Source: Bacillus sp. CGMCC 1.16541
Lineage (GTDB): Bacteria > Bacillota > Bacilli > Bacillales > Bacillaceae_H
Length of the DNA: 64,000 nt
Reading direction: 5' to 3'
Assembly (NCBI RefSeq): GCF_003184905.1
Contig: NZ_QFRU01000010.1
Coordinates: 62,001-126,000 of the forward strand
Position numbers and translations under genes: made by a program. A model generated the notes under the pieces. It saw only the letters and a program-made list of their open reading frames with translations, made no database searches and was not told where the DNA came from. Shown here piece by piece: positions 1 through 64,000 of this stretch; position 1 is the stretch's first letter; every line of letters starts with the position of its first letter.

Positions 1-606
1 ACGATTATTGCCATTATTTTTACGTCGTTGTTTCTTTACGTAACAGAAGGGTATCACACAACAAGTGATGACGCGCTTCTAGGCTCAATTTTTGCAGGGA
101 TTTTAGTTGGGATTGGTTTAGGTCTTGTGATTCGATTTGGTGGTACGACAGGTGGGTCGACTGTTATTGCGAAGCTTGCGAATCAGTATTTAGGTTGGAA
201 CCTAAGCCGTTCGATGATGCTTGTTGACTTACTCGTTGTTGCAAGTGCGTCATTTGTAATCGGGCTTGAAAAAACGATGTATACCGTTATCTCCATTTAT
301 ATTAGTACAAAAGTGCTTGACTATATTATTGAAGGAATGGATGCGCGTAAGGCCGTTACGATTGTTTCGCATCAATCAAATGAAGTGGCTCAACGAGTAA
401 ACAAAGAGATGGACAGAGGGGTAACCGTCTTTTCAGCACATGGTAGCTATACAAAGGAAGAAAAAAATGTCTTGTACGTAGTCATTAATAAACAAGAATT
501 AATGCAATTGCGTAAAATTATTCAAAGCATCGATGAGAAGGCCTTTGTTGTCATTCACGATGTGAAAGATGTATTCGGAGAAGGATTCACGTTCCCAAAA
601 ACTTAA
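1..606 (+). CDS. YitT family membrane protein, C-terminal part (truncated by window start)
   Basis: The reading frame is already open at base 1, so this is the 3' part of a longer gene. About 200 residues are present; family members are usually near 280. The visible part has hydrophobic membrane segments (first ~100 residues), then a soluble C-terminal domain containing GVTVFSAHGSYTKEEK, which is typical of the DUF2179 domain of YitT/DUF161 proteins. These are multi-pass membrane proteins of unknown biochemical role, common in several copies in Bacillaceae. A TTG at 28 could be read as a start, but the in-frame upstream codons are also hydrophobic and continue the first membrane helix. A hairpin terminator follows directly, so it is not co-transcribed with the Ter genes. 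Confidence 0.85.
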   Translation, partial: TIIAIIFTSLFLYVTEGYHTTSDDALLGSIFAGILVGIGLGLVIRFGGTTGGSTVIAKLANQYLGWNLSRSMMLVDLLVVASASFVIGLEKTMYTVISIYISTKVLDYIIEGMDARKAVTIVSHQSNEVAQRVNKEMDRGVTVFSAHGSYTKEEKNVLYVVINKQELMQLRKIIQSIDEKAFVVIHDVKDVFGEGFTFPKT

Positions 607-619
607 TAAAGTGAAGAAA

Positions 620-665
620 GCAGATAGCGTCTCTCTTTAGGTAGACATTATCTGTCTTTTTTTAT
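620..665 (+). terminator. Rho-independent terminator after the YitT gene
   Basis: A 12-bp stem (621-632 with 643-654, with G-U pairs) and a 10-nt loop are followed by a T-rich run. It separates the YitT gene from the sigma-W promoter downstream. Confidence 0.8.
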
Positions 666-670
666 AAAAA

Positions 671-696
671 TGAAACCTTTTGACAACTTGTCCGTA
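671..696 (+). promoter_or_regulatory. Sigma-W type promoter of the Ter operon
   Basis: TGAAAC at 671-676 is followed by exactly 16 nt and then CGTA at 693-696. This is the TGAAAC-N16-CGTA arrangement of the B. subtilis extracytoplasmic-function sigma factor W. The B. subtilis yceC operon is a known sigma-W regulon member, which fits. It lies about 125 bp upstream of the yceC start. Confidence 0.8.
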
Positions 697-819
697 TATA
701 TAGGGGAAGACAGTGTAAAATATTCCATTTTATGAGATGAATTGAAATGATTAACACTGTATAGTACCATTTAATTGGAAAAAGTGAAGTGTGTAGGTTA
801 AAGGGAGGGAGTGAAGAAG

Positions 820-1431
820 ATGGCCATTACGTTACAAAAAGGACAACGTATTGATTTAACAAAAGGAAACCCTGGCTTAGCGAAGGTATTAGTTGGTTTA
901 GGATGGGACCCAGTTGAGTCAAAACAGTCGAAAGGTTTTTTTGGATCTCTTTTTGGCGGAGGTTCTTCAGGAGCAAATATTGATTGTGACGCATCGGTAC
1001 TGATGTTAGAAAATGATCGATTCACTCAAAAAGAGCATCTTATTTACTTTGGAAATTTGAAAAGTAAATGTGGGGGTGTAAACCACACAGGCGACAACTT
1101 AACAGGTGAAGGAGACGGAGATGACGAACAAATCATTATTGACTTGCAGAGAGTTCCGTCGAATATTAACAAGCTGGTTTTCGTTGTAAACATTTACGAT
1201 GCTGTGCGTCGTAATCAAGATTTCGGGATGATTCAAAATGCGTTCATCCGCGTTGTAAACATGAATAATCAAGAAGAGCTTATTAAGTTTAATTTATCAG
1301 AGAATTATAGTGGGAAAACGAGTTTATTAGTAGCCGAAATGTACCGTTATGAGCAGGATTGGAAGTTTGCGGCGGTTGGTACGGGTACGAATGATAAGGG
1401 GTTAGAGGAGCTCATCCGTCACTATACATAA
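820..1431 (+). CDS. yceC: TerD family stress protein, YceC type
   Basis: TerD-domain protein of about 203 residues. Family members bind calcium or other metals and act in the envelope-stress/tellurite-resistance (Ter) response; the molecular role is unsettled. Visible features are the N-terminal [14 protein letters not shown] motif, a glycine-rich insertion (FFGSLFGGGSSG, about residues 45-57), the acidic NIDCDAS loop, and [13 protein letters not shown], whose acidic residues belong to the metal site. The ATG at 820 is chosen over a GTG at 811 because the ribosome site GGAGGGA ends at 810, leaving 9 nt to the ATG, and because relatives begin MAI. The glycine-rich insert and IDCDAS mark it as the YceC type, different from the YceD/YceE type that follows. 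Confidence 0.9.
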   Translation: MAITLQKGQRIDLTKGNPGLAKVLVGLGWDPVESKQSKGFFGSLFGGGSSGANIDCDASVLMLENDRFTQKEHLIYFGNLKSKCGGVNHTGDNLTGEGDGDDEQIIIDLQRVPSNINKLVFVVNIYDAVRRNQDFGMIQNAFIRVVNMNNQEELIKFNLSENYSGKTSLLVAEMYRYEQDWKFAAVGTGTNDKGLEELIRHYT

Positions 1432-1436
1432 TTGAT

Positions 1437-1484
1437 CTATCAAATGAAACCTAACGGAAGGGATTGTTAGGTTTCATTTGATAG
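1437..1484. repeat. Perfect 19-bp inverted repeat between yceC and yceD
   Basis: A 19-bp perfect stem (1437-1455 with 1466-1484) closes a 10-nt loop. No T-run follows, so it is not a standard intrinsic terminator on the plus strand. It may stabilise the yceC mRNA or act as an RNA processing site inside the operon. The function is inferred only from position. Confidence 0.7.
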
Positions 1485-1485
1485 A

Positions 1486-1533
1486 CCTAAGCGGCTGTCG
1501 CCCCCCTTACGGGGTTGGCGTCATCGGTATAGG
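1486..1533. repeat. Dispersed palindromic element, copy A
   Basis: An imperfect palindrome that starts CTAAGCGG and ends near ATAGGTG. It resembles the hairpin at 36239-36286 in both arms and in the TACGGG loop region. The rest of this 250-bp gap before yceD shows no gene. The two copies suggest a small REP-like intergenic repeat family. Confidence 0.55.
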
Positions 1534-1680
1534 TGGACCTTTGAGGGAGCATTCAGAGAGGTCTGGGTGGCTAGTTGTGTGGTGGGTTTCAGTTTGAGAG
1601 GTCATTTAAGTTGGGATGAATGAATCTAACAGAAGTGATTGAAGAGAGTTCTATTACTATAGTAAAAAGGAGAGAGTAGA

Positions 1681-2259
1681 ATGGGTATTTCATTAGCAAA
1701 AGGTCAAAAGGTTGATTTAACAAAAGGAAATCCTGGTTTAACGAATGTGGTTGTTGGTTTAGGTTGGGATACAAACAAATATGATGGCGGTGTTGATTTT
1801 GATTTAGATGCATCATGCTTCTTATTAGATGCAAGTGGTAAGTGTGCAGCAGATACAGATTTTGTTTTCTATAACAATGCGAAGCATGCAAGTGGTGCAG
1901 TTGAACATACAGGCGATAACCGTACAGGTGAAGGAGACGGAGATGATGAGCAAGTAAAAGTGAATTTATCTACGGTTCCAGCGACGATTGATAAAATTGC
2001 GTTTGTGATCACAATTCATGACGGTGAAGCTCGTGGGCAAAACTTTGGACAAGTTTCAAACAGCTTTGTACGTATCGTAAATGAAGAAACAAATGAAGAA
2101 TTGATTCGCTACGACTTAGGAGAAGATTTCTCGATTGAAACAGCCGTTGTTGTAGGAGAGTTATACCGTCATGCAGGCGAGTGGAAGTTCGCTGCTGTTG
2201 GATCTGGTTATCAAGGTGGACTAGCTTCACTTGTTCGTGATTACGGATTGGACGTGTAA
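1681..2259 (+). CDS. yceD: TerD family stress protein, YceD type
   Basis: A 192-residue TerD-domain protein of the short type without the glycine-rich insert. Motifs seen are [14 protein letters not shown] at the start, DFDLDAS (about residues 40-46) and [13 protein letters not shown] (about 79-91), the conserved acidic calcium-binding elements, then [20 protein letters not shown] near the C terminus. The start is the ATG after AAAAGGAGAG. It is the second gene of the sigma-W-led cluster, after a long inverted repeat. The protein is predicted cytosolic, with no signal or membrane segment. Its length and order match B. subtilis YceD. Confidence 0.92.
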
Positions 2260-2287
2260 GAACGAAAAAGATAAGGGGGGTTGTGTC

Positions 2288-2866
2288 ATGGGTATTCAGT
2301 TAGCAAAAGGTCAGCGTATCGACTTAACGAAGACAAATCCAGGGTTAGTAAAAGGAATTATTGGCTTAGGTTGGGATACGAACAAATACCAAGGTGGACA
2401 TGACTTTGATTTAGATGCATGTGCTTTTTTAGCAGATCAGAATGGAAAATGTATCAATGATCATGATTTCATCTTTTATAATCACTTGATGCATCCGAGT
2501 GGTGCGGTTGAACATACAGGAGATAATCGAACAGGTGAGGGAGACGGAGATGACGAACAGATTGTAGTGAATTTCTCTAAAATCCCTCCTTCTGTTCACC
2601 GAATTGGGATTACGGTCACTATTCATGATGCGGAGTTACGCAATCAAAATTTTGGGCTTGTATCTAATGCATTTGTTCGTTTAGTCGATGAAGCGACAGG
2701 GCAAGAGTTATTGCGTTATGACTTAGGAGAAGACTTCTCAATTGAAACAGCCGTTGTGGTGTGTGAACTATATAAGCACGGTGGCGATTGGAAGTTTAAC
2801 GCAATTGGAAGTGGCTTTTCTGGTGGGTTAGCATCTCTTTGTCGCAACTACGGACTTCAAGTGTAA
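2288..2866 (+). CDS. yceE: TerD family stress protein, YceE type
   Basis: A 192-residue TerD-domain protein. ATG 2288 is preferred over an upstream in-frame codon at 2231, because AAGGGGGG lies just before it and relatives start MGIQLAKGQ. It has DFDLDAC and [13 protein letters not shown] metal-binding motifs. The C-terminal signature [20 protein letters not shown] and CRNYGLQV is the YceE type rather than YceD. It lies 28 bp after yceD, in one transcript with it, and is closed by a strong terminator. Confidence 0.92.
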
Positions 2867-2893
2867 AAAGCGATTCATACAAGGCTTGGCAAG

Positions 2894-2945
2894 AGAACGA
2901 CCTCACATTTTTACTATCTTTTCAATTTGAGGTCGTTCTTTTTTA
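2894..2945 (+). terminator. Terminator closing the yceCDE unit
   Basis: A 12-bp perfect stem (2894-2905 with 2928-2939) is followed by a T-run. It splits the Ter island into two transcription units, with a separate promoter just downstream. Confidence 0.85.
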
Positions 2946-2964
2946 TTATGGGAAACTTTTGTAA

Positions 2965-2993
2965 ATGACACATCTTGCTATTTTCGATATAGT
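2965..2993 (+). promoter_or_regulatory. Sigma-A type promoter of the second yceC-yceD pair
   Basis: ATGACA (2965-2970), a 17-nt spacer and TATAGT (2988-2993): five of six matches in each box. It lies 35 bp before the yceC2 ATG. No sigma-W motif was found here, so the duplicated pair is probably expressed independently of the envelope-stress promoter. Confidence 0.6.
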
Positions 2994-3027
2994 AGAGATG
3001 AAAGAGTGGAAGAAGGAGGAAATTTAG

Positions 3028-3642
3028 ATGGCGATTACACTTCAAAAAGGTCAGCGCATTGACTTAACCAAAGGCAATGCAACATTAAAGAAAGTAATGG
3101 TTGGCTTAGGATGGGACCCTGTTCAAGCAAAAAGTGGCGGGGGATTATTCGGATCATTATTCGGTGGCGGTGGTGGATCTACAGCTAATATCGATTGTGA
3201 TGCTTCCGTTTTAATGCTTGAAAACGATAAGTTCACTCGTAAAGAAAACTTGATCTATTTTGGAAATCTAAAAAGTAAATGTGGTAGTGTTCAACATAGT
3301 GGTGACAATCTAACAGGTGCTGGAGCTGGAGATGATGAGCAAGTAACCGTTGATCTTCAAAAAGTTCCTGCAAACATTACGAAACTTGTATTTGTTGTTA
3401 ACATTTATAACTGTGTTGCAAGAAAACAAGACTTTGGTATGATTCAAAATGCCTTTATTCGCCTAGTAAACTTAAGTGGTCAAGAAGAAATGGTGAAATT
3501 CAACTTAACAGAAAATCATAGTGGAAAAACAAGCTTAATTTTAGGTGAAATGTATCGTCATAACGGTGATTGGAAATTTGCTGCAATTGGTGATGGTACA
3601 ACAGATACGTCTGTTTCAGAAGTTGTTCGTCGTTATTCTTAA
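3028..3642 (+). CDS. TerD family stress protein, second YceC-type copy
   Basis: A 204-residue TerD protein of the YceC type. It has [17 protein letters not shown], a glycine-rich insert (GGGLFGSLFGGGGGS, about residues 38-52), NIDCDASVLML and GDNLTGAGAGDDE. In the last motif two residues of the acidic stretch of copy 1 (GEGDGDDE) are changed to GAGAGDDE, which may weaken metal binding. AGAAGGAGGAAA precedes the ATG. With the next gene it forms a second yceC-yceD pair, evidently a tandem duplication followed by divergence, with its own promoter. Confidence 0.9.
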   Translation: MAITLQKGQRIDLTKGNATLKKVMVGLGWDPVQAKSGGGLFGSLFGGGGGSTANIDCDASVLMLENDKFTRKENLIYFGNLKSKCGSVQHSGDNLTGAGAGDDEQVTVDLQKVPANITKLVFVVNIYNCVARKQDFGMIQNAFIRLVNLSGQEEMVKFNLTENHSGKTSLILGEMYRHNGDWKFAAIGDGTTDTSVSEVVRRYS

Positions 3643-3681
3643 TTTGACAATTCAAATTTAAAAAAGAAAGAAGGGTACATA

Positions 3682-4260
3682 ATGGCAATTTCACTATCAA
3701 AAGGTCAAAAGGTTGATTTAACAAAAGGAAATCCTGGTTTAACAAAAGTAACGATTGGTTTAGGATGGGACGTTAACAAGTACGATGGAGGACATGATTT
3801 CGATTTAGATGCGTCTGCATTTTTATTAGATGCAAGTGGCAAGTGTGCAGCTGAAACGGATTTTGTTTTTTATAATAATGCACAGCATACAAGCGGTGGT
3901 GTTACGTATACAGGAGATAATCGTACAGGTGAAGGTGGCGGAGACGATGAGCAAATCGATCTTGACTTAAGCCTTGTACCAGCAACGACTGAAAAAGTAG
4001 CATTCGTGATTACAATCCATGATGGTGAGGTACGTAATCAAAACTTTGGACAAGTATCAAATAGCTACGTACGTGTATTCAATTCTGCGTCAAATGAAGA
4101 GTTAATTCGCTACGATTTAGGTGAAGACTTCTCAATTGAAACAGCAATTGTTGTAGGTGAGCTATACCGTCATAACGGCGAGTGGAAATTCGCAGCAGTT
4201 GGTTCAGGTTACCAAGGCGGATTAGGTGCACTTGTTCAAGCTTATGGATTAAACGTATAA
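3682..4260 (+). CDS. TerD family stress protein, second YceD-type copy
   Basis: A 192-residue TerD protein, very similar throughout to the YceD-type protein at 1681. It carries [34 protein letters not shown] and [20 protein letters not shown]. The ATG follows AAGAAAGAAGGG. It lies 39 bp after the second YceC-type gene and is followed by a terminator. Together with its partner it repeats the order of the first two genes of the operon, which supports duplication of the pair as a unit. Confidence 0.92.
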
Positions 4261-4277
4261 ATCACGTCTAAAAAAAC

Positions 4278-4320
4278 AAGGCTGGGACATAAATCTTTTA
4301 GTTGTGTCCCAACCTTTTCT
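4278..4320 (+). terminator. Terminator with GGCTGGGACATAA motif
   Basis: A stem made by GGCTGGGACATA (left arm from about 4280) and TGTGTCCCAACC (4303-4314) is followed by TTTTCTTCT. The same GTGGGACATAA / TTATGTCCCAGCC wording recurs around the dispersed repeat near 43.9-44.2 kb. Confidence 0.75.
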
Positions 4321-4376
4321 TCTAAAACAGAACACATTAAAAATTAAATAATGTCACAAAGCTTTTATGACAGGTT

Positions 4377-4400
4377 TACATGCGTAGGCATGTAGGAGGA
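4377..4400 (+). promoter_or_regulatory. Small stem-loop abutting the ribosome site of terC
   Basis: A perfect 7-bp stem with a 4-nt loop (4377-4394) ends directly against GGAGGA (4395-4400), the ribosome site of terC. The position suggests an effect on translation initiation or mRNA stability, which is inference. I see no yybP-ykoY (manganese) riboswitch, the element that precedes some other TerC-family genes. Confidence 0.4.
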
Positions 4401-4408
4401 AAAGATCG

Positions 4409-5188
4409 ATGGAAATCATTAATAAAATGTTACACACATACGCTCAGTTTTTTAACTGGGAAATGTGGGGCGAAGTGCTAACAGATCCAGTTTCATGGGG
4501 ACTGATTGGTACGTTAGTAATTTTAGAAGGACTGTTATCTGCAGATAACGCACTTGTATTAGCTGTAATGGTTAAACATTTACCACCTGAACAACGTAAG
4601 AAAGCTTTAACGTATGGATTAATTGGTGCGTATTTCTTCCGTTTCTTATTCATTGGATTAGGCGTGTACTTAATTAAGTTCTGGTGGATTAAACTATTAG
4701 GTGCACTTTACCTAGCATGGTTAGTGTATAGTCACTTCAGATCTAAACAAGCTCAAAGTGAAGAGGAAGAAGTAAAAGGAATTAAGAAAGACGGGTTCCT
4801 TATCCGCACGTTCGGTATGTTCTGGGGTACGGTTATCATGGTAGAGATGATGGATATTGCATTCTCTGTTGATAGTATTCTAGCAGCATTCGCTGTATCA
4901 GAAGAAATTTGGATTTTATTAGTCGGTGGTATGCTTGGAATCCTTATGATGCGTACAGTTGCGAAAGTGTTCTTACGCTTAATTGATCGCGTTCCTGAAT
5001 TAGAAACAACTGCGTTTATCTTAATTGGAATTATCGCAGCGAAGATGTTAGCAAGTGTATTCGGCATTCACGTATCACATACGATTTTCTTTGTGATCAT
5101 CATTGCAGCATTTGCAATCACATTTATTGTTCACCACTTAAACAATAAAAAAGCAGCTCAAGAAGCAGCAGCATCAGAAGATAAGTAA
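4409..5188 (+). CDS. yceF: TerC family integral membrane protein
   Basis: A 259-residue multi-pass membrane protein of the TerC family (Alx/YkoY/YceF), whose studied members export manganese and/or help metalate exported proteins. The family acidic motifs are visible: LLSADNALVLAVM (about residues 44-56), EMMDIAFSVDSILAAFA (about 145-161) and the late DRVPELETTAFIL. Roughly seven hydrophobic segments are seen, and the tail is charged and cytosolic. The ATG follows AGGAGGAAAAG. The gene sits after the TerD cluster as in B. subtilis yceF, but is separated from it by a terminator. I could not define its promoter. Confidence 0.93.
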   Translation: MEIINKMLHTYAQFFNWEMWGEVLTDPVSWGLIGTLVILEGLLSADNALVLAVMVKHLPPEQRKKALTYGLIGAYFFRFLFIGLGVYLIKFWWIKLLGALYLAWLVYSHFRSKQAQSEEEEVKGIKKDGFLIRTFGMFWGTVIMVEMMDIAFSVDSILAAFAVSEEIWILLVGGMLGILMMRTVAKVFLRLIDRVPELETTAFILIGIIAAKMLASVFGIHVSHTIFFVIIIAAFAITFIVHHLNNKKAAQEAAASEDK

Positions 5189-5241
5189 GAGGATAGACAA
5201 TCAAAGGGGCTAGTTAGCTCCTTTGGTTATTAAGTTGGACT

Positions 5242-5293
5242 CTTATAGATAAAAAAGAGCTGAGACTGAAAACAGCTCTTTTTTATCTATAAG
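5242..5293. terminator. Strong terminator after terC
   Basis: A 21-bp perfect stem (5242-5262 with 5273-5293), a 10-nt loop, and T-runs inside both arms. A smaller hairpin (about 5203-5225) lies just upstream. Confidence 0.85.
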
Positions 5294-5362
5294 ACTCTAT
5301 ATCAATTAATTTTACTATAGAAGGTAGTGGGATACCTCGTTTGAAAGTAAGGGTGTGAACAA

Positions 5363-6475
5363 ATGAATTATTTTTCATATTTAACGGAATTTCAGCAAAA
5401 AGGCATTTTTTATTTGCCACCACAACACTTTTCCAAAACATCTTCAAAAGAGATGTTAGCCTATAGCCTAGGTGCGACGTTGTATATGCCGGCAACACGT
5501 TCAGATATTGCTCAGTTAGTTTTAACAAGTAAATATCGTGAGTTAGTTTCCATGGTTATTTGTTTAGAAGATGCTATTGGAGATGATGAGGTAGAGCAAG
5601 GAGAAAAGCAACTAGTTGAGCATCTACACTATTTATTAGATGCCGTGCAAATGAAGCGGTGTTCGGAAGATTCATTACCACTTATTTTCATCCGCGTACG
5701 AACGCCTGAACAAATTCAGAAAATAAACCAAATGATTGGCTCGGCGATGCAATTAGTTGCAGGTTTCGTCTTTCCGAAGTTCACACCAGTTAATGCACCT
5801 GCCTACTTATCTTATACAAGACAAGTCGCCACCGAACGTCAAACGGTTTTATATGGAATGCCTGTTTTAGAAACAGAAGATGTCTTATATAAAGAACATC
5901 GATTTTCAACGTTTGAGCAGTTAGCTACTTGTATGAAGGGATACGAAGATCTTGTATTAAATATTCGACTTGGTGCAACTGACTTTTGTGGATTATACGG
6001 GATTCGTAGAACGCCTTCTACTACGATTTATGATATTTCCATGATGAGAGATGTCATTGCTGATATAGTCAATTTCTTTGGACGAACGTACGTCGTATCA
6101 GGCCCGGTTTGGGAGTATTTTCAGTCTTCTTCTAACATACTACCTAACAATCCGTATGACGAAGGGTTAAAAAAGGAGACATTGCTAGATTTAGTAAATG
6201 GCCTACATGGTAAAACAGTCATTCATCCATCACAAATGCGAATGGTACAAGCATTAAATGTGGTGTCAAAAGAAGAATATTTAGATGCACTAGCGATTTT
6301 AAGCAACGGTTCAAATGAAATGGGTGTTGTCAAAAGTGATTATGGCAACAAAATGAATGAAATGAAGCCTCATTATAAGTGGGCCACAAAAATCATGTTA
6401 AAGTCAAAAATATACGGGGTGTTTCATGAAAACAACAGCTATCAAGACCTCCTTGCAGAAGAAATATACGTATAA
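5363..6475 (+). CDS. HpcH/HpaI (CitE-like) aldolase of the Ter biosynthetic module
   Basis: A 370-residue TIM-barrel C-C bond lyase/aldolase of the HpcH/HpaI-citrate lyase beta superfamily, in the branch found in Ter operons. Features seen are ICLEDAIGDDEVEQGE (about residues 61-76, acidic metal site), FIRVRTPEQI (about 109-118, substrate-phosphate arginine), FPKFTP (about 138-143), and the late GKTVIHPSQM (about 284-293) typical of CitE-like enzymes. Comparative genomics (Anantharaman, Iyer and Aravind) proposed that these operons make a nucleoside-like metabolite; the exact substrate is unknown. The ribosome site before the ATG is weak (AAGGG). It opens a run of six tightly packed genes. 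Its 3' end overlaps the next gene by 50 nt. Confidence 0.85.
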   Translation: MNYFSYLTEFQQKGIFYLPPQHFSKTSSKEMLAYSLGATLYMPATRSDIAQLVLTSKYRELVSMVICLEDAIGDDEVEQGEKQLVEHLHYLLDAVQMKRCSEDSLPLIFIRVRTPEQIQKINQMIGSAMQLVAGFVFPKFTPVNAPAYLSYTRQVATERQTVLYGMPVLETEDVLYKEHRFSTFEQLATCMKGYEDLVLNIRLGATDFCGLYGIRRTPSTTIYDISMMRDVIADIVNFFGRTYVVSGPVWEYFQSSSNILPNNPYDEGLKKETLLDLVNGLHGKTVIHPSQMRMVQALNVVSKEEYLDALAILSNGSNEMGVVKSDYGNKMNEMKPHYKWATKIMLKSKIYGVFHENNSYQDLLAEEIYV

Positions 6476-7796
6476 TGTGTTAAACGAGCTACAAGTGGAT
6501 GTAAATGTTCACCGTAGTTTATATGAATTAGAGCCACGTCACTTATTTAAAATGGCAGCACGGATTAATAAAAAGAGAAGTTTCTTGTTTGTAAGTAATG
6601 TATTAGGAAAGCATTTAGCCGTTGAGCCACGCATACCTGTGTTTGCTTCAGCTTTATTAGCAAGTGCATTCTATCAAGCTCGTACAGGAGAGAACGCTTC
6701 ATTTGAACGATCTGTAGCAGCTGCGTTAAAGAGTAAACGTACGGAAGAGCTTCAGGAGGCTGAGTCAGCTCTTTCTAAGGAAAAGCTAACGTTGCCAGAA
6801 GATTGTTTATTTATCGGATTTGCTGAAACAGCAACAGCACTTGGTCATGCAGTGTTTGAACAGTTTACAAATGGACATTATGTTCATACGACACGTGAAA
6901 AAGTACAAGGTACAGCAGAAGTGTTAGAGTTTAAAGAAGAGCATTCACATGCAACGGACCAACTATGTTTTATTGAAAAAGAGCTATTCCGTAAACATGA
7001 GCATGTCGTGCTTGTAGATGATGAAATCACAACAGGGAAAACAGCACTCAATATTATTCGAGAGATTCATCAACAGTTTCCGCAAAAAGAGTATACAATT
7101 CTTTCTCTTTTAGATTGGAGACATGAGGGGAACAAACAAGCATTTCAAGAACTTGAGCAACAATTGAATACAACCATTCATACGATTGCGCTATTAGAAG
7201 GTGAAATTGAGGTAACAGGAAGTAATCAAAATCAACAAGAATCAGTGAAAGAGAAGCGAAATGTTCAAGATGTACACATTCATACACATAACATGAGCAT
7301 TTACTTTGAACATACTCGCTACAAGTCAACCAATCAATTACCTTATTTAAAAGGAACAGGTCGCTTTGGGTTAAGTAGCACGGGTCAAAGCGAGGTAGAG
7401 TTTGCGTGTAAGCGTGCAGGACAAGAACTAGCCCAAAATCGCCGAGGAAAGAAGACGCTTGTCCTTGGAACAGGAGAGTTTATGTATATGCCGATGAAAG
7501 TGGCAGCGAATATGGGAGATGGCGTGTTGTATCATTCGACAACAAGAAGCCCTATTTATCCCATTCAAAAAGATGAATATGCCATCCATACACGCATTGA
7601 ATTTCCAAGTCCACATGGGGAAGAGGTACAAAACTATCTTTATAATGTAGGAGAGTATGATGAGATCTTTGTGATGCTTGAGCAAAAAGCAGACCACGAG
7701 CGAATTCAATCGCTTCTTGATCAATTAGCAGGATACACTACTCACTTGCATCTTGTGTGGATGAGTCAAAGGGAGGAAACGACCAATGAAGCTTAA
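6426..7796 (+). CDS. Phosphoribosyltransferase with TRSP domain, Ter biosynthetic module
   Basis: A 456-residue two-domain protein. The N-terminal half is a type I phosphoribosyltransferase fold with the PRPP-binding motif VVLVDDEITTGKTA (about residues 195-208). The C-terminal half is the TRSP domain; the literal TRSP tetrapeptide is visible in HSTTRSPIYP (about 370-379), after LGTGEFMYMPMKVA. Known occurrences are confined to Ter/tellurite stress operons, where the protein is thought to act on a PRPP-derived, nucleotide-like compound. The ATG 6426 has GGGGTG upstream and overlaps the preceding gene by 50 nt, which suggests translational coupling. A GTG at 6495 is a less likely start because no ribosome site precedes it. 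Confidence 0.85.
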   Translation: MKTTAIKTSLQKKYTYNVLNELQVDVNVHRSLYELEPRHLFKMAARINKKRSFLFVSNVLGKHLAVEPRIPVFASALLASAFYQARTGENASFERSVAAALKSKRTEELQEAESALSKEKLTLPEDCLFIGFAETATALGHAVFEQFTNGHYVHTTREKVQGTAEVLEFKEEHSHATDQLCFIEKELFRKHEHVVLVDDEITTGKTALNIIREIHQQFPQKEYTILSLLDWRHEGNKQAFQELEQQLNTTIHTIALLEGEIEVTGSNQNQQESVKEKRNVQDVHIHTHNMSIYFEHTRYKSTNQLPYLKGTGRFGLSSTGQSEVEFACKRAGQELAQNRRGKKTLVLGTGEFMYMPMKVAANMGDGVLYHSTTRSPIYPIQKDEYAIHTRIEFPSPHGEEVQNYLYNVGEYDEIFVMLEQKADHERIQSLLDQLAGYTTHLHLVWMSQREETTNEA

Positions 7797-8898
7797 ACGT
7801 GAGGCGAAAATGGGAAGCTATTCTGAACAAGATGTCATCTTTTTATTGAAAGATTTATCGACGATTACGATTGAGAAAGAAACGAGCGAACGTGAAAAAG
7901 CCATTCAGTCAGGTGTTCACTATTCAGAGATGTTACCGATTGAATATAAGCCGTCAGCTGAATATCTCAATCTATTTCATGAATCGCTAGAAACGTATAA
8001 ACACAAAGTAGCGATGGCAGTTTCTGTTGTGGCGGAGCAAATTTTTGAGCGTAAAGGTGACAAAGTTGTACTCGTTTCATTAGCAAGAGCAGGAACGCCA
8101 ATTGGTATTTTAATAAAACGCTATCTTGCTTATAAATACAAGGTTCATGTACCTCATTACAGCATCTCCATCATTCGTGGACGAGGCATTGATGAAAATG
8201 CCATTCACTACATGTTACAGAAACATGAGGGAGCCTCTTTACAATTTGTAGATGGCTGGACAGGAAAAGGAGCCATCACAAAAGAATTAACAACATCATG
8301 TGCTGCTTTTTATGAAAAATATGGGGTTCAATTAGATGATGAGCTAGCTGTATTGGCTGATCCAGGTTTTTGTTCGTCGCTTTACGGAACAAGAGAAGAT
8401 TTTCTTATCCCGAGTGCTTGTTTAAATTCAACTGTAAGTGGACTTGTCAGTCGGACCGTATTGAACCGAGAATACATTGGCGAAACTGATTTTCATGGTG
8501 CCAAGTATTACAAAGATTTAGAAGCAGAAGATGTGTCAAACTTTTATGTAGATAGCATCACGGCTCAATTCGACTCTTTGCAGGAAACGTTACCGAGAGA
8601 AATTGAGGCTCAAAAAGAAGAATACAAAGAGCCAAATTGGTCGGGTTTACAAGGTGTGGAACGAATTCAACATGATTTTCAGATTGAGAACTATCACCTT
8701 ATTAAACCAGGTGTAGGTGAAACTACACGTGTGTTGCTACGACGTGTACCGTGGAAAATACTTGTCAAAGAGAGAAATAGTGAGCATTTAAACCATATTT
8801 ATTTACTTGCAAAAGAACGTGGTGTACCAGTAGAAGTGTATGAGCACATGCCTTATTCATGTTGTGGATTAATTAAACCGGTGGAGGAAGAAAAATGA
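7786..8898 (+). CDS. PRTase-like/PELOTA protein (StiP family), Ter biosynthetic module
   Basis: A 370-residue protein with a phosphoribosyltransferase-like region, seen in VVLVSLARAGTPIGILI (about residues 90-106), the SIIRGRGID loop and FVDGWTGKGAITKEL (about 154-168). A C-terminal segment (about residues 300-370) resembles the PELOTA RNA-binding domain. Databases also label this family cysteine protease StiP; nothing visible here convinces me of protease activity. It overlaps the TRSP gene by 11 nt, and GGGAGGAAACG gives a good ribosome site. An ATG 24 nt further in (7810) is an alternative start. Confidence 0.82.
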   Translation: MKLKREAKMGSYSEQDVIFLLKDLSTITIEKETSEREKAIQSGVHYSEMLPIEYKPSAEYLNLFHESLETYKHKVAMAVSVVAEQIFERKGDKVVLVSLARAGTPIGILIKRYLAYKYKVHVPHYSISIIRGRGIDENAIHYMLQKHEGASLQFVDGWTGKGAITKELTTSCAAFYEKYGVQLDDELAVLADPGFCSSLYGTREDFLIPSACLNSTVSGLVSRTVLNREYIGETDFHGAKYYKDLEAEDVSNFYVDSITAQFDSLQETLPREIEAQKEEYKEPNWSGLQGVERIQHDFQIENYHLIKPGVGETTRVLLRRVPWKILVKERNSEHLNHIYLLAKERGVPVEVYEHMPYSCCGLIKPVEEEK

Positions 8899-9698
8899 GA
8901 GCTTTTGCGAGTGACTTAGATCGTACCCTTATTTATTCCAGGCGTCTCATATCAGAAGAGATAAATGAGGCAGACATTGAGCTTGTTGAAACGCTAGATG
9001 GCCGTGAAATTAGTTACATGACGAAAAAAGCGATTCGTCAATTAACAAAACTCACAGAGAATGCCATGTTTATTCCCGTGACGACGAGAACGACAGAACA
9101 GTATAAGCGTATCTCAATGATCTCTGAAACATTCAAGCCGCAATATGCAATCACCACAAATGGTGCCGTCATCTTAAAAGATGGTGAACCACTTGAAGAG
9201 TGGGATGACATTATGAATGAACGAATAAGAAATCTTTCTTTGTCATTTGATGAAGCATATGAGTGGCTTCAAACGTATGACGGTTATGACTGGGTGAAAG
9301 AAGTAAAAGAAGCAGATAAAACATTTTTATATTTGGTCGTACATAAAGAGTTATTCACAAATGAGCACCTTCAGACATTGCGCAACTATTTTCACCCGGG
9401 TGGATGGCGCGTTTATGCACACGGACGTAAAATTTATTGCATTCCAACTGCCATTTCAAAGTGGAGTGCCGTCGCTTTTTTAAAAGAAAAGCTAGGAATT
9501 GATACACTCTGTGCAGCAGGTGATTCCGAGCTCGATGTGGAGATGATTTTACATGCTGACTTTGGCATGGCACCTCTTCACGGTGAGTTAGCTCATATGG
9601 ATTATGAAGTGACGTTTACAAAAACGATGAACATTGAAGCAGCGGAAGAAATGCTAGAACACGTTGAACAGGCATTATCCACAGCAGTAAAACGTTAG
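8895..9698 (+). CDS. HAD superfamily phosphatase (Cof-like), Ter biosynthetic module
   Basis: A 267-residue haloacid dehalogenase-fold hydrolase. Motif I is ASDLDRTLIYS (residues 5-15, nucleophile and acid aspartates). Motif II lies in FIPVTTRTTEQYKRI, and motif III/IV is CAAGDSELDVEMIL (about 207-220). A cap domain lies between them, as in Cof-type sugar and nucleotide phosphatases. It probably dephosphorylates the product of the upstream PRTase and lyase enzymes, by inference from context. The ATG overlaps the previous stop (ATGA), and GGTGGAGGAAG precedes it. Confidence 0.85.
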   Translation: MRAFASDLDRTLIYSRRLISEEINEADIELVETLDGREISYMTKKAIRQLTKLTENAMFIPVTTRTTEQYKRISMISETFKPQYAITTNGAVILKDGEPLEEWDDIMNERIRNLSLSFDEAYEWLQTYDGYDWVKEVKEADKTFLYLVVHKELFTNEHLQTLRNYFHPGGWRVYAHGRKIYCIPTAISKWSAVAFLKEKLGIDTLCAAGDSELDVEMILHADFGMAPLHGELAHMDYEVTFTKTMNIEAAEEMLEHVEQALSTAVKR

Positions 9699-9725
9699 GT
9701 TCTCTCAGAAAGAGGGGGTAAAAAG

Positions 9726-11321
9726 ATGAGAGCCATTGAGATTTCAAAAGCACCTTTAGAGAAATGGATTGAAATCATTGATAAGCCTTACCAAGATCGA
9801 ACGCCTTATCAAACAAGTGAAGAGAGTTATCATATCACCCAAGTAGCTGGAAGAATGCTTGGGGTGTCACATGATGAAACGGATTATTTAGTCACGTTAT
9901 ATGAGCTGTCTAAAAAGCCTCATGTCTTTATTTTAAGTGAAGAACTGGATAAAAACATTACACCAGAACGCTTTCAAGCCATTCAAAAAATCCATATGAT
10001 TAACCAAAAAGAAAATGGATTATCCATTAATCGGTTTGTCGCTTTTTTAGATGGTGAACGTCTTCTTCCTACTCATGCAAATAGCACCTATCATCGACAC
10101 TTACGTCAATCATTCATGACAATGCTTCGTCATTTTGAATCTCGTCACGGATTGGCTCATGCTGATTTTAGGCGTATTTTATTAGACGTGATTAAGTGGA
10201 CGTGGAATCATCTAGATCCATGGCTAACAGAGTATGACTTGGACAAACAGCTTCCATGTGTAGTGTGGTATGGAGATATGAATAAAAGTCAGCAATATTT
10301 CCTGTACTACTTAATTATGCTTGGTTTTGACGTTCTGATGTTTCACCCAGCAGGAGAGGATGCGTTTCATTTTATTGATGAACAAGACGAAGTCGCAAAA
10401 ATTCATCGTTACCCAACAACGATGTCACCGCCTCCATTTCCTATTGAACAACCAGAGCGACGAGGAACGGTAGCGTATCGTGCATCTAAAGAAATGGATG
10501 AAGTCATTCATCATGAAGACTCTTCTCTTTATAAACCTTGGCAATTTCGTAATTATGCTCCTTCTTCTGTCACGTTAAAAACAACGTATGATGAAGTATT
10601 TTTATTGGCAAAAGAGCGAGCATTTATTCGACCGAACTTCAAAGTGAAGGAAGGAGTTGTGTATATTCCTGCGCTTTTTTCAAAAGTGATGGGTGTCTCA
10701 CGCAACAAAAAAGAGTATTGGGATCGACTGCATCAATTAACAGAATTAAAACAAGCAATTACAGTTCAAACATTTCCTTTTACTCAACAAATTCAAACAA
10801 ACTACCAATTTCATTATCAGCATGCATTAAATCAACAGAATGAGTTAGATGTAGAAAAGATGATCAAAGGAAACTGGTGGCAATATGGTCATTTACCAGA
10901 AGGAATGCAAAAGGGGATTGCTTCAGCGATTGCTTCGATTTGTCGCAATCCGAAGTTGTTACCTGTTGGAAGTGAAACGGAAAAAGATGTTCAATTGTAT
11001 TTATTTACGCAAGTAGCAAACATTCCAAAGTTTTTCCTGAATGTCATGCAGACATTTGATTATGCACAAGAAGTTCCAAAGGTTATTTTATACAACAATG
11101 AAACCAATGGCGCGCTTTCTCGTTCAGATGCTGCACTTCTCTTATTATTAAATGAATTTGGAATGGATATCGTCGTGTATAATCCACCAGGTCATAACGA
11201 CCTTGAACAATACATTGATGCTTCTTGTTTTGATACACATTGGCTCGATGAGATGGTGTTTAACCAAGAATACAAAGAGCCCTCATTACTGAAACGAGTG
11301 TTTCGCTCAATTAAAAATTAG
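9726..11321 (+). CDS. yceG: YceG family protein of the Ter biosynthetic module
   Basis: A 531-residue cytosolic protein similar in length (about 537) and position to B. subtilis YceG, known only as a putative component of the Ter biosynthetic module. No signal peptide or membrane span is seen. Two regions look related: CVVWYGDMNKSQQYFLYYLIMLGFDVLMFHPAG (about residues 178-210) and KVILYNNETNGALSRSDAALLLLLNEFGMDIVVYNPPG (about 456-493). Each is a short strand ending in Y, a polar loop, a helix, then a strand ending H/N-P-x-G. This hints at an internal duplication of a Rossmann-like unit. The catalytic role is unknown. AGAGGGGGT precedes the ATG. Confidence 0.85.
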   Translation: MRAIEISKAPLEKWIEIIDKPYQDRTPYQTSEESYHITQVAGRMLGVSHDETDYLVTLYELSKKPHVFILSEELDKNITPERFQAIQKIHMINQKENGLSINRFVAFLDGERLLPTHANSTYHRHLRQSFMTMLRHFESRHGLAHADFRRILLDVIKWTWNHLDPWLTEYDLDKQLPCVVWYGDMNKSQQYFLYYLIMLGFDVLMFHPAGEDAFHFIDEQDEVAKIHRYPTTMSPPPFPIEQPERRGTVAYRASKEMDEVIHHEDSSLYKPWQFRNYAPSSVTLKTTYDEVFLLAKERAFIRPNFKVKEGVVYIPALFSKVMGVSRNKKEYWDRLHQLTELKQAITVQTFPFTQQIQTNYQFHYQHALNQQNELDVEKMIKGNWWQYGHLPEGMQKGIASAIASICRNPKLLPVGSETEKDVQLYLFTQVANIPKFFLNVMQTFDYAQEVPKVILYNNETNGALSRSDAALLLLLNEFGMDIVVYNPPGHNDLEQYIDASCFDTHWLDEMVFNQEYKEPSLLKRVFRSIKN

Positions 11322-11438
11322 ATGTGTGATTGAGTTTCGATTCGTTACGGTTCATTGAAGCAAGTATTTAGGAGTAGAAATCAACAAATCTTTACACATT
11401 GTTCAACGGCCAAAAATTTTAAAAAGGGTGAGACATAA

Positions 11439-12515
11439 ATGACAGATCAAACGGTATTATCGACACTTCAAAAAGAAGAAGGGTTAACAGAGCAACATGC
11501 AAATGATGTGCGTTTACAATTAAGGCAAGATCCATCTGTGCAGCAACTTTCACAGCAAGTGGATTATCGTAATCAAATGGAGCTTTTAGAGTTTGGAAAA
11601 GAGCCTGCTATTCAAATCTCTCAATTTTCAGATCGTATTTTATCAATGATGCGGACGTCTGAAATGAATGATTCTAGTAAAATGCTCCAACAGCTTGGAA
11701 AGTTAATGGATAAGTTTGATAAAAATGATTTTGAAGAGAAAAAAGGGTTTTTAGGTAAGTTGTTTAAGCGTGGTGAAAAGCTTATCGAAAAAATCTTTGA
11801 AAAGTATCAAACACTTGGGAAAGAAATCGAGAAAATTCACCAAGAAATTTCGGGTTATAAAGATAAAATGGTCCACACGTCGGGTATGTTAGAAGACATG
11901 TATCAACATAATATTCAATATTATATGGAACTTGAACGTTACATTGTAGCAGGTCAGTTAAAAGTAGATGAATTAAAAGGGCAAGCTGCACAATTAGAGC
12001 AACGTGCGGCAAGCGGTGATCAAATGGCTGCGATGAATCTTGATACGCTTCAAAATGGTATTCAAACATTAGAGGAGCGCATTTATGATTTAGAAATGGC
12101 GCGTATGGTTGCTGTTCAAACCGCTCCGCAAATTCGCTTGTTACAACGCGGTAACACGAAATTAATTGGTAAGATTAATTCGGCGTTTATTACAACAATT
12201 CCAATTTTTAAAAATGGAATTATTCAAGCTGTCGCAGCAAAACGTCAGAAATTAGTAGCAGATTCACTAAGCGAACTAGATCGTCGTACGAATGAGATGA
12301 TTTTACGTAATGCCCAAAACATTTCTAGTCAAAGTGTAGAAATTGCGAAGCTTGCAGGCTCTCCAAGTGTTAAAGTGGAAACACTTGAAGAATCATGGAG
12401 CATCATTATGAAGGGAATGGAAGAAACAAAAGCGATTGAAGATGAAAATAAGCGTTTACGAGAAGACGGTACACAGCGTATTCTTCAACTTCAAGAGCAA
12501 ATGAAATCTGTATAA
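11439..12515 (+). CDS. yceH: TelA family toxic anion resistance protein
   Basis: A 358-residue protein of the TelA/KlaA/YceH family, linked to tellurite, toxic-anion and cell-wall-antibiotic tolerance. It is largely helical and rich in E/K/Q with coiled-coil character and no membrane segment. The central part contains FLGKLFKRGEKLIEKIFEKY (about residues 104-123), followed by a long helical rod. The C-terminal half has QTAPQIRLLQRGNTKLIGKINSAF, the most conserved part of the family. The ATG follows AAAAAGGGTGAG. It is the last gene of the island, 117 bp after yceG, and is closed by a terminator. Confidence 0.92.
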   Translation: MTDQTVLSTLQKEEGLTEQHANDVRLQLRQDPSVQQLSQQVDYRNQMELLEFGKEPAIQISQFSDRILSMMRTSEMNDSSKMLQQLGKLMDKFDKNDFEEKKGFLGKLFKRGEKLIEKIFEKYQTLGKEIEKIHQEISGYKDKMVHTSGMLEDMYQHNIQYYMELERYIVAGQLKVDELKGQAAQLEQRAASGDQMAAMNLDTLQNGIQTLEERIYDLEMARMVAVQTAPQIRLLQRGNTKLIGKINSAFITTIPIFKNGIIQAVAAKRQKLVADSLSELDRRTNEMILRNAQNISSQSVEIAKLAGSPSVKVETLEESWSIIMKGMEETKAIEDENKRLREDGTQRILQLQEQMKSV

Positions 12516-12534
12516 TGATTAAATAGATAAGAAG

Positions 12535-12578
12535 AAAAATCTCGTTTGCATCATGTGGTATGAACGAGATTTTTTCTT
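12535..12578 (+). terminator. Terminator of the Ter island
   Basis: The stem AAAAATCTCGTT (12535-12546) pairs with AACGAGATTTTT (from 12563), followed by a T-rich run. Confidence 0.85.
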
Positions 12579-12737
12579 TTTATTCATAGTCAATAATGGT
12601 CAGAATTTTTTTTCTTCTTTTGCAAGCAGCGTATTTTCTTTTTATAAACTAGGCGATAAAATAGTAATAGTTATTTATTCCTAAAAATGTATAAATGAGA
12701 GTAATTACACATATATAAACTTTCTTTAAAATAGTGT

Positions 12738-12767
12738 CATGTCCTAATAAAAGGACATGTTTTTTTC
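12738..12767 (+). terminator. Hairpin with T-run upstream of the cyclase operon
   Basis: The perfect 8-bp stem CATGTCCT / AGGACATG (12738-12745 with 12752-12759) is followed by seven T. No gene ends here, so it may be a leader attenuator or a barrier. A TTGACA occurs just after it (12772-12777), but no -10 box at good spacing was found. The rest of 12580-12830 shows nothing else. Confidence 0.5.
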
Positions 12768-12832
12768 ATGTTTGACAGGCACTTTGGCATATAGATAAAG
12801 GAATGATTCACTGTGTAGAGGGGGTAGGGAAT

Positions 12833-14431
12833 GTGGAAAAATATCAAGCTGCACTTCTAAAGAATATTCGTGAAACATTGAAGAAGTGGTTTGAAGATGA
12901 GCAAGCGATTTCCCATGAGGAAGTCATTCGGTTTTTACACTCATTATCAGGAACGGCTCAAACCATTGGATTAACAGACTTAGGTGAAATGGCGCGAACG
13001 TTAATGGAGCAAATTGAGGGTGAAACACCAAAGCAGTGGTCAAACTCAGACTTGCGCATGCGCTTAGTCGCGATTATTACGCTTTGTTATCAAGATGAAA
13101 TTATTGAGAGTGATAGCAAACAAGAACGAATGGTCAAAGGGAAATCAATTGTTCTTTTAGTAGACAAAGACACGTCTGTATTAATGCATTTAAAAGATGA
13201 AATGGAAAGAGTCGGCTGGTACGTATTAGCTGTCACAGATATCCAAAAAGCGATTCAAGTGTTTTATGAGTCAAAACCTCATTGTGTGGTGTTAGACCTC
13301 GATATGCAACAGCAAAGTAGTGAATTGGTCAACTTTTTACATGAGCAAACGAATCATCGCTTTGTGCCAACCGTGATGATCAGTGAACATCATGACAAGC
13401 GCACACGGTTAACGGCATTTGAGATAGGAGCAGACGATTTTATTCCTAAGCCAATTGACGTAGAAGAATTTGTGGTGAGAGTTAAGCGTCATTTAGAACG
13501 AAAAAAACAGTTCGATTATCACTTATTGGTGGATGAATTAACGAATGTGTACAATCGTAAATACTTAATTGAACGATTTAATCAACAGCAAGCAGAGTAC
13601 AAACGATTGCAAGAAGCTTATTGCATCGTCATGATTGATATCGATAAGTTTAAAAGTGTGAATGATGATTACGGACATTTACAAGGAGATCAGGTGTTAA
13701 AGGAATTCGCATCGTTTTTAAAAAGCAGTATGCGCTCTACTGATGTTATTTTTCGCTATGGGGGAGAAGAATTTGTTCTGTTATTACCGAGAACACACGC
13801 AAACGATGCAAAAGTGTTGTTAGATCGTTTACTAGAACAATTCTCTATCATCACTTTTACACATGGTGCTCATTCTTTTTCATGTACATTCTCGGCTGGA
13901 ATTGTGGAGGTTGATCATGAAGATACACCGTTAGACGTTTGGTTAGACCGAGTGGACCAAGCGTTGTACAAAGCAAAAGAGTCAGGGCGAAAGCAAGTCG
14001 TCATTGCTTGTTCTTCAGGACAAAAACGAAAGCGTACGTTGCGAATTGCGATTGTCGATGATGATCCTGTTGTACGAACCATGCTAACTGAAACGATGAA
14101 AAAGGTAGACATGGAAGGGGCATATGATGTTGTTGTTCAACCATTTAAAGATGGAGAAACGTTTTTGCGAGATGAATGGACACATAGTGACGACCAATAT
14201 GTTGTCATTTTAGATGGGATGATGCCGAAGATGGATGGCTTAGAAGTACTTCAGAGATTGCGTAAGACGAAGCGTCACGATAAATATAAGATGATTATGT
14301 TGACGACGAGAAAAAGTGAACAAGACATAAAAAAAGCGTTAGAGCTAGGCGCAGATGATTATATGACGAAACCATTTAAGTTACTAGAAGTCGAAGCTAG
14401 GATTCATCATTTGATGAAAAGGATGAAGTAA
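12833..14431 (+). CDS. Diguanylate cyclase: Hpt-REC-GGDEF-REC
   Basis: About 532 residues and a soluble four-module signalling protein. An Hpt-like helical domain comes first, with FLHSLSG and its phospho-acceptor candidate H36. Receiver 1 has aspartate D155 in VVLDLDMQ. The GGDEF domain carries GGEEF at residues 310-314, and RSTD sits exactly five residues upstream as the inhibitory I-site. Receiver 2 (from about residue 410) has D461 in VILDGMMP. The intact GGEEF predicts synthesis of c-di-GMP from two GTP. GTG 12833 is chosen because AGGGGG lies about 9 nt upstream; an ATG at 12803 has its purine run directly touching it. It leads a six-gene polysaccharide/signalling operon, so phosphate probably arrives from the hybrid kinase at the operon end (inference). 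Confidence 0.88.
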   Translation: MEKYQAALLKNIRETLKKWFEDEQAISHEEVIRFLHSLSGTAQTIGLTDLGEMARTLMEQIEGETPKQWSNSDLRMRLVAIITLCYQDEIIESDSKQERMVKGKSIVLLVDKDTSVLMHLKDEMERVGWYVLAVTDIQKAIQVFYESKPHCVVLDLDMQQQSSELVNFLHEQTNHRFVPTVMISEHHDKRTRLTAFEIGADDFIPKPIDVEEFVVRVKRHLERKKQFDYHLLVDELTNVYNRKYLIERFNQQQAEYKRLQEAYCIVMIDIDKFKSVNDDYGHLQGDQVLKEFASFLKSSMRSTDVIFRYGGEEFVLLLPRTHANDAKVLLDRLLEQFSIITFTHGAHSFSCTFSAGIVEVDHEDTPLDVWLDRVDQALYKAKESGRKQVVIACSSGQKRKRTLRIAIVDDDPVVRTMLTETMKKVDMEGAYDVVVQPFKDGETFLRDEWTHSDDQYVVILDGMMPKMDGLEVLQRLRKTKRHDKYKMIMLTTRKSEQDIKKALELGADDYMTKPFKLLEVEARIHHLMKRMK

Positions 14432-14433
14432 AC

Positions 14434-15486
14434 GTGTTTACAAATGAGATTGCACTTATTTTAACAAGTATGTTTTGTATGTTTATCCTTCTTCTCGCGT
14501 TATTCGGTCATTTAGTAATCAAGAAAATCATGTATAACAGACGACGTGCGTTCATTGAACAGTACAAAGAACAATTAAGAGAGCGCGTTTTTTATTATTT
14601 ATATCATGAAGATAAAACGTTTATTGAAGAATCATTTAACGCTCAACAAATGATCGCCATTGAAGAGTTGTTAAGTGATTTTGCTGATGTGATAGATGAA
14701 GGAGAGTCACGAACACGTATCCAATTGTATGCAGAAACTCATTTTACGGATGCGTACAAAAAGGCGTTACATCATCGTCGGTGGAGTATTAGGATGAATA
14801 CGCTTTATGCGATTGAAGACTTTCATATGGAAGGAATGCTGGCATCAGTTCTATCATTCTATGATAAGCCTTCTTTAACAGTAGGAGAAGAGAGTCAATT
14901 CTTAAAGATTTTAGTTGTGTTTCAGCATCCTCAGTTTTTGTATTACATCACTCACTCTCGACAACCCCTATCAGAGTCTGTTTACCGTTCGCTATATGGC
15001 CAAATGAATGACGAGCAATTTAGAGAATGTGTAAAAGTTTATGACGAATTGCCAATCTATTTACAGCTATCGCTTATTGACATGATTGGCATTGAACATA
15101 AGTGGGAGTATGCAAGCTTTTTAAAGGAGCAGTTGTCTTCGTCTGTTGATGAACAACGAATTCGAGCGTTAAAAGCATTAAACGAATTAAGTTATCCAAT
15201 GGAGGTAGAAACACTTCTTTTTCACGTTCATGCAAGCGGGTGGCAAGAAAGAATGATGGCTACGAAACTATTAGGAAAAACAAAGGATGAGCAAGCTTTG
15301 CCATTGCTTGAAACATTGCTGCAAGATGTTCACTTTTCAGTTCGTTCGAACGCTGCAAAATCAATGCTTCTTATTCGCAATGGAAAAGACTATTTGTTTC
15401 AAGTTTATCAGAACACAGAAGATCGTTATGCAAAGGACATGGCTCGAGAATGGTTAGAGCGAGGAGGAGTAGAGCTTGTGGAGTGA
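14434..15486 (+). CDS. Membrane-anchored HEAT-repeat protein
   Basis: 350 residues. One N-terminal membrane helix (about residues 5-28, rich in L/I/F) is followed by a basic stretch and a long helical cytosolic region. HEAT-like repeats are recognisable, for example RIRALKALNELSYP, RMMATKLLGKTKDEQALPLLETLL and SVRSNAAKSMLLI. The gene starts with GTG 2 nt after the cyclase stop, and overlaps the glycosyltransferase gene by 11 nt. HEAT proteins are scaffolds, so it probably couples the cyclase or receivers to the synthase at the membrane. This is inference; I know no characterised equivalent in this arrangement. Confidence 0.8.
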   Translation: MFTNEIALILTSMFCMFILLLALFGHLVIKKIMYNRRRAFIEQYKEQLRERVFYYLYHEDKTFIEESFNAQQMIAIEELLSDFADVIDEGESRTRIQLYAETHFTDAYKKALHHRRWSIRMNTLYAIEDFHMEGMLASVLSFYDKPSLTVGEESQFLKILVVFQHPQFLYYITHSRQPLSESVYRSLYGQMNDEQFRECVKVYDELPIYLQLSLIDMIGIEHKWEYASFLKEQLSSSVDEQRIRALKALNELSYPMEVETLLFHVHASGWQERMMATKLLGKTKDEQALPLLETLLQDVHFSVRSNAAKSMLLIRNGKDYLFQVYQNTEDRYAKDMAREWLERGGVELVE

Positions 15487-16885
15487 GATTGGACACGGGC
15501 TTTTTATGCTTGTGGGATGGATTATTATGATTTATATGGTTGTGGTTATTGGATTTTATCTATTTATGCTCGTCGTCTCTATTTTTCAAGTGCGAAAGCA
15601 GTATCAATTAGATAATGATGAGCCGTATGAGGATTTATTAGAAGTCAGTTATACAAAGCCTCTTTCTATTTTAGTGCCGGCATACAATGAATCGGTTGGT
15701 ATTTTGGCTAGTGTGCGTTCATTGTTAAGCATTCAATATTCAGAGTACGAGATCATTGTCATTAACGATGGTTCCACAGATGATACGATGGAGCAGCTCA
15801 TTGAAGAATATGAGTTGGTCAAAATTAATCGAGTAATAAAAAAAGCCATCGATACAAAAGAGGTAAAAGCCATTTATCAATCACGAATCTATGATTATGT
15901 CTATGTGGTAGATAAAGAAAATGGAGGAAAGGCAGATGCATTGAATGTAGGCATTAATTTAGCAAACTTTCCTTATTTTTGTTCGATTGACGGTGACTCG
16001 GTGTTAGAAAGAGATTCATTTTTAAAGGTGATGAAGCCTATTATTGATTCAGATGGAGACGTCATTGCATCGGGTGGAAGTGTGAGGATTGCAAACGGGT
16101 GTCAAATTGAGAATGGTTCCATTGTGTCGATTGGTCTTTCATCAAGACCTCTTGTCATTATGCAAGTGATTGAGTATTTGCGAGCCTTTTTAATGGGAAG
16201 AATTGGACTCAGTCGTCATAACTTGTTACTCATTGTCTCAGGAGCGTTCGGTGTGTTTTCGAAGCATTGGGTGATTGAAGCGGGTGGCTATTCTCATACT
16301 GTCGGAGAAGACATGGAGCTTGTGGTTCGATTGCACCGATTAGTGAAAGAGAAGAAAGCGAATAAAAAAATTATTTATATTGCAGACCCTGTTTGTTGGA
16401 CAGAAGCGCCAGAGGAAATCAGATTTTTAAAAAGGCAACGAAACCGATGGCACCGTGGTTTGTTTGATAGCTTGTGGACACATAAAAAAATGCTTTTTAA
16501 TCCGAAGTATGGCTCAATTGGGATGGTGTCGATGCCTTACTTTTTACTCATTGAATTTTTAGGACCTGTTATTGAATTAATTGGCTATCTTTATATTCTT
16601 TTTTCGTTCGCTGTAGGTGGCGTTTATTTAGAATTCTCATATTTATTATTTTTGTTGTTTGTTCTATATGGCTCAATGTATTCAATGGTGGGTGTGTTAT
16701 TAGAAGAGTGGAGTTTACGACGTTTTCCAAAGGTGAGTCATGTGGTGAAACTGTTCTTTTTTTCAATGACAGAATCGTTTTGGTATCGACCTATGACAGT
16801 GATATGGCGTTGTCAGGGGATTGTTGATATGCTTCGTAAGAAAAAAGGCTGGGGAGATATGAAGCGGAAGGGTGTTTCACAATGA
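15476..16885 (+). CDS. Processive family 2 glycosyltransferase (polysaccharide synthase-like)
   Basis: 469 residues. An N-terminal membrane helix is followed by a GT2 catalytic domain with LSILVPAYNESVGILASV (about residues 63-80), VINDGSTDDT, ENGGKADALN, the DxD-type SIDGDS and a GEDMEL acidic motif. QRNRW follows, the QxxRW signature of processive synthases such as cellulose, hyaluronan and PNAG synthases. Several C-terminal membrane helices come after it. UDP-sugar polymerisation and export across the membrane are expected; the sugar is not predictable. No PilZ domain is visible, so c-di-GMP control would need another receptor. It starts at TTG 15476, with GAGGAGGAG six nt upstream, and overlaps its neighbours at both ends. 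Confidence 0.88.
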   Translation: MWSEIGHGLFMLVGWIIMIYMVVVIGFYLFMLVVSIFQVRKQYQLDNDEPYEDLLEVSYTKPLSILVPAYNESVGILASVRSLLSIQYSEYEIIVINDGSTDDTMEQLIEEYELVKINRVIKKAIDTKEVKAIYQSRIYDYVYVVDKENGGKADALNVGINLANFPYFCSIDGDSVLERDSFLKVMKPIIDSDGDVIASGGSVRIANGCQIENGSIVSIGLSSRPLVIMQVIEYLRAFLMGRIGLSRHNLLLIVSGAFGVFSKHWVIEAGGYSHTVGEDMELVVRLHRLVKEKKANKKIIYIADPVCWTEAPEEIRFLKRQRNRWHRGLFDSLWTHKKMLFNPKYGSIGMVSMPYFLLIEFLGPVIELIGYLYILFSFAVGGVYLEFSYLLFLLFVLYGSMYSMVGVLLEEWSLRRFPKVSHVVKLFFFSMTESFWYRPMTVIWRCQGIVDMLRKKKGWGDMKRKGVSQ

Positions 16886-19800
16886 AAGGTCGATGGAGGT
16901 TATTTATTTTTGGATTGTCTGCGATTGCATTCCTTTTACTTACAACGTCTCCATTTTGGGTGTGGCAAGTAAAGTCAAAGACAACGCTTGATATGCTTAT
17001 TATTGATAAGACGGTCCCTGATGCAACATTTCGAGAGCATCAAGGGTTAACGTGGTTTTTAAATTACACGAAAGTAAAAAAGAGCGATGATACACCCTAT
17101 CAGGCTGCACATGATTATGTTGGGTTCGATCCTACAAAAGAGGATAATGATCGAATTCGTCCTATTGAAGAAGGACAGTACGACATGATTTACATGGCTG
17201 ATGGCTATGGTGTGTATGAAGATGATGTAACAGACAAAGAGGGTGAGCGTTCTGAACTGATTTACGGAGGGATGACGATGGAAGATGTGTCATCCATTCG
17301 ATCCATGGTGATAAACAATCAAGCTACACTCATTAGTGAGTTTAATACATTTGGCAGCCCGACTTCTGGTGAGGTGAGAAGAGAATTTTATGACCTTCTT
17401 CACTTAGAGTGGAGTGGATGGATTGGACGTTACTTTGTTGATTTGCAAAGTGATGAAATTCCTGCTTGGATGAAGAAAAATTATGAAAAACAGTATGGAG
17501 AAACGTGGGCTTTAAAAGGAAAAGGATTTGTTTTTGTTCATGAGTCTGATCGTTTAATGATTTTGACAGAGGAACAATTGAAACAAGAAGGTGTACAGTT
17601 TACTTATACGAAACAAGGAAAACAGCATTTTGATGTAACGAGAGAATCTGATTACTATTATTGGTTTGATATTGTCACACCCGTAAATGAAAAAGAAGTG
17701 ATGGCTACGTTCACCATGAATGTAACGAAAGAAGCAGAAGAAATGTTAAAAAAAGAAGGCATTCCACTTGCTGTTCCAGCTGTTATGTATCATCAAAACG
17801 AACGGTATGATGCTTACTACTTTACTGGAGATTTTGCAGATCAAGGAGAAGTTCCAGCTCTCTACCAGCTTGAATGGTATGCGACTTGGAAGAGGTGGAT
17901 GTCATCTCTTTCTAAAGATGAGGAGTCGTCTTTTTACTGGCGTACGTATATTCCGATGATGAAGGCAATTGTGCAACAAAATCGTCATGATAAGAAAACG
18001 GTGAAAACAAATGCCGTTCCCGTTCATGAGAGCAATGGTTACAAAATGAACGCAAAAGTTGGCAATGATTATTTACAAATGTATCAAGATGGGCAATGGA
18101 AAGATGTGCTCATTAAAGGCGTGAATATGGGGATTGGAAAGCCAGGTACGTTCCCTGGTGAAACGGCTATTTCAAAGCGGGAGTATGCAAGGTGGTTTCA
18201 GCAAATCGGCGAGATGAATGCAAATGCTATTCGTGTGTACACCATTCACCCTCCTCATTTTTATGAAGCGTTAGCTGAATACAATGAAACAGCCAAGCAT
18301 CCACTTTATTTATTTCACGGTGTGTGGCTAAACGAAGAGGTTTTTTATGAAACACAAGACGCCTTTTCGAAAGAGAACACGAAAGAGTTTAAAGATGAAA
18401 TTAAACGAATTGTTGATTTAGTTCATGGCAACGCGAAGCTAGAAGAGCGACCAGGGCATGCTAGTGGAAACTATACAGCAAACGTAGCACCTTATATTTT
18501 AGGATGGATATTAGGAGTAGAGTGGGACCCGGAAGTTGTATTAGCGACAAATGAAAAACATAAAAATCAACCAGACTTTAACGGGAAATATGTATATACA
18601 AAAGATGCGGAGCCATTTGAAGTATGGCTTGCTGAAATGATGGAGTATACGATTCAGTATGAACAAGATAAATACGATTGGCAGCGTCCAATGAGTTTTA
18701 CTAACTGGGTAACCACTGACTTACTTGAGCATCCAGCAGAACCGCATGACAAAGAAGACATGGTGTCGATTGATCCAAATGTCATTTATGCAAAAGAGAC
18801 GTTTGAAGGAGGCTTATTTGCATCTTATCACATTTATCCTTATTATCCAGATCTCTTAAACTATGAAAAGCGGTATGTGGACTATGTCGATCATCGTGGT
18901 GAAAAAAATAACTATGCTGGATATCTTCAGCATATGAAAGAAGTTCATCGTATGCCGCTCCTTGTCGCTGAGTTTGGAATTCCTGCATCAAGAGGATTAA
19001 CACACAAAAATGTATATGGATGGAACCAAGGTTTTCATTCGGAAGAAGAACAAGGAGAACTTGTAACAAGGTTATATGAAGACATTGTTGAAGAGAAAAT
19101 GGCAGGAGGGTTAATTTTTTCTTGGCATGATGAATGGTTTAAACGCACGTGGAACACGATGGACTATGATAATCCAGATCGCCGGCCGTTTTGGAGTAAC
19201 GTTCAAACAAACGAGCAACGATTTGGCTTGTTAAGTTTTGATCCAGGTGAGACGTTGAAAGTTAAAGTAGATGGCCAAAAAGATGACTGGAATGAATGGC
19301 GTGCGCAGTCGGTTTATCCGTCATCAAAGCACTTAAAAGGAATGTATGTCACAAGTGATGAAGCGTATTTGTATGTTCGCTTAGATGCAGATAGAGTGGA
19401 ATTGAATGACTATTACTTGCTGTTAGATACAATTGAAGAGCAAGGACAGTCTAGGGTGCCAAAGGTTCCTTCAATTAAGGCGGAAGGAATTGACTTTGTT
19501 GCCGAATTAACAGGGGAACAATCAAGCCGCATTCTTGTAGACAGTTACTATGATACATTTTATTATTCATACGCACATACGTTGAACATGATTGACGACG
19601 TTGAGTATGCATCGAAAAAAGATAACGGTGTGTTTCATCCAATTCGGTTAGCATTAAATAAAGAGATTACTATCGAGCAAGGTGGGAAACAAAAGACGTA
19701 TCCATTTGATGATTATGAAGCAGGTAAATTACGCTTTGGAAATAGTGACCCTGCCTCTTCGTCCTATGACTCGCTAGCTGATTTTTATGTGAATACAAAA

Positions 19801-20130
19801 GAAAACATGGTAGAGGTTCGTATTCCGTGGGCTCTTTTAAATGTAAAAGATCCGAGTACCCATGAAGTGATGGGCGATATTTGGGGATCGGGTGGAATTG
19901 AGGCGAGTAAAACGACAGAAGGCATCAAGATTGGAGTTGTGGCAGTCGATAAAAAGACACAAAGTATAACGGATACGTATCCAATGATGCAAAGTGAAGA
20001 GTTAGCGATTGGACCTCTTTATCGTTATCAATGGGAAGCATGGGAAGAGCCGAGCTATCATGAACGATTAAAGCAATCTTATTATCGTGTGCAAGAGATG
20101 TTTGGGAAAGTGAAGGAAGCGGGGGAGTGA
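16882..20130 (+). CDS. Membrane-anchored glycoside hydrolase-like protein with C-terminal sugar-binding-like domain
   Basis: 1082 residues. An uncleaved N-terminal membrane anchor (about residues 8-28) precedes an extracytoplasmic region of about 380 residues of unknown fold. A TIM-barrel clan GH-A-like domain follows (about 405-800), starting LIKGVNMGIGKPGTFPGE, with NANAIRVYTIHPP. The likely acid/base glutamate is E547 in GVEWDP and the likely nucleophile is E697 in VAEFGIP. The last ~270 residues (VDGQKDDWNEW onward) look like a beta-sandwich of the CBM9/DOMON kind. It overlaps the GT2 stop (ATGA). Likely roles are trimming, transglycosylation or release of the polymer made by the GT2 enzyme. 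The order anchor-unknown-GH-sandwich is unusual. Confidence 0.82.
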   Translation: MKGRWRLFIFGLSAIAFLLLTTSPFWVWQVKSKTTLDMLIIDKTVPDATFREHQGLTWFLNYTKVKKSDDTPYQAAHDYVGFDPTKEDNDRIRPIEEGQYDMIYMADGYGVYEDDVTDKEGERSELIYGGMTMEDVSSIRSMVINNQATLISEFNTFGSPTSGEVRREFYDLLHLEWSGWIGRYFVDLQSDEIPAWMKKNYEKQYGETWALKGKGFVFVHESDRLMILTEEQLKQEGVQFTYTKQGKQHFDVTRESDYYYWFDIVTPVNEKEVMATFTMNVTKEAEEMLKKEGIPLAVPAVMYHQNERYDAYYFTGDFADQGEVPALYQLEWYATWKRWMSSLSKDEESSFYWRTYIPMMKAIVQQNRHDKKTVKTNAVPVHESNGYKMNAKVGNDYLQMYQDGQWKDVLIKGVNMGIGKPGTFPGETAISKREYARWFQQIGEMNANAIRVYTIHPPHFYEALAEYNETAKHPLYLFHGVWLNEEVFYETQDAFSKENTKEFKDEIKRIVDLVHGNAKLEERPGHASGNYTANVAPYILGWILGVEWDPEVVLATNEKHKNQPDFNGKYVYTKDAEPFEVWLAEMMEYTIQYEQDKYDWQRPMSFTNWVTTDLLEHPAEPHDKEDMVSIDPNVIYAKETFEGGLFASYHIYPYYPDLLNYEKRYVDYVDHRGEKNNYAGYLQHMKEVHRMPLLVAEFGIPASRGLTHKNVYGWNQGFHSEEEQGELVTRLYEDIVEEKMAGGLIFSWHDEWFKRTWNTMDYDNPDRRPFWSNVQTNEQRFGLLSFDPGETLKVKVDGQKDDWNEWRAQSVYPSSKHLKGMYVTSDEAYLYVRLDADRVELNDYYLLLDTIEEQGQSRVPKVPSIKAEGIDFVAELTGEQSSRILVDSYYDTFYYSYAHTLNMIDDVEYASKKDNGVFHPIRLALNKEITIEQGGKQKTYPFDDYEAGKLRFGNSDPASSSYDSLADFYVNTKENMVEVRIPWALLNVKDPSTHEVMGDIWGSGGIEASKTTEGIKIGVVAVDKKTQSITDTYPMMQSEELAIGPLYRYQWEAWEEPSYHERLKQSYYRVQEMFGKVKEAGE

Positions 20131-20133
20131 AGC

Positions 20134-20499
20134 ATGGCAAGGATTTTATTGGCTGAAGATGAATCAGTCTTACGTATGCTTGTTGTAGACACGTTAGAAG
20201 ATGAAGGGCACGAGATCGTTGAAGCGTGTGATGGGCAAGAAGCATTGAACAAAATCCACACAGACGGTCCATTTGATTTACTCATTCTTGATTATATGAT
20301 GCCTGTTTATACAGGGCTCGAAGTGGTGCAAAAGATGACACATGATTCAAAAACAAAAGTTTTAATGCTTTCAGCTAAAAGTCAACATACAGATCGTGAG
20401 CGTGTATTGAATGCAGGGGCAACGTCGTTTATGTCCAAACCATTTAGTCCGTTAGAGCTTGTGAAAAAAGTAGAGGAACTTTTACATGAAAAGAACTAG
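20134..20499 (+). CDS. Single-domain response regulator (CheY-like)
   Basis: A 121-residue stand-alone receiver domain. The acidic pocket is AEDE near residues 7-10, the phospho-acceptor is D53 in LLILDYMMP, S/T is seen in LMLSAK, and the conserved lysine is in SKPFSP. There is no output domain, so it should shuttle phosphate or bind a partner such as the HEAT protein or the Hpt domain of the cyclase. It starts 3 nt after the hydrolase gene and overlaps the kinase gene by 14 nt. Confidence 0.9.
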   Translation: MARILLAEDESVLRMLVVDTLEDEGHEIVEACDGQEALNKIHTDGPFDLLILDYMMPVYTGLEVVQKMTHDSKTKVLMLSAKSQHTDRERVLNAGATSFMSKPFSPLELVKKVEELLHEKN

Positions 20500-23326
20500 A
20501 AAATTTTCTGCACAATTTTTATGGATTGTTGGCTCATTCGTTCTTTTGTTTTTAGTTGGAATGAGTGTGTTATTAAGTTATCAATCTGTTATTACAGCCA
20601 CTTATGAAGAGGAAAATAGAGAGCTAGAGAAAAGAAGGAAGTCTGTTGCAAAGATTGACAATTCATTTACACAAGCTGTTGCACAGTCGAGGGGATATAT
20701 TGCTTTTTCTAATACACAAATGCTTGATGATGCATTCAAGCAGGAAAAAGTCATAAAGCAAGAAATAGTAAATCTTTCTCAACTTGCTAAAGTAGAGACT
20801 GACTTGCTTTTTGTGAATGAAGTGTCTTCTTTTTCTACATTCTATTTTCGTTCGTTAATTAAAGATGGAGTGACAATTTATCAAGATAAAGGGTTAGAGG
20901 CATTACGAGAGTTTGTACAAAAAGGCAATTCTTCTGAACAAGTCGCAAATTTTAATGACTATGTAAAACAATATCGAGAGAGCATTAATAAGCAAATTGA
21001 TGACAACTCAACATTATTAGTTAAACAGTTAAATCAAAGTCAGTGGCTCTTTGTAGGGTATTTACTACTTGTATTAGCAGGGTTGTTTTATATGACAAGA
21101 GTGATGTTAAAGCGAATTGGTCAACCTTTAGAGAAATTAGCAATGATAGCGGTAGAGGTTGAGCAAGGCAAGGTTGTCATGTTGCCAGAAGCAGTAGAGC
21201 GTACAGATGAAATTGGGACGCTAACGAGTGCCTTTTCAAAGATGGTCAAACGTTTGCAAGCAAATGAAGAAGAAGTGACGGCTCAAAATGAAGAGTTGGT
21301 TGCTCAACAAGATGAGTTGCAGTCACAACAAGATGAACTGCACTATGCATTAACATTGATGAAGCAACGGGAACTCGAACTCGAAGCACGAAACGAGTTT
21401 ACGCATGGATTAGCGGATACACTTGATCAACAAAAGCTTCTTCAAAGTGTTGTTGAAAACATGGCAAGAGTCATTAAGGCTGAACATGGGTTTATTGTAT
21501 CAATGATGAATCTAAACGAGTATGCGTCTGTCGGCTTGACGAAAACAGCGGTCGCTCAGGTTCTTGAAAACATTGACAATGGTTACGTTGAGAAAGTAAA
21601 AGAACAGAAAAAGTCTTTTACGATTAAGCGAGTATGTGAACCTAGTGAAAAAATCTATCACGAAGGTCATTTATACATGTATGACTTAATTGTACCTGTG
21701 TTATCGCTTGAAGATGAAGTCATTTCATGTATGTTTTATAGTCGATATAGTGAGCCTTTTACTGAAAGAGACTTAGAGTTATGTGAAGCGTTGTCTAAAC
21801 AAATAAGCATTGCTTTAGAGAAGATACATGTATATGAGGAAACGGAACACGACCGCTTATTGTATCAAGATATTTTAAATTCGATTCATGAAGGTGTTCA
21901 GTTATTTAGTAAGTCGGGAGTTATCTTACAAGTGAATACAACGATGTGTGAATTGTTTGATTGTCCACCGCCTCGGCAAATGTTACATCATACATTTGAT
22001 GAGTGGTCTCAGAAGCTTTTATGGGATGTGAAAAATGGTGAACGACTTGTTCACTATATGAAAAGCATGCTAGAGGGAGAAGGAGAGGTTGGTCAAACGT
22101 TTATTTATGAAATGAACCAAGAAACAAAGCGAAAAGTGATGCAAGTTTATTGCGAACAAGTGTATCGTAATAACAAGAAATATGGAGTCATTTTCGTGCA
22201 TCGAGATATTACAAAAGAGTACGAAGTGGATGAAATGAAGTCCGAGTTTGTGAGTACCGTAAGTCATGAATTACGTACACCACTTGCGAGTGTGTTAGGG
22301 TTCACAGAGTTAATGTTAAATAAGGAGTTAAAGCCTGAGCGACAAAAGAAATATTTAACGACAATTTATCAAGAAGCAAAACGGCTAACTGCTTTAATCA
22401 ATGATTTTCTAGATGTGCAGCGGATGGAAGCGGGTAAGCAATCGTATGAAAAAAAGCAAGAAGATATTGTATCTATTGCGAAGCAAGTCATTCAAGCACA
22501 AGAGATAGCTGTTTCGGCTCATACCATTGATTTGGTTACAAAGACGGAACATAGCTTTGTGCTAGGAGACCGAGATAAACTCATTCAAGTGTTTAATAAT
22601 TTGTTGAATAATGCTATTAAATATTCACCAGAAGGCGGCAAAGTCCTTGTTTTAATTGAGGAACGTGATCAACAACTTTGTGTCGATGTGAAAGATGAAG
22701 GGATTGGGATTCCTCCTGAATCGATTGATCAATTGTTTATGAAGTTTTATCGTGTAGATAATTCGGATATGAGAAAAATTGGTGGTACCGGACTTGGTCT
22801 TGCGATTGTAAAAGAAATCATCAAAGCACATGGTGGGAATATCACTGTTCAATCTGAATTAAAAAAAGGAAGTACATTTACAGTAAGCTTGCCATTGATT
22901 AGCAAGCCGAAAAAAGTCCATACGTCTCATAAGAGAGAGCAAGAGCATGCCAATGTAGTCATCATTGAAGATGATCAAAGTTTAGCAACGCTACTACAAG
23001 AAGAGTTGAAAGAACGAGGATTTTATGTGCAATATTTTAATAACGGTGAAGATGCGTTGACATTCATTGAAGGTTCTCCACCACAAGCTATCGTGTTAGA
23101 TCTGATGTTAAAGGAAAATGAATTAGATGGATGGGCGATATTAGAGAAGCTTAAAAAAGATGAAAGATTGGCGACCATTCCAATTTTTATCTCTTCGGCA
23201 TTAGATGAACAAGAAAAAGGTCTTGCTCTCGGAGCGCAGTATTACTTAACTAAGCCTTATCAGCCTAGTCAATTATCGAAGGCTATTATACAGGTGGTGC
23301 TCAATAAGCATGATTCATCTAGTTAG
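20486..23326 (+). CDS. Hybrid sensor histidine kinase (CHASE-like/HAMP/GAF/PAS/HisKA/HATPase/REC)
   Basis: 946 residues. Membrane helices at about 10-32 and 187-205 bracket an extracytoplasmic helical sensor. A HAMP segment follows, then a Q/E-rich coiled coil (about 255-310), a GAF-like domain (about 315-455) and a PAS-like domain (about 460-575). The HisKA H-box FVSTVSHELRTP has H594. The HATPase has NNLLNNAIKYSPEGG and GGTGLGLAIVKEI. The C-terminal receiver has D872 in VLDLMLKE. The internal receiver plus the Hpt domain of the cyclase encoded at 12833 would complete a His-Asp-His-Asp phosphorelay within the operon (inference). Last gene of the operon. Confidence 0.9.
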   Translation: MKRTRKFSAQFLWIVGSFVLLFLVGMSVLLSYQSVITATYEEENRELEKRRKSVAKIDNSFTQAVAQSRGYIAFSNTQMLDDAFKQEKVIKQEIVNLSQLAKVETDLLFVNEVSSFSTFYFRSLIKDGVTIYQDKGLEALREFVQKGNSSEQVANFNDYVKQYRESINKQIDDNSTLLVKQLNQSQWLFVGYLLLVLAGLFYMTRVMLKRIGQPLEKLAMIAVEVEQGKVVMLPEAVERTDEIGTLTSAFSKMVKRLQANEEEVTAQNEELVAQQDELQSQQDELHYALTLMKQRELELEARNEFTHGLADTLDQQKLLQSVVENMARVIKAEHGFIVSMMNLNEYASVGLTKTAVAQVLENIDNGYVEKVKEQKKSFTIKRVCEPSEKIYHEGHLYMYDLIVPVLSLEDEVISCMFYSRYSEPFTERDLELCEALSKQISIALEKIHVYEETEHDRLLYQDILNSIHEGVQLFSKSGVILQVNTTMCELFDCPPPRQMLHHTFDEWSQKLLWDVKNGERLVHYMKSMLEGEGEVGQTFIYEMNQETKRKVMQVYCEQVYRNNKKYGVIFVHRDITKEYEVDEMKSEFVSTVSHELRTPLASVLGFTELMLNKELKPERQKKYLTTIYQEAKRLTALINDFLDVQRMEAGKQSYEKKQEDIVSIAKQVIQAQEIAVSAHTIDLVTKTEHSFVLGDRDKLIQVFNNLLNNAIKYSPEGGKVLVLIEERDQQLCVDVKDEGIGIPPESIDQLFMKFYRVDNSDMRKIGGTGLGLAIVKEIIKAHGGNITVQSELKKGSTFTVSLPLISKPKKVHTSHKREQEHANVVIIEDDQSLATLLQEELKERGFYVQYFNNGEDALTFIEGSPPQAIVLDLMLKENELDGWAILEKLKKDERLATIPIFISSALDEQEKGLALGAQYYLTKPYQPSQLSKAIIQVVLNKHDSSS

Positions 23327-23391
23327 ATGGTAGAGGATCTTAAAGAAGTAGAGCGAGTTCCAACGCGATATAAAACCATTAGTTCATGAAA

Positions 23392-23443
23392 AGAAGCTGA
23401 GTCAAATGAGGGGAGTACCTTTCCCAAGTTTGACTCAGCTTCT
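23392..23443. terminator. Bidirectional terminator between kinase and HD-GYP gene
   Basis: A 15-bp perfect stem (23392-23406 with 23429-23443) with a 22-nt loop lies between convergent genes and abuts the stop codon of the minus-strand gene. Confidence 0.75.
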
Positions 23444-24490
23444 TTATCTTTCTATCAATCGAACCATTTGTAGTGAAGGAAACATGCGTAGATCCACATA
23501 TGCATCTTCGATTTTAACTAGTGGTTTATGAGGTTCATTGTCGTGGATAAAAATGATTTCACCAATGCGACCGTCACTCAGTTCAATTTCAGATCCAATA
23601 AATTGTCTGATGACGTATTGAACGAGCGGAAAAACGATGGCACGATTTAACCGGTTGTTTGTCACTTCTTTTATCAATTCATGTACGACATCAAACATTG
23701 GCTTTTTATCTTGATACACTCTTTTAGATAGCATAGCGTCAAAGGCATCTGCTACAGAAATAATTTGAACGAGAAAAGGGATGTCTTTTTCTTTCAATCC
23801 TTTCGGGTATCCAGAGCCATCAATACGTTCGTGGTGTAATAACGCAGCATCTTTAATATGTTGTTCAATGACATTCATACTACGGAGTAATTCGTACCCA
23901 TGTGTTGTATGACGTTTTATTTGTTCCCACTCTTCAGTTGTTAAGGGGGCTGACTTATCTAGAATCCGTTTATCAATCATCATTCGTCCGATGTCGTGAA
24001 ACAAACCCATTCGTCCAAGCAATAAACATTCGTTGTGAGAGCGTTTTAATATTTTGCCAATTAAAGCACTGATAATCCCCACGTTTAAGCTGTGACTATA
24101 CACATATTCTTCGTAACTATCTTCCTTTTGAATATGATTTAATACAGCTAAGTCTTCCATTGAGTTTTCTAGTAGATAGTCATAATTCTTTGTTAGATGA
24201 GAGAAGTCGATGTGAGTCATTGGTTTCGTTGTGACTTGACTAAATGTATGTTTAATCGCTTGAAAGCATAGCTGATAACTTTTTTCTGTTTTCATTGTTC
24301 GTGCTTTTAATAAATGATTTGCATCCTCAACAACGGCAATCTTTTTACCGAAGCTGTATCGCTGCAGGATAAGAATATGAGACTCTGTTAATTCTATGCC
24401 TTTTTTTAACAATAAAACGCCTTGATCTGAATGGATATCTTGGGCAAGTTTCTCTCCAACTAACCCAAAAGAAACGGGATACTTTGCCAT
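23444..24490 (-). CDS. HD-GYP domain cyclic-di-GMP phosphodiesterase
   Basis: 348 residues, cytosolic. The N-terminal ~110 residues are a DUF3391-like lead. The HD-GYP domain follows, with HSLNVGIISALIGK, the HD pair in LFHDIGRMMIDKRIL, and the full HHERIDGSGYPKGL motif that defines active c-di-GMP (or cGAMP) hydrolases. The C-terminal tail has a small PilZ-like or beta region (GSEIELSDGRIGEIIFI). The start ATG follows TAAGGAG. It is convergent to, and separately transcribed from, the cyclase operon, so the locus carries both synthesis and breakdown of c-di-GMP. Confidence 0.9.
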   Translation of the reverse strand: MAKYPVSFGLVGEKLAQDIHSDQGVLLLKKGIELTESHILILQRYSFGKKIAVVEDANHLLKARTMKTEKSYQLCFQAIKHTFSQVTTKPMTHIDFSHLTKNYDYLLENSMEDLAVLNHIQKEDSYEEYVYSHSLNVGIISALIGKILKRSHNECLLLGRMGLFHDIGRMMIDKRILDKSAPLTTEEWEQIKRHTTHGYELLRSMNVIEQHIKDAALLHHERIDGSGYPKGLKEKDIPFLVQIISVADAFDAMLSKRVYQDKKPMFDVVHELIKEVTNNRLNRAIVFPLVQYVIRQFIGSEIELSDGRIGEIIFIHDNEPHKPLVKIEDAYVDLRMFPSLQMVRLIER

Positions 24491-24537
24491 CTATACCACT
24501 CCTTATTTAGTTTTTCATGTTTATATATATGTATATA

Positions 24538-24566
24538 CGTATAGTGAGGGGACATATAAATGACAA
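24538..24566 (-). promoter_or_regulatory. Sigma-A type promoter of the HD-GYP gene
   Basis: On the minus strand TTGTCA (24561-24566), a 17-nt spacer and TATACG (24538-24543). It lies about 50 bp before the ATG. Confidence 0.55.
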
Positions 24567-24661
24567 GATTTACGTACTGTCTCTAAGTAATAAAAAAATC
24601 GTATATTATAAATATAGCATATCTATATAGAGTTAAATAAGTATTTTTAACTATGAATAGA

Positions 24662-24784
24662 TTAAAAATGTATGTTTATTGAGTACAAAGAACCATTTGG
24701 TAGATTAGAAAACAATTCTTTTGCTTCCCGTAATCCCCAATCAAAATGACGTTCGACTGATTGTATAAGCTCTGCTTGCATCAT
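24662..24784 (-). CDS. Small protein of about 40 residues, unknown function
   Basis: On the minus strand GCGAGGAGGATT is followed by three consecutive ATG codons (24787, 24784, 24781), an open frame and TAA at 24662. With the middle ATG it gives about 40 residues, including MQAELIQSVERHFDWGLR and KELFSNLPNGS. The perfect AGGAGG with 6-9 nt spacing and the amphipathic, non-random composition support translation. It has no membrane segment or signal peptide, and I recognise no family. It lies in the gap between the HD-GYP gene and the two-component operon. The remaining bases of 24491-24963 hold only promoters. Confidence 0.55.
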   Translation of the reverse strand: MMQAELIQSVERHFDWGLREAKELFSNLPNGSLYSINIHF

Positions 24785-24898
24785 CATAATCCTCCTCGCT
24801 TTTGGCATTTTATATCTTACTGTTGAAATTACCTATTTTAAAAAAGTTTAAAATTAAATCATCGAAAAATTTAGAAACTTAAAAGGTGCAAGTGGGTA

Positions 24899-24929
24899 TT
24901 GTAAGGTTTTTAGTTTGTCGTGGTATACT
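24899..24929 (+). promoter_or_regulatory. Probable extended -10 promoter of the two-component operon
   Basis: TGGTATACT (24921-24929) fits an extended -10 (TGnTATAAT-like). TTGTAA at 24899-24904 is a possible -35, with a long 19-nt spacer. It lies 35 bp before the regulator ATG. Confidence 0.45.
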
Positions 24930-24963
24930 GCAACCAAAGAGAAAAGGTGTAGGAGCGAGTGAG

Positions 24964-25659
24964 ATGAAAAAAAAGCATATTTTAATTGTAGAAGATGAAG
25001 TAAAAATTGCCCGTGTTATTAAATTGGAATTAGAGTTTGAAGGGTATCAAGTTGACACAGCTGAAACAGGCTTAGAAGGATTAGAAAAAATAAAAGAAGG
25101 ACAATGGGACCTTGTACTACTAGATGTAATGTTGCCTGAATTAAATGGAATGGAAGTGTTACGTCGTATCCGTATGTTGGATGTAGGGTTACCTGTTATT
25201 TTACTAACGGCCAGAGATTCAGTTATTGATAAAGTAAATGGACTTGATCAAGGTGCTAATGATTATATAACAAAGCCTTTTCAAATTGAAGAATTATTAG
25301 CTCGGGTGAGAGCTTGTTTACGTATGAATCAAGTTGTGAGAAAAGAAGAGTTAGAAGATGAACAACTCCGAGTAGCCAATTTAATGGTTGATGAAAAAAC
25401 CCGTGAAGTGAAGCGAGGAGATATGAATATCGAGTTAACACCGAGAGAGTTTGATTTGCTTGTTTATCTTCTTCAACATGAAAATCAAGTGTTAAATCGA
25501 GAACAAATTTTATCAGCGGTATGGGGATTTGATTATTATGGAGATACGAATGTAGTCGATGTATACATTCGTTACTTACGAAAAAAGATTGATCAACCGT
25601 TTGATCAACCACTTATTCATACCGTTCGAGGCGTTGGTTACACATTAAAGGAGTTGTAA
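24964..25659 (+). CDS. OmpR/PhoB-type response regulator (YkoG-like)
   Basis: About 231 residues. The receiver domain has HILIVEDEVKIARV at the start, D54 in LVLLDVMLPE and the lysine of TKPFQIEELLARV. A winged-helix output domain (about 125-230) follows with ELTPREFDLLVYLL and VDVYIRYLRKKID. ATG 24964 is chosen because AGGAG precedes it at a normal distance and family members begin right before HILIVEDE; an upstream in-frame TTG/ATG region overlaps the promoter. It is followed 1 nt later by its kinase, then by PepSY proteins, the ykoG-ykoH-ykoI order of B. subtilis. Confidence 0.92.
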   Translation: MKKKHILIVEDEVKIARVIKLELEFEGYQVDTAETGLEGLEKIKEGQWDLVLLDVMLPELNGMEVLRRIRMLDVGLPVILLTARDSVIDKVNGLDQGANDYITKPFQIEELLARVRACLRMNQVVRKEELEDEQLRVANLMVDEKTREVKRGDMNIELTPREFDLLVYLLQHENQVLNREQILSAVWGFDYYGDTNVVDVYIRYLRKKIDQPFDQPLIHTVRGVGYTLKEL

Positions 25660-25660
25660 T

Positions 25661-27013
25661 ATGAAGTTAAATCATAAAATTCAGCTCTTTACAACGGTTT
25701 GGCTACTTGTCATTTTATTGATTGTAAATATGTCTATTTATGTTCTTTTCTACAAAGTGACAACCAATGGTGAGTTAGAGCGAATAACGAATCAAACAGA
25801 AAGCATCGCCTCTGGATTAAAGAATGAAAATATTAACCCAAGAGATTTGATTTTAGCGTCATTATCACCAAATGAAATGGTGCGTGTCATTGACCAAGAG
25901 TTAAAAGCCGAGATGGGCTTTACAAACGAAAAGCGTTATCCAAAATTAATTAAGCCCGTTTACAAAACAAAGCAAGAGGCGGTAATACGCAAAGTTGAAG
26001 GAGATCTGTATGCATCAGTGTACTTGCCTATCATATGGTCAAATGGAGAAGTTTTGACATTAGAAGTGACAGAACAAATTAAAACTGCACAGTCAAATTT
26101 AGCGATGCTTCGACTTGTGTTAATTGTCGCATCATTGGTAGTCCTTATTCCTGCCTTTTTCGCCGGTAGGATGTTAAGTAATCTTATTTTAAAGCCAATT
26201 CAATCAATGATTTCAACAATGGAAGAAATTCAACGAAAAGGAATGTTCCGTAAAATTGAGCTGCACGAGCAGTCTAATGATGAGCTATTTAAAATGGCTA
26301 ATACATTTAATAAGATGATGGATCTTTTACAACGTAACTTTGATAAGCAACAACAATTCGTATCGGATGCGTCTCATGAGTTAAAAACTCCGTTAACGGT
26401 CATTGAAAGTTATGCTCAGCTGTTGAAAAGATGGGGAACGAAGCGGCCTGATGTGTTAGAAGAATCAGTTGAAGCGATTCATTCAGAAGCGATTCGCATG
26501 AAAGAGATGACGCAGCAAATGTTAGCTTTAGCCAATAATGATGCGGAGTGGAATGTGGCAAGAGAACGAGTAGATGTTTATAAATTATGTATAGAAACAG
26601 GGAAACAGCTACAAGAAGCATACGGACGATATATTCGGACAACCTCTACAGAGAAACAGATTATGGTAATTGGAGATCATCAAAAATTAAAACAAGTTCT
26701 CGTTATTTTATTAGACAACGCTATGAAATATAGTGAGCAAGAAATTGATGTGACAGCATCTGTTGAAAATGATACAGCGATTATTTCAGTTATCGATCGC
26801 GGAGTAGGAATTCCAGCAGAGGATGTTGATAAAATTTTTGATCGTTTTTTTAGAGTGGATAAAGCAAGAAGCCGCCAAACAGGAGGAACAGGGTTAGGAT
26901 TGTCAATTGCAAAGCGAATTGTTGATGCACATGATGGTCAGATTATTGTAGAAAGTGAAGAAGGAAAAGGAACAACAGTCATTATGAAGCTGCCGATGAA
27001 GGGGGAAAATTAA
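25661..27013 (+). CDS. Two-component sensor histidine kinase (YkoH-like)
   Basis: 450 residues. Membrane helices lie at about 12-32 and 150-172 around an extracytoplasmic sensor of about 115 residues. HAMP follows, then the H-box SDASHELKTPLTVIESYAQ with H239, the N-box LDNAMKYSEQEI, DRGVGIP and GGTGLGLSIAKRIV. It is the cognate kinase of the regulator encoded immediately upstream (1-nt gap). The signal is unknown. The adjacent membrane and secreted PepSY proteins are likely periplasm-facing modulators or targets. Confidence 0.92.
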   Translation: MKLNHKIQLFTTVWLLVILLIVNMSIYVLFYKVTTNGELERITNQTESIASGLKNENINPRDLILASLSPNEMVRVIDQELKAEMGFTNEKRYPKLIKPVYKTKQEAVIRKVEGDLYASVYLPIIWSNGEVLTLEVTEQIKTAQSNLAMLRLVLIVASLVVLIPAFFAGRMLSNLILKPIQSMISTMEEIQRKGMFRKIELHEQSNDELFKMANTFNKMMDLLQRNFDKQQQFVSDASHELKTPLTVIESYAQLLKRWGTKRPDVLEESVEAIHSEAIRMKEMTQQMLALANNDAEWNVARERVDVYKLCIETGKQLQEAYGRYIRTTSTEKQIMVIGDHQKLKQVLVILLDNAMKYSEQEIDVTASVENDTAIISVIDRGVGIPAEDVDKIFDRFFRVDKARSRQTGGTGLGLSIAKRIVDAHDGQIIVESEEGKGTTVIMKLPMKGEN

Positions 27014-27014
27014 T

Positions 27015-27716
27015 ATGCGCAAAAAGATAATGGTTATTGTTGGAGGTATTGTCCTTCTTTTCGGAATTATTGTTGGAACAAAACAAATCATTGCAAAAAA
27101 TGAGCCACTTTTAACAGAAGCTGAAGTGAAAGAAATTGTTCGTGATCGATATACAGGCACAATTCAAGGTGTAGAGTTAAATGAAGCAAAAGAAATGTAC
27201 ACATTAACGGTTGAAAATGAGCGTGGATTGTATGATGTGAAAGTACATGCTGTGTCTGGTGAGATTGGTCAGTTAACACTAGTGGAGAAGAAGGAAACAA
27301 AGCCTGTTGAAAAGAATGAACCAGGGCCAAAGGTGAAGGAAGAAGAAGCGAAAGAGCGTGCGTTAAAGCAAGTAAACGGAAAAGTAGAGTCAGTGAAATC
27401 AACTACGACCGAGCAAGGTTCTTTTTATGAAATTGTCATTGTGAATGACAGTGGAAAGCATAAAGTTCAAGTGAATGCAGAGAATGCAGAAGCGAAAGTA
27501 GTTGAAACATCTCAGCCGAAACAAGTATTAATCGATGAAAATCGTGCAAAGCAAATTGCGCTTGAACAAGTAAAAGGTGTAGTTGAAGAAGTAGAACTGA
27601 GAGATGAGAATGGAGTTAAAATGTATAAAATTGAGATTGAAGCATCTTCAGGAGAAGACGCAGCTGTATATGTAAATGCATATACGGGAGAATTTACGAT
27701 TAGCTGGGATGATTAA
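27015..27716 (+). CDS. Membrane-anchored PepSY-domain protein, three repeats
   Basis: 233 residues. An N-terminal membrane anchor (about residues 5-25) is followed by an extracytoplasmic part with three PepSY-like units (roughly 35-90, 110-155 and 165-232). The third is the clearest: RAKQIALEQVKGVVEEVELRDENGVKMYKIEIE then VYVNAYTGEFTI. A K/E-rich linker joins units 1 and 2. PepSY domains are found in protease propeptides and in partners of two-component kinases. It starts 1 nt after the kinase stop and so shares its transcript. Confidence 0.85.
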   Translation: MRKKIMVIVGGIVLLFGIIVGTKQIIAKNEPLLTEAEVKEIVRDRYTGTIQGVELNEAKEMYTLTVENERGLYDVKVHAVSGEIGQLTLVEKKETKPVEKNEPGPKVKEEEAKERALKQVNGKVESVKSTTTEQGSFYEIVIVNDSGKHKVQVNAENAEAKVVETSQPKQVLIDENRAKQIALEQVKGVVEEVELRDENGVKMYKIEIEASSGEDAAVYVNAYTGEFTISWDD

Positions 27717-27810
27717 TTATTTTCTCATCAAATTTTAATCTTTCTCTCCTTTTTCTTTAATGTGACAGCTTTAAGATAAAGTTGAACATAAATTAAAGGA
27801 GGAAACAAAC

Positions 27811-28356
27811 ATGAAAAAATTAATCGTTACAACAGCAGCAAGTGCATTATTAATCGGAGGAATCGGCTTTGGAGCAAGCGCAATGAAGAGTGATCAACAA
27901 GATGATGTAAAAGCATATGTACAACAAGGGGAAGCAAAACAAAAAATTAGTGTAGAACAAGCGAAAGCAAGTGCATTAAAAGCCGTTCCTGGTACAGTAA
28001 AAGAAGTGGAGTTAGATAAAAAAGACGGTCGTCTTGTTTACGAGGTAGAAGTAAAACATAACGGAGATGACAAAGATGTGTACGTAGATGCGTACACAGG
28101 GAAAGTATTAAATCAATTTAATGATGACAACGACGATAACAAACAGGTTGAAAACCAAACACAATCTTCTTTCATCACAAAAGAGCAAGCAAAACAAATC
28201 GCGTTAAAGCAAGTAAAAGGAACAGTTGAAGAAGTAGAGTTAGATGATGAAGATGGTCAAAACGTGTATGAAGTTGAAATTGAAACGAATGATGATGATG
28301 TAACAGTATATGTATCAGCTGAAAATGGTGAAGTAATTACTATTGATTGGGATTAA
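27811..28356 (+). CDS. Secreted PepSY-domain protein (YkoI-like)
   Basis: 181 residues. A Sec signal peptide (basic MKK, hydrophobic core to about residue 25, possible cleavage after GASA) precedes two PepSY units, EQAKASALKAVPGTVKEVEL and EQAKQIALKQVKGTVEEVEL. Each ends in a VYVDAYTGKV/VYVSAENGEV strand. An acidic linker lies between them (NDDNDDNKQ). AAAGGAGGAAAC precedes the ATG. The 94-bp gap from the previous gene could hold its own promoter, which I could not define. It is homologous to its upstream neighbour and to B. subtilis YkoI, and is likely a target or modulator of the kinase. Confidence 0.87.
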   Translation: MKKLIVTTAASALLIGGIGFGASAMKSDQQDDVKAYVQQGEAKQKISVEQAKASALKAVPGTVKEVELDKKDGRLVYEVEVKHNGDDKDVYVDAYTGKVLNQFNDDNDDNKQVENQTQSSFITKEQAKQIALKQVKGTVEEVELDDEDGQNVYEVEIETNDDDVTVYVSAENGEVITIDWD

Positions 28357-28392
28357 TCAATGTGGTGTTACATTTTTAGTGGATAAAAGAGA

Positions 28393-28624
28393 GTGGGACA
28401 TAACGAAATGATTCCTTCTCAAAAACGAACAATACCGTTTCTGTCATCGTGATGTTGCAACAACAAGTTCGTTCCATTTCGCTCTAGCCACTCGCTTTCC
28501 GCGGAGAGGAACCTGAGCCTCCTCGTTCCTGTAGGGGTCTCAGCCGTTCCTCTATTTCCCGCAGGAGTCGAGTGTCCTATGCTCCATTCCACTATTCTTT
28601 TAAACTTGTTTTTTAATCAAAAAA
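28393..28624. repeat. Dispersed ~230-bp intergenic repeat, copy 1
   Basis: It starts GTGGGACATAACGAAATGATT and ends TTTTTTAATCAAAAAA, and is nearly identical to 43862-44092 in the same orientation. It carries internal short inverted segments (GAGGAACCTGAGCCTCCTCG) and no ORF with a ribosome site. The wording (CACTCGCTTTCCGCGG, CCCGCAGGAGTCGAGTG, GCTCCATTCCACT) is of a kind I recognise from non-coding repeats scattered in Bacillaceae genomes. Confidence 0.85.
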
Positions 28625-28626
28625 TG

Positions 28627-28677
28627 AGGCTGACTCAAAAGGTTGAATAAATTCGATCTGAGAGTCGCCTCTTTTAC
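28627..28677 (+). terminator. Hairpin terminator after the dispersed repeat
   Basis: GAGGC-T-GACTC (28627-28637) pairs with GAGTCGCCTC (28663-28672), with one bulge, and is followed by TTTT. Confidence 0.6.
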
Positions 28678-28765
28678 TCACCATTTCTCTGACTATAGTA
28701 GGTCTTGATGAAACAGTACATTAACGTATTTTTGTCGAAATGTCGCTAAAATCATAAAAAAATGT

Positions 28766-28779
28766 TGAAAACGCTATCA
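28766..28779 (+). promoter_or_regulatory. CcpA cre box
   Basis: TGAAAACGCTATCA matches the consensus TGWNANCGNTNWCA at every position. It is 140 bp upstream of the alpha/beta hydrolase gene and overlaps a TTGAAA that may be a -35 box. Confidence 0.6.
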
Positions 28780-28837
28780 AAATATGTTTTTATAGAACTA
28801 GGCATAACAATGATAACCCTAGAGGGACATGTTTCCA

Positions 28838-28865
28838 CCTCCTTATTCGTAAGGAGGCTTTTTTA
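28838..28865 (+). terminator. Leader terminator with TTCG tetraloop
   Basis: CCTCCTTA-TTCG-TAAGGAGG (28838-28857) followed by CTTTTTT is a textbook intrinsic terminator. No gene ends just before it, so it sits in the 5' leader of the hydrolase gene and may attenuate it. No riboswitch or T-box could be recognised upstream. Confidence 0.7.
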
Positions 28866-28921
28866 TGAGAGAAAAAACTGGTGTATACTAACGATAACAA
28901 CTTCAAACGGAGGAATGTTTG

Positions 28922-29725
28922 ATGAAATGGATGTTAATCGTTACAGTGATACTTGGGTTGATTCTCTTTTTTGCTTTTCAACCATCAAAGCCGGTTTTAT
29001 CAACCAATCGACTGCCTGTTTTATTTGTACACGGTTATTTAGGAAGTGAGCGAAGCTTAGGTACAATGATAAAACGGTTTGAACAAAATGGGTGGGGAAA
29101 GAAAATCGCTGTATGTGAAGTGCAAGAAGATGGGACGTTGCATTGGAAAATGTTCAACATGGCAAAAGGGGACGAGTTGCCACTTGTGCAGGTGATTTTT
29201 AAAGATGCATCAAACAGTGTGGAGCAACAAGCAAAATGGCTGAACGAAGTGGTGAAGCAAGTAAAGAAAGAGACCAATAAAAACGAAGTGTATCTCGTTG
29301 GACATAGTATGGGAGGTCTTGCTTCAACAGCTGCGGTTTTATATGAAAAAACACCAGTTGAAAAGCTTGTGACTCTTGGATCACCGATGAAAGGGTTAGA
29401 ATACAAGCAATTAATGAAACACTATCCAAACGCACGAAATTTTCAGCAGTCAAAAGGAGCGCAGGATTTACAGTACGGATCCAAAGCGTTACAAACGTTA
29501 GAGAAGTACGGACGGAATTTAACCATTCCCGTGTTCTCTGGTGCAGGTGATATTGGAGATGGAACCGATCAAGTTGTGACAATTGAGAGTGCATACGGGC
29601 TTCAAGACGTTACTTCTACTATAGAAGTAATGACGTTTCCAGTCAGTCACTCCGCATTACATGAAAGCAAAGAAGTAGACCGAGCAGTGTATGAATTTTT
29701 ACTTGAAGAGAGCGTCTCATCGTGA
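28922..29725 (+). CDS. Alpha/beta hydrolase, DUF915 family, membrane-anchored or secreted
   Basis: About 267 residues. The N-terminal hydrophobic segment (about residues 2-20) is a signal anchor. LPVLFVHGYLGSERSLGTMI (oxyanion region) and YLVGHSMGGLAS follow, with nucleophile S129 in a GHSMGG elbow. The catalytic aspartate is likely in GAGDIGDGTDQVV, and the histidine in FPVSHSALHES. The substrate is unknown; members resemble lipases and esterases. ATG 28922 is preferred over the TTG at 28919 because CGGAGGA lies 7 nt upstream. A cre box and a leader terminator upstream suggest catabolite control or attenuation. Confidence 0.88.
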   Translation: MKWMLIVTVILGLILFFAFQPSKPVLSTNRLPVLFVHGYLGSERSLGTMIKRFEQNGWGKKIAVCEVQEDGTLHWKMFNMAKGDELPLVQVIFKDASNSVEQQAKWLNEVVKQVKKETNKNEVYLVGHSMGGLASTAAVLYEKTPVEKLVTLGSPMKGLEYKQLMKHYPNARNFQQSKGAQDLQYGSKALQTLEKYGRNLTIPVFSGAGDIGDGTDQVVTIESAYGLQDVTSTIEVMTFPVSHSALHESKEVDRAVYEFLLEESVSS

Positions 29726-29740
29726 GCGTTCTCTTTTTTC
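29707..29740 (+). terminator. Terminator overlapping the hydrolase stop codon
   Basis: AGAGAGCG (29707-29714) pairs with CGTTCTCT (29727-29734) and is followed by T5. The stop codon TGA lies in the loop. Confidence 0.7.
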
Positions 29741-29797
29741 GTTGATTCATTTGTCCATGGTTTTCGTATAAAAAGAACAGAAAAATTGAAATTCTTG

Positions 29798-29826
29798 TTG
29801 ACGGAACAAAAATATATCGATATTAT
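29798..29826 (+). promoter_or_regulatory. Sigma-A promoter of the iron transport operon
   Basis: TTGACG (29798-29803), a 17-nt spacer and TATTAT (29821-29826). It is followed 14 bp later by a Fur box. Confidence 0.75.
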
Positions 29827-29840
29827 AGTAAATAACAAGT

Positions 29841-29859
29841 GATAATAATTATCATTATC
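29841..29859 (+). promoter_or_regulatory. Fur box
   Basis: It matches the 19-bp consensus GATAATGATTATCATTATC at 18 of 19 positions. It lies over the expected transcription start, so Fur-Fe2+ should block the promoter under iron-replete conditions. Confidence 0.9.
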
Positions 29860-29888
29860 GAACATCAAATGTAAAGGCGGAAAGAAAA

Positions 29889-30971
29889 ATGTACATAAAA
29901 AAGCTATTAAAACCATTTATTGCAACGACAGCTTTAACATTAGCGCTTGCTGGATGTGGAGCGGGAAATAATACGACTGAGGGCGAAAAAGAGAGCGCTC
30001 CCAAAGAAAAGCAAGAAGAAAAAGTAGTGAATGTGTATACAGCACGACACTATGAAGCGGATGAGCAAGTGTATAAAGACTTCACAGAAGAAACAGGTAT
30101 TAAAGTAAATGTTGTAAAAGGTGAAGCAGAAGAGTTAATTGAACGTTTAAAGCGTGAAGGCGAAAGCACACAAGCAGATTTATTCATCACAGTTGACGGA
30201 GGCGTTCTTGCTCATGCAAAAGAAAACGACATCCTTCAACCTGTTGAATCTGATGTCATTAATGAAAATGTTCCAGCAAACTTACGTGATAAAGAAAACA
30301 AATGGATTGGGATGTCTACACGTGCTCGTGTCATTGTATACGCAAAAGATCGTGTGACACCAGATCAGTTATCAACATATGAAGACTTAGCAACAGATAA
30401 ATGGCAAGGAAAAGTACTTGCTCGTTCATCAACAAACTTATACAACCAATCTCTTTTAGCATCATTTATTGAATTAAATGGTGAGCAAGCAGCAGAAGAG
30501 TGGGCAGCAGGAATCGCGAAAAACTTTGCACGTCAACCAGACGGTGGTGACCGTGACCAAGCGAAAGCAATCGCAGCTGGTACAGGTGATGTAGCCATAA
30601 TGAACACATACTATGTAGGTCTTATGGCTAACTCAGCAGATGCTGAAGAAGCAAAAGTAGCAGAGCAAATCGGCGTATTCTTCCCGAACCAAGAAACAAA
30701 TGGTACACACATTAACGTAAGTGGTATCGGTTTAACAAAGCATAGTAAACATCCAAACAATGCAACACAACTTATTGAATACATGACAGGTAAAGAAGCA
30801 CAAGAATACTTATCTGCTAATAACTATGAGTTCCCTGTAAACCCTGAAGCAGAAAAGCCAGAACTTCTTCAATCATGGGGCGAGTTCAAAGCTCAAGAAC
30901 TTAACTTCGACACATTAGCAGAACATAACCAAAAAGCAATCGAAGTCTTTAATAAAGTAGGCTGGAAGTAA
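29889..30971 (+). CDS. Ferric iron ABC transporter substrate-binding lipoprotein (FbpA/FutA type)
   Basis: 360 residues. A lipoprotein signal peptide has the lipobox LALAGC (cysteine near residue 23), then a charged linker. The periplasmic-binding fold begins VVNVYTARHYEADEQVYKDF. NTYYVGLM contains the tandem tyrosines that ligate Fe3+ in this family, and the protein ends in the usual VFNKVGW. It captures ferric iron at the cell surface for the permease and ATPase encoded downstream. Iron control by Fur is supported by the promoter. AAAGGCGG precedes the ATG. Confidence 0.93.
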   Translation: MYIKKLLKPFIATTALTLALAGCGAGNNTTEGEKESAPKEKQEEKVVNVYTARHYEADEQVYKDFTEETGIKVNVVKGEAEELIERLKREGESTQADLFITVDGGVLAHAKENDILQPVESDVINENVPANLRDKENKWIGMSTRARVIVYAKDRVTPDQLSTYEDLATDKWQGKVLARSSTNLYNQSLLASFIELNGEQAAEEWAAGIAKNFARQPDGGDRDQAKAIAAGTGDVAIMNTYYVGLMANSADAEEAKVAEQIGVFFPNQETNGTHINVSGIGLTKHSKHPNNATQLIEYMTGKEAQEYLSANNYEFPVNPEAEKPELLQSWGEFKAQELNFDTLAEHNQKAIEVFNKVGWK

Positions 30972-30973
30972 AA

Positions 30974-32620
30974 ATGGAAACCAAATCTATTAAACGCTTT
31001 CTTCGTAAAGATTTTAATGGATGGTGGTTGATAAGCATGATTGGGGCGGCAATAATATTGCTGCCCATCTTGTTTATCTTTTTGTCTATCTTCCAGGAAC
31101 CGAATGAGAACTGGTTTCAAATTCGCCAGTATTTATTAAAAAACTATGTTGCCAATACCGTCATACTTGTCCTATTAACAGGCATTTTTACAGCGACTTT
31201 AGGAGTAAGTCTCGCATGGTTAATTGCAGCCTATGACTTTCCATTAAGACGCTTTTTTCGTTGGGGGCTTATTTTACCTCTTGCAATTCCACCATACATT
31301 GCAGCTTATACGTATCGAACGATGCTTAGCTACACAGGTGTGGTGCAAACAACGCTTCGCAATCAGTTTGATTATCAAGTGAATCCAGAGATTGTTGCGA
31401 TTTCATCTCTTCGAGGAGCCGTATTTATTTTTACAATCTTTTTGTTTCCATATGTATATATTATGAGTCGAGCTTTTTTAGAAAGCCAAAGTTCATCGTT
31501 TTTTGAGAATGCGAGACTACTAGGACGTAAGCCATTTGCGATTTTCCTAAAAGTCGTTCTTCCATTATCAAGACCAGCAATCGTAGCTGGAGCGGTACTT
31601 GTTATTTATGAAGTATTAAGTGATTATGGTGTAACGAGTTATTTTGGCATTCATACGGTGACAACGGCGATCTTTCAAACGTGGTTTGGCATGTATGATG
31701 TGAATTCAGCGATGCGTCTTGCGGCATGGTTAATGGTCATTATTGTCGGATTGTTTTTTATTGAAAAGCTGCTTCGACAAGGAAGACGTTATCACTTAAG
31801 CAACAAAGCAAGGCCGCTTAGTCGTATGAAGTTAAAAGGAATAAAAGCGGCTGTTGCGTTTACGTATTGCTTCGTCATCTTCTTATTAGGTTTCTTTATT
31901 CCCGTGATTCAGCTTATTGTATGGGCAGGGATGACGTTTGAGAAAGTATGGAACGAAACTTTCTTTACACTTCTTTATCAAACTCTTTATGTAGGAGTTA
32001 TTGCGACACTTTTGATTCTTGTATTTGCAGTCATTATTGCGAATGTGACTCGTTCACATTCTCCCGCTTCATATGTGTTGTCAAAGCTTGCGACTACAGG
32101 GTATTCGATTCCAGGTGCTATTATTGCCATTGGAGTGTTAGCGATCTTCATCGAGCTTGATGGGGCACTTGCACCATTTTACTCGTACATGGGATGGGGA
32201 ACCGCACCATTAATTCTTAGTTTATCGCTTGTGATGCTCATTGTTGGATACGTCATTCGATTTATGGCGACAGGTTACAATGCAGTAGAAGTAGGCTTTG
32301 AGCGAATTGGAACGAAGTATACAGAAGCGTCGAGAACACTAGGGTATGGAGTAACGAAAACGTTCTTTAAAATTGATTTACCGTTAATTAGAGGGGCTTT
32401 ATTTAGTGGTTTTATTTTAACATTTGTTGAAATTGTTAAAGAGTTGCCGCTCGCGCTATTGTTAAGACCGTTTAATTTTGATACACTCGCAACGAAAACA
32501 TATCAGTATGCAAAAGATGAGCAAATTTATGAAGCAGCTACCTCGTCTTTAATGATTATTGTCATAAGTGCTTTATCGATTATCGCATTTCAAATGATTG
32601 ACAAGAAGGTGAAGAAATGA
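30974..32620 (+). CDS. Ferric iron ABC transporter permease (FbpB type, fused double permease)
   Basis: 548 residues and about 12 membrane helices, in two homologous halves. Each half has an EAA-type loop for contact with the ATPase: ENARLLGRKPFAIFLKVVLPLSRP (about residues 174-197) and EASRTLGYGVTKTFFKIDLPL (about 453-473). It starts 3 nt after the binding-protein stop and overlaps the ATPase gene by 4 nt, so all three are translated from one message. Confidence 0.93.
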   Translation: METKSIKRFLRKDFNGWWLISMIGAAIILLPILFIFLSIFQEPNENWFQIRQYLLKNYVANTVILVLLTGIFTATLGVSLAWLIAAYDFPLRRFFRWGLILPLAIPPYIAAYTYRTMLSYTGVVQTTLRNQFDYQVNPEIVAISSLRGAVFIFTIFLFPYVYIMSRAFLESQSSSFFENARLLGRKPFAIFLKVVLPLSRPAIVAGAVLVIYEVLSDYGVTSYFGIHTVTTAIFQTWFGMYDVNSAMRLAAWLMVIIVGLFFIEKLLRQGRRYHLSNKARPLSRMKLKGIKAAVAFTYCFVIFLLGFFIPVIQLIVWAGMTFEKVWNETFFTLLYQTLYVGVIATLLILVFAVIIANVTRSHSPASYVLSKLATTGYSIPGAIIAIGVLAIFIELDGALAPFYSYMGWGTAPLILSLSLVMLIVGYVIRFMATGYNAVEVGFERIGTKYTEASRTLGYGVTKTFFKIDLPLIRGALFSGFILTFVEIVKELPLALLLRPFNFDTLATKTYQYAKDEQIYEAATSSLMIIVISALSIIAFQMIDKKVKK

Positions 32621-33315
32621 AGATTATGAGTATCGAAAATTTAACCTTTTCTTTTTCAAAAGCCAATAATCCCGTTATTCACCAATTTTCGTTCTCCATG
32701 GACGAAGGGGAAATTGTGGGGGTGCTTGGGCAAAGCGGTAGTGGGAAAAGCACGCTGCTCAGATTGATTTCTGGATTAGAAGTGCCAATAGAAGGGACGA
32801 TTGAAATTGCGGGAACAACTGTAGCGGATCATAAAGTATTTGTTCAACCTGAAAATCGTGGTGTCGGAATGGTGTTTCAAGATTATGCGCTGTTTCCTCA
32901 TATGACAGTAAAAGATAACATTTTATTTGGGTTGTCACGTCTTCCGCGCAAAGAGCGTCACAATCGAGTAGTGGAGATGTTAGAACTTGTACAAATGAAG
33001 GAATATGAAAAACGATATCCACACGAATTAAGTGGTGGACAGCAACAGAGAATTGCCCTCGCGCGCGCACTTGCGCCTCAACCGAAGTTACTATTAATGG
33101 ATGAACCATTCAGTAATTTAGATGCGAGCTTACGAGAGTCCATTCGTGATGAGCTTCGTTCCATTTTGAAAGAAGCAAATATGACCTGTATCATTGTGAC
33201 ACATGATCGTGAAGACGTCGAAGCGATTTGTGACCGAAGTATCTTGTTCGGTGAAACTAGGGGAAAGTTCCCGGCGGCAAGAGAAACTGGACCTAAACTT
33301 ACATTTGTTCAATAA
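32617..33315 (+). CDS. Ferric iron ABC transporter ATP-binding protein (FbpC type, short)
   Basis: 232 residues. Walker A GQSGSGKST (about 39-47), a Q-loop in GMVFQDYALFPHMT, signature LSGGQQQR (about 138-145), Walker B LLLMDEPFSNLD and a switch histidine in IVTHDRED. It ends just after the nucleotide-binding domain, without the ~100-residue C-terminal regulatory domain many FbpC/PotA proteins carry. This is a short form rather than an obvious truncation, because a terminator follows directly. Confidence 0.92.
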   Translation: MKIMSIENLTFSFSKANNPVIHQFSFSMDEGEIVGVLGQSGSGKSTLLRLISGLEVPIEGTIEIAGTTVADHKVFVQPENRGVGMVFQDYALFPHMTVKDNILFGLSRLPRKERHNRVVEMLELVQMKEYEKRYPHELSGGQQQRIALARALAPQPKLLLMDEPFSNLDASLRESIRDELRSILKEANMTCIIVTHDREDVEAICDRSILFGETRGKFPAARETGPKLTFVQ

Positions 33316-33319
33316 GAAG

Positions 33320-33366
33320 AGGGTGTCTCAAAAGGAAAGAATCGCTCCTTTTGAGACACCCTTTTG
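33320..33366. terminator. Terminator of the iron operon
   Basis: A 15-bp perfect stem (33321-33335 with 33347-33361) is followed by TTTT. It lies between convergent genes and probably serves both strands. Confidence 0.85.
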
Positions 33367-33394
33367 CACATTAAAAGCAATTTGCGATTGATTT

Positions 33395-34822
33395 TTAGCC
33401 TTGCGCTACTTTTGGATCGGGTGATTCATCGATTTGTACTTGCTGTCCTTCAGGTGGAAGCGGAGTTAATGTGAAACCTGTATACCCGTAGATAATGGCG
33501 ATAATTGGACTAATGAAGCCAATGAACGTAAACATGACATATTCAGCTCCAACACCAAGTGTCGTCATAATAAATGCTCCTGTTACGCCCCAAGGAATTA
33601 AAGCGTGCATAATCGTGCCTGCATCTTCAAGTGTACGAGAGAGGTTTTTAGGATGTAATCCGACTTGTTTGTATGATGACTCAAGCAGCTGACCTGGAAG
33701 TACAATGGATAAATATTGTTCACCAACTGCTGCATTAATGCCAAAACAGGACAGAACGGTCGTGACGATGACGTTTCCTTTCTTTGTTAAAAACCCTTTC
33801 AAACCAAGAAGAATCGCTTCTGCTAATCGCATCTCTTTAATAAGACCACCCAAAGAAAGCGCTATCAATATTAAGGATACGCCGAACATCATACTCGATA
33901 ATCCACCGAGTGATAGAAGTTTATCGATTGATTCGACCCCTGTTTTCGCTGTGTAACCAAAATGAGCAGTAGCCATAATTTGACCTAATGTTGTACCAGG
34001 TGATGTGAAAAAAGCTGTGATGACAGCAACGAATAAGCCGATAACAAGCGATGGGATGGGGCTTACTTTTCGAACAGCTAAGATGATGATAAGCAATGGT
34101 GAAAGTAATGTGAGAGGAGAAATTGTAAATTCCTCGTTTAACGTTGCTAGCATTGATGCAAGTTGGTCTAGCTCTACATTTTGACTTGTTGACCAGCCTA
34201 ACACTCCAAAGATGATGAGCGTAATGAGTAAGCTTGGAATCGTTGTCCAAAGCATGTGTTTAATGTGTTCGAAAATATTTACCTTTGCGGTAGCGGATGC
34301 TAAATTTGTTGTGTCTGATAAAGGTGATAGTTTGTCTCCAAACATCGCTCCACATACAATGGCACCAGCAGTCATTGCTGGTGAAACATTTAATCCGTAT
34401 GCAGCCCCCATTAACGCGACACCGACTGTTCCCATCGCACTCCAAGAGCTCCCAGTGACAAGAGCTGTAACGGAACAAATTAAAACAGTACTCACTAAGA
34501 AGAAATCTGGCGATAAGAACGTAAGTGAATAATAAGTGATTGTTGGAACGGTTCCACTTAAGATCCATACTCCAATCAGCATCCCGATTAAAGATAAAAT
34601 GAGAATGGCAGGTATACCAGAAAAGATTCCTTTTGCCATTGCACGTTCGAGTTCTTTCCACTTGTAACCGAGTGTCAGTCCATATAGGCAAACAAGAACT
34701 GCGGCAAATACAATTGGAATTTGCGGTGCTACTTCATAATGTAAAATGCTAATGCCTAAAAGTGTAATAATGACAACCATGAGTAAGCTTGAGACAAGAA
34801 AAGACGGCTGTTGCCTCTCCAT
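33395..34822 (-). CDS. NhaC family Na+/H+ antiporter
   Basis: 475 residues and about 11-12 membrane helices. The family signatures GSSWSAMGTVGVALMGAAY, GAMFGDKLSPLSDTTNLA and GINAAVGEQYLSIVLPGQL are visible. NhaC-type proteins exchange protons for sodium, or sodium plus an organic substrate. The gene is divergent from the tyrosine-degradation operon, which leaves open a role in aromatic amino acid uptake instead of plain sodium export. The ATG follows AAAGGGGG. The intergenic region (34823-35113) holds a cre-like box; I saw no clear promoter pair. Confidence 0.9.
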   Translation of the reverse strand: MERQQPSFLVSSLLMVVIITLLGISILHYEVAPQIPIVFAAVLVCLYGLTLGYKWKELERAMAKGIFSGIPAILILSLIGMLIGVWILSGTVPTITYYSLTFLSPDFFLVSTVLICSVTALVTGSSWSAMGTVGVALMGAAYGLNVSPAMTAGAIVCGAMFGDKLSPLSDTTNLASATAKVNIFEHIKHMLWTTIPSLLITLIIFGVLGWSTSQNVELDQLASMLATLNEEFTISPLTLLSPLLIIILAVRKVSPIPSLVIGLFVAVITAFFTSPGTTLGQIMATAHFGYTAKTGVESIDKLLSLGGLSSMMFGVSLILIALSLGGLIKEMRLAEAILLGLKGFLTKKGNVIVTTVLSCFGINAAVGEQYLSIVLPGQLLESSYKQVGLHPKNLSRTLEDAGTIMHALIPWGVTGAFIMTTLGVGAEYVMFTFIGFISPIIAIIYGYTGFTLTPLPPEGQQVQIDESPDPKVAQG

Positions 34823-34957
34823 TAAAATCCCCCTTTAATAAGCGATACTAATCAACCAGCGCAATGGTTATCCTCACCTCCTTATTTAGATTAACAACAT
34901 GGAAACAGTGAATACGAAAATAGTATAAAGAATATTCAGATGATTATCAATTATTTT

Positions 34958-34971
34958 TGGTAACGCTTTCA
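34958..34971. promoter_or_regulatory. cre-like box between nhaC and hpd
   Basis: TGGTAACGCTTTCA has one mismatch to TGWNANCGNTNWCA (third base). It could serve either divergent gene. The remainder of the 290-bp intergenic region shows nothing recognisable. Confidence 0.45.
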
Positions 34972-35113
34972 TGTATTTTCGCTTTAGTGTATTTCCTTGT
35001 AGAACTTCACCACAAAAACGCATTACTCCGCACTCTTGCATGAATGATTTTAGATAAGATACATTTTATTCAGAAGATTTAAATCATTATAAAAATGTAG
35101 GAGGCATGATTTT

Positions 35114-36229
35114 ATGGCAAAATCATCGTTACAAATGAACTCAAAAGTACAAGATTTTTTTCCGATTCAAGACGTGCATCATTTTGAACTTTATGTAGGA
35201 AATGCAAAACAAGCAGCTCACTACTATTGCCGTGCATTTGGGTTTAAGTTTGTTGGCTACAAGGGGCCAGAAACAGGTAGCCGCGAGAAAGTATCCTATT
35301 TACTTCAACAAAATAAAATTCGCCTTGTCTTGACGTCTTCATTATCAAAAGATCACGAAGTAGGTCGTTTCGTTACACTTCATGGAGATGGTGTAAAAGA
35401 CGTAGCGCTTGTATTTGACGATGTAGAGTCTGCTTACAATGAAGCGGTTAAACGAGGTGCAATTGAAATTATGCCTCCGAGAGAATTTAAAGATGAGAAT
35501 GGCACGTTAAAACACGCCATTATCGGTACGTATGGGGATGCACAGCATAGTTTGATCGAACGTAAAGACTACAAAGGATTGTTTATGCCTGGGTTTGAAG
35601 CTGCTGAATATGAAATTCCACATGAGTCAACAGGTTTAATTGCAGTGGACCACGTTGTTGGAAATGTGGAGAAGATGGAAGAATGGGTTTCATATTATGA
35701 AAACGTTCTAGGTTTTAAACAAATGATTCATTTTGATGACGATGACATTAGCACAGAATATTCAGCTTTAATGTCAAAAGTCATGTACAAAGGTGGACGA
35801 ATTAAGTTCCCGATTAACGAGCCAGCGAATAAAAAAGGAAAATCGCAAATTCAAGAGTACTTAGATTACTACAACGGAGCAGGTATTCAACATATCGCTC
35901 TTTTAACAGATGACATTATTGATACCATCACAAAAATGCGTGCCAACGGGATCGAATTTTTAGACACACCAGATACGTATTACGAAATGTTATCAGAGCG
36001 TGTTGGGGAAATCGATGAAGATATGGAGAAGCTTCGTGAGAATCGTATTTTAGTAGACCGTGATGATGAAGGTTATTTATTACAAATCTTCACAAAGCCG
36101 ATTGTGGATCGCCCAACACTATTTGTTGAAATCATCCAACGTAAAGGAGCGATTGGATTCGGAGAAGGAAACTTCAAAGCATTATTTGAGTCCATCGAGC
36201 GAGAACAAGCACGTCGCGGTAACTTATAA
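35114..36229 (+). CDS. hpd: 4-hydroxyphenylpyruvate dioxygenase
   Basis: 371 residues. It has two vicinal-oxygen-chelate halves. Fe(II) ligands are likely the histidine in LIAVDHVVGNVEKME (about residue 179), the histidine in GIQHIALLTDDI (about 257) and the glutamate in LFVEIIQRKGAIGFGEGNF (about 338). It converts 4-hydroxyphenylpyruvate to homogentisate, the committed step of tyrosine breakdown. TAGGAGGC precedes the ATG. It is the first gene of a five-gene operon whose later genes continue the same pathway. Confidence 0.95.
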   Translation: MAKSSLQMNSKVQDFFPIQDVHHFELYVGNAKQAAHYYCRAFGFKFVGYKGPETGSREKVSYLLQQNKIRLVLTSSLSKDHEVGRFVTLHGDGVKDVALVFDDVESAYNEAVKRGAIEIMPPREFKDENGTLKHAIIGTYGDAQHSLIERKDYKGLFMPGFEAAEYEIPHESTGLIAVDHVVGNVEKMEEWVSYYENVLGFKQMIHFDDDDISTEYSALMSKVMYKGGRIKFPINEPANKKGKSQIQEYLDYYNGAGIQHIALLTDDIIDTITKMRANGIEFLDTPDTYYEMLSERVGEIDEDMEKLRENRILVDRDDEGYLLQIFTKPIVDRPTLFVEIIQRKGAIGFGEGNFKALFESIEREQARRGNL

Positions 36230-36238
36230 TTGATCCAT

Positions 36239-36286
36239 CTAAGCGGATGTCACTCCCTCTCATACGGGTAGTGGCATCCGCTTTAG
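36239..36286. repeat. Dispersed palindromic element, copy B
   Basis: A strong hairpin: CTAAGCGGATGTCACTCCC (36239-36257) pairs with GGGTAGTGGCATCCGCTTTAG (36266-36286). It resembles the element at 1486-1533 in sequence as well as fold. No T-run follows, so read-through into the aminotransferase gene is likely. Confidence 0.6.
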
Positions 36287-36321
36287 GTGAATGATGAAGC
36301 ATGTACAAAGGAGGAGAGATT

Positions 36322-37434
36322 ATGATTAAGAGCACGATTCTGACACGAAATGAGATTCAAAATCTAGCGGTCTATGTGCCAGGAAAACCAATTGAAGAAG
36401 TACAGCGAGAGCTAGGACTTGAAAAAGTAATCAAGCTTGCGTCGAATGAAAACCCGTTTGGTTGTTCACCTCTTGCATACGAAGCGATGAAAGAAGAACT
36501 GTCGCAAATGCCTTTTTATCCTGAATCGATGGCGCCAAAGCTTGCAGAAAGGTTAAGTGAAAAATTACATATTGAAAAAGACCATTTTATTTTTGGGAAT
36601 GGATCAGATGAGATTATCCGTTTATTGACGAGAAGCTATATTCGTCACGAAGATGAAGTAATCATGGCAGATGTGACGTTTCCACGCTATGAGACGAATG
36701 TCATCATTGAAGGTGGAAAACCCGTAAAGGTACCTCTTCAAGAAGGGGTTCATCATTTAGAGGGGATGATCGCAGCTATTACAGATAAAACGCGTATGAT
36801 CTTTGTTTGCAACCCTAATAATCCAACAGGAACCATTGTGTCAAAAGAAGAACTCCAGTCGTTTATTGAACGTGTTCCGCCACATATTTTACTTGTGTTA
36901 GATGAAGCTTATTACGAATATGTTTCAGCAAAAGATCGCTTAGACACAGTTGCGTTATTAAAGCATTATCACAATCTGATTCTTTTACGTACATTTTCTA
37001 AAATTTATGGCCTTGCTGCTTCTCGCATCGGTTACGGCATGATGCATCCTCGTATCGTTGCAGAGTTAGTAAAAGTAAAAGAGCCATTTAATACAAACCG
37101 TATTGCACAAGCAGGGGCTTATGCATCGTTAGCTGATGACGCGTTTGTTCAAACATGTGTGGATCGAAATCGTAAGGGGCTTACGTATATTGCAGAACAA
37201 GTAAAACAGCTCGGATTGAACTATTTTCCTTCACACGCCAACTTTTTAATGATTCATCTAGACCATCCGGGTGATGAAGTGTTTTCAGGTCTTTTAAAGC
37301 AAGGTGTTATCATTCGGTCGGGCTCTTTATTGGGGTATCCCAATACAATTCGCGTGACGATTGGTACGCAAGCCGAAAACGAAGTGTTTATTCAAGCCTT
37401 ACAAACCGTATTAGGAAAGAAGGGATCACTGTGA
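36322..37434 (+). CDS. Histidinol-phosphate aminotransferase-like PLP enzyme, probably an aromatic aminotransferase
   Basis: 370 residues, fold-type I PLP aminotransferase of the HisC family. LASNENPFG (about residues 36-44), FGNGSDEII, CNPNNPTGT, LDEAYYEY and the PLP lysine in LRTFSKIYGLAA are all present. ATG 36322 is chosen over 36301 because AAAGGAGGAGAG lies between them. In this operon, between hpd and hmgA, it most likely transaminates tyrosine to 4-hydroxyphenylpyruvate rather than serving histidine synthesis. The family is known to be promiscuous towards aromatic amino acids. Role by context; a biosynthetic HisC role is less likely because no his genes are near. Confidence 0.85.
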   Translation: MIKSTILTRNEIQNLAVYVPGKPIEEVQRELGLEKVIKLASNENPFGCSPLAYEAMKEELSQMPFYPESMAPKLAERLSEKLHIEKDHFIFGNGSDEIIRLLTRSYIRHEDEVIMADVTFPRYETNVIIEGGKPVKVPLQEGVHHLEGMIAAITDKTRMIFVCNPNNPTGTIVSKEELQSFIERVPPHILLVLDEAYYEYVSAKDRLDTVALLKHYHNLILLRTFSKIYGLAASRIGYGMMHPRIVAELVKVKEPFNTNRIAQAGAYASLADDAFVQTCVDRNRKGLTYIAEQVKQLGLNYFPSHANFLMIHLDHPGDEVFSGLLKQGVIIRSGSLLGYPNTIRVTIGTQAENEVFIQALQTVLGKKGSL

Positions 37435-38054
37435 AGCTAGAACCAAGTTCATTACATTGGAAAGAGGCATATAAGTTGTTGATTGGTTCGGTGTTACCAA
37501 GACCAATCGCATTCGTTTCAACAATTGATGAAAAAGGAAATGCAAACTTAGCCCCGTTTAGCTTTTTTACAGGAATTTGTGCTGAGCCGATGATGGTTTG
37601 TTTTGCACCGATGCTACGAGGAACAGACGGAGCGAAAAAGGATACACTTCGTAACATTGAACAGACCAATGAGTTTGTCATTAATGTAGTAGGCGAAAGC
37701 ATTGTAGAGCGAATGAATGATACGGCCATCGAATTTGACTCTCATGTGGATGAATTTGTAGAGACTGGACTAACAAAAGTACCTAGTGAAATTGTTAAAC
37801 CGTATCGTGTAAAAGAAAGCGATGTGCAGCTAGAGTGTGTACTCCGTCAAATCCTTCATTTTGGTGATCAGCCGGGTGCTGGAAGCTTAGTGATTGGGCA
37901 AGTTGTTTGTGTTCATGTGAAAGGTGCACTTTATGAAAGTGGAAGAATTAATACGGAGAAGTTAGCTCCCGTTGGTCGTTTAGCAGGTGCCACTTATACG
38001 AGAGCTGCAAGTGACACGTTCGTATTAGAGCGAAAGAGAGAAACGAAGAAATGA
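37431..38054 (+). CDS. Flavin reductase-like FMN-binding protein
   Basis: 207 residues, split-barrel flavin-binding fold of the flavin reductase/HpaC-like superfamily. It begins at GTG, overlapping the previous stop by 4 nt. Motifs seen are LPRPIAFVSTIDEKGNANLAPFSFF (about residues 21-45), KDTLRNIEQTNEFVINVV and the C-terminal GRLAGATYTR. Such proteins often bind FMN. Its place in homogentisate breakdown is unclear: no flavin-dependent step exists in the standard route, so it may serve a side reaction or an alternative to the missing isomerase. Confidence 0.82.
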   Translation: MKLEPSSLHWKEAYKLLIGSVLPRPIAFVSTIDEKGNANLAPFSFFTGICAEPMMVCFAPMLRGTDGAKKDTLRNIEQTNEFVINVVGESIVERMNDTAIEFDSHVDEFVETGLTKVPSEIVKPYRVKESDVQLECVLRQILHFGDQPGAGSLVIGQVVCVHVKGALYESGRINTEKLAPVGRLAGATYTRAASDTFVLERKRETKK

Positions 38055-38956
38055 AGTTTATTACGTTTAAAACAAAAGAGGGTCAAGAGCGGGTTGGAGT
38101 TGTGCAGGGAAGCAAAGTCATCGATTTATATGAAGAGAGTAATGGAGCGTTGCCTGCTCAATTAAGTACGATCATTGAAAGTTATTCTAAATATGAAGAA
38201 CAACTAAAAGTGATTGTTGAAAAAGGGGAAACACATTGCTTGCTTGAAGAGGTTACGCTTTTAGCTCCGATTCCTGCACCCTCAAGTGTGCGTGATTTTT
38301 ATGCGTTTGAAGAGCACGTGAAAACCGCACGTGCAAAGCGTGGACTTGAGATGATACCGAAGTGGTATGAATTTCCTGTGTTTTATTTTACGAATCACCG
38401 TGCAATTATCGGTCCAAATGAAGAAGTAGAATTCCCATCATCGTGTCAGTGGGCAGATTATGAATTAGAAGTGGCATGTGTTATTGGAAAAGAAGGGAAA
38501 AACATCTCTGTCGAAGAAGCAGACGACTATATTTTTGGATACTGCATCTTAAATGACTGGAGTGCACGTGATATTCAGCGTGAAGAAGTAAAGGTGGGAC
38601 TTGGTCCGGCAAAAGGAAAAGATTTTGCGACATCAATTGGGCCTTACCTCGTTACGAAAGATGAGCTTGAACATAAGCGAGTACAGAATCGATATGACTT
38701 AGAAATGACCGCAACAGTAAACGGCACATTGTTGTCAAAAGGAAATATGAAAGACCTTTACTATAGCTTTAGCCAAATGATTGCGAGAGCATCTGAAGGA
38801 ACAATTTTATATCCAGGAGATGTGATTGGTTCAGGTACGGTTGGAACGGGTTGTCTTTTAGAGTTAGGTACAGAGGTCCATCGTTGGTTACAATCAGGAG
38901 ATGTTGTCGAGCTAGCCATTGAGGAATTAGGTGTATTGCGTAATACAGTGAAATAA
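38051..38956 (+). CDS. Fumarylacetoacetate hydrolase family protein
   Basis: 301 residues with an FAH fold: metal ligands around EVACVIGKEGKN, DDYIFGYCILNDWSARDIQ and GPAKGKDFATSIGPYLVT, and a C-terminal LYPGDVIGSGTVGTG. In context it should hydrolyse fumarylacetoacetate (or maleylacetoacetate) to fumarate/maleate plus acetoacetate. It overlaps the flavin reductase gene by 4 nt (ATGA). No maleylacetoacetate isomerase gene is visible in the operon. Confidence 0.9.
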   Translation: MKFITFKTKEGQERVGVVQGSKVIDLYEESNGALPAQLSTIIESYSKYEEQLKVIVEKGETHCLLEEVTLLAPIPAPSSVRDFYAFEEHVKTARAKRGLEMIPKWYEFPVFYFTNHRAIIGPNEEVEFPSSCQWADYELEVACVIGKEGKNISVEEADDYIFGYCILNDWSARDIQREEVKVGLGPAKGKDFATSIGPYLVTKDELEHKRVQNRYDLEMTATVNGTLLSKGNMKDLYYSFSQMIARASEGTILYPGDVIGSGTVGTGCLLELGTEVHRWLQSGDVVELAIEELGVLRNTVK

Positions 38957-38968
38957 GGAGGAGAAGAA

Positions 38969-40129
38969 ATGACATTTTATCGTCAAATGGGGAACATTCC
39001 TCGTAAGCGTCATACAATGTTTCGTAAAGCAGACGGTTCTCTTTATCGCGAGCAAGTGATGGGAACAAAAGGCTTTTCTGGTGTGCAGTCTATTTTGTAT
39101 CACCACCATGCGCCAACTGCAATGGCGAAAGCGGAACTAGTTGGTTCTGCCATGCATGAATATGAAGAGCAAGGGCCGCTTTGTCATCGTCATTTCGAAA
39201 CGAGTCGTCTTGAAAAAGGTGGGGATGCAGTAAAGGAGCGCACGTACTTACTTGGAAATGATGACGTGGTGATTGGGATAGTCGAACCAACAAAAGAAAT
39301 GGACTATTTTTATCGAAACAGCGATGGTGATGAAATCCTATTCATTCATTATGGAACAGGTAAGGTGGAAACGGTATTTGGTACATTAACATATGAGCCA
39401 GGCGATTATGTGATGATTCCGATGGCAACCATTCATCGTATTATACCAGATGAAGGCGAAACGAAAATGCTTGTCATTGAGACAATGAGCCATGTGACAA
39501 CGCCGAGACGTTATCGAAATGAATTTGGTCAGTTACTCGAGCATAGTCCATTTTGTGAGCGTGATTTCCGTGGCCCTGAAACGTTAGACACGCACGATGA
39601 ACAAGGGGAGTATATCGTCTTAACGAAGTCACGTGGTTATTTGCATAAGCATACCTTTAATCATCATCCGCTTGATGTTGTGGGATGGGATGGCAATATT
39701 TATCCATGGATTTTTAACATTCGTGATTTTGAGCCAATCACAGGGCGCATTCATATGCCACCGCCGATTCATCAAACGTTTGAAGGACATAATTTCGTTA
39801 TTTGTTCATTCTGTCCAAGATTATATGACTATCATCCAGAAGCCATTCCAGCACCGTATTTTCATAGTAATGTTGATAGTGATGAAGTTCTTTACTATGT
39901 GGAAGGAAATTTTATGAGTCGAAAAGGAATTAATGAAGGATCAATTACACTTCATCCACTAGGTATTCCACATGGTCCACATCCAGGTAAAATTGAAAAT
40001 AGCATTGGAAAAAAAGAAACATTAGAACTAGCTGTGATGATTGATACATTCCGTCCGTTAAAAGTAATTCAACAAGCACACGCAGTTGAAGATGAGCAAT
40101 ATCGTTACAGTTGGATTGAAAAACCGTAA
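38969..40129 (+). CDS. hmgA: Homogentisate 1,2-dioxygenase
   Basis: 386 residues, double-stranded beta-helix (cupin) protein. Features seen are a first cupin with YEPGDYVMIPMATIHRIIPDEGE, the active-site stretch HKHTFNHHPLDVVGWDGNIYPW, the iron-ligand region HSNVDSDEVLYYVEGNFMSRKG, and PLGIPHGPHPGK. It opens the homogentisate ring to maleylacetoacetate with O2 and Fe(II). It is shorter than the mammalian enzyme (~445), as usual for this Bacillus-type branch. TAAGGAGGAG precedes the ATG. Last gene of the operon. Confidence 0.93.
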   Translation: MTFYRQMGNIPRKRHTMFRKADGSLYREQVMGTKGFSGVQSILYHHHAPTAMAKAELVGSAMHEYEEQGPLCHRHFETSRLEKGGDAVKERTYLLGNDDVVIGIVEPTKEMDYFYRNSDGDEILFIHYGTGKVETVFGTLTYEPGDYVMIPMATIHRIIPDEGETKMLVIETMSHVTTPRRYRNEFGQLLEHSPFCERDFRGPETLDTHDEQGEYIVLTKSRGYLHKHTFNHHPLDVVGWDGNIYPWIFNIRDFEPITGRIHMPPPIHQTFEGHNFVICSFCPRLYDYHPEAIPAPYFHSNVDSDEVLYYVEGNFMSRKGINEGSITLHPLGIPHGPHPGKIENSIGKKETLELAVMIDTFRPLKVIQQAHAVEDEQYRYSWIEKP

Positions 40130-40136
40130 AAGTACA

Positions 40137-40166
40137 GGAGCTAGTAAAGCAGCTAGCTCTTTTTTA
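40137..40166 (+). terminator. Terminator of the tyrosine-degradation operon
   Basis: GAGCTAG (40138-40144) pairs with CTAGCTC (40153-40159) and is followed by six T. Confidence 0.85.
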
Positions 40167-40224
40167 TGATGAGTTGATGATATACTAATTGTATGAACAA
40201 CATGTTAAGAGAGGATGAACGACC

Positions 40225-40812
40225 ATTTTATACTTAGTAAGGCATGGTGAAACGGACTGGAATAAACAACGATTAATTCAAGGACACTCAAATATCCCGT
40301 TAAATGAAGAAGGAAGGAAGCAAGCAAAGAAAGTAGCTGAAGCATTTCGTCATAAACAAGTGGATGTGATGTATTCTAGTGATTTGCTTCGTGCATATGA
40401 GACAGCACTTGAAATTGCAAAAGTGGTTGCGATTGAAGAAGTGAAAACATGTGAGAGGTTACGAGAACGCTCATTTGGGGACTTGGAAGCACAAGCGGTG
40501 TCAAAACTAGAGGAGCTTGTACCTGGTTACGGAACGAACTGGGGAAGTGAGTCTGTCTATCGTATGGAACGATTAGAAGATGCTCAAAAACGACTGACAG
40601 ACCGCCTTGTTGAGATTATAGAAGAAGCAAAAGAGAAGCATATAGTCGTTGTGAGTCATGGTGCCATCATTAACCTTTTTATTCATTTTGTCACGAATGG
40701 AGAAGATGGAACAGGAAAGCGACACCTTGAAAATACGTCGATTAGTACGTTTAACTATCAAGAAGGAAACTGGCAAGTGATCGAAATAAATAATCACGAC
40801 CATCTTTTATAA
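40225..40812 (+). CDS. Histidine phosphatase (phosphoglycerate mutase-like), start codon disrupted or ATT
   Basis: About 195 residues from the first possible codon. The catalytic motif LVRHGETDW lies near residues 4-12, then SDLLRAYETALEIA, RLRERSFGDLE and the second catalytic histidine in VVVSHGAIINLF. The family is broad: cofactor-dependent mutases and sugar, nucleotide or cobalamin phosphatases. The frame upstream of RHGE has no ATG, GTG or TTG. It runs TGA ACG ACC ATT TTA TAC, so translation would start at ATT 40225 (GAGAGG upstream). Alternatively ATG 40215 is the ancestral start and one extra A after it breaks the frame, because removing it gives MTTILYLVRHGE. The nearest in-frame ATG (40360) would delete the catalytic histidine. 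Confidence 0.72.
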   Translation: MLYLVRHGETDWNKQRLIQGHSNIPLNEEGRKQAKKVAEAFRHKQVDVMYSSDLLRAYETALEIAKVVAIEEVKTCERLRERSFGDLEAQAVSKLEELVPGYGTNWGSESVYRMERLEDAQKRLTDRLVEIIEEAKEKHIVVVSHGAIINLFIHFVTNGEDGTGKRHLENTSISTFNYQEGNWQVIEINNHDHLL

Positions 40813-40837
40813 AGTACAGAACATTCTGTGCTTTTTA
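40813..40837 (+). terminator. Terminator after the histidine phosphatase
   Basis: AGTACAGAA (40813-40821) pairs with TTCTGTGCT (40824-40832), the innermost pairs being open, followed by TTTT. It touches the stop codon. Confidence 0.7.
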
Positions 40838-41061
40838 TTTTTGGTAAAATGTATAAAAATACGGTTGTTTTTAATCTTTATTCAAGTTATACTACATATA
40901 AATAATTATTCTATTAAATTAATAAAAATACAGCTGTATACTAATAGAAAAAGAGATGAGAAAGTTTTCTTTAGCAAATTAATAGACTAAAACATGATAA
41001 AACCAATGAATAAATTTATTTTTCAGAAAATTATTGCTATCTTTTGTGGAGGAATGTAACA

Positions 41062-41100
41062 TTGAGAGCGTATACAGGAAAAACAAAAAAGTTATGCTAA
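41062..41100 (+). CDS. Possible 12-codon leader ORF before the YjiH-family gene
   Basis: GGAGGA (41048-41053) is followed 8 nt later by TTG and an open frame of 12 codons ending in TAA, 27 bp before the next gene. The peptide would be MRAYTGKTKKLC. It may be a leader peptide or a chance match. The rest of 40838-41061 is A/T-rich with no recognised element. Confidence 0.2.
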   Translation: MRAYTGKTKKLC

Positions 41101-41127
41101 CAAACTATGAGATTGGAGGAATGAACG

Positions 41128-42507
41128 ATGGAATTAAAAAAGGAGGAGATATACTCCCAACCGCTTGAGAAGCCATCAGCAAGTCACTATGCAAAATTTA
41201 TCATCCCATCTTTATTAGGTATCATCTTATTTTTAATTCCGGTAAAAGTGGATGGAAAGGTAACGATTGTATTAGGGGTTATGGCCGATGCGTTAATGGG
41301 GGCAGTTGGAAGCTATATACCGAGTATAATGGTCGGTGTGTTAGTCATCGCTGCGATGGGTTCGCTGTTTGCCAAACTTGTACAACCCTCATTTGTTAAC
41401 AACAGTCCGATGCTAAAGAGTTTGTTTCAAGTCGAGTGGCTTTGGGTCGTATTACGTGTAGTAGGAGCTATCTTTGCGGCACTGACGTTGTTTGAAGCGG
41501 GACCAGAAGCAATTTCATCGAAGTTTACAGGTGGAACGGTTTTATTCGACTTAATTCCAGTTTTAACTCTTTGGTTTTTCTTCGCAGCACTATGCATGCC
41601 GTTGTTACTGGAGTATGGATTAATGGATTTCATCGGGACACTTGTACGAAAAGTGATGTATCCGTTATTTAAATTACCAGGTCGTTCATCAATTGATGCG
41701 ATGGCGTCTTGGATGGGAAGCGGTACAGTTGGTGTTTTAATTACAACGAAACAATATGAAGAAGGTTATTATACACAGCGTGAAGCAGCAGTTATTGCGA
41801 CGAACTTCTCGGTCGCGTCGATTGCATTTAGTTTAGTCATTGCAAAGTTTATTGGTATTGATCACATGTTTGTGCCGTTTTATTTCACTGTAGTCGTAGC
41901 AGGTGTGTTAACTGCCATTATTTGTCCGCGTATTCCACCTCTTTCTCGTAAAAAGGACGAGTATTACGGACCGGTTGGCAAGCAAATTGATGAAGCTGTA
42001 CCAGCAGGTGTTTCATCATTTCAATGGGGGTTACAGCAAGCGGTTGAAAAAGCAAGCAAAGCAGATGGGCCGAAAGCGGTTATTAAAAAAGCCATCCATA
42101 ACGTACTTGATATTTGGTTAGGGTTGATCCCTCTTGTGATGGCGCTTGGAACGATGGCGTTAATCGTGGCAGAGTATACATCCGTATTTACGTACTTATC
42201 GTATCCGTTTGTTCCACTTCTTTCATTGCTTCAAATTCCAGAAGCCGCACAAGCAGCTCCTGCGATGATCGTTGGATTTGCCGATATGTTTTTACCAGCT
42301 GTTGTGGGCAGCGGAATTGAATCAGAATTAACTCGCTTTGTCATTGCGTGTGTATCATTAACACAAATCATTTACATGTCAGAGATCGGTATTTTACTCT
42401 TAAAGTCAAAAATTCCAGTTAGTTTCCTAGAACTATTTATTATTTTCTTACAACGTACGCTTATTTCACTACCAATTATCGCATTATTAGCACACATACT
42501 TGTTTAA
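41128..42507 (+). CDS. YjiH family membrane protein (nucleoside-recognition/Gate domain)
   Basis: 459 residues with about 10 membrane helices. Two Gate-like stretches stand out: DAMASWMGSGTVGVLITTKQY (about residues 188-208) and MIVGFADMFLPAVVGSGIESELTRF (about 382-406). This matches the YjiH family, which shares the nucleoside-recognition domain with NupC- and SpmA/B-like proteins. The substrate is unknown. ATTGGAGGAATG precedes the ATG. The aminotransferase gene follows after 14 bp, so transport of an amino compound (amino acid or GABA-like) that is then transaminated is a reasonable guess. Confidence 0.85.
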   Translation: MELKKEEIYSQPLEKPSASHYAKFIIPSLLGIILFLIPVKVDGKVTIVLGVMADALMGAVGSYIPSIMVGVLVIAAMGSLFAKLVQPSFVNNSPMLKSLFQVEWLWVVLRVVGAIFAALTLFEAGPEAISSKFTGGTVLFDLIPVLTLWFFFAALCMPLLLEYGLMDFIGTLVRKVMYPLFKLPGRSSIDAMASWMGSGTVGVLITTKQYEEGYYTQREAAVIATNFSVASIAFSLVIAKFIGIDHMFVPFYFTVVVAGVLTAIICPRIPPLSRKKDEYYGPVGKQIDEAVPAGVSSFQWGLQQAVEKASKADGPKAVIKKAIHNVLDIWLGLIPLVMALGTMALIVAEYTSVFTYLSYPFVPLLSLLQIPEAAQAAPAMIVGFADMFLPAVVGSGIESELTRFVIACVSLTQIIYMSEIGILLLKSKIPVSFLELFIIFLQRTLISLPIIALLAHILV

Positions 42508-42521
42508 GGAGGAAGTAGACT

Positions 42522-43841
42522 ATGTCAAACGATTGGAGTCATTTATTTAATAGAATGCCAGAGTTACTAGCACCGAGTATGGCAAAAGATCATCCAAACC
42601 TACCAGTTGTAAAAGAAGAAGGGTGTTACTACTATGGGGTAGATGGAAAGAAATACTTAGATTTTACATCAGGGATTGCGACAACCAACGTTGGACATCG
42701 TCATCCGAAAGTGGTCCAAGCGGTGAAAGATGGAGTTGATCAACTGATGCATGGACCGTCGGGTGTCATTATGTACGAATCGATTTTACGATTAGCGGAT
42801 GAGCTTGGAAAAGTGTTACCGGGTGATTTAGATTGTTTCTTCTTTGCGAATAGTGGAACGGAAGCCATTGAAGGAGCAATGAAGTTAGCGAAGCATGTAA
42901 CAAAGCGTCCGTATGTTGTATCGTTCATTGGGTGTTTTCATGGTCGTTCTATGGGGTCATTAAGTGTTTCAACGTCAAAAAGTAAATATCGTAAGTATCA
43001 ACAGCCTTCAGGGTTAACGTATCAATTGCCATATGCAAATGTGAAAGAGTGTCCAGAAGGGATAGATCCAGAAAGCTATTTCCCTGAAAAGCTTGAGAAA
43101 GATTTTGAAACGATATTTAACCACCAAGTCACACCGGAAGAAGTAGCTGCAGTCATCATTGAGCCTGTATTAGGAGAAGGCGGATACGTCATTCCGCCGA
43201 AAGCTTGGATGAAAAAGCTTCGTGAAATTTGTGACCGTCACGGCATTTTACTGATCTTTGATGAAGTTCAAACAGGATTCGGTCGTACGGGTGAATGGTT
43301 TGCAGCTCAAACATTTGATGTGACACCTGATATTATGGCTATCGCAAAAGGAATTGCTTCAGGAATGCCATTAAGTGCAACAGTTGCTTCACAAGAATTG
43401 ATGAAACAATGGCCACTAGGAAGCCACGGAACAACATTTGGCGGAAATCCGATTGGCTGTTCGGCAGCACTTGCGACACTTGAAGTGATTAAAGAAGAGA
43501 ATCTTCTCGAACATACAAAAGAAGTGGGCGCGTATGCGGTTGAGAAGCTGCAATTACTGAAAGAAAAGCATGATGTGATTGGCGATATTCGTGCAGTTGG
43601 ATTAATGATTGGAATTGAGATTATTGATCCTGTCACGAAAAAACCAAATGGTGATGGACTATTTAAAATTTTAGACATCGCGTTAGAAAAAGGGGTACTG
43701 TTCTACTTCTGCGGAAATTCAAGTGAAGTGATTCGTATGGTACCACCTTTAACAGTGACGAAAGAACAGATCGATGATGGATTACAGATGTTAGATGAAT
43801 CGATTGAAGAGTATGTTGCACAATTAACAATAAACGTGTAA
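42522..43841 (+). CDS. Class III PLP-dependent aminotransferase (GabT/ornithine aminotransferase-like)
   Basis: 439 residues. It has [33 protein letters not shown] (PLP phosphate), [10 protein letters not shown], the aspartate of [15 protein letters not shown] and the PLP lysine in [15 protein letters not shown] (near residue 270). It transfers an omega- or alpha-amino group to 2-oxoglutarate or pyruvate; the donor cannot be set from sequence. GGAGGAAGTAG precedes the ATG and the gene is tightly coupled to the YjiH-family permease. Confidence 0.9.
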
Positions 43842-43861
43842 GGTGTCAAACAAAGAAGAAG

Positions 43862-44092
43862 GTGGGACATAACGAAATGATTCCTTCTCAAAAACGAACA
43901 AGAACGTTTCTGTCATCGTTATGTTACAACAACAAGTTCGTTCCATTTCGCTCCAGCCACTCGCTTTTTGCGGGGAGGAACCTGAGCCTCCTCGTTCCTG
44001 CGGGGTCTCAGCCTTTCCTCTATTTCCCGCAGGATTCGAGTGTCCTACGCTCCATTCCACTATTCTTTTAAACTGGTTTTTTAATCAAAAAA
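43862..44092. repeat. Dispersed ~230-bp intergenic repeat, copy 2
   Basis: Same element and orientation as 28393-28624, with scattered substitutions. Here the outer sequence forms a long-range inverted repeat: GAAGAAGGTGGGACATAA (from 43855) against TTATGTCCCAGCCTCTTCTT (44155-44174). The repeat appears to sit inside a GTGGGACATAA...TTATGTCCCAGCC hairpin like the terminator at 4278. Several short antisense or sense frames here are not genes. Confidence 0.85.
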
Positions 44093-44093
44093 C

Positions 44094-44134
44094 ATCCGAA
44101 CTATAAATAGAATATAACTATAAATAGTTCGGAT
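44094..44134. repeat. Inverted repeat beside dispersed repeat copy 2
   Basis: ATCCGAACTAT (44094-44104) pairs with ATAGTTCGGAT (44124-44134). A CTATAAATAG direct repeat (44101-44110 and 44118-44127) lies inside. It is absent next to copy 1. Confidence 0.6.
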
Positions 44135-44191
44135 ATCTTATCGACTGAAACACTTATGTCCCAGCCTCTTCTTTTTCGTTTTTGCTAAAGA

Positions 44192-44650
44192 TTAAACGAC
44201 GTGTTTACTATCCTGTTTTCTCATTCGATTAAAGTAAAGGAAAATGGGGAATGGAATAATGATAAACCCAAAGCTTTTAATGATCGTGTTTATTCCTTGC
44301 TGCTTTGTACGTTCGGTTTCTCTGTCAATCATTCGCTCATAGTCTTGGCGAATGATTTCTTCATTTAGGTCGATTTTACGATCTTGTGCTTCTGCCATCC
44401 GACTAAACTTGTAGTCTTCATATCGCTCATAGTACGTTGTTGGACTGACGTAATCAGATGCACCCATGAAGATGCCAATTCCTCCTCCAATGGTCATCAT
44501 AAGTGTGAAAAACAAAACGAGGTAAACGTATAATTGCTTAAACATATCTTCTTTCTCTCCTTCTTTTTTGTTTTTGGCTACTGCGAATGTAAGAAATGCA
44601 ATTAAAAGAATTGGTAAACCTAATGAGAAAAGTAAACTAATCAAAACCAT
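44192..44650 (-). CDS. Small membrane protein of unknown function
   Basis: 152 residues. Hydrophobic helices lie at about 3-24, 43-66 and 126-145. Between the second and third is a charged loop of about 60 residues (ERYEDYKFSRMAEAQDRK and a run of E/R/D) that is probably helical. No family recognised. The start ATG is preceded on the minus strand by GAGGAGC. Its stop lies next to the GGGACATAA-type hairpin. The upstream stretch 44651-44996 has no gene that I can support. Confidence 0.7.
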   Translation of the reverse strand: MVLISLLFSLGLPILLIAFLTFAVAKNKKEGEKEDMFKQLYVYLVLFFTLMMTIGGGIGIFMGASDYVSPTTYYERYEDYKFSRMAEAQDRKIDLNEEIIRQDYERMIDRETERTKQQGINTIIKSFGFIIIPFPIFLYFNRMRKQDSKHVV

Positions 44651-44996
44651 TGTCAGAGCTCCTCACCATTTATGTTGTCTTTTTGTTATTTTTTACCTTA
44701 TTATAACTGAATAGTTGTGATTTGTCTGTGGGAAAGAAGAAAGGTTGTTTTTATCAAGCAGCCTATAGATAAGACAATCTTACAAAAAGTGAGAAAAAAT
44801 AGAGGGAATTTTGTACTAGTTGTGGAATGGTTTTCATATATTGTGAATGTGAATGAATGAACGTACGCAAATCAGCAAGGTAACAGAGATTAGAGAGGGT
44901 TGAACATCGATTTTGTGGAAAAAGCATGTGAATCATTAAGTGAAAAATGAAAGCGAATTCTTATCTTTTAGATAAAAAAATATTTTCTGAAAGCTG

Positions 44997-45025
44997 TTGA
45001 CAGCTTGTGCAATCGATTGTATGAT
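44997..45025 (+). promoter_or_regulatory. Sigma-A promoter of the SAM riboswitch transcript
   Basis: TTGACA (44997-45002), a 17-nt spacer and TATGAT (45020-45025). It lies 38 bp before the aptamer, so the riboswitch is still transcribed. Confidence 0.8.
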
Positions 45026-45062
45026 TGTAAACATAACTTAATCAAAACATTTTTCGACAAAA

Positions 45063-45166
45063 TTCTTATCAAGAGAGGTAGAGGGATTTGGCCCTATGAC
45101 ACCTCGGCAACGGACTTTTTAAAGCACCGTGCCAACTCCAGCAAGCAGTTGCTTGACAGATAAGAA
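45063..45166 (+). promoter_or_regulatory. SAM-I (S-box) riboswitch aptamer
   Basis: P1 is TTCTTATC (45063-45070) with GATAAGAA (45159-45166). Inside are the S-box landmarks AGAGAGGTAGAGGGA, GGCCCTATGA, CTCGGCAAC and the GTGCCAACTCCAGCA stretch. It binds S-adenosylmethionine and normally represses methionine, cysteine or SAM genes by termination. Here a terminator follows, but no sulfur-metabolism gene does. Confidence 0.93.
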
Positions 45167-45196
45167 GACGGAAGGCTTACTTAATTACGTGATCCC

Positions 45197-45245
45197 AACC
45201 TCTTCTTGCAGTCAACTCGGCAACTGTAAGGGGAGGTTTTATATT
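45197..45245 (+). terminator. Expression-platform terminator of the SAM riboswitch
   Basis: A 16-bp stem with G-U pairs (45197-45212 with 45223-45238) is followed by a T-rich run. Confidence 0.88.
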
Positions 45246-45302
45246 TTTCTTTAAAACCGAGTAAATTGATAAGTCTAATAAAACTTAATATAGATAGAAG
45301 GA

Positions 45303-45347
45303 AGTCATTCTGTCTACATGAAAATGTAGGAACAGGATGACTTTTTT
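45303..45347 (+). terminator. Second terminator behind the SAM riboswitch
   Basis: AGTCAT...CTACAT-GAAA-ATGTAG...GATGACT (45303-45341) is followed by T6. Only about 57 bp without an ORF lie between the two terminators. Nothing else is recognised up to the lipoprotein gene. Confidence 0.8.
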
Positions 45348-45484
45348 AGAATGAACATTATTGGTTCGGTGTGACAAATCCAACCCTTGATTATATGATG
45401 AGAACGTTTAAAGAGGAAAAAGAAGTAGTGCAAAGTACAAGTGTTAAAAATGTGGTAGAATAAGGATAAAAAGGCGGAGAGCGA

Positions 45485-45982
45485 TTGAAACGATTTTTGG
45501 TTACTCTAGTGCTGAGTGTGAGCTTAATTGGTTGTGCAATGTCAGAGGAAACAGATGATATGTACTTAATTCCTGAAGGATACGAAGGAGATGTGTATAT
45601 TTTTTATAATGTAAAAGGTGCACATCCTCTCAAACAGGAAGACGAGTACGACGTGTATGACGTGAATGATGAAGGTTATTTTGTCACATCGACTGCTGAT
45701 ATGGATTACGGCACGGTTACTGATCGTTACTATTATATAGATAAAAGTGGGAAGCGAACGAAGATTGATGAAAGTTGTGTTCGAGGGATGGGAACCGGGG
45801 AGTTTCAAAATGATCCTAATAGTAAAGAAGTGATTCGAATTCGTTACACCGGTGTTGAAGTGACACGCACTCAATGCGGAACTAAATTTGTACAGTCAGC
45901 TAATGGAATCGATCATGATCAGATGGAGTTGGTACTTGAAAACGTAGTAGAGAAGTACTATGGACAAAAACTACAAAGATAA
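45485..45982 (+). CDS. Lipoprotein of unknown function (DUF6843-like)
   Basis: 165 residues starting at TTG, with AAGGCGGAGAG upstream. The lipoprotein signal has LIGC (cysteine at residue 17). The mature part is beta-rich, with IPEGYEGDVYIFYN, which resembles Bacillus lipoproteins of the DUF6843 kind, and a paired-cysteine pattern (ESCVRG and RTQCGT). It lies about 140 bp after the second terminator behind the SAM riboswitch, so control by SAM is doubtful. Confidence 0.75.
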   Translation: MKRFLVTLVLSVSLIGCAMSEETDDMYLIPEGYEGDVYIFYNVKGAHPLKQEDEYDVYDVNDEGYFVTSTADMDYGTVTDRYYYIDKSGKRTKIDESCVRGMGTGEFQNDPNSKEVIRIRYTGVEVTRTQCGTKFVQSANGIDHDQMELVLENVVEKYYGQKLQR

Positions 45983-45997
45983 TAAAATAAAAATCAT

Positions 45998-46092
45998 TCA
46001 AAATGAGCAATTCATACGCATTGCCCTTGTCACACCTGTTTAAAATCAATGAGGAAACAGATGAGAGGTGTTGTGTTGAATGGCTTTTTTTG
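45998..46092 (+). terminator. Possible complex terminator after the lipoprotein
   Basis: CACACCTGTTT pairs with AAACAG...AGGTGTTGTG, and CATTCAA pairs further out with TTGAATGG, followed by seven T (46084-46090). The stem is interrupted, so this call is tentative. Confidence 0.4.
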
Positions 46093-46194
46093 TTTAGTGT
46101 TTGAATAGTACATATTAGTAAAAACGGAAGGTTCGACCATTTTGAAGTGAAAATCAATCATGGTCACGATTAACAAAAAAATTGTCGATTTTTG

Positions 46195-46223
46195 TTGACG
46201 TACTTGTATATACAGGTTAGAAT
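46195..46223 (+). promoter_or_regulatory. Trehalose operon promoter
   Basis: TTGACG (46195-46200), a 17-nt spacer and TAGAAT (46218-46223). The first TreR operator fills the spacer. Confidence 0.8.
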
Positions 46224-46254
46224 GAAATCGTAATCATCTTCCTGTATATACAAG
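46203..46254 (+). promoter_or_regulatory. Two TreR operators
   Basis: CTTGTATATACAGG (46203-46216) and CCTGTATATACAAG (46241-46254) are exact reverse complements of each other. Each matches the B. subtilis tre operator TTGTATATACAA at 11 of 12 positions. TreR bound here would block polymerase until trehalose-6-phosphate is present. Confidence 0.88.
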
Positions 46255-46370
46255 TTTGAGAATTAAAATGAAAGCGGTATATAGGGAAGAGAGATTATAT
46301 GGATATCCAACATTAAATTAGTGAAAAATAGCAAATAGCATAACGACATTATTTTATATTTTGTCAAACA

Positions 46371-46384
46371 TGAAAACGGTAACA
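46371..46384 (+). promoter_or_regulatory. CcpA cre box in the treP leader
   Basis: TGAAAACGGTAACA fits TGWNANCGNTNWCA fully. It touches the treP ribosome site, well downstream of the promoter, so a roadblock mechanism is likely. A weaker cre-like sequence lies at about 46270. Confidence 0.7.
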
Positions 46385-46396
46385 GGAGGGAATGGG

Positions 46397-47797
46397 ATGA
46401 GTATTAATCGAGAATCAGTTGAACAAATTGTTCAAGCGGTTGGCGGGAAAGACAACATTTCAGCAGCGACACATTGCGTCACGCGTTTACGCTTAGTCTT
46501 AAAAGACGAAAGCAAAGTTGATCAAGACGCATTAAATAATCATGATTTAGTAAAAGGTTCATTCTCAACAAGTGGTCAATTCCAAGTAGTTATTGGACAA
46601 GGGACTGTTGATAAAGTGTATAAAGAGATGGTGGCGATTACAGGAATCGGTGAAGTCTCAAAAGAAGAAGTGAAAAATGAAGCGGCTAAAAATATGAATC
46701 CACTTCAGCGTGCGATTAAGACGCTAGCGGATATTTTTATCCCAATTTTACCAGCCATCGTAACAGCTGGTTTACTTATGGGGATTAACAACGTTTTAAC
46801 TGGACCTGGTATCTTTTATGATGACAAATCGATTGTAGATGTTCATACACAGTGGGCTGATTTTGCGAACATGATTAACTTAATTGCGAATACAGCGTTC
46901 GTGTTTTTGCCAGGCTTGATTGGGTGGTCTGCGGTTAATCGATTCGGCGGAAGTCCGTTACTCGGAATTGTACTAGGATTAATGCTTGTACATCCAGACT
47001 TATTAAATGCATGGGGATACGGAGCGGCTGAAGAAGTACCCACTTGGAACTTGTTCGGCTTTGAAGTAGAGAAAGTCGGTTATCAAGGACAAGTCTTACC
47101 CGTATTATTTGCTTCTCTTTTACTAGCGAAAATTGAAGTGTTCTTACGAAAACGTATTCCAGATGGTTTTCAACTACTCGTTGTTGCACCAGTGGCATTG
47201 TTAGTAACAGGTTTTCTATCGTTTATCGCGATTGGACCCATTACGTTTGCATTAGGTAATGTCATTACAGATGGGGTTGTTGGTGTTTTTGAAGCAGTAC
47301 CAGCACTTGGTGGTTTAATTTATGGTGGATTATACGCACCGCTTGTTATTACGGGTATGCACCATACGTTTTTAGCGGTTGATTTACAATTAATAGGCAG
47401 CACAGGTGGAACGTTCTTATGGCCGATGGTGGCTTTATCAAACATTGCCCAAGGCTCTGCTGCATTTGCGATGATGGTATTAGCGAAAAATGATGAGAAG
47501 TTAAAAGGATTATCATTAACATCAGGAGTTTCAGCGTGGTTAGGGATTACAGAGCCAGCGATGTTCGGGGTAAACTTACGCTTTAGATATGCGTTCATTT
47601 CAGCCATTATCGGTTCAGCGATTGCCGGATTAGTTATTTCAATGGCAGGTGTAAAAGCACCGTCAATTGGAATCGGTGGAATTCCAGCGCCGTTATCGAT
47701 TTTCCCGCAAAACTGGGGAGCGTTCTTCATTGGAATGGGAATCGTTATTGTTGTACCGTTTGTGTTAACGTTAATTTTAGGGAAAATGAAGAAGTAA
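46397..47797 (+). CDS. treP: PTS trehalose-specific EIIBC component
   Basis: 466 residues. The EIIB domain comes first, with the phosphorylated cysteine in ATHCVTRLRLVLKD (near residue 28). An EIIC domain with about 10 membrane helices follows, including GLLMGINNVLTGPGIF, YAPLVITGMHHTFLAVDLQLI and ITEPAMFGVNLRF. No EIIA domain is present, so phosphate must come from another EIIA-Glc, as in B. subtilis TreP. ATG 46397 is chosen because CAGGAGGGAA precedes it. It brings trehalose in as trehalose-6-phosphate and is the first gene of the tre operon. Confidence 0.93.
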   Translation: MSINRESVEQIVQAVGGKDNISAATHCVTRLRLVLKDESKVDQDALNNHDLVKGSFSTSGQFQVVIGQGTVDKVYKEMVAITGIGEVSKEEVKNEAAKNMNPLQRAIKTLADIFIPILPAIVTAGLLMGINNVLTGPGIFYDDKSIVDVHTQWADFANMINLIANTAFVFLPGLIGWSAVNRFGGSPLLGIVLGLMLVHPDLLNAWGYGAAEEVPTWNLFGFEVEKVGYQGQVLPVLFASLLLAKIEVFLRKRIPDGFQLLVVAPVALLVTGFLSFIAIGPITFALGNVITDGVVGVFEAVPALGGLIYGGLYAPLVITGMHHTFLAVDLQLIGSTGGTFLWPMVALSNIAQGSAAFAMMVLAKNDEKLKGLSLTSGVSAWLGITEPAMFGVNLRFRYAFISAIIGSAIAGLVISMAGVKAPSIGIGGIPAPLSIFPQNWGAFFIGMGIVIVVPFVLTLILGKMKK

Positions 47798-47906
47798 GGT
47801 CTTAAAGTAGATAAAGGGGGACGAGACCAACAGCATAAGGAGAATATCCATGCTTGTTGGCTTCGTCTTTTTCTGTTTTAAAGCGAACAACAAAGGAGCT
47901 GACAAC

Positions 47907-49583
47907 ATGTCACAAGCTTGGTGGAAGCAAAGTGTCATTTATCAAATTTATCCGCGTAGTTTTATGGACTCAAATGGAGATGGAATTGGCGATTTACAAG
48001 GGATTATTTCAAAACTAGATTACTTAAAAAATTTAGGAATCGATGTAATCTGGTTATCTCCTGTTTATAAGTCTCCAAATGATGATAATGGGTATGATAT
48101 TAGTGATTACCAAGATATTATGGATGAGTTTGGAACGTTAGCCGATTGGGAGCAATTACTACACGAGGTACATAACCGCGGAATGAAGCTTATTATGGAC
48201 CTTGTGGTGAATCATAGTTCGGATGAGCACGCGTGGTTTGTGGAATCACGTCAGTCAAAAGGCAATCCGTACCGTGATTATTATATATGGCGGGAAGGCA
48301 AAGATGGAAAAGAACCAAACAACTGGGCATCTAACTTTGGTGGGTCTGCTTGGGAGTATGATGAGCAAACTGGCGAATACTTTTTACATCTTTTCTCGAA
48401 AAAGCAGCCTGACTTAAATTGGGAAAACGAAAGACTTCGTCAAGAAGTGTACGACATGATGACATGGTGGCTTGAAAAAGGTATTGATGGATTTCGAATG
48501 GATGTGATTAATTTTATTTCTAAAGTAGATGGACTTCCTGATGATGAGCCCAAGCCTGGACAGAAATATGCATCAGGTAGTAAATATTATCGCAATGGTC
48601 CACGCATTCATGAATACTTTCAAGAAATGAATGAAAAAGTGTTGAGGAAGTATGATGTGATGACAGTAGGTGAAATGCCAGGTGTAAAGCCAGAACATGC
48701 GGAACTTTATACCGACCCAAGTCGAAACGAATTGAACATGGTATTTCAATTTGAACATATGGGCTTAGACAATGGACCGAACGGAAAGTGGGATTTAAAG
48801 CCGTTAGATTTAGCTGATTTAAAATGGAGCTTGTCTCGTTGGCAGTATGCGCTTGAACATAAAGGGTGGAACAGCTTGTATTTTAATAATCATGATCAGC
48901 CTCGGGTCGTATCACGGTTTGGTAATGACCGAGAATATCGCGAAAAGTCAGCGAAAATGCTTGGTACTTTGCTTCATATGATGAAAGGCACACCTTATGT
49001 ATATCAAGGGGAAGAGCTTGGGATGACTAACGTAAAGTTTGACAGCATTGAGGAGTACCGTGATATTGAGACGTTAAACATGTATAAAGAGTACCAAGAA
49101 AAAGGTGTATCTGAAGAAAGCATCATGGAAAGCATTTATGCAAAAGGCCGTGACAATGCGCGAACACCAATGCAGTGGGATGATAGTGAATATGCTGGTT
49201 TTACAACGGGTACACCGTGGATTGCGGTGAACCCAAATTATAAACAAATCAATGCGAAACAAGTGATAGAAGATCCAAAGTCGGTGTATCATTATTACCG
49301 CAAATTGATCGAGCTTCGCAAACAATACGACGTGATTGTTCACGGAAGATACAAATTAATCGAAGATACTCATCCGTCCGTTTACGCGTACACCCGTCAA
49401 TTACATGAGCAAACACTCGTCGTTATTTGTAACTTTTATGAAGAAGAATGTGAATTTACGTTGCCAGAAAACATTCATTATGACCGTTTGGAATTGCTGT
49501 TGAGTAATGAGGACAATGTTAGAGGTGACATTCAATCGTTCACATTAAATCCTTATGAAGCAAGAATTTACTTATTAAAATAA
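47907..49583 (+). CDS. GH13 alpha-glucosidase, oligo-1,6-glucosidase (MalL) type
   Basis: 558 residues. The GH13 regions are LVVNHSSDEHAW, GFRMDVINFISK (nucleophile aspartate near residue 200), TVGEMPG (acid/base glutamate) and FNNHDQPRVVSRFG. Its FSKKQPDLNWENERLRQEVYD and SPNDDNGYDISDY are closer to oligo-1,6-glucosidases than to trehalose-6-phosphate hydrolase. ATG 47907 has AAAGGAGCTGAC upstream; an earlier in-frame ATG (47850) has no good support. It is inserted between treP and treA, so the operon may also handle isomaltose- or sucrose-type sugars. Confidence 0.85.
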   Translation: MSQAWWKQSVIYQIYPRSFMDSNGDGIGDLQGIISKLDYLKNLGIDVIWLSPVYKSPNDDNGYDISDYQDIMDEFGTLADWEQLLHEVHNRGMKLIMDLVVNHSSDEHAWFVESRQSKGNPYRDYYIWREGKDGKEPNNWASNFGGSAWEYDEQTGEYFLHLFSKKQPDLNWENERLRQEVYDMMTWWLEKGIDGFRMDVINFISKVDGLPDDEPKPGQKYASGSKYYRNGPRIHEYFQEMNEKVLRKYDVMTVGEMPGVKPEHAELYTDPSRNELNMVFQFEHMGLDNGPNGKWDLKPLDLADLKWSLSRWQYALEHKGWNSLYFNNHDQPRVVSRFGNDREYREKSAKMLGTLLHMMKGTPYVYQGEELGMTNVKFDSIEEYRDIETLNMYKEYQEKGVSEESIMESIYAKGRDNARTPMQWDDSEYAGFTTGTPWIAVNPNYKQINAKQVIEDPKSVYHYYRKLIELRKQYDVIVHGRYKLIEDTHPSVYAYTRQLHEQTLVVICNFYEEECEFTLPENIHYDRLELLLSNEDNVRGDIQSFTLNPYEARIYLLK

Positions 49584-49778
49584 TGAATTGACAAAGGAGA
49601 ATTAATACGTAATCAAGGTTGATCTTGTGCATACAACGCTACTCGAAATTGATTGAAATAGAAGGTGTGAAACTGTAGCGAGAGCAACCTAAAGTGGAAA
49701 TTTAACTTCTATCAATACGTATGAACTTTTAGCAATGTTTAGTAAAACAGCTTAAAATAAAAAATGGTGGTGCTTAAA

Positions 49779-51464
49779 ATGAAACAACCTTGGTGGAAGA
49801 AATCAGTTGTGTATCAAATTTATCCGAAAAGCTTTTATGACACAAACGGGAATGGTGTCGGAGATTTACAAGGTATTATTTCAAAGCTTGATTATTTAAA
49901 AGAGCTAGGTGTAGATGTTGTATGGTTAACACCTATTTACAAATCACCTCAACGTGATAATGGGTATGATATTAGCGATTACTTTAACATTCACGAAGAA
50001 TACGGGACGATGGAAGACTTTGATCGTTTGTTAGAGGAAGCACATAAACGCGACATTAAAGTCATTATGGACATCGTTGTGAACCATACGTCAACTGAGC
50101 ATGAATGGTTCAAAAAATCAGCACAATCAAAAGACAGCGACTATCGTGATTTTTACATTTGGAAAGACGGAAAAGAAGATGGAAGTGAGCCAACAAACTG
50201 GGAGTCAAAGTTTGGTGGAAACGCGTGGAAATACGATGAACAAACAGGTCAATACTACTTGCATTTATTTGACGTGACACAAGCAGATTTAAACTGGGAA
50301 AATGAAGAAGTGCGTAAAAGTGTGTATGACATGATGCATTTCTGGTTTAAAAAAGGTGTGGATGGTTTCCGCTTAGATGTCATCAACTTAATCTCGAAAG
50401 ATCAACGTTTCTTAGATGATGATGGTTCGGTTGCACCTGGAGATGGTCGTAAATTTTACACAGATGGTCCACGTGTTCATGAATTTATGCATGAAATGAA
50501 CCAAGAAGTATTTTCGAAGTATGATGTGATGACGGTTGGAGAAATGTCATCAACAACGCTTGATCATTGTGTGAAATATACACACCCAGAACGCAATGAA
50601 TTAAGCATGACGTTTAACTTCCATCATTTAAAAGTGGATTATCCAAACGGTGAAAAGTGGGCATTAGCTGATTTTGATTTCATTAAATTAAAAGACATTT
50701 TATCAACGTGGCAAGTAGGTATGAACAAAGGTGGCGGCTGGAATGCCTTGTTCTGGTGTAACCATGACCAACCGCGCGTCGTTTCTCGTTACGGAGATGA
50801 TGGTACGTATCACAATGAATCAGCGAAAATGCTTGCGACAACGGTTCACATGATGCAAGGAACGCCTTATATTTATCAAGGAGAAGAAATCGGAATGACG
50901 AATCCGAAGTTTGACTCAATTGATGAATACCGCGATGTTGAATCGTTAAACATTTACGACATTAAGCGTAAAGAAGGTATGAGTGATCGTGACATCATTG
51001 AGATTTTAAAAAGTAAATCGCGTGATAACTCCCGTACGCCTGTTCAGTGGGACGATAGCGACAACGCTGGGTTTACAAAAGGAACACCGTGGATTTATCC
51101 AGCAGCGAACTACAAACAAATTAACGTGGAGAACGCACTCAACGATCAAAACTCAGTGTTTTATCATTATCAACAATTAATTAAGCTTCGTAAAGAATAC
51201 GACATTATTACAGATGGTGATTATGAGTTACTTTTAGCGGATGATGAAGAAATCTTTGCGTATGTTCGTAACGGTGTTGGCGAGAAGTTACTTGTGGTGA
51301 ACAACTTCTACGGAAAAGAAACAACATTCGAGTTGCCAGCAAACGTAGAAATTGAAGGCTACAACAGTAACATCTTACTTTCTAACTATGACGATTCGCC
51401 GGCAGATGTAAAGAAAATCACATTAAGACCGTATGAGTCGATAGTGTATCATTTAACGAAATAA
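49779..51464 (+). CDS. treA: Trehalose-6-phosphate hydrolase (phospho-alpha-glucosidase)
   Basis: 561 residues. It follows B. subtilis TreA closely: PWWKKSVVYQIYPKSF, DLNWENEEVRKSVYDMMHFW, GVDGFRLDVINLISKDQRF (nucleophile aspartate), TVGEMSSTTLDHC (acid/base glutamate), NALFWCNHDQPRVVSRYGDD and SRDNSRTPVQWDD. It splits trehalose-6-phosphate into glucose and glucose-6-phosphate. ATG 49779 is preferred to 49764 (GGTGGT upstream). The 195-bp gap before it has no gene; an orphan AAAGGAGAATTAATACG lacks a start codon. Confidence 0.92.
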   Translation: MKQPWWKKSVVYQIYPKSFYDTNGNGVGDLQGIISKLDYLKELGVDVVWLTPIYKSPQRDNGYDISDYFNIHEEYGTMEDFDRLLEEAHKRDIKVIMDIVVNHTSTEHEWFKKSAQSKDSDYRDFYIWKDGKEDGSEPTNWESKFGGNAWKYDEQTGQYYLHLFDVTQADLNWENEEVRKSVYDMMHFWFKKGVDGFRLDVINLISKDQRFLDDDGSVAPGDGRKFYTDGPRVHEFMHEMNQEVFSKYDVMTVGEMSSTTLDHCVKYTHPERNELSMTFNFHHLKVDYPNGEKWALADFDFIKLKDILSTWQVGMNKGGGWNALFWCNHDQPRVVSRYGDDGTYHNESAKMLATTVHMMQGTPYIYQGEEIGMTNPKFDSIDEYRDVESLNIYDIKRKEGMSDRDIIEILKSKSRDNSRTPVQWDDSDNAGFTKGTPWIYPAANYKQINVENALNDQNSVFYHYQQLIKLRKEYDIITDGDYELLLADDEEIFAYVRNGVGEKLLVVNNFYGKETTFELPANVEIEGYNSNILLSNYDDSPADVKKITLRPYESIVYHLTK

Positions 51465-51474
51465 GATAGGAAGA

Positions 51475-51505
51475 AGCGGTGGTTGTGCAAGCCATCGCTC
51501 TTTTT
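51475..51505 (+). terminator. Terminator between treA and treR
   Basis: AGCGGTGGTT (51475-51484) pairs with AGCCATCGCT (51490-51499, two G-U pairs), followed by T5. It probably lowers treR expression relative to treA. Confidence 0.75.
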
Positions 51506-51528
51506 GTACAATAAAGAAGGTGATAAAC

Positions 51529-52245
51529 GTGAGAGAAAATAAATTTATGACGATCTATGAAGACATTGTCGCAAATATTCAAAGCGGTCAGCTTCGTCCG
51601 AACACAAAACTACCTTCTGAAAATGAGCTTGTGGAGCACTATGAAACGTCTCGTGAAACCATTCGAAAAGCATTAAACCTGCTGTCACAAAATGGATACA
51701 TCCAGAAAATGAAAGGAAAAGGTTCGTTTGTGCTTGATGTGTCGAGGTTTGATTTTCCGATTTCAGGGCTTGTGAGCTTTAAAGAAGTAGCGGAAAAACT
51801 TGGCCACGAATCAAAGACAGTGGTGGAAGAATTTGAGCTTGTGAAACCGGATGAAGAGTTACGCGCACAACTTCATGTGACGAGTAAAGATACGGTGTGG
51901 AAAGTCGTGCGAGCTCGTGAGATTGATGGGGAGCGCATTATTTTAGATAAAGATTTCTTTCATAAGAAGTTCGTGCCTCATCTAACGGAAGACATTTGTC
52001 GAGGTTCTATTTACGAGTATTTAGAAAAAGAAGTAGGCTTAAAAATTAGTTTTGCGAAAAAAGAAATTTCGGTGGATGAACTAACAGAAGATGACAGGCG
52101 CTATTTAGATTTAAAAGAATATGAACACATTGTCGTCGTGCGAAACTATGTCTATTTAGACGATGCAAGTTTGTTTCAATATACGGAATCGCGTCACCGT
52201 TTAGATAAATTTCGGTTTGTCGACTTTGCGCGTCGTGGTGTGTAA
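51529..52245 (+). CDS. treR: Trehalose operon repressor, GntR/HutC family
   Basis: 238 residues, the same length as B. subtilis TreR. An N-terminal winged helix (LPSENELVEHYETSRETIRKALNLL, about residues 24-48) is followed by a UTRA ligand domain ending QYTESRHRLDKFRFVDFARRG. It represses the operon through the TTGTATATACAA-like operators and is released by trehalose-6-phosphate. The GTG at 51529 is chosen by alignment with the known start (M-x-x-NKF); AAGAAGGTG precedes it. A GTG at 51520 is in frame too. Confidence 0.93.
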   Translation: MRENKFMTIYEDIVANIQSGQLRPNTKLPSENELVEHYETSRETIRKALNLLSQNGYIQKMKGKGSFVLDVSRFDFPISGLVSFKEVAEKLGHESKTVVEEFELVKPDEELRAQLHVTSKDTVWKVVRAREIDGERIILDKDFFHKKFVPHLTEDICRGSIYEYLEKEVGLKISFAKKEISVDELTEDDRRYLDLKEYEHIVVVRNYVYLDDASLFQYTESRHRLDKFRFVDFARRGV

Positions 52246-52284
52246 AAAATCTAGGTGCTTATACAGAGTGCCTAGATTTTTTAC
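52244..52284 (+). terminator. Terminator of the trehalose operon
   Basis: AAAAAATCTAGG (52244-52255) pairs with CCTAGATTTTTT (52271-52282). It overlaps the treR stop codon. Confidence 0.85.
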
Positions 52285-52402
52285 GTTTAGAAGGAGAGAG
52301 AGAATGGTATAAAAAAGTAACAAGAGTTTTGTGGAAAAATGAAACTTTTCACGACTTGGTTCGTCTTACTAAGTAGAAGAAAAAACGAAGGGAATGGGAG
52401 AC

Positions 52403-52909
52403 ATGATCAGAATGAAGGTTGCAGTTGCACTTGGTTTATCCGTTATGATGTTAACGGCTTGTACACAAAAAGAAGAAGTGAAAGAAGTCAGTGCGGCTGC
52501 ACCTCAAGCTGCTCAGTTATTAGAGAAGGATGACAAAGTGGACCAGTTTTATGACTATCAAAAAGAAAAAAGCGACGAGCAATTAGAAGAGCTTGCGCCG
52601 TATGATGTGTTTTTACTTTACTGGGCTGCGGTGAAAGAAGATGATTATGAAACGATGTACGCTCTTTTCGCTAAGGGAGAAGATGCAGGAACACCGTCTT
52701 ATGAAGTCTTTAAAAAAGAGTACATGGAATACAAACAAAACACGATGAACATTTTAGATGAAATTGAAAACAGAGGCATTTATTCATTTGAAGAAGTGAT
52801 GGTATCCGATGATCGTGCATACATCTCGCTCGACGAAGAAATTGGTCTTGGATTCGGCTTAACCAAACAAGACGGCGTGTGGAAAGTGAATTGGATGCCG
52901 GTGCAATAG
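52403..52909 (+). CDS. Lipoprotein of unknown function
   Basis: About 168 residues. The lipoprotein signal is short, with LTAC and the acylated cysteine near residue 20. An acidic E/K/Q-rich linker follows. The C-terminal ~100 residues (FLLYWAAVKEDDYETMYALF onward) resemble NTF2-like/DUF4878-type small domains, ending in GVWKVNWMPVQ. ATG 52403 is favoured by GAAGGGA nine nt upstream; 52394 and 52412 are alternatives. It stands alone, with terminators on both sides. Confidence 0.72.
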   Translation: MIRMKVAVALGLSVMMLTACTQKEEVKEVSAAAPQAAQLLEKDDKVDQFYDYQKEKSDEQLEELAPYDVFLLYWAAVKEDDYETMYALFAKGEDAGTPSYEVFKKEYMEYKQNTMNILDEIENRGIYSFEEVMVSDDRAYISLDEEIGLGFGLTKQDGVWKVNWMPVQ

Positions 52910-52915
52910 GTAAGC

Positions 52916-52947
52916 AATCGCAGGTGCAGAAAAGCCTGCGATTTTTT
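52916..52947 (+). terminator. Terminator after the lipoprotein
   Basis: AATCGCAGG (52916-52924) pairs with CCTGCGATT (52935-52943), followed by a T-run. Confidence 0.85.
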
Positions 52948-52985
52948 GTATGAATTTGGTATAGTGGAGGTGAAGGTGGGATGGT

Positions 52986-53408
52986 ATGAAGCGTATTATG
53001 ATAGGGGTCTTTTTCCTTGTTGGATTGATAGGTTGTCAGTCGCAGCTTACGTATTCAGAAGTGGAAATGACAAAAGCAAATGCATCTGTTCAAGAGTTTA
53101 TGGAGTTTGTAAAACATGAAAATGGTCCTTATTTATACTTAGATGGAAAAAAGACGATGTATTTGTTTTTGAACGGTGGAAATGTTGTGCAAGGGGAAAA
53201 AGCGATTCATTTTACTGATGTAAAAGTAAAGGCAGAAAACGATACATTAAACCTTTTCGTTACAGAAGATGAAACAGATGACTATTCAAATGATTCGTTG
53301 ACCCATCAAGCACTCTATAAAATTCATGACAATCACATATATGAGACGATTCACCTTTTTGTCAATGGAACAGAAACACCCTTTACAATGATTAATGGAA
53401 ACGAGTAA
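52986..53408 (+). CDS. Small lipoprotein of unknown function
   Basis: 140 residues. The lipoprotein signal has GLIGC (cysteine at residue 17). The mature part is predicted beta-rich (YLYLDGKKTMYLFLNGGNVV and later ETIHLFVNGTETPF). No family recognised. GAAGGTGGGATGG precedes the ATG. It follows the other lipoprotein gene after a terminator and appears to be a single-gene unit. Confidence 0.75.
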   Translation: MKRIMIGVFFLVGLIGCQSQLTYSEVEMTKANASVQEFMEFVKHENGPYLYLDGKKTMYLFLNGGNVVQGEKAIHFTDVKVKAENDTLNLFVTEDETDDYSNDSLTHQALYKIHDNHIYETIHLFVNGTETPFTMINGNE

Positions 53409-53413
53409 GTGTT

Positions 53414-53464
53414 AAAAAACAAAACGGATGCTCAAAGTGATCGAAACGCTGAGTATCCGTTTTG
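53414..53464 (-). terminator. Terminator of the ykoFEDC operon
   Basis: A 15-bp stem (53420-53434 with 53450-53464, one mismatch). On the minus strand it is followed by six T (53414-53419). It may also stop plus-strand transcripts of the lipoprotein gene. Confidence 0.75.
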
Positions 53465-53471
53465 ACGTTCA

Positions 53472-54251
53472 TTATAAAAAAATCAATGTCCCCATTTGAA
53501 GTGACAGGAAGGCACTCAATGCGATGCCTACTAACATCACTCCGACAAATAACCAGTCTGTTGAGGAAATGGTTAGATTCCGATAAAACGTTCGATTTTT
53601 GTCACCTGTGAATCCTTTTGACTCCATTGCAAGCGCGGTTCGCTCAGCTTTTCGAATGGCGCTTGCAAGAAGAGGGATGACATAACGCTTTAGTTGCTGT
53701 GCTTTTCCTCGAAGAGATCGTACGCGCCCGACTCCGCGAATGCGCTGTGCATTTTGAATCGTTTGCAATTCATCTTTCATAAGCGGTAAAAAGCGATAGC
53801 CTGCTAAAATGCCGTATGCGAGTTTCGGTGGCATTTTACATTGTTGCATTAAACTGAGCATGAATTGTGTTTTGCATGTTGTGAAAATAAATAATAACGA
53901 CAAAGCCGCAAAGCTTAACACACGAAGCGCTAGCCCGAGCCCTTTGTGTAGCCCTTCATACGTAAACGATAAAAATCCCCATTCAAAAAAGACCGTGCTA
54001 TGTTTTACATCACTCATATTCGGAAATAAAAGCGTTGTCCATACATAACCGAGCGCAACGAGTAAAAAAGGACTGAAAAACAGCAGCCACTTTTTAAGCG
54101 ATAGGTTTGCAAATAAAAATGTAACAGCGACTGTCCAAATGAAAAAGAAAAGGGGAGTTATTGGATCAAAAAAGAGTGAAATCAACAAGACACATAAAAC
54201 AACGGTTCCGGCTTTTATGCTTGGATTAATAGACTCTAACTGCATGATCAT
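53472..54251 (-). CDS. ykoC: ECF transporter transmembrane component EcfT (YkoC)
   Basis: 259 residues with about five membrane helices. The EcfT coupling motifs are AQRIRGVGRVRS and AMESKGFTGD, each carrying the A-x-x-x-G/R pattern that docks on the ATPases. It is the scaffold of an energy-coupling-factor importer. It overlaps the ATPase gene by 26 nt. The gene order matches B. subtilis ykoFEDC, a system for the thiamine precursor hydroxymethylpyrimidine (HMP) and thiamine. Confidence 0.88.
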   Translation of the reverse strand: MIMQLESINPSIKAGTVVLCVLLISLFFDPITPLFFFIWTVAVTFLFANLSLKKWLLFFSPFLLVALGYVWTTLLFPNMSDVKHSTVFFEWGFLSFTYEGLHKGLGLALRVLSFAALSLLFIFTTCKTQFMLSLMQQCKMPPKLAYGILAGYRFLPLMKDELQTIQNAQRIRGVGRVRSLRGKAQQLKRYVIPLLASAIRKAERTALAMESKGFTGDKNRTFYRNLTISSTDWLFVGVMLVGIALSAFLSLQMGTLIFL

Positions 54252-55911
54252 TCTCCTTTAATCGCTGCTTCAATGTTTCATAAAAAGGTAATTGTAGATG
54301 AGCGCGATGCAATAAGTCGTGTTGTTGCCACAATTCGTTCGGTGTTCCTGTAAAAGCAACCGTTCCTTCATGTAAGACGATGACGCGATGAGCGTACTGA
54401 TTCACAAGGTTCATATCATGAGTAATCATAAAAATGGAAGACCGGTTTTGTACACGCTCTGTGAATAACTGCATTAACGCGTGTGAAGTATTAGCGTCTT
54501 GGCCAAACGTTGGTTCATCTAAAATCAGCAGCTTCTGTTCATCAATGATCATCGTGGCTACACTTAATCTACGCTTTTGTCCTTGACTAAGAGCAAATGG
54601 ATGTTGATGCTGAGCATGCAGTAACCCCACTTGTTGCAACGTTGTGGTGACTGAATGTTGAATGGTTACTTCACTCAATCCTTGCATGCGCAATCCAAAT
54701 GCCACTTCGTCGTACACAGAGTCAGTGATAAATTGATGTTCTGGATTTTGAAACACGTATCCAATTTTTTTACGGAGCTCGAGTTCTGGCCACTTTTCGA
54801 TTGGTCGTCCTTCGACGACTACGTCGCCAGAAGAAGGAGAGAGTAAGCCGCTTATCAGTTTAGAAAATGTTGTTTTCCCTGCTCCGTTTTCACCAACAAG
54901 TGCGACGATTTCACGTTCAAATAAGGTGACGTTTACGTTGTGTAGAATCGATGTTTTTTGTCGGTGGAAATGTAAATCATTCACGGTTAGCACTACATTT
55001 ATCGATGCGTGTTTCATCGGTTCGATTGTAATAGCTTCAATGGCGTGTTCTGTTTGTACTATACCTTCACATAGTTCATCGAGTTGTAATGGCAGTGAAA
55101 CTGGTGTATACAATCCTTGTGCTTGTAACAGCTTCGCTGCTTCACACGTTTTTGGTAGCCAAATGCCTTCCATTCGTAAAGCGTCTGCATACGTCGTAAA
55201 ACAGATACGGGGATCTCCGTCGAAAAGCACCGTACCTTTGCTAGTCAGAACGAGGCAGCGGTTCACAAATGCCATCCAATCATCGAGTTTATGTTCAATA
55301 ATGAACAGCGCAAATCCATGCTTTTTTTGCAATTGTTGAATAAGGGTTACGAGCTCAGTCGTTGCTTTTGGATCAAGGTTTGCTGTCGGTTCATCTAAAA
55401 TGAGTAAGTCGGGCTGCATTGCAAGAATACACGCAAGTGCGAGCTTTTGCTTTTGTCCACCTGATAATGTTTGAATCGCTGCGTATTTATAGTCCGTTAA
55501 GTGAACGAATTGAAGAACCTCATCAATTTTTGCTTCGATTTCACGAGGTGGAGTATGAATGTTTTCAAGACCGAATGCAATTTCGTCTTCAACCGTTAGC
55601 ATACAAAACTGACTGTCAGGATCTTGAAACATCGCTCCGACCATTTGACTGACTTCTCCTGCTTTGTACTGTGTCACAAGCTTTCCGTGAATGGAAACTG
55701 TTCCCGACAGCTGCCCATCGACAGCTGCCGGGTATAACCCGTTTATACAAAAGGTGAGTGTGCTTTTTCCAGCTCCACTCGGACCAAGCAATAACGCAAC
55801 GTCTTCGCGTGAAATGGAAAACGTCGTGTTTTGTAAAACAGGTGCTTCTTCATCTTCATAATGAAACGTGATGTGATCGACAGACGCGAGTTCGTTAGGA
55901 AGCGATGTCAT
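54226..55911 (-). CDS. ykoD: ECF transporter double ATPase (YkoD)
   Basis: 561 residues and two fused ABC ATPase domains. First domain: Walker A GPSGAGKST (about 42-50), LSGGQKQK and LLILDEPTANLD. Second domain: Walker A GENGAGKTT (about 342-350), LSQGQKRR and LLILDEPTFGQD. The second signature is LSQGQ rather than LSGGQ, a common variant in ECF ATPases. The fusion replaces separate EcfA1/EcfA2 proteins. It overlaps the S-component gene by 17 nt. Confidence 0.92.
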   Translation of the reverse strand: MTSLPNELASVDHITFHYEDEEAPVLQNTTFSISREDVALLLGPSGAGKSTLTFCINGLYPAAVDGQLSGTVSIHGKLVTQYKAGEVSQMVGAMFQDPDSQFCMLTVEDEIAFGLENIHTPPREIEAKIDEVLQFVHLTDYKYAAIQTLSGGQKQKLALACILAMQPDLLILDEPTANLDPKATTELVTLIQQLQKKHGFALFIIEHKLDDWMAFVNRCLVLTSKGTVLFDGDPRICFTTYADALRMEGIWLPKTCEAAKLLQAQGLYTPVSLPLQLDELCEGIVQTEHAIEAITIEPMKHASINVVLTVNDLHFHRQKTSILHNVNVTLFEREIVALVGENGAGKTTFSKLISGLLSPSSGDVVVEGRPIEKWPELELRKKIGYVFQNPEHQFITDSVYDEVAFGLRMQGLSEVTIQHSVTTTLQQVGLLHAQHQHPFALSQGQKRRLSVATMIIDEQKLLILDEPTFGQDANTSHALMQLFTERVQNRSSIFMITHDMNLVNQYAHRVIVLHEGTVAFTGTPNELWQQHDLLHRAHLQLPFYETLKQRLKENDHAVRVY

Positions 55912-56488
55912 GTTTCTTTCTCCGTTTCACTTCTTTTCCTAACGGGAAGCTGTTTAATGCACCTGTTTGCGCGAGTCCGTCGCTGAGCCATTTTCCAAGC
56001 AGTCCAGCTAAAAGAGCTCCGCTAAGTAAGCGAACAATAAACATCGTGGTCACATACTCAGGAGCAAGAGCACTGTAACCAGAGACAAAATATCCCCAAA
56101 TGAAACTTGTGACAGACGAGCCCATACCAGCTGCCACTAATACCCATGTGTTGTAGGAGCGATAACGTGTAGCAGCGAACACAGCTTCAGCCCCCAACCC
56201 TTGAATCATCCCTGATAAAATCAGACGAGGACCTACGGCGTTTCCGATGAGTACTTCAATGGTTGCGGCAATGGTTTCAGATAAAAAGGCAGCGCCTGGC
56301 TTGCGGATAATGTACGCTGCAATGATAGAAACAATAAACCAAATCCCAAAAATAAATTCATAGCCTAGTAGCCCGAATAAGCCAAACAAGACGTTTCCGA
56401 ATTGAAGAAACAATAGATAGACAACGGCAAAGACGACAGACAGGGCAGATAACACAACAATTTCTCGAAACTTCCACTTTTCTAACAT
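55895..56488 (-). CDS. ykoE: ECF transporter substrate-binding S component (YkoE)
   Basis: 197 residues with about five to six membrane helices. GFRE-type start (KWKFREIVVLSALS) and LGAEAVFAATRYRSYN are typical of YkoE, the S component for HMP/thiamine. TAAAAGGAGGAT precedes the ATG. It is preceded by YkoF and followed by the energizing module, in a TPP-riboswitch operon. Confidence 0.9.
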   Translation of the reverse strand: MLEKWKFREIVVLSALSVVFAVVYLLFLQFGNVLFGLFGLLGYEFIFGIWFIVSIIAAYIIRKPGAAFLSETIAATIEVLIGNAVGPRLILSGMIQGLGAEAVFAATRYRSYNTWVLVAAGMGSSVTSFIWGYFVSGYSALAPEYVTTMFIVRLLSGALLAGLLGKWLSDGLAQTGALNSFPLGKEVKRRKKHDIAS

Positions 56489-56503
56489 TCAGTTATCCTC
56501 CTT

Positions 56504-57100
56504 TTACTGTGCTTTCTTAGACGGGCTATTTGCGGATACATTCACTGTCATGACAACATGGCTTGCACTGTTTTGTGCGTTATGGAAGGAATCTTGTAAT
56601 GTTTCAAACACTTGGTGAACGTCTCCGTCTAAGCGTGTTGCATAATGAACACCACCTGTCAGCGTTCCATGTTCTTTTGCGACGTTTACTTGAGCAGCAA
56701 TTACGTCCATATAAGTAGGCGTGTTCATTGGATAAAGCGCGAATTGAGTGGACACATCAAGCTTTGTATCCTGTGCTCTTGCTTCATTTAACACAACGTC
56801 ATCTTCTGTCATATACACATCACCTTCTGAATCACCTGGGCAACCAATCGAGAACGTACCGTTTAATACAACATGCTTTCCTGTTTTAGCAGCGGCCACG
56901 TAAATCGCTTTGACGACATCAAAGACGTGTGATTCACGACCACGAATACACGTACTCACATCATCGGTTTGCTTCCACACTTTTGACGTATCTGTTTCTT
57001 CAATCGCTGATAAGATCACGTTCACAAAGTCATCACTCATGACACCTAAATTAAAGCGGCATCCTACGATTCTACTTGTTCCACATACATGGTTTGTCAT
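56504..57100 (-). CDS. ykoF: YkoF thiamine/HMP-binding protein
   Basis: 198 residues with two ferredoxin-like (MTH1187/YkoF) repeats: CRFNLGVMSDDFVNVILSAIEE in the first half and TQFALYPMNTPTYMDVIAAQVN in the second. It is cytosolic, with no signal peptide. B. subtilis YkoF binds thiamine and is thought to hold HMP/thiamine delivered by YkoEDC. ACAGGAGGAAT precedes the ATG. First gene after the TPP riboswitch. Confidence 0.9.
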   Translation of the reverse strand: MTNHVCGTSRIVGCRFNLGVMSDDFVNVILSAIEETDTSKVWKQTDDVSTCIRGRESHVFDVVKAIYVAAAKTGKHVVLNGTFSIGCPGDSEGDVYMTEDDVVLNEARAQDTKLDVSTQFALYPMNTPTYMDVIAAQVNVAKEHGTLTGGVHYATRLDGDVHQVFETLQDSFHNAQNSASHVVMTVNVSANSPSKKAQ

Positions 57101-57142
57101 TTCCTATTCCTCCTGTTTGTAACTGATTTTATAAAAGGTAAT

Positions 57143-57174
57143 AAAAAAACTGCACCCCATAGGAAGATGCAGTT
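57143..57174 (-). terminator. TPP riboswitch expression-platform terminator
   Basis: On the minus strand AACTGCA (57168-57174) pairs with TGCAGTT (57148-57154), followed by a T-run down to 57143. It lies between the aptamer and the ykoF ribosome site. Confidence 0.8.
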
Positions 57175-57230
57175 GAATGATATCTAAGTATGTAAAAAGA
57201 AAATTCAAACGACGTAGATATACTCACTAC

Positions 57231-57320
57231 ACTTCCCCACGCTAGTATTATCTAGATCGGGTTATAAGGGATCGGAACGGTTGTTCACATCTCAGCCCAT
57301 AATGAGCACCCCTAGTGTAC
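57231..57320 (-). promoter_or_regulatory. TPP (THI-box) riboswitch
   Basis: On the minus strand ACTAGGGGTGCTC, then GGGCTGAGATG, then CCCGATCTAGATAATACTAGC and GTGGGGAAGTG. These are the conserved THI-box segments. With thiamine pyrophosphate bound, the downstream terminator should form and switch ykoFEDC off. Confidence 0.95.
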
Positions 57321-57351
57321 GAAACGATATGCAGTTGTTTTATTAGTATGT

Positions 57352-57380
57352 AATATAAATCAGTTCTATGAATTTGTAAA
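57352..57380 (-). promoter_or_regulatory. Sigma-A promoter of ykoFEDC
   Basis: On the minus strand TTTACA (57375-57380), a 17-nt spacer and TATATT (57352-57357). It lies about 30 bp before the riboswitch. Confidence 0.7.
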
Positions 57381-57385
57381 CCCTT

Positions 57386-58549
57386 TTATTTTTTACGGAC
57401 CCATGTCGGAAAGCGTAAATACGTTACAACACGCCATAACCATTCAACCGGTCCTGTCGTGAAGTAGTTGAGCCACCAGTTACTCGCAGCTAGTTGAAGT
57501 GCGAAAAATAAGATTGTCAAAATGAAGCCGATAAAGGGGCCGAGTTGTCCGAATAAGCCAAGTCCATATCCATAGAAAATCGTTGTGAAAACGAGAGATT
57601 GAGTTAAATAGTTTGTGAGCGATAATTGACCAACTGCGGCAAAAGGGTGTAGCCACTTTTCAGCTTTTTGTGAGCTGCTTAGCCATAAAAAAAGAAATAC
57701 ATAACCTGCCGCAACGAGTGGTCCTCCTACAACGTCTTGAAGTAAAATCCATCTCTCATCCTTGGTTATAAAGGGAACACTTTTTACGACCAGTCCCCCT
57801 AGAAACGTTCCGATAAAAAGAGGAATGAGTTTTTCTTGATAGCGTTCTAGATGATGAATCCAACGCTTTTTGGCGACGTACATTCCAAATAAGAAAAGAG
57901 AAATCAATGGTAAGGTACCAATTCCAAAGAAAAGTCCCATGTGCTCATCGTTTTGTTCAAACGGTTGTCCTTCAAGTCGAAGCGTGACAATCTCTTCATA
58001 TGTCCCAGATGATAGAATCCTATTTTCTTGTGTGACATAGTCAGCAGTTGGATGAAGCATCGCTGGTGCAGCATCATTCGTCGTTAAAAGAATAGTCCAG
58101 CTAAAAAGCAGAAGGGACGTTGTGATGAGAATGATGGGATGACGATTGTAAAAAAGGAGAAGGGTAAATCCACAAATGGCATAAGAAAATAAAATGTCCC
58201 CATCCCACACTAAAAACGTATGAACAATCCCAAAAAGCAACAGTAAACTCATCCGTCGCAGGAAAACCCACCTAAAGCGGTGCGTCTGCTTAGAGTCAAC
58301 AGCGTCTTTTAACAAAATCAAACTAAATCCAAATAAAAAAGCGAAAATTGGATAAAAGCTCCCTTCAATGAATAAGCCAATGAACATACCTGTTAGACGA
58401 TCTATGAAACCGAGTGGGTAGGTCATGTCTTCTTTTCCGAATAATCCGTACTGAAAAATCAATAAGTTGGCTGCTAAAATACCAAACAATGAAAAGCCGC
58501 GTAGTCGATCGATGTGATGAAGGCGTGGCTTGTGATGTAGGTTTGTCAT
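57386..58549 (-). CDS. DUF418 family multi-pass membrane protein
   Basis: 387 residues with about 8-10 membrane helices. It begins with the family pattern IDRLRGFSLFGILAANLLIF and has FGFSLILLKD and a late GQLSLTNYLTQSLVFTTIFYGYGLGLFGQ, the DUF418 signature; these are acyltransferase-3-like proteins of unclear substrate. ATG 58549 is chosen because GAAAGGAA precedes it and family members start there. The frame is open 88 codons further upstream, but that stretch runs antisense to the SLH fragment and does not look like protein. Confidence 0.87.
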   Translation of the reverse strand: MTNLHHKPRLHHIDRLRGFSLFGILAANLLIFQYGLFGKEDMTYPLGFIDRLTGMFIGLFIEGSFYPIFAFLFGFSLILLKDAVDSKQTHRFRWVFLRRMSLLLLFGIVHTFLVWDGDILFSYAICGFTLLLFYNRHPIILITTSLLLFSWTILLTTNDAAPAMLHPTADYVTQENRILSSGTYEEIVTLRLEGQPFEQNDEHMGLFFGIGTLPLISLFLFGMYVAKKRWIHHLERYQEKLIPLFIGTFLGGLVVKSVPFITKDERWILLQDVVGGPLVAAGYVFLFLWLSSSQKAEKWLHPFAAVGQLSLTNYLTQSLVFTTIFYGYGLGLFGQLGPFIGFILTILFFALQLAASNWWLNYFTTGPVEWLWRVVTYLRFPTWVRKK

Positions 58550-58742
58550 GAGTAAATTCCTTTCATGTAAAGTAACGATTGCTTCATCAATATACCGAGA
58601 ATGAAGCGGTTCGTAAAGAAGAAATGAATTCACAATCATGGGTTCCGTTTTTTCATCGGGGCTGTTTTTAATCGTGTTTTGACAGGCAATGAAGACCTCA
58701 GCGCCAGCACACAATCCACCACAAGAGAGAAACAAAGCTTCT

Positions 58743-58877
58743 ACCATTGATTTATTGTCATCGAACGGTCTAACAACAGGTCGTGTGAACAATCGCTTCA
58801 CACCAAACGACACGCTAAATCGCGCGCAATTTACTGTTTTGATTAGCCGTGCACTTGACTATGTAAATAAGAAATAA
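58743..58877 (+). pseudogene. Fragment of an S-layer homology (SLH) domain protein
   Basis: In one plus-strand frame it reads IDLLSSNGLTTGRVNNRF, then TPNDTLNRAQFTVLISRAL, then DYVNKK and a stop. This is a good match to the second half of an SLH domain (G-x-F-x-P-x-x-x-x-x-R-A-x-F/A-x-x-x-x-R-A). No ribosome site or start belongs to it, and nothing SLH-like is readable upstream. It is the 3' remnant of a deleted surface protein gene, in an otherwise gene-free gap (58550-58997). Confidence 0.65.
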
Positions 58878-58948
58878 CGTTTTTTCTAGAAGGTGAGTAA
58901 AAGAGATCAAACTCGCTTCATTCGACTGAAAACGAGCCATTCACATTT

Positions 58949-58997
58949 AACGAAAAAGGACAAACACCCCAAGGGGAGACGTTTGTCCTTTTTCGTT
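58949..58997. terminator. Bidirectional terminator after the GntP permease gene
   Basis: A 17-bp perfect stem (58949-58965 with 58981-58997) with T-runs in both directions. It touches the stop codon of the minus-strand permease gene and would also have ended the lost SLH gene. Confidence 0.85.
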
Positions 58998-60437
58998 TTA
59001 CACGATACCTGTAAATGTATAAAGTAAAATAATAAAGAAGACCGCTAGCGTTTTAATGATCGTGATGGCAAAGATATCACGATATGCTTGACGATGCGTT
59101 AAGCCCGTTACAGCTAGTAATGTAATGACGGCTCCATTGTGAGGCAATGTGTCCATTCCACCTGATGCCATGGAGATGACACGATGCATTACTTCTGGCG
59201 GAATATTAAATTTCTCAATCGCTTCTAAGTATTTTTCAGACATCGCACTTAACGCAATGCCCATCCCACCAGATGCAGATCCGGTAATTCCTGCAAGTGC
59301 AGTCGTTGTCACCGCTCCGTTTACAAGTGGGTTTGTAAAGGTTTCAGAGATGCCTTTACTAATTGCACCAAATCCAGGAAGAGACGAGATCACGCCTCCG
59401 AATCCATATTCTGCTCCTGTATTCATTGCTGCTAATAAAGCACCGCTGATGCTTGCGTTAATGCCGGCTTGGAAGTTCACACGTACTTTGTTCCAGTCGT
59501 ACAAAAGAGTCGCAATGATTCCAACAACGAGTGCCATTTCAACAGACCAAATCGCTAATACCGACGATAGTTCTACTTTCCCAAACGAGTCTAACCCAAT
59601 GCTTGCAAAGTCAAATCCATTTGGATACCAAATAGGAAGAAGCGTGGTAAAAAGTTTGTTTGTCACACCAACGAGAATAAGTGGAACGAATGCGAGTAGT
59701 TGACGTAACAACGTTGTTGGCTTTGGAGTAGGGTCTTTCACCACTTCCTCTTCTTCTTTTAACACCTCTGCCGCTGCAGCTACTTCATGATGAAAGCCAT
59801 CAAATCCTTCACCCATCGCTGCTGCTTTTTTACGGCGTGTTTCTAAGTAAAAAAGCCCGAGTATTAAAACAAAAATGGCACCGATAATCCCAAGGAAGGG
59901 TGCAGCGTAAATATCTGTTTTAAAAAATGTTGTCGGGATTACATTTTGAATTTGCGGTGTACCAGGAAGTGCATCCATGGTGAAGGTAAACGCACCGAGA
60001 GCAATCGTTCCTGGGATTAATCGTTTTGGGATATTGGCTTCACGGAATAAGTTTTTCGCAAACGGATAAACCGCGAAGACAACAACGAATAAACTCACAC
60101 CACTATACGTTAAAATGGCTCCCATGATGACGATCGCTAAAATGGCACGCTTTGCGCCAACAATTTGCACAATCGTTTTCGCAATGCTTTCCGCCAATCC
60201 GGACATTTCAACAACTTTTCCGAAAATCGCTCCTAATAAGAAAACAGGAAAGTAGAGCTTAATGAATCCAACCATTTTCTCCATGAAAATATTCGAAAAG
60301 AAAGGAAGGACAAAGCTTGGCTCGGTTAGTAACACGGCAAACAGTGCGCATATTGGGGCAAACAAGATGACTGAAAACCCACGATACGCGACAAACATTA
60401 AAAGACCTAAAGATAAAAGTATAATGACAAGTTCCAT
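58998..60437 (-). CDS. yxjC: GntP family permease, probable 3-hydroxybutyrate/short-chain hydroxyacid importer
   Basis: 479 residues with about 12-13 membrane helices and a charged cytosolic loop (about 200-245). GntP-family stretches are FPVFLLGAIFGKVVEMSGLA, FTMDALPGTPQIQNVIPTTFF and the late ASGGMDTLPHNGAVITLL. The nearest arrangement known to me is B. subtilis yxjC-scoA-scoB-yxjF, a ketone-body locus, which suggests D-3-hydroxybutyrate or acetoacetate as substrate (inference). The gene runs opposite to its activator and has a sigma-54 promoter plus a cre-like box. Confidence 0.85.
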   Translation of the reverse strand: MELVIILLSLGLLMFVAYRGFSVILFAPICALFAVLLTEPSFVLPFFSNIFMEKMVGFIKLYFPVFLLGAIFGKVVEMSGLAESIAKTIVQIVGAKRAILAIVIMGAILTYSGVSLFVVVFAVYPFAKNLFREANIPKRLIPGTIALGAFTFTMDALPGTPQIQNVIPTTFFKTDIYAAPFLGIIGAIFVLILGLFYLETRRKKAAAMGEGFDGFHHEVAAAAEVLKEEEEVVKDPTPKPTTLLRQLLAFVPLILVGVTNKLFTTLLPIWYPNGFDFASIGLDSFGKVELSSVLAIWSVEMALVVGIIATLLYDWNKVRVNFQAGINASISGALLAAMNTGAEYGFGGVISSLPGFGAISKGISETFTNPLVNGAVTTTALAGITGSASGGMGIALSAMSEKYLEAIEKFNIPPEVMHRVISMASGGMDTLPHNGAVITLLAVTGLTHRQAYRDIFAITIIKTLAVFFIILLYTFTGIV

Positions 60438-60463
60438 AAATATCCCCCTTTGCTAATAGTAAA

Positions 60464-60477
60464 AGTAAGCGTTTTCA
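60464..60477 (-). promoter_or_regulatory. cre-like box upstream of the GntP permease gene
   Basis: On the minus strand TGAAAACGCTTACT: one mismatch (last base) to the cre consensus. It lies between the sigma-54 promoter and the ribosome site. Confidence 0.55.
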
Positions 60478-60526
60478 AATTGTGTGATTCCCCTTGGAGA
60501 AAACGCAGCACTTATTTTAAAAATAA

Positions 60527-60543
60527 ATGCAAGATTCGTGCCA
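60527..60543 (-). promoter_or_regulatory. Sigma-54 (SigL) promoter of the GntP permease gene
   Basis: On the minus strand TTGGCAC (60537-60543), 4-5 nt, then TTGCAT (60527-60532). It fits the -24/-12 consensus TTGGCAC-N5-TTGCAT with both GG and GC dinucleotides at the right distance. Confidence 0.9.
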
Positions 60544-60670
60544 ACTTTTCATCTCTCTTTTAAAAAATGACGATTTGTGGTTTTTTTGCTGAAACATCCT
60601 TCTTTTTTGTGATCAACATGTAGATAGATTCAATCTTGCGAATTACTGAGTACGTTAGTAGGTGTCGTAT

Positions 60671-60720
60671 TTTCCGGAAATGTGTAAAAATAGAGTGAAT
60701 ATAGTTCGGAATATCGGAAA
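60671..60720. promoter_or_regulatory. Candidate enhancer sites for the sigma-54 activator
   Basis: TTTCCGGAAA at 60671-60680 is a perfect palindrome, and TTCGGAATATCGGAAA at about 60705-60720 repeats its halves. They are about 130-180 bp upstream of the -24 box, a usual distance for an upstream activating sequence, and also lie near the activator's own promoter. Confidence 0.4.
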
Positions 60721-60746
60721 ATGATTGAGTGAAAGGGTAAATGACC

Positions 60747-60775
60747 TTGACAAATACTTGAAAGTTTATCATGAT
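60747..60775 (+). promoter_or_regulatory. Sigma-A promoter of the activator gene
   Basis: TTGACA (60747-60752), a 17-nt spacer and CATGAT (60770-60775). It lies 46 bp before the activator ATG. Confidence 0.6.
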
Positions 60776-60820
60776 GACATCAATTATGATTATGAATATA
60801 AGAGTTAGGGAGCGCTGTAC

Positions 60821-62206
60821 ATGAAACGGGAAAGAGATTATATTCCGTATGATTGGTTTGAAGAGGTAATCAATGCAGTCGGTGAGTGTGTTGTCATTGT
60901 GGATAATCATGGAGTCATTCTTCATTTGAATACGGCTTATTGTGAGTTTTTAGGCATAGTAAAAGAAGAAGCAATAGGAAAGCCTGTTCAAGATGTGATT
61001 GAAAATACACGAATGCACCTAGTCGTAAAGACGGGGCAAGCTGAATTAGCAGCAGTTCAATCCATTCATGAAAGTGATATGGTGGCGAATCGTTATCCGA
61101 TTTATTTAAATGGTGAAATTGTTGGCGCGGTTGGAACTGTGAAATTTCGTAATCGACAAGAATGGATGGAGTATGCACGAAAGATTCAGTCATTACTTGA
61201 AGAATTAACGTACTATAAAACAACACTTGAAGGAGCGCTTGGAAGTAAATATTCGTTTGATGACTTAATTGGTCGTAGCAACGCTTTTGTAGAAGCGAAG
61301 CACTTAGCAGAACGTGTAGCAGGGAGTCAGTCTTCGGTGTTGTTATTAGGTGAATCAGGTACAGGGAAGGAACTATTTGCTCATGCGATTCATCAAAGAA
61401 GCGCGAGAGCTCCTTTTCCGTTTGTGCGTGTAAATTGTGCATCCATTCCAGAGCATTTGCTTGAATCCGAATTATTCGGATACGAAGAAGGAGCGTTTAC
61501 AGGAGCAAAAAGAGGCGGCAAAAAAGGAAAGTTTCAACTTGCTCATCGAGGAACCATTTTTCTAGATGAAATTGGTGATATGCCTCTTGCAATGCAAAGT
61601 AAGCTTTTACGTGTTCTGCAAGAAAAGGAAATTGAACGAGTAGGTGGACAAGTACCGATTTCGATTGATGTGCGAGTCATTGCTGCTACGCATCACAACA
61701 TTGAGAAAATGGTCCAAGAAGGGACGTTCCGAGAAGATTTGTATTACCGATTGAATGTCATTAAGATTGACATTCCACCGTTACGTGAGCGAAAAGAAGA
61801 TATAACGTTGATTGCTGAATTTTTGTTAAAGAAGTTAGAGAGAACGTTTAACCGTTATGGAATTGAACTGTCTGACGAAGTGTTAGAGCGATTCTACCAT
61901 CATACTTGGCCAGGTAACATCCGAGAACTTGAGAATGTATTAGAGCGAGCGGTGAATGTGCTAGATCAACAAGTAATTTCTTTGACTCACTTGCCGTTGT
62001 ACCTGCGCGACGAAGAGCAGCATGTGGCGCATAACAAGGAAACTCATTCGACTATTAGGCCACTTAAAGAGACAATGGCAGCTGTTGAAAAGACGGCGAT
62101 GGTTCAAGCGTTACAAACAACAAAAGGCAATAAAGTTGCTGCAGCTAAATTGCTCGATATTAGTAAAACAAGCTTTTATGAGAAGTGCAAGTTGCATGAG
62201 TTATAA
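60821..62206 (+). CDS. Sigma-54-dependent activator: PAS, AAA+, Fis-type HTH
   Basis: 461 residues. A PAS domain (about 10-110) with [17 protein letters not shown] is followed by the AAA+ sigma-54 interaction domain (about 145-375). That domain has Walker A GESGTGKE, the loop [17 protein letters not shown] (GAFTGA contacts sigma-54), [13 protein letters not shown] (Walker B) and RVIAATH. The C-terminal Fis-like HTH is [20 protein letters not shown]. It is divergent from the GntP gene, which carries a sigma-54 promoter, so it almost surely activates that gene. The ligand sensed by the PAS domain is unknown; a ketone body or its CoA ester is plausible. Confidence 0.92.
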
Positions 62207-62306
62207 GGGATGATTCTTTTCCAAAAGGTCGCTCTTTTTTAGGAGAGATACAGCAGAAGTCAAGGATTCCTTAGAACGTGTTAACGAAAAGGTTAACGAA
62301 AGACAG

Positions 62307-62349
62307 AAGCAGAGCCGAAAGAGAGAAGACATCTCTTTCGGCTCTGCTT
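62307..62349 (+). terminator. Terminator after the activator gene
   Basis: An 18-bp perfect stem (62307-62324 with 62332-62349), followed by ATTTTG. A GTTAACGAAA direct repeat lies just upstream. Apart from the cre below, the rest of 62207-62534 holds nothing recognised. Confidence 0.85.
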
Positions 62350-62484
62350 TATTTTGATGAACATCATGTATGCCTTTTAGATATAGTATCTATGCTTTTT
62401 ATGTATTTTACTTCCATTTTAAAGGTGTGTAAACTCTTACATAACAAGATGATAAAAAGGTAAGGTTGAAAAGTTGTGTGATTT

Positions 62485-62498
62485 TGTAAGCGGTAACA
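62485..62498 (+). promoter_or_regulatory. CcpA cre box upstream of scoA
   Basis: TGTAAGCGGTAACA fits TGWNANCGNTNWCA fully and lies 36 bp before the scoA ATG. No TTGGCAC-type sigma-54 promoter was found here, in contrast to the permease gene. Confidence 0.65.
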
Positions 62499-62534
62499 TC
62501 TCGTCTTTTTATTAAATAGGGAAGGGGATTGTTC

Positions 62535-63239
62535 ATGAAAACCATTTATTCATCATTTACGGATGCAGTGAAAGAAATTCATGATGGTGCGACGATTATG
62601 GTAGGAGGATTTGGATTGTGCGGAATTCCGGAAAACTTAATTGTCGCACTGGCTGAAACAGGGGTAAAAGAGTTAACGGTCATTTCAAATAACTGTGGGG
62701 TCGATGACTGGGGATTAGGCCTATTGCTGAAAAATCGTCAAATCAAAAAAATGATTAGTTCCTATGTGGGAGAAAACAAAGAATTTGAACGTCAAGTGCT
62801 GCAAGGGGAATTAGAAGTCGAACTTGTCCCTCAAGGAACATTAGCTGAAAGAATTCGTGCTGGTGGTGCAGGGATTCCAGCGTTTTATACACCTGCAGGA
62901 GTCGGAACACCGGTAGCAGAAGGAAAAGAAGTGCGTGTGTTCAACGGGAAGGAATATGTGTTAGAGCATGCATTAAAAGCTGATTTTAGTTTAGTAAGAG
63001 CAGCGGTAGGCGATGAGATGGGTAATCTCATTTACAATAAAACGGCACAAAACTTTAATCCAATGATGGCAGCGGCGGGCAGTGTGACGATTGCAGAAGT
63101 GGAACAGATTGTTGAAACGGGCGCTCTTGACCCGCAACAAGTTCATACGCCAAGTGTGTATGTGCAGTGTTTAGTTGTGGGGCAGCAGCAAAAACGAATT
63201 GAACGATTGACCATTCAAGAAGAAGTAGGGGTGAGATAA
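62535..63239 (+). CDS. scoA: 3-oxoacid CoA-transferase subunit A
   Basis: 234 residues, CoA-transferase family I alpha chain: [19 protein letters not shown] (about residues 18-36, CoA-binding glycine loop), [14 protein letters not shown], and [16 protein letters not shown]. With ScoB it moves CoA between succinyl-CoA and acetoacetate. ATG 62535 is preferred to TTG 62529 because AAGGGG ends 7 nt upstream. It is directly followed by scoB. Confidence 0.93.
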
Positions 63240-63917
63240 ATGGCGGTACAAATCAAAGGCAAAGAACTTGTGCGTGAGAAAATTGCAAAACGAGCAGAGA
63301 AAGAAATTGAAAGTGGCTTTTATGTCAATTTAGGAATCGGGATTCCGACACTTGTGGCGAACTATATTAGTGAGAACAAACAAGTCGTCTTGCAGTCAGA
63401 GAATGGTCTTCTTGGTATCGGCCCTTATCCGACAAAAGAAGAAGTGGATCCCGATTTAATTAATGCAGGAAAAGAAACAGTATCTGCTATTGCAGGCGCT
63501 GCTTATTTTAGTAGTGCAGAGTCATTTGGGATGATTCGCGGTGGTCATATTGATATTGCGATTTTAGGTGGAATGGAAGTATCGGAACAGGGGGATTTGG
63601 CAAACTGGATGATTCCTGGAAAAATGATTAAAGGAATGGGCGGTGCGATGGATCTTGTTCACGGTGCACGTAAAATCATTGTCATCATGGATCATGTGAA
63701 TAAAAATGGTGAATCAAAAATTTTAAAAACATGTTCGCTTCCTTTAACAGGTAAAGCAGTTGTAAATCGTATCATTACAGATATGGCTGTACTAGACGTT
63801 ACAGGTGACGGACTACGACTAGTAGAAGTTGCAACAGGCTATACAATCGATGACGTCTTAAAGGCAACGGAAGCAACGGTAGTTGTCAATGACGATGTAA
63901 AAGTAGATGCGTATTAA
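63240..63917 (+). CDS. scoB: 3-oxoacid CoA-transferase subunit B
   Basis: 225 residues, family I beta chain. [16 protein letters not shown] and [13 protein letters not shown] with the catalytic glutamate of the SENG motif (near residue 53). [39 protein letters not shown] is fully typical. The ATG begins on the base after the scoA stop, so translation is coupled. Together with the GntP permease it would turn imported acetoacetate into acetoacetyl-CoA. Confidence 0.94.
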
Positions 63918-63922
63918 GAGAA

Positions 63923-63960
63923 AAATGTGAGGAAATGTGAGGAAATGTGAGGAAATGTGA
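63923..63960 (+). repeat. Tandem AAATGTGAGG repeat
   Basis: Three full 10-bp units and part of a fourth lie right after scoB. Each unit carries GAGG followed by an ATG/GTG, so the repeats look like duplicated ribosome sites. A frame starting GTG at 63957 stays open to the window end (14 codons), too short to name. Confidence 0.6.
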
Positions 63961-64000
63961 CGTTTGAAAACAGAAAATTAAAAAAGTTTGTTAGAAGTGC

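Follow-up and report, generated by a model that had tools for sequence, protein, structure and literature searches.

The locus lies in a window of 64,000 nucleotides, the whole stretch of DNA analysed, from Bacillus sp. CGMCC 1.16541 and is composed of six genes, all on the forward strand and abutting or overlapping, with an overlap of 11 bases between genes 2 and 3. It had been described as a six-gene operon in the original prediction, with which open reading frames and Pfam domains both agree. The start of gene 1 is a GTG at 12833, preceded by a ribosome site rich in G; the frame is also open from an ATG at 12803. The leader hairpin and a TAAAAT motif are also present in the nearest relative (L060) and were not seen by eye in the 14 other leaders printed. 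A c-di-GMP riboswitch in the leader was rejected, given that Rfam at gathering score returned just SAM and TPP in the window and that the five sub-threshold matches at 12500-12900 all belong to unrelated families.

Table 1. Features of the locus, with positions in the window, strand and basis of the assignment.
Feature	Position	Strand	Basis
Leader: promoter-like hexamers (12704-12732), then 8-bp stem-loop and T-run (12738-12759)	12704..12759	+	sequence
Gene 1: predicted Hpt-REC-GGDEF-REC diguanylate cyclase, 532 aa, GTG start	12833..14431	+	Pfam, PDB alignment, motif reading
Gene 2: HEAT-repeat protein, one N-terminal hydrophobic (membrane) segment	14434..15486	+	Pfam HEAT_2, simple hydropathy
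Gene 3: processive-type GT2 membrane synthase, QRNRW 321, catalytic Asp	15476..16885	+	Pfam, NCBIfam, motifs
Gene 4: membrane-anchored extracytoplasmic GH-like protein	16882..20130	+	fold model, motif reading
Gene 5: stand-alone receiver, D53	20134..20499	+	Pfam Response_reg, motif reading
Gene 6: membrane hybrid histidine kinase	20486..23326	+	Pfam, motif reading
HD-GYP phosphodiesterase, neighbour judged outside the system	23444..24490	-	Pfam, locus comparison

In gene 1 Pfam recognises an Hpt domain (H36), two receivers (D155 in the N-terminal RECn and D461 in the C-terminal RECc) and a GGDEF domain (151 bits). The GGEEF motif at 310 is accompanied by the metal and substrate residues of diguanylate cyclases, which predicts activity. 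The RSTD at 301 provides R301 and D304 of an I-site that also includes D325 and R332, with R258 as the secondary-site arginine, so that the RxxD, the third primary-site arginine and the secondary-site arginine of a putative I-site receptor are all present. The best solved relatives by sequence in the PDB alignment are PleD and DgcR, which share the REC-GGDEF arrangement and the I-site; gene 1 differs from them by the Hpt in front, the second receiver at the back and the linkage to HEAT and GT2.

Pfam finds GAF, HisKA, HATPase and REC domains in gene 6, with HAMP and PAS below cut-off. Its key residues are H594 (HisKA) and D872 (REC), and the residues named in the original prediction (H594 and D872 of the kinase, H36 of the Hpt) were right. 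The parts of a candidate phosphorelay are thus encoded together: H594, D872 or D53, H36, and D155 or D461.

The QxxRW motif and membrane segments of the GT2 are typical of processive synthases. In the 133 loci compared below the Q is found in all and the R and W in 132, the remaining one having a gap. Assignment to the poly-GlcNAc synthases PgaC/IcaA was rejected (TIGR03937, 107.5 bits against a cut-off of 422.3), as was assignment to the cellulose synthase BcsA (TIGR03030, 33.4 bits against 699.1, and no PilZ in Pfam). With the GT2 outside the PgaC/IcaA family, the GT2 and the glycosidase could modify cell-wall or spore surface glycans and make no exopolysaccharide; we consider this improbable, since the processive-type features and the resemblance of residues 14-362 to hyaluronan synthase chains fit a polymerising enzyme. 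The operon would probably make a surface sugar polymer on command.

Pfam and NCBIfam searches gave no hit for gene 4, and the one match by sequence in the PDB (E 0.086) was judged to be chance. The protein is divided into an N-terminal part (1-370), a clan GH-A glycosidase barrel and a strand-rich C-terminal part. The fold model of the middle part predicts a TIM barrel of clan GH-A with two catalytic glutamates (E547, E697), and both are kept in 153 of 153 sequences, near-copies counted.

In order to compare the locus with its relatives, 180 loci (L060-L239) were taken from 40 GH hits, the best 80 named GH relatives and 60 HEAT hits, which is a non-random sample. The HEAT-GT2 filter was passed by 143, making 144 with the window, and 11 were dropped at >=95% HEAT identity, leaving 133. 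The six-gene order and strand are repeated in 38 of the 132 non-redundant HEAT-GT2 loci outside the window, and the same operon minus the GH gene at that place is found in a further 12; these and all other neighbour counts are valid for the fetched stretches of about 10-23 kb. Unrelated neighbours in relatives had been named beforehand as the observation that would speak against a dedicated operon, and the conserved set now argues for one. The neighbouring HD-GYP phosphodiesterase, which the original prediction had counted with the set, has a strong relative in one of the 132 other stretches (L060) and weak hits in longer proteins at two further loci, and was rejected as lineage-specific. The earlier reading is supported for the dedicated operon, for c-di-GMP as the likely signal and for the conserved neighbours, and not supported for the HD-GYP protein. 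On this comparison the core of the system is gene 1-HEAT-GT2. Relatives of gene 2 occur in 114 of 299 genomes of the order, and the system is widespread in Bacilli, which had been missed before. A phage origin was rejected, none of the 57 pattern matches in viral contigs being a relative. Among the ORFs called no HEAT protein is fused to the GT2 or to gene 1; one HEAT match (G545, L206) is an 836-aa open frame in one search and 344 aa by the ORF caller.

A recognisable GGDEF domain is present in gene 1 at 100 of the 133 loci, and 59 of these are intact and 41 degenerate by a strict motif rule, under which L105 (GGEEI) and L143 (GGDKF) count as degenerate and may still be active. No gene 1 was recognised at 20 loci, a count raised by the adjacency rule, which missed gene-1-like proteins close by in at least L129, L131 and L134. 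The relay follows the intact cyclase: with the intact form are found a kinase (55/59), a receiver (56/59) and an Hpt domain with its histidine kept (58/59), and with the degenerate form a kinase (2/41), a receiver (2/41) and an Hpt (7/41). In tree-independent pairs the intact motif and the kinase change the same way in 5.8, the opposite way in 0.0 and without difference in 3.2 of 9 pairs (median p 0.031, range 0.016-0.125); Hpt and kinase give 4.4 to 0.0 of 6 pairs, not reaching 0.05. The co-occurrence of these parts with a catalytically intact cyclase supports the proposal of an operon with its own kinase, receiver and Hpt. Twenty-three kinases were called without a receiver. The fetched stretch probably ends inside 16 of these genes (609-689 aa), and the receiver seems to be missing from the seven longer proteins (804-818 aa; L075, L180-L184, L201).

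In the degenerate proteins the catalytic residues are mostly gone (D327 in 6/41, N335 in 8/41, E370 in 4/41) and the RxxD is retained in 38/41, a count biased upwards by a GGDEF profile that favours near-intact sequences. This retention of the I-site where catalysis is lost agrees with the earlier suggestion of c-di-GMP as the likely internal signal. Strict RxxD is absent from 10 of the 59 intact cyclases and from 3 degenerate proteins, so that the I-site must be dispensable in some cases. Tree pairs gave no association between intact motif and I-site, as would follow from retention of the site in both classes; this is not independent proof. A quick HEAT+GT2 tree made without bootstrap shows 11 changes of motif state, 9 of them forced by starred branches; the changes are taken as losses, the count itself being blind to gain or loss.

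The short degenerate proteins, among them one from Cytobacillus (L159) and one from Lysinibacillus (L178), have the RxxD in 25/25. In an alignment of 24 of them (all but L170) six columns of the GGDEF remnant are invariant, including R31, R70, D73 and R102, which are all four known I-site ligand positions. Counted along the PDB alignment, these correspond to DgcR R163 and to PleD R359, D362 and R390, named as ligand residues in the literature. The chance that four preset positions are invariant is 1.3e-6, shared descent being ignored. Pfam gave no GGDEF match in any of the three tested out of the 25. The model of one such protein (L159, pLDDT 88.8) has match lists dominated by receiver domains, which leave GGDEF-containing chains at ranks 4, 7 and 22 in Foldseek (rmsd 18-23); its VIA match list covers residues 167-301 and nothing outside. 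Near 5 of the 25 short receptors, or 5 of the 41 degenerate loci, a cyclase is encoded by another gene on the same strand, its motif intact and its RxxD absent.

These data bear on the possibility that the I-site of gene 1 serves ordinary product inhibition, with the true receptor in the GT2 or another protein and HEAT-GT2 just co-transcribed. The window's gene 1 does have an intact catalytic motif, and passages of PMC8041772 describe RxxD as a frequent site of feedback among active cyclases. We regard this as unlikely, though the least so of the alternatives, for it leaves unexplained the RxxD of the catalytically degenerate proteins and the four invariant ligand positions of short forms still beside HEAT and GT2. 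Gene 1 is probably a receptor as well as a cyclase, a point absent from the original prediction.

Gene 1 might also be mainly a phospho-receiver, its phosphorylated RECc driving HEAT-GT2 by contact and c-di-GMP being secondary. The RECc aspartate is kept in 59/59 intact proteins, and at least six loci (L115, L122, L126, L140, L147, L222) have it with no detectable GGDEF remnant or I-site. The short degenerate proteins speak against this reading, which we hold to be as improbable as the modification of surface glycans: they have lost the RECc aspartate in 24/25, mostly to Asn, while keeping the RxxD throughout, so that proteins lacking the relay have usually dispensed with the phospho-site. Thirteen loci, none of which has the kinase, carry a receiver protein without GGDEF hit. 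On a deeper look L094 keeps a GGDEF remnant with RNSD, the called ORF of L090 holds just the tail of one, and the other 11 gave no significant match; at these 11 a different input must act. Four "relay" labels among the loci without GGDEF are read as gene 1 itself scored as a receiver.

Taken as a whole, the locus is likely to be a self-contained c-di-GMP-gated polysaccharide synthase, whose cyclase, driven by a kinase relay, doubles as the receptor. An outside signal would set the membrane kinase at H594, and phosphate would then reach the Hpt residue H36 of gene 1 by way of D872 in the kinase, D53 in the lone receiver, or both. From H36 it would go to the receiver residues D155 and D461 of the same protein, turning the GGEEF cyclase on. 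The product would be bound at gene 1's own I-site (R301, D304, R332, with R258 as secondary site), and the c-di-GMP-bound protein would act through the HEAT membrane protein to activate, rather than inhibit, the GT2. This enzyme would polymerise and export a glycan chain, which the anchored glycosidase may trim or release outside. We give an even chance to the fuller proposal that gene 1 makes and reads its own c-di-GMP in one chain, gating a HEAT-coupled synthase by a route that involves neither PilZ nor PgaD nor a GGDEF receptor in the membrane, and that it has repeatedly been split into a receptor alone, a receptor with a separate I-site-less cyclase, or a phospho-receiver alone.

By analogy, the control would work like that of YdaK, PssE, PelD and BcsE, yet the assembly is different. 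The N-terminal part of YdaK lies in the membrane, and the protein is not known to carry a receiver. The ydaJKLMN operon of Bacillus subtilis likewise serves exopolysaccharide production, its receptor is a degenerate GGDEF protein whose I-site is essential, and passages of PMC7064775 report that YdaK R202A abolishes both the c-di-GMP response and the contact with the cyclase DgcK. DgcK is separate, whereas here a single protein joins cyclase, I-site, Hpt and receivers, and HEAT is present; in the comparison by Pfam domains, the six proteins of the locus show no extra ones that would mark them as Yda proteins. In the Listeria pssA-E system the degenerate GGDEF (DKDDA) protein PssE has an RxxD needed for exopolysaccharide, and its GGDEF domain binds c-di-GMP with a Kd of 0.79 uM (PMC4125290, in part); it is fed by separate cyclases, and the word "HEAT" is absent from the main text of that paper.

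BcsE of enterobacterial cellulose secretion pairs a degenerate receiver with a degenerate GGDEF, much as in the short relatives here, and binds c-di-GMP at the I-site with substrate-coordinating parts missing (sections of PMC7439463); it differs in its REC-GGDEF order with a further N-terminal domain and in its partners BcsQ/R/F and a PilZ synthase. In Pel systems, including that of Bacillus cereus, PelD has a degenerate GGDEF missed by BLAST and HMMER and an I-site-dependent polymer (sections of PMC7112168), a hidden domain as in the three short relatives missed by Pfam; the operon is another one and the cyclase, CdgF, is separate. A HEAT-GT2 gene pair in Clostridium perfringens appears in PMC2879425, the available part of which mentions no accompanying cyclase, and a literature search largely confined to open-access papers found none on a HEAT-GT2-cyclase operon or its polymer.

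Many Bacilli could make the polymer, and the operon offers a specific control circuit for it that can be tested. A hidden class of c-di-GMP receptors is also indicated: the short relatives tested in Pfam, three of the 25, are seen there merely as response regulators. As the aligned families appear to have lost catalysis, phospho-input and c-di-GMP sensing separately, the question of how a cyclase becomes a receptor is directly testable in them; if the proposal is true, the family would show, as a dissection made by nature, how an enzyme turns into a sensor.

The operon in the window is composed of six genes: an Hpt-REC-GGDEF-REC cyclase (gene 1), a membrane HEAT protein, a QxxRW-type GT2 synthase, a membrane-anchored glycosidase-like protein (gene 4), a lone receiver and a hybrid kinase. 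The motifs and residue numbers of the original prediction were right on checking the protein sequences. An 8-bp hairpin with a T-run lies immediately 5' of gene 1, directly downstream of promoter-like hexamers and about 6 bases downstream of a TAAAAT hexamer, so that a terminator-like stem would open any transcript. Among 15 other leaders inspected by eye it was seen only in that of the nearest relative (L060). L060 has the YceG-TelA context of the window, where these genes end just 5' of the operon and are, we presume, part of a ter-type stress cluster.

Features of the window and of the same genome (G000)
Feature	Position	Strand	Description
Operon, six genes (ORF calls)	12833-23326	+	gaps or overlaps of a few bases between neighbours
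Gene 1		+	Pfam: Hpt, two receivers, GGDEF
Gene 2		+	Pfam: HEAT repeats
Gene 3		+	Pfam: GT2
Gene 4		+	Pfam: no match
Gene 5		+	Pfam: receiver
Gene 6		+	Pfam: HisKA, HATPase, REC, GAF; HAMP and PAS below cut-off
Stem-loop with T-run	12738-12759
YceG and TelA genes	9726-12515		Pfam
SAM riboswitch	45063-45166		above Rfam gathering score
TPP riboswitch	57217-57323		above Rfam gathering score
Second GT2 relative (L241)	G000:C15:70318-71490		33% identity, within a 999-aa open frame

Counting the window's own genome, relatives of gene 4 are present in 11 of 16 genomes of the family and 108 of 398 of the class, and relatives of the HEAT gene in 114 of 299 of the order. A scan with organism names gave at least 583 gene-4 relatives among at least 596 pattern matches; the best 80 of these, which were retained, belong to Priestia, Rossellomorea, Metabacillus, Anoxybacillus, Lysinibacillus, Sporosarcina, Paenibacillus and others. 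Viral contigs gave no relative of gene 4. Gene neighbourhoods were read for 180 loci; filtered, cleared of near-copies and with the window counted in, the set holds 133 HEAT-GT2 loci. The operon's neighbours are not unrelated in relatives, since the six-gene order recurs in 38 of the 132 other loci; a further 12 are as in the window without gene 4 at its place. In others gene 4 is divergent, elsewhere, reduced to its N-terminal domain or absent from the fetched stretch. With gene 4 thus variable in place and presence, the stable core of the operon is gene 1-HEAT-GT2. The convergent HD-GYP gene does not belong to the operon, having a strong relative in just one of the 132 fetched stretches. Two loci (L137, L149) carry the permuted order GH, receiver, kinase, Hpt-cyclase, HEAT, GT2. 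The Clostridium perfringens pair CP4_0467-CP4_0468 may be a distant version of HEAT-GT2: a published table (PMC2879425) gives a HEAT protein beside a GT2 whose best match is named chitin synthase, and CotH and VTC genes lie near by.

A gene 1 with a GGDEF match (E < 0.01) was found in 100 of the 133 loci, by a profile made mainly from intact domains and therefore biased to sequences near them; 13 loci have a receiver protein without such a match, and 20 have no recognised gene 1, although in at least three of these (L129, L131, L134) a gene-1-like protein missed by the adjacency rule lies close by. A strict motif rule classes 59 of the 100 as intact and the other 41 as degenerate. Most of the degenerate proteins have lost the residues for metal and substrate (D327 kept in 6, N335 in 8 and E370 in 4 of 41); D344 is somewhat commoner (12), and mean retention is 0.38 over the 48 columns at least 80% conserved among intact domains. 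The RxxD of the c-di-GMP-binding I-site is nevertheless kept in 38 of the 41, and its Asp in all. Against a role of the I-site count the 10 of 59 intact and three degenerate proteins without a strict RxxD, and no association of I-site with catalysis was found on the HEAT+GT2 tree.

On this tree (HEAT and GT2 concatenated, 100 loci) gene 1 changes state 11 times, gain and loss not being told apart, against 31.8 with shuffled labels, and nine changes are forced by well supported branches. Degenerate proteins all with RxxD form a clade of 26 rows, a clade of five, the pair L237/L238 and the singles L239 and L214; of six other degenerate rows, L105, L143 and L162 have RxxD and L108, L153 and L229 do not. 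In L215, L237, L238 and L239 a separate protein of 357-370 aa corresponds to the N-terminal domain of gene 4 and is followed by one of 567-574 aa, by eye a membrane protein, adjoining degenerate gene 1, HEAT and GT2; the L237 copy, the one scanned, has a weak phosphatase-like Pfam match.

The relay genes follow catalysis. Kinase, lone receiver and Hpt are present in 55, 56 and 58 of the 59 intact loci, and in 2, 2 and 7 of the 41 degenerate ones. Of nine independent tree pairs that differ in catalysis, 5.8 have a matching difference in presence of the kinase, 0.0 an opposite one and 3.2 none (median p 0.031; range 0.016-0.125); for Hpt and kinase the pairs stand at 4.4 to 0.0 of six, and 0.05 was not reached. 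Intact proteins keep the Hpt His in 58 of 59 cases and the first-receiver Asp in 50. Seven kinases (L075, L180-L184, L201; 804-818 aa) apparently have no C-terminal receiver of their own, with lone receiver and Hpt cyclase still present. The lone receiver may therefore be able to pass phosphate from kinase to Hpt.

Twenty-five degenerate proteins are short (254-348 aa); they have no Hpt, and neither a kinase nor a receiver gene was found next to theirs. RxxD is present in all 25, and in 24 the phospho-Asp of the last receiver has been replaced, usually by Asn. Twenty-four of the short forms, with 28-52% identity to the first sequence, were aligned. Only nine columns are invariant, and the GGDEF remnant holds six: R31, R70, D73, E95, R102 and E128 (L159 numbering). 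Counted off on the window protein's alignment with the PleD and DgcR chains, R70 and D73 are the RxxD, R102 is PleD R390, R31 is the secondary-site arginine DgcR R163, and E95 stands at PleD D383. According to published accounts, c-di-GMP is held by R359, D362, R390 and a secondary arginine (PMC7288161, PMC8041772). With six invariant columns out of 131, four preset positions would all be invariant by chance with a probability of 1.3e-6, shared descent ignored. A Pfam scan of three short proteins matched the receiver and no GGDEF, so such predicted receptors are easily overlooked by routine annotation.

A separate same-strand GGDEF gene whose motif is intact (SGDEF or GGEEF) was found in 5 of the 25 short-receptor loci and in none of the 16 longer degenerate loci; in four of the five it lies at -139 to 241 bp and in the fifth at 3.4 kb. 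RxxD is absent from the I-site position of all five. The identical search of 58 intact loci turned up a further GGDEF gene within 6 kb in just 1, on the opposite strand. A cyclase without I-site beside a receptor without active site would be expected if a single ancestral protein did both jobs, a direction that we infer. Searched with a deeper profile, the 13 receiver-only proteins gave a GGDEF remnant with RNSD in L094, just the tail of one in L090, and no significant match in the other 11. What is kept in at least L115, L122, L126, L140, L147 and L222 is a phosphorylatable receiver, and phospho-input without an I-site may therefore suffice in some lineages. The front part of gene 1 in L140, L147, L222, L226 and L227 (about 130-180 aa) is without detectable GGDEF or I-site, and the first three keep the receiver Asp.

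The comparison of sequences supports both the linkage of cyclase and relay and sensing through the I-site. An outside signal would pass from kinase to receiver to the Hpt of gene 1, which would drive the cyclase; c-di-GMP, bound at the I-site of gene 1, would act through HEAT on GT2, whose polymer would then meet the glycosidase. The literature searched, with most subscription journals outside its scope, gave no description of this operon. It is predicted to work like the control of exopolysaccharide by YdaK, PssE, PelD and BcsE; unlike these systems, it would use a HEAT partner, and its gene 1 unites cyclase, Hpt, receivers and I-site in a single protein.
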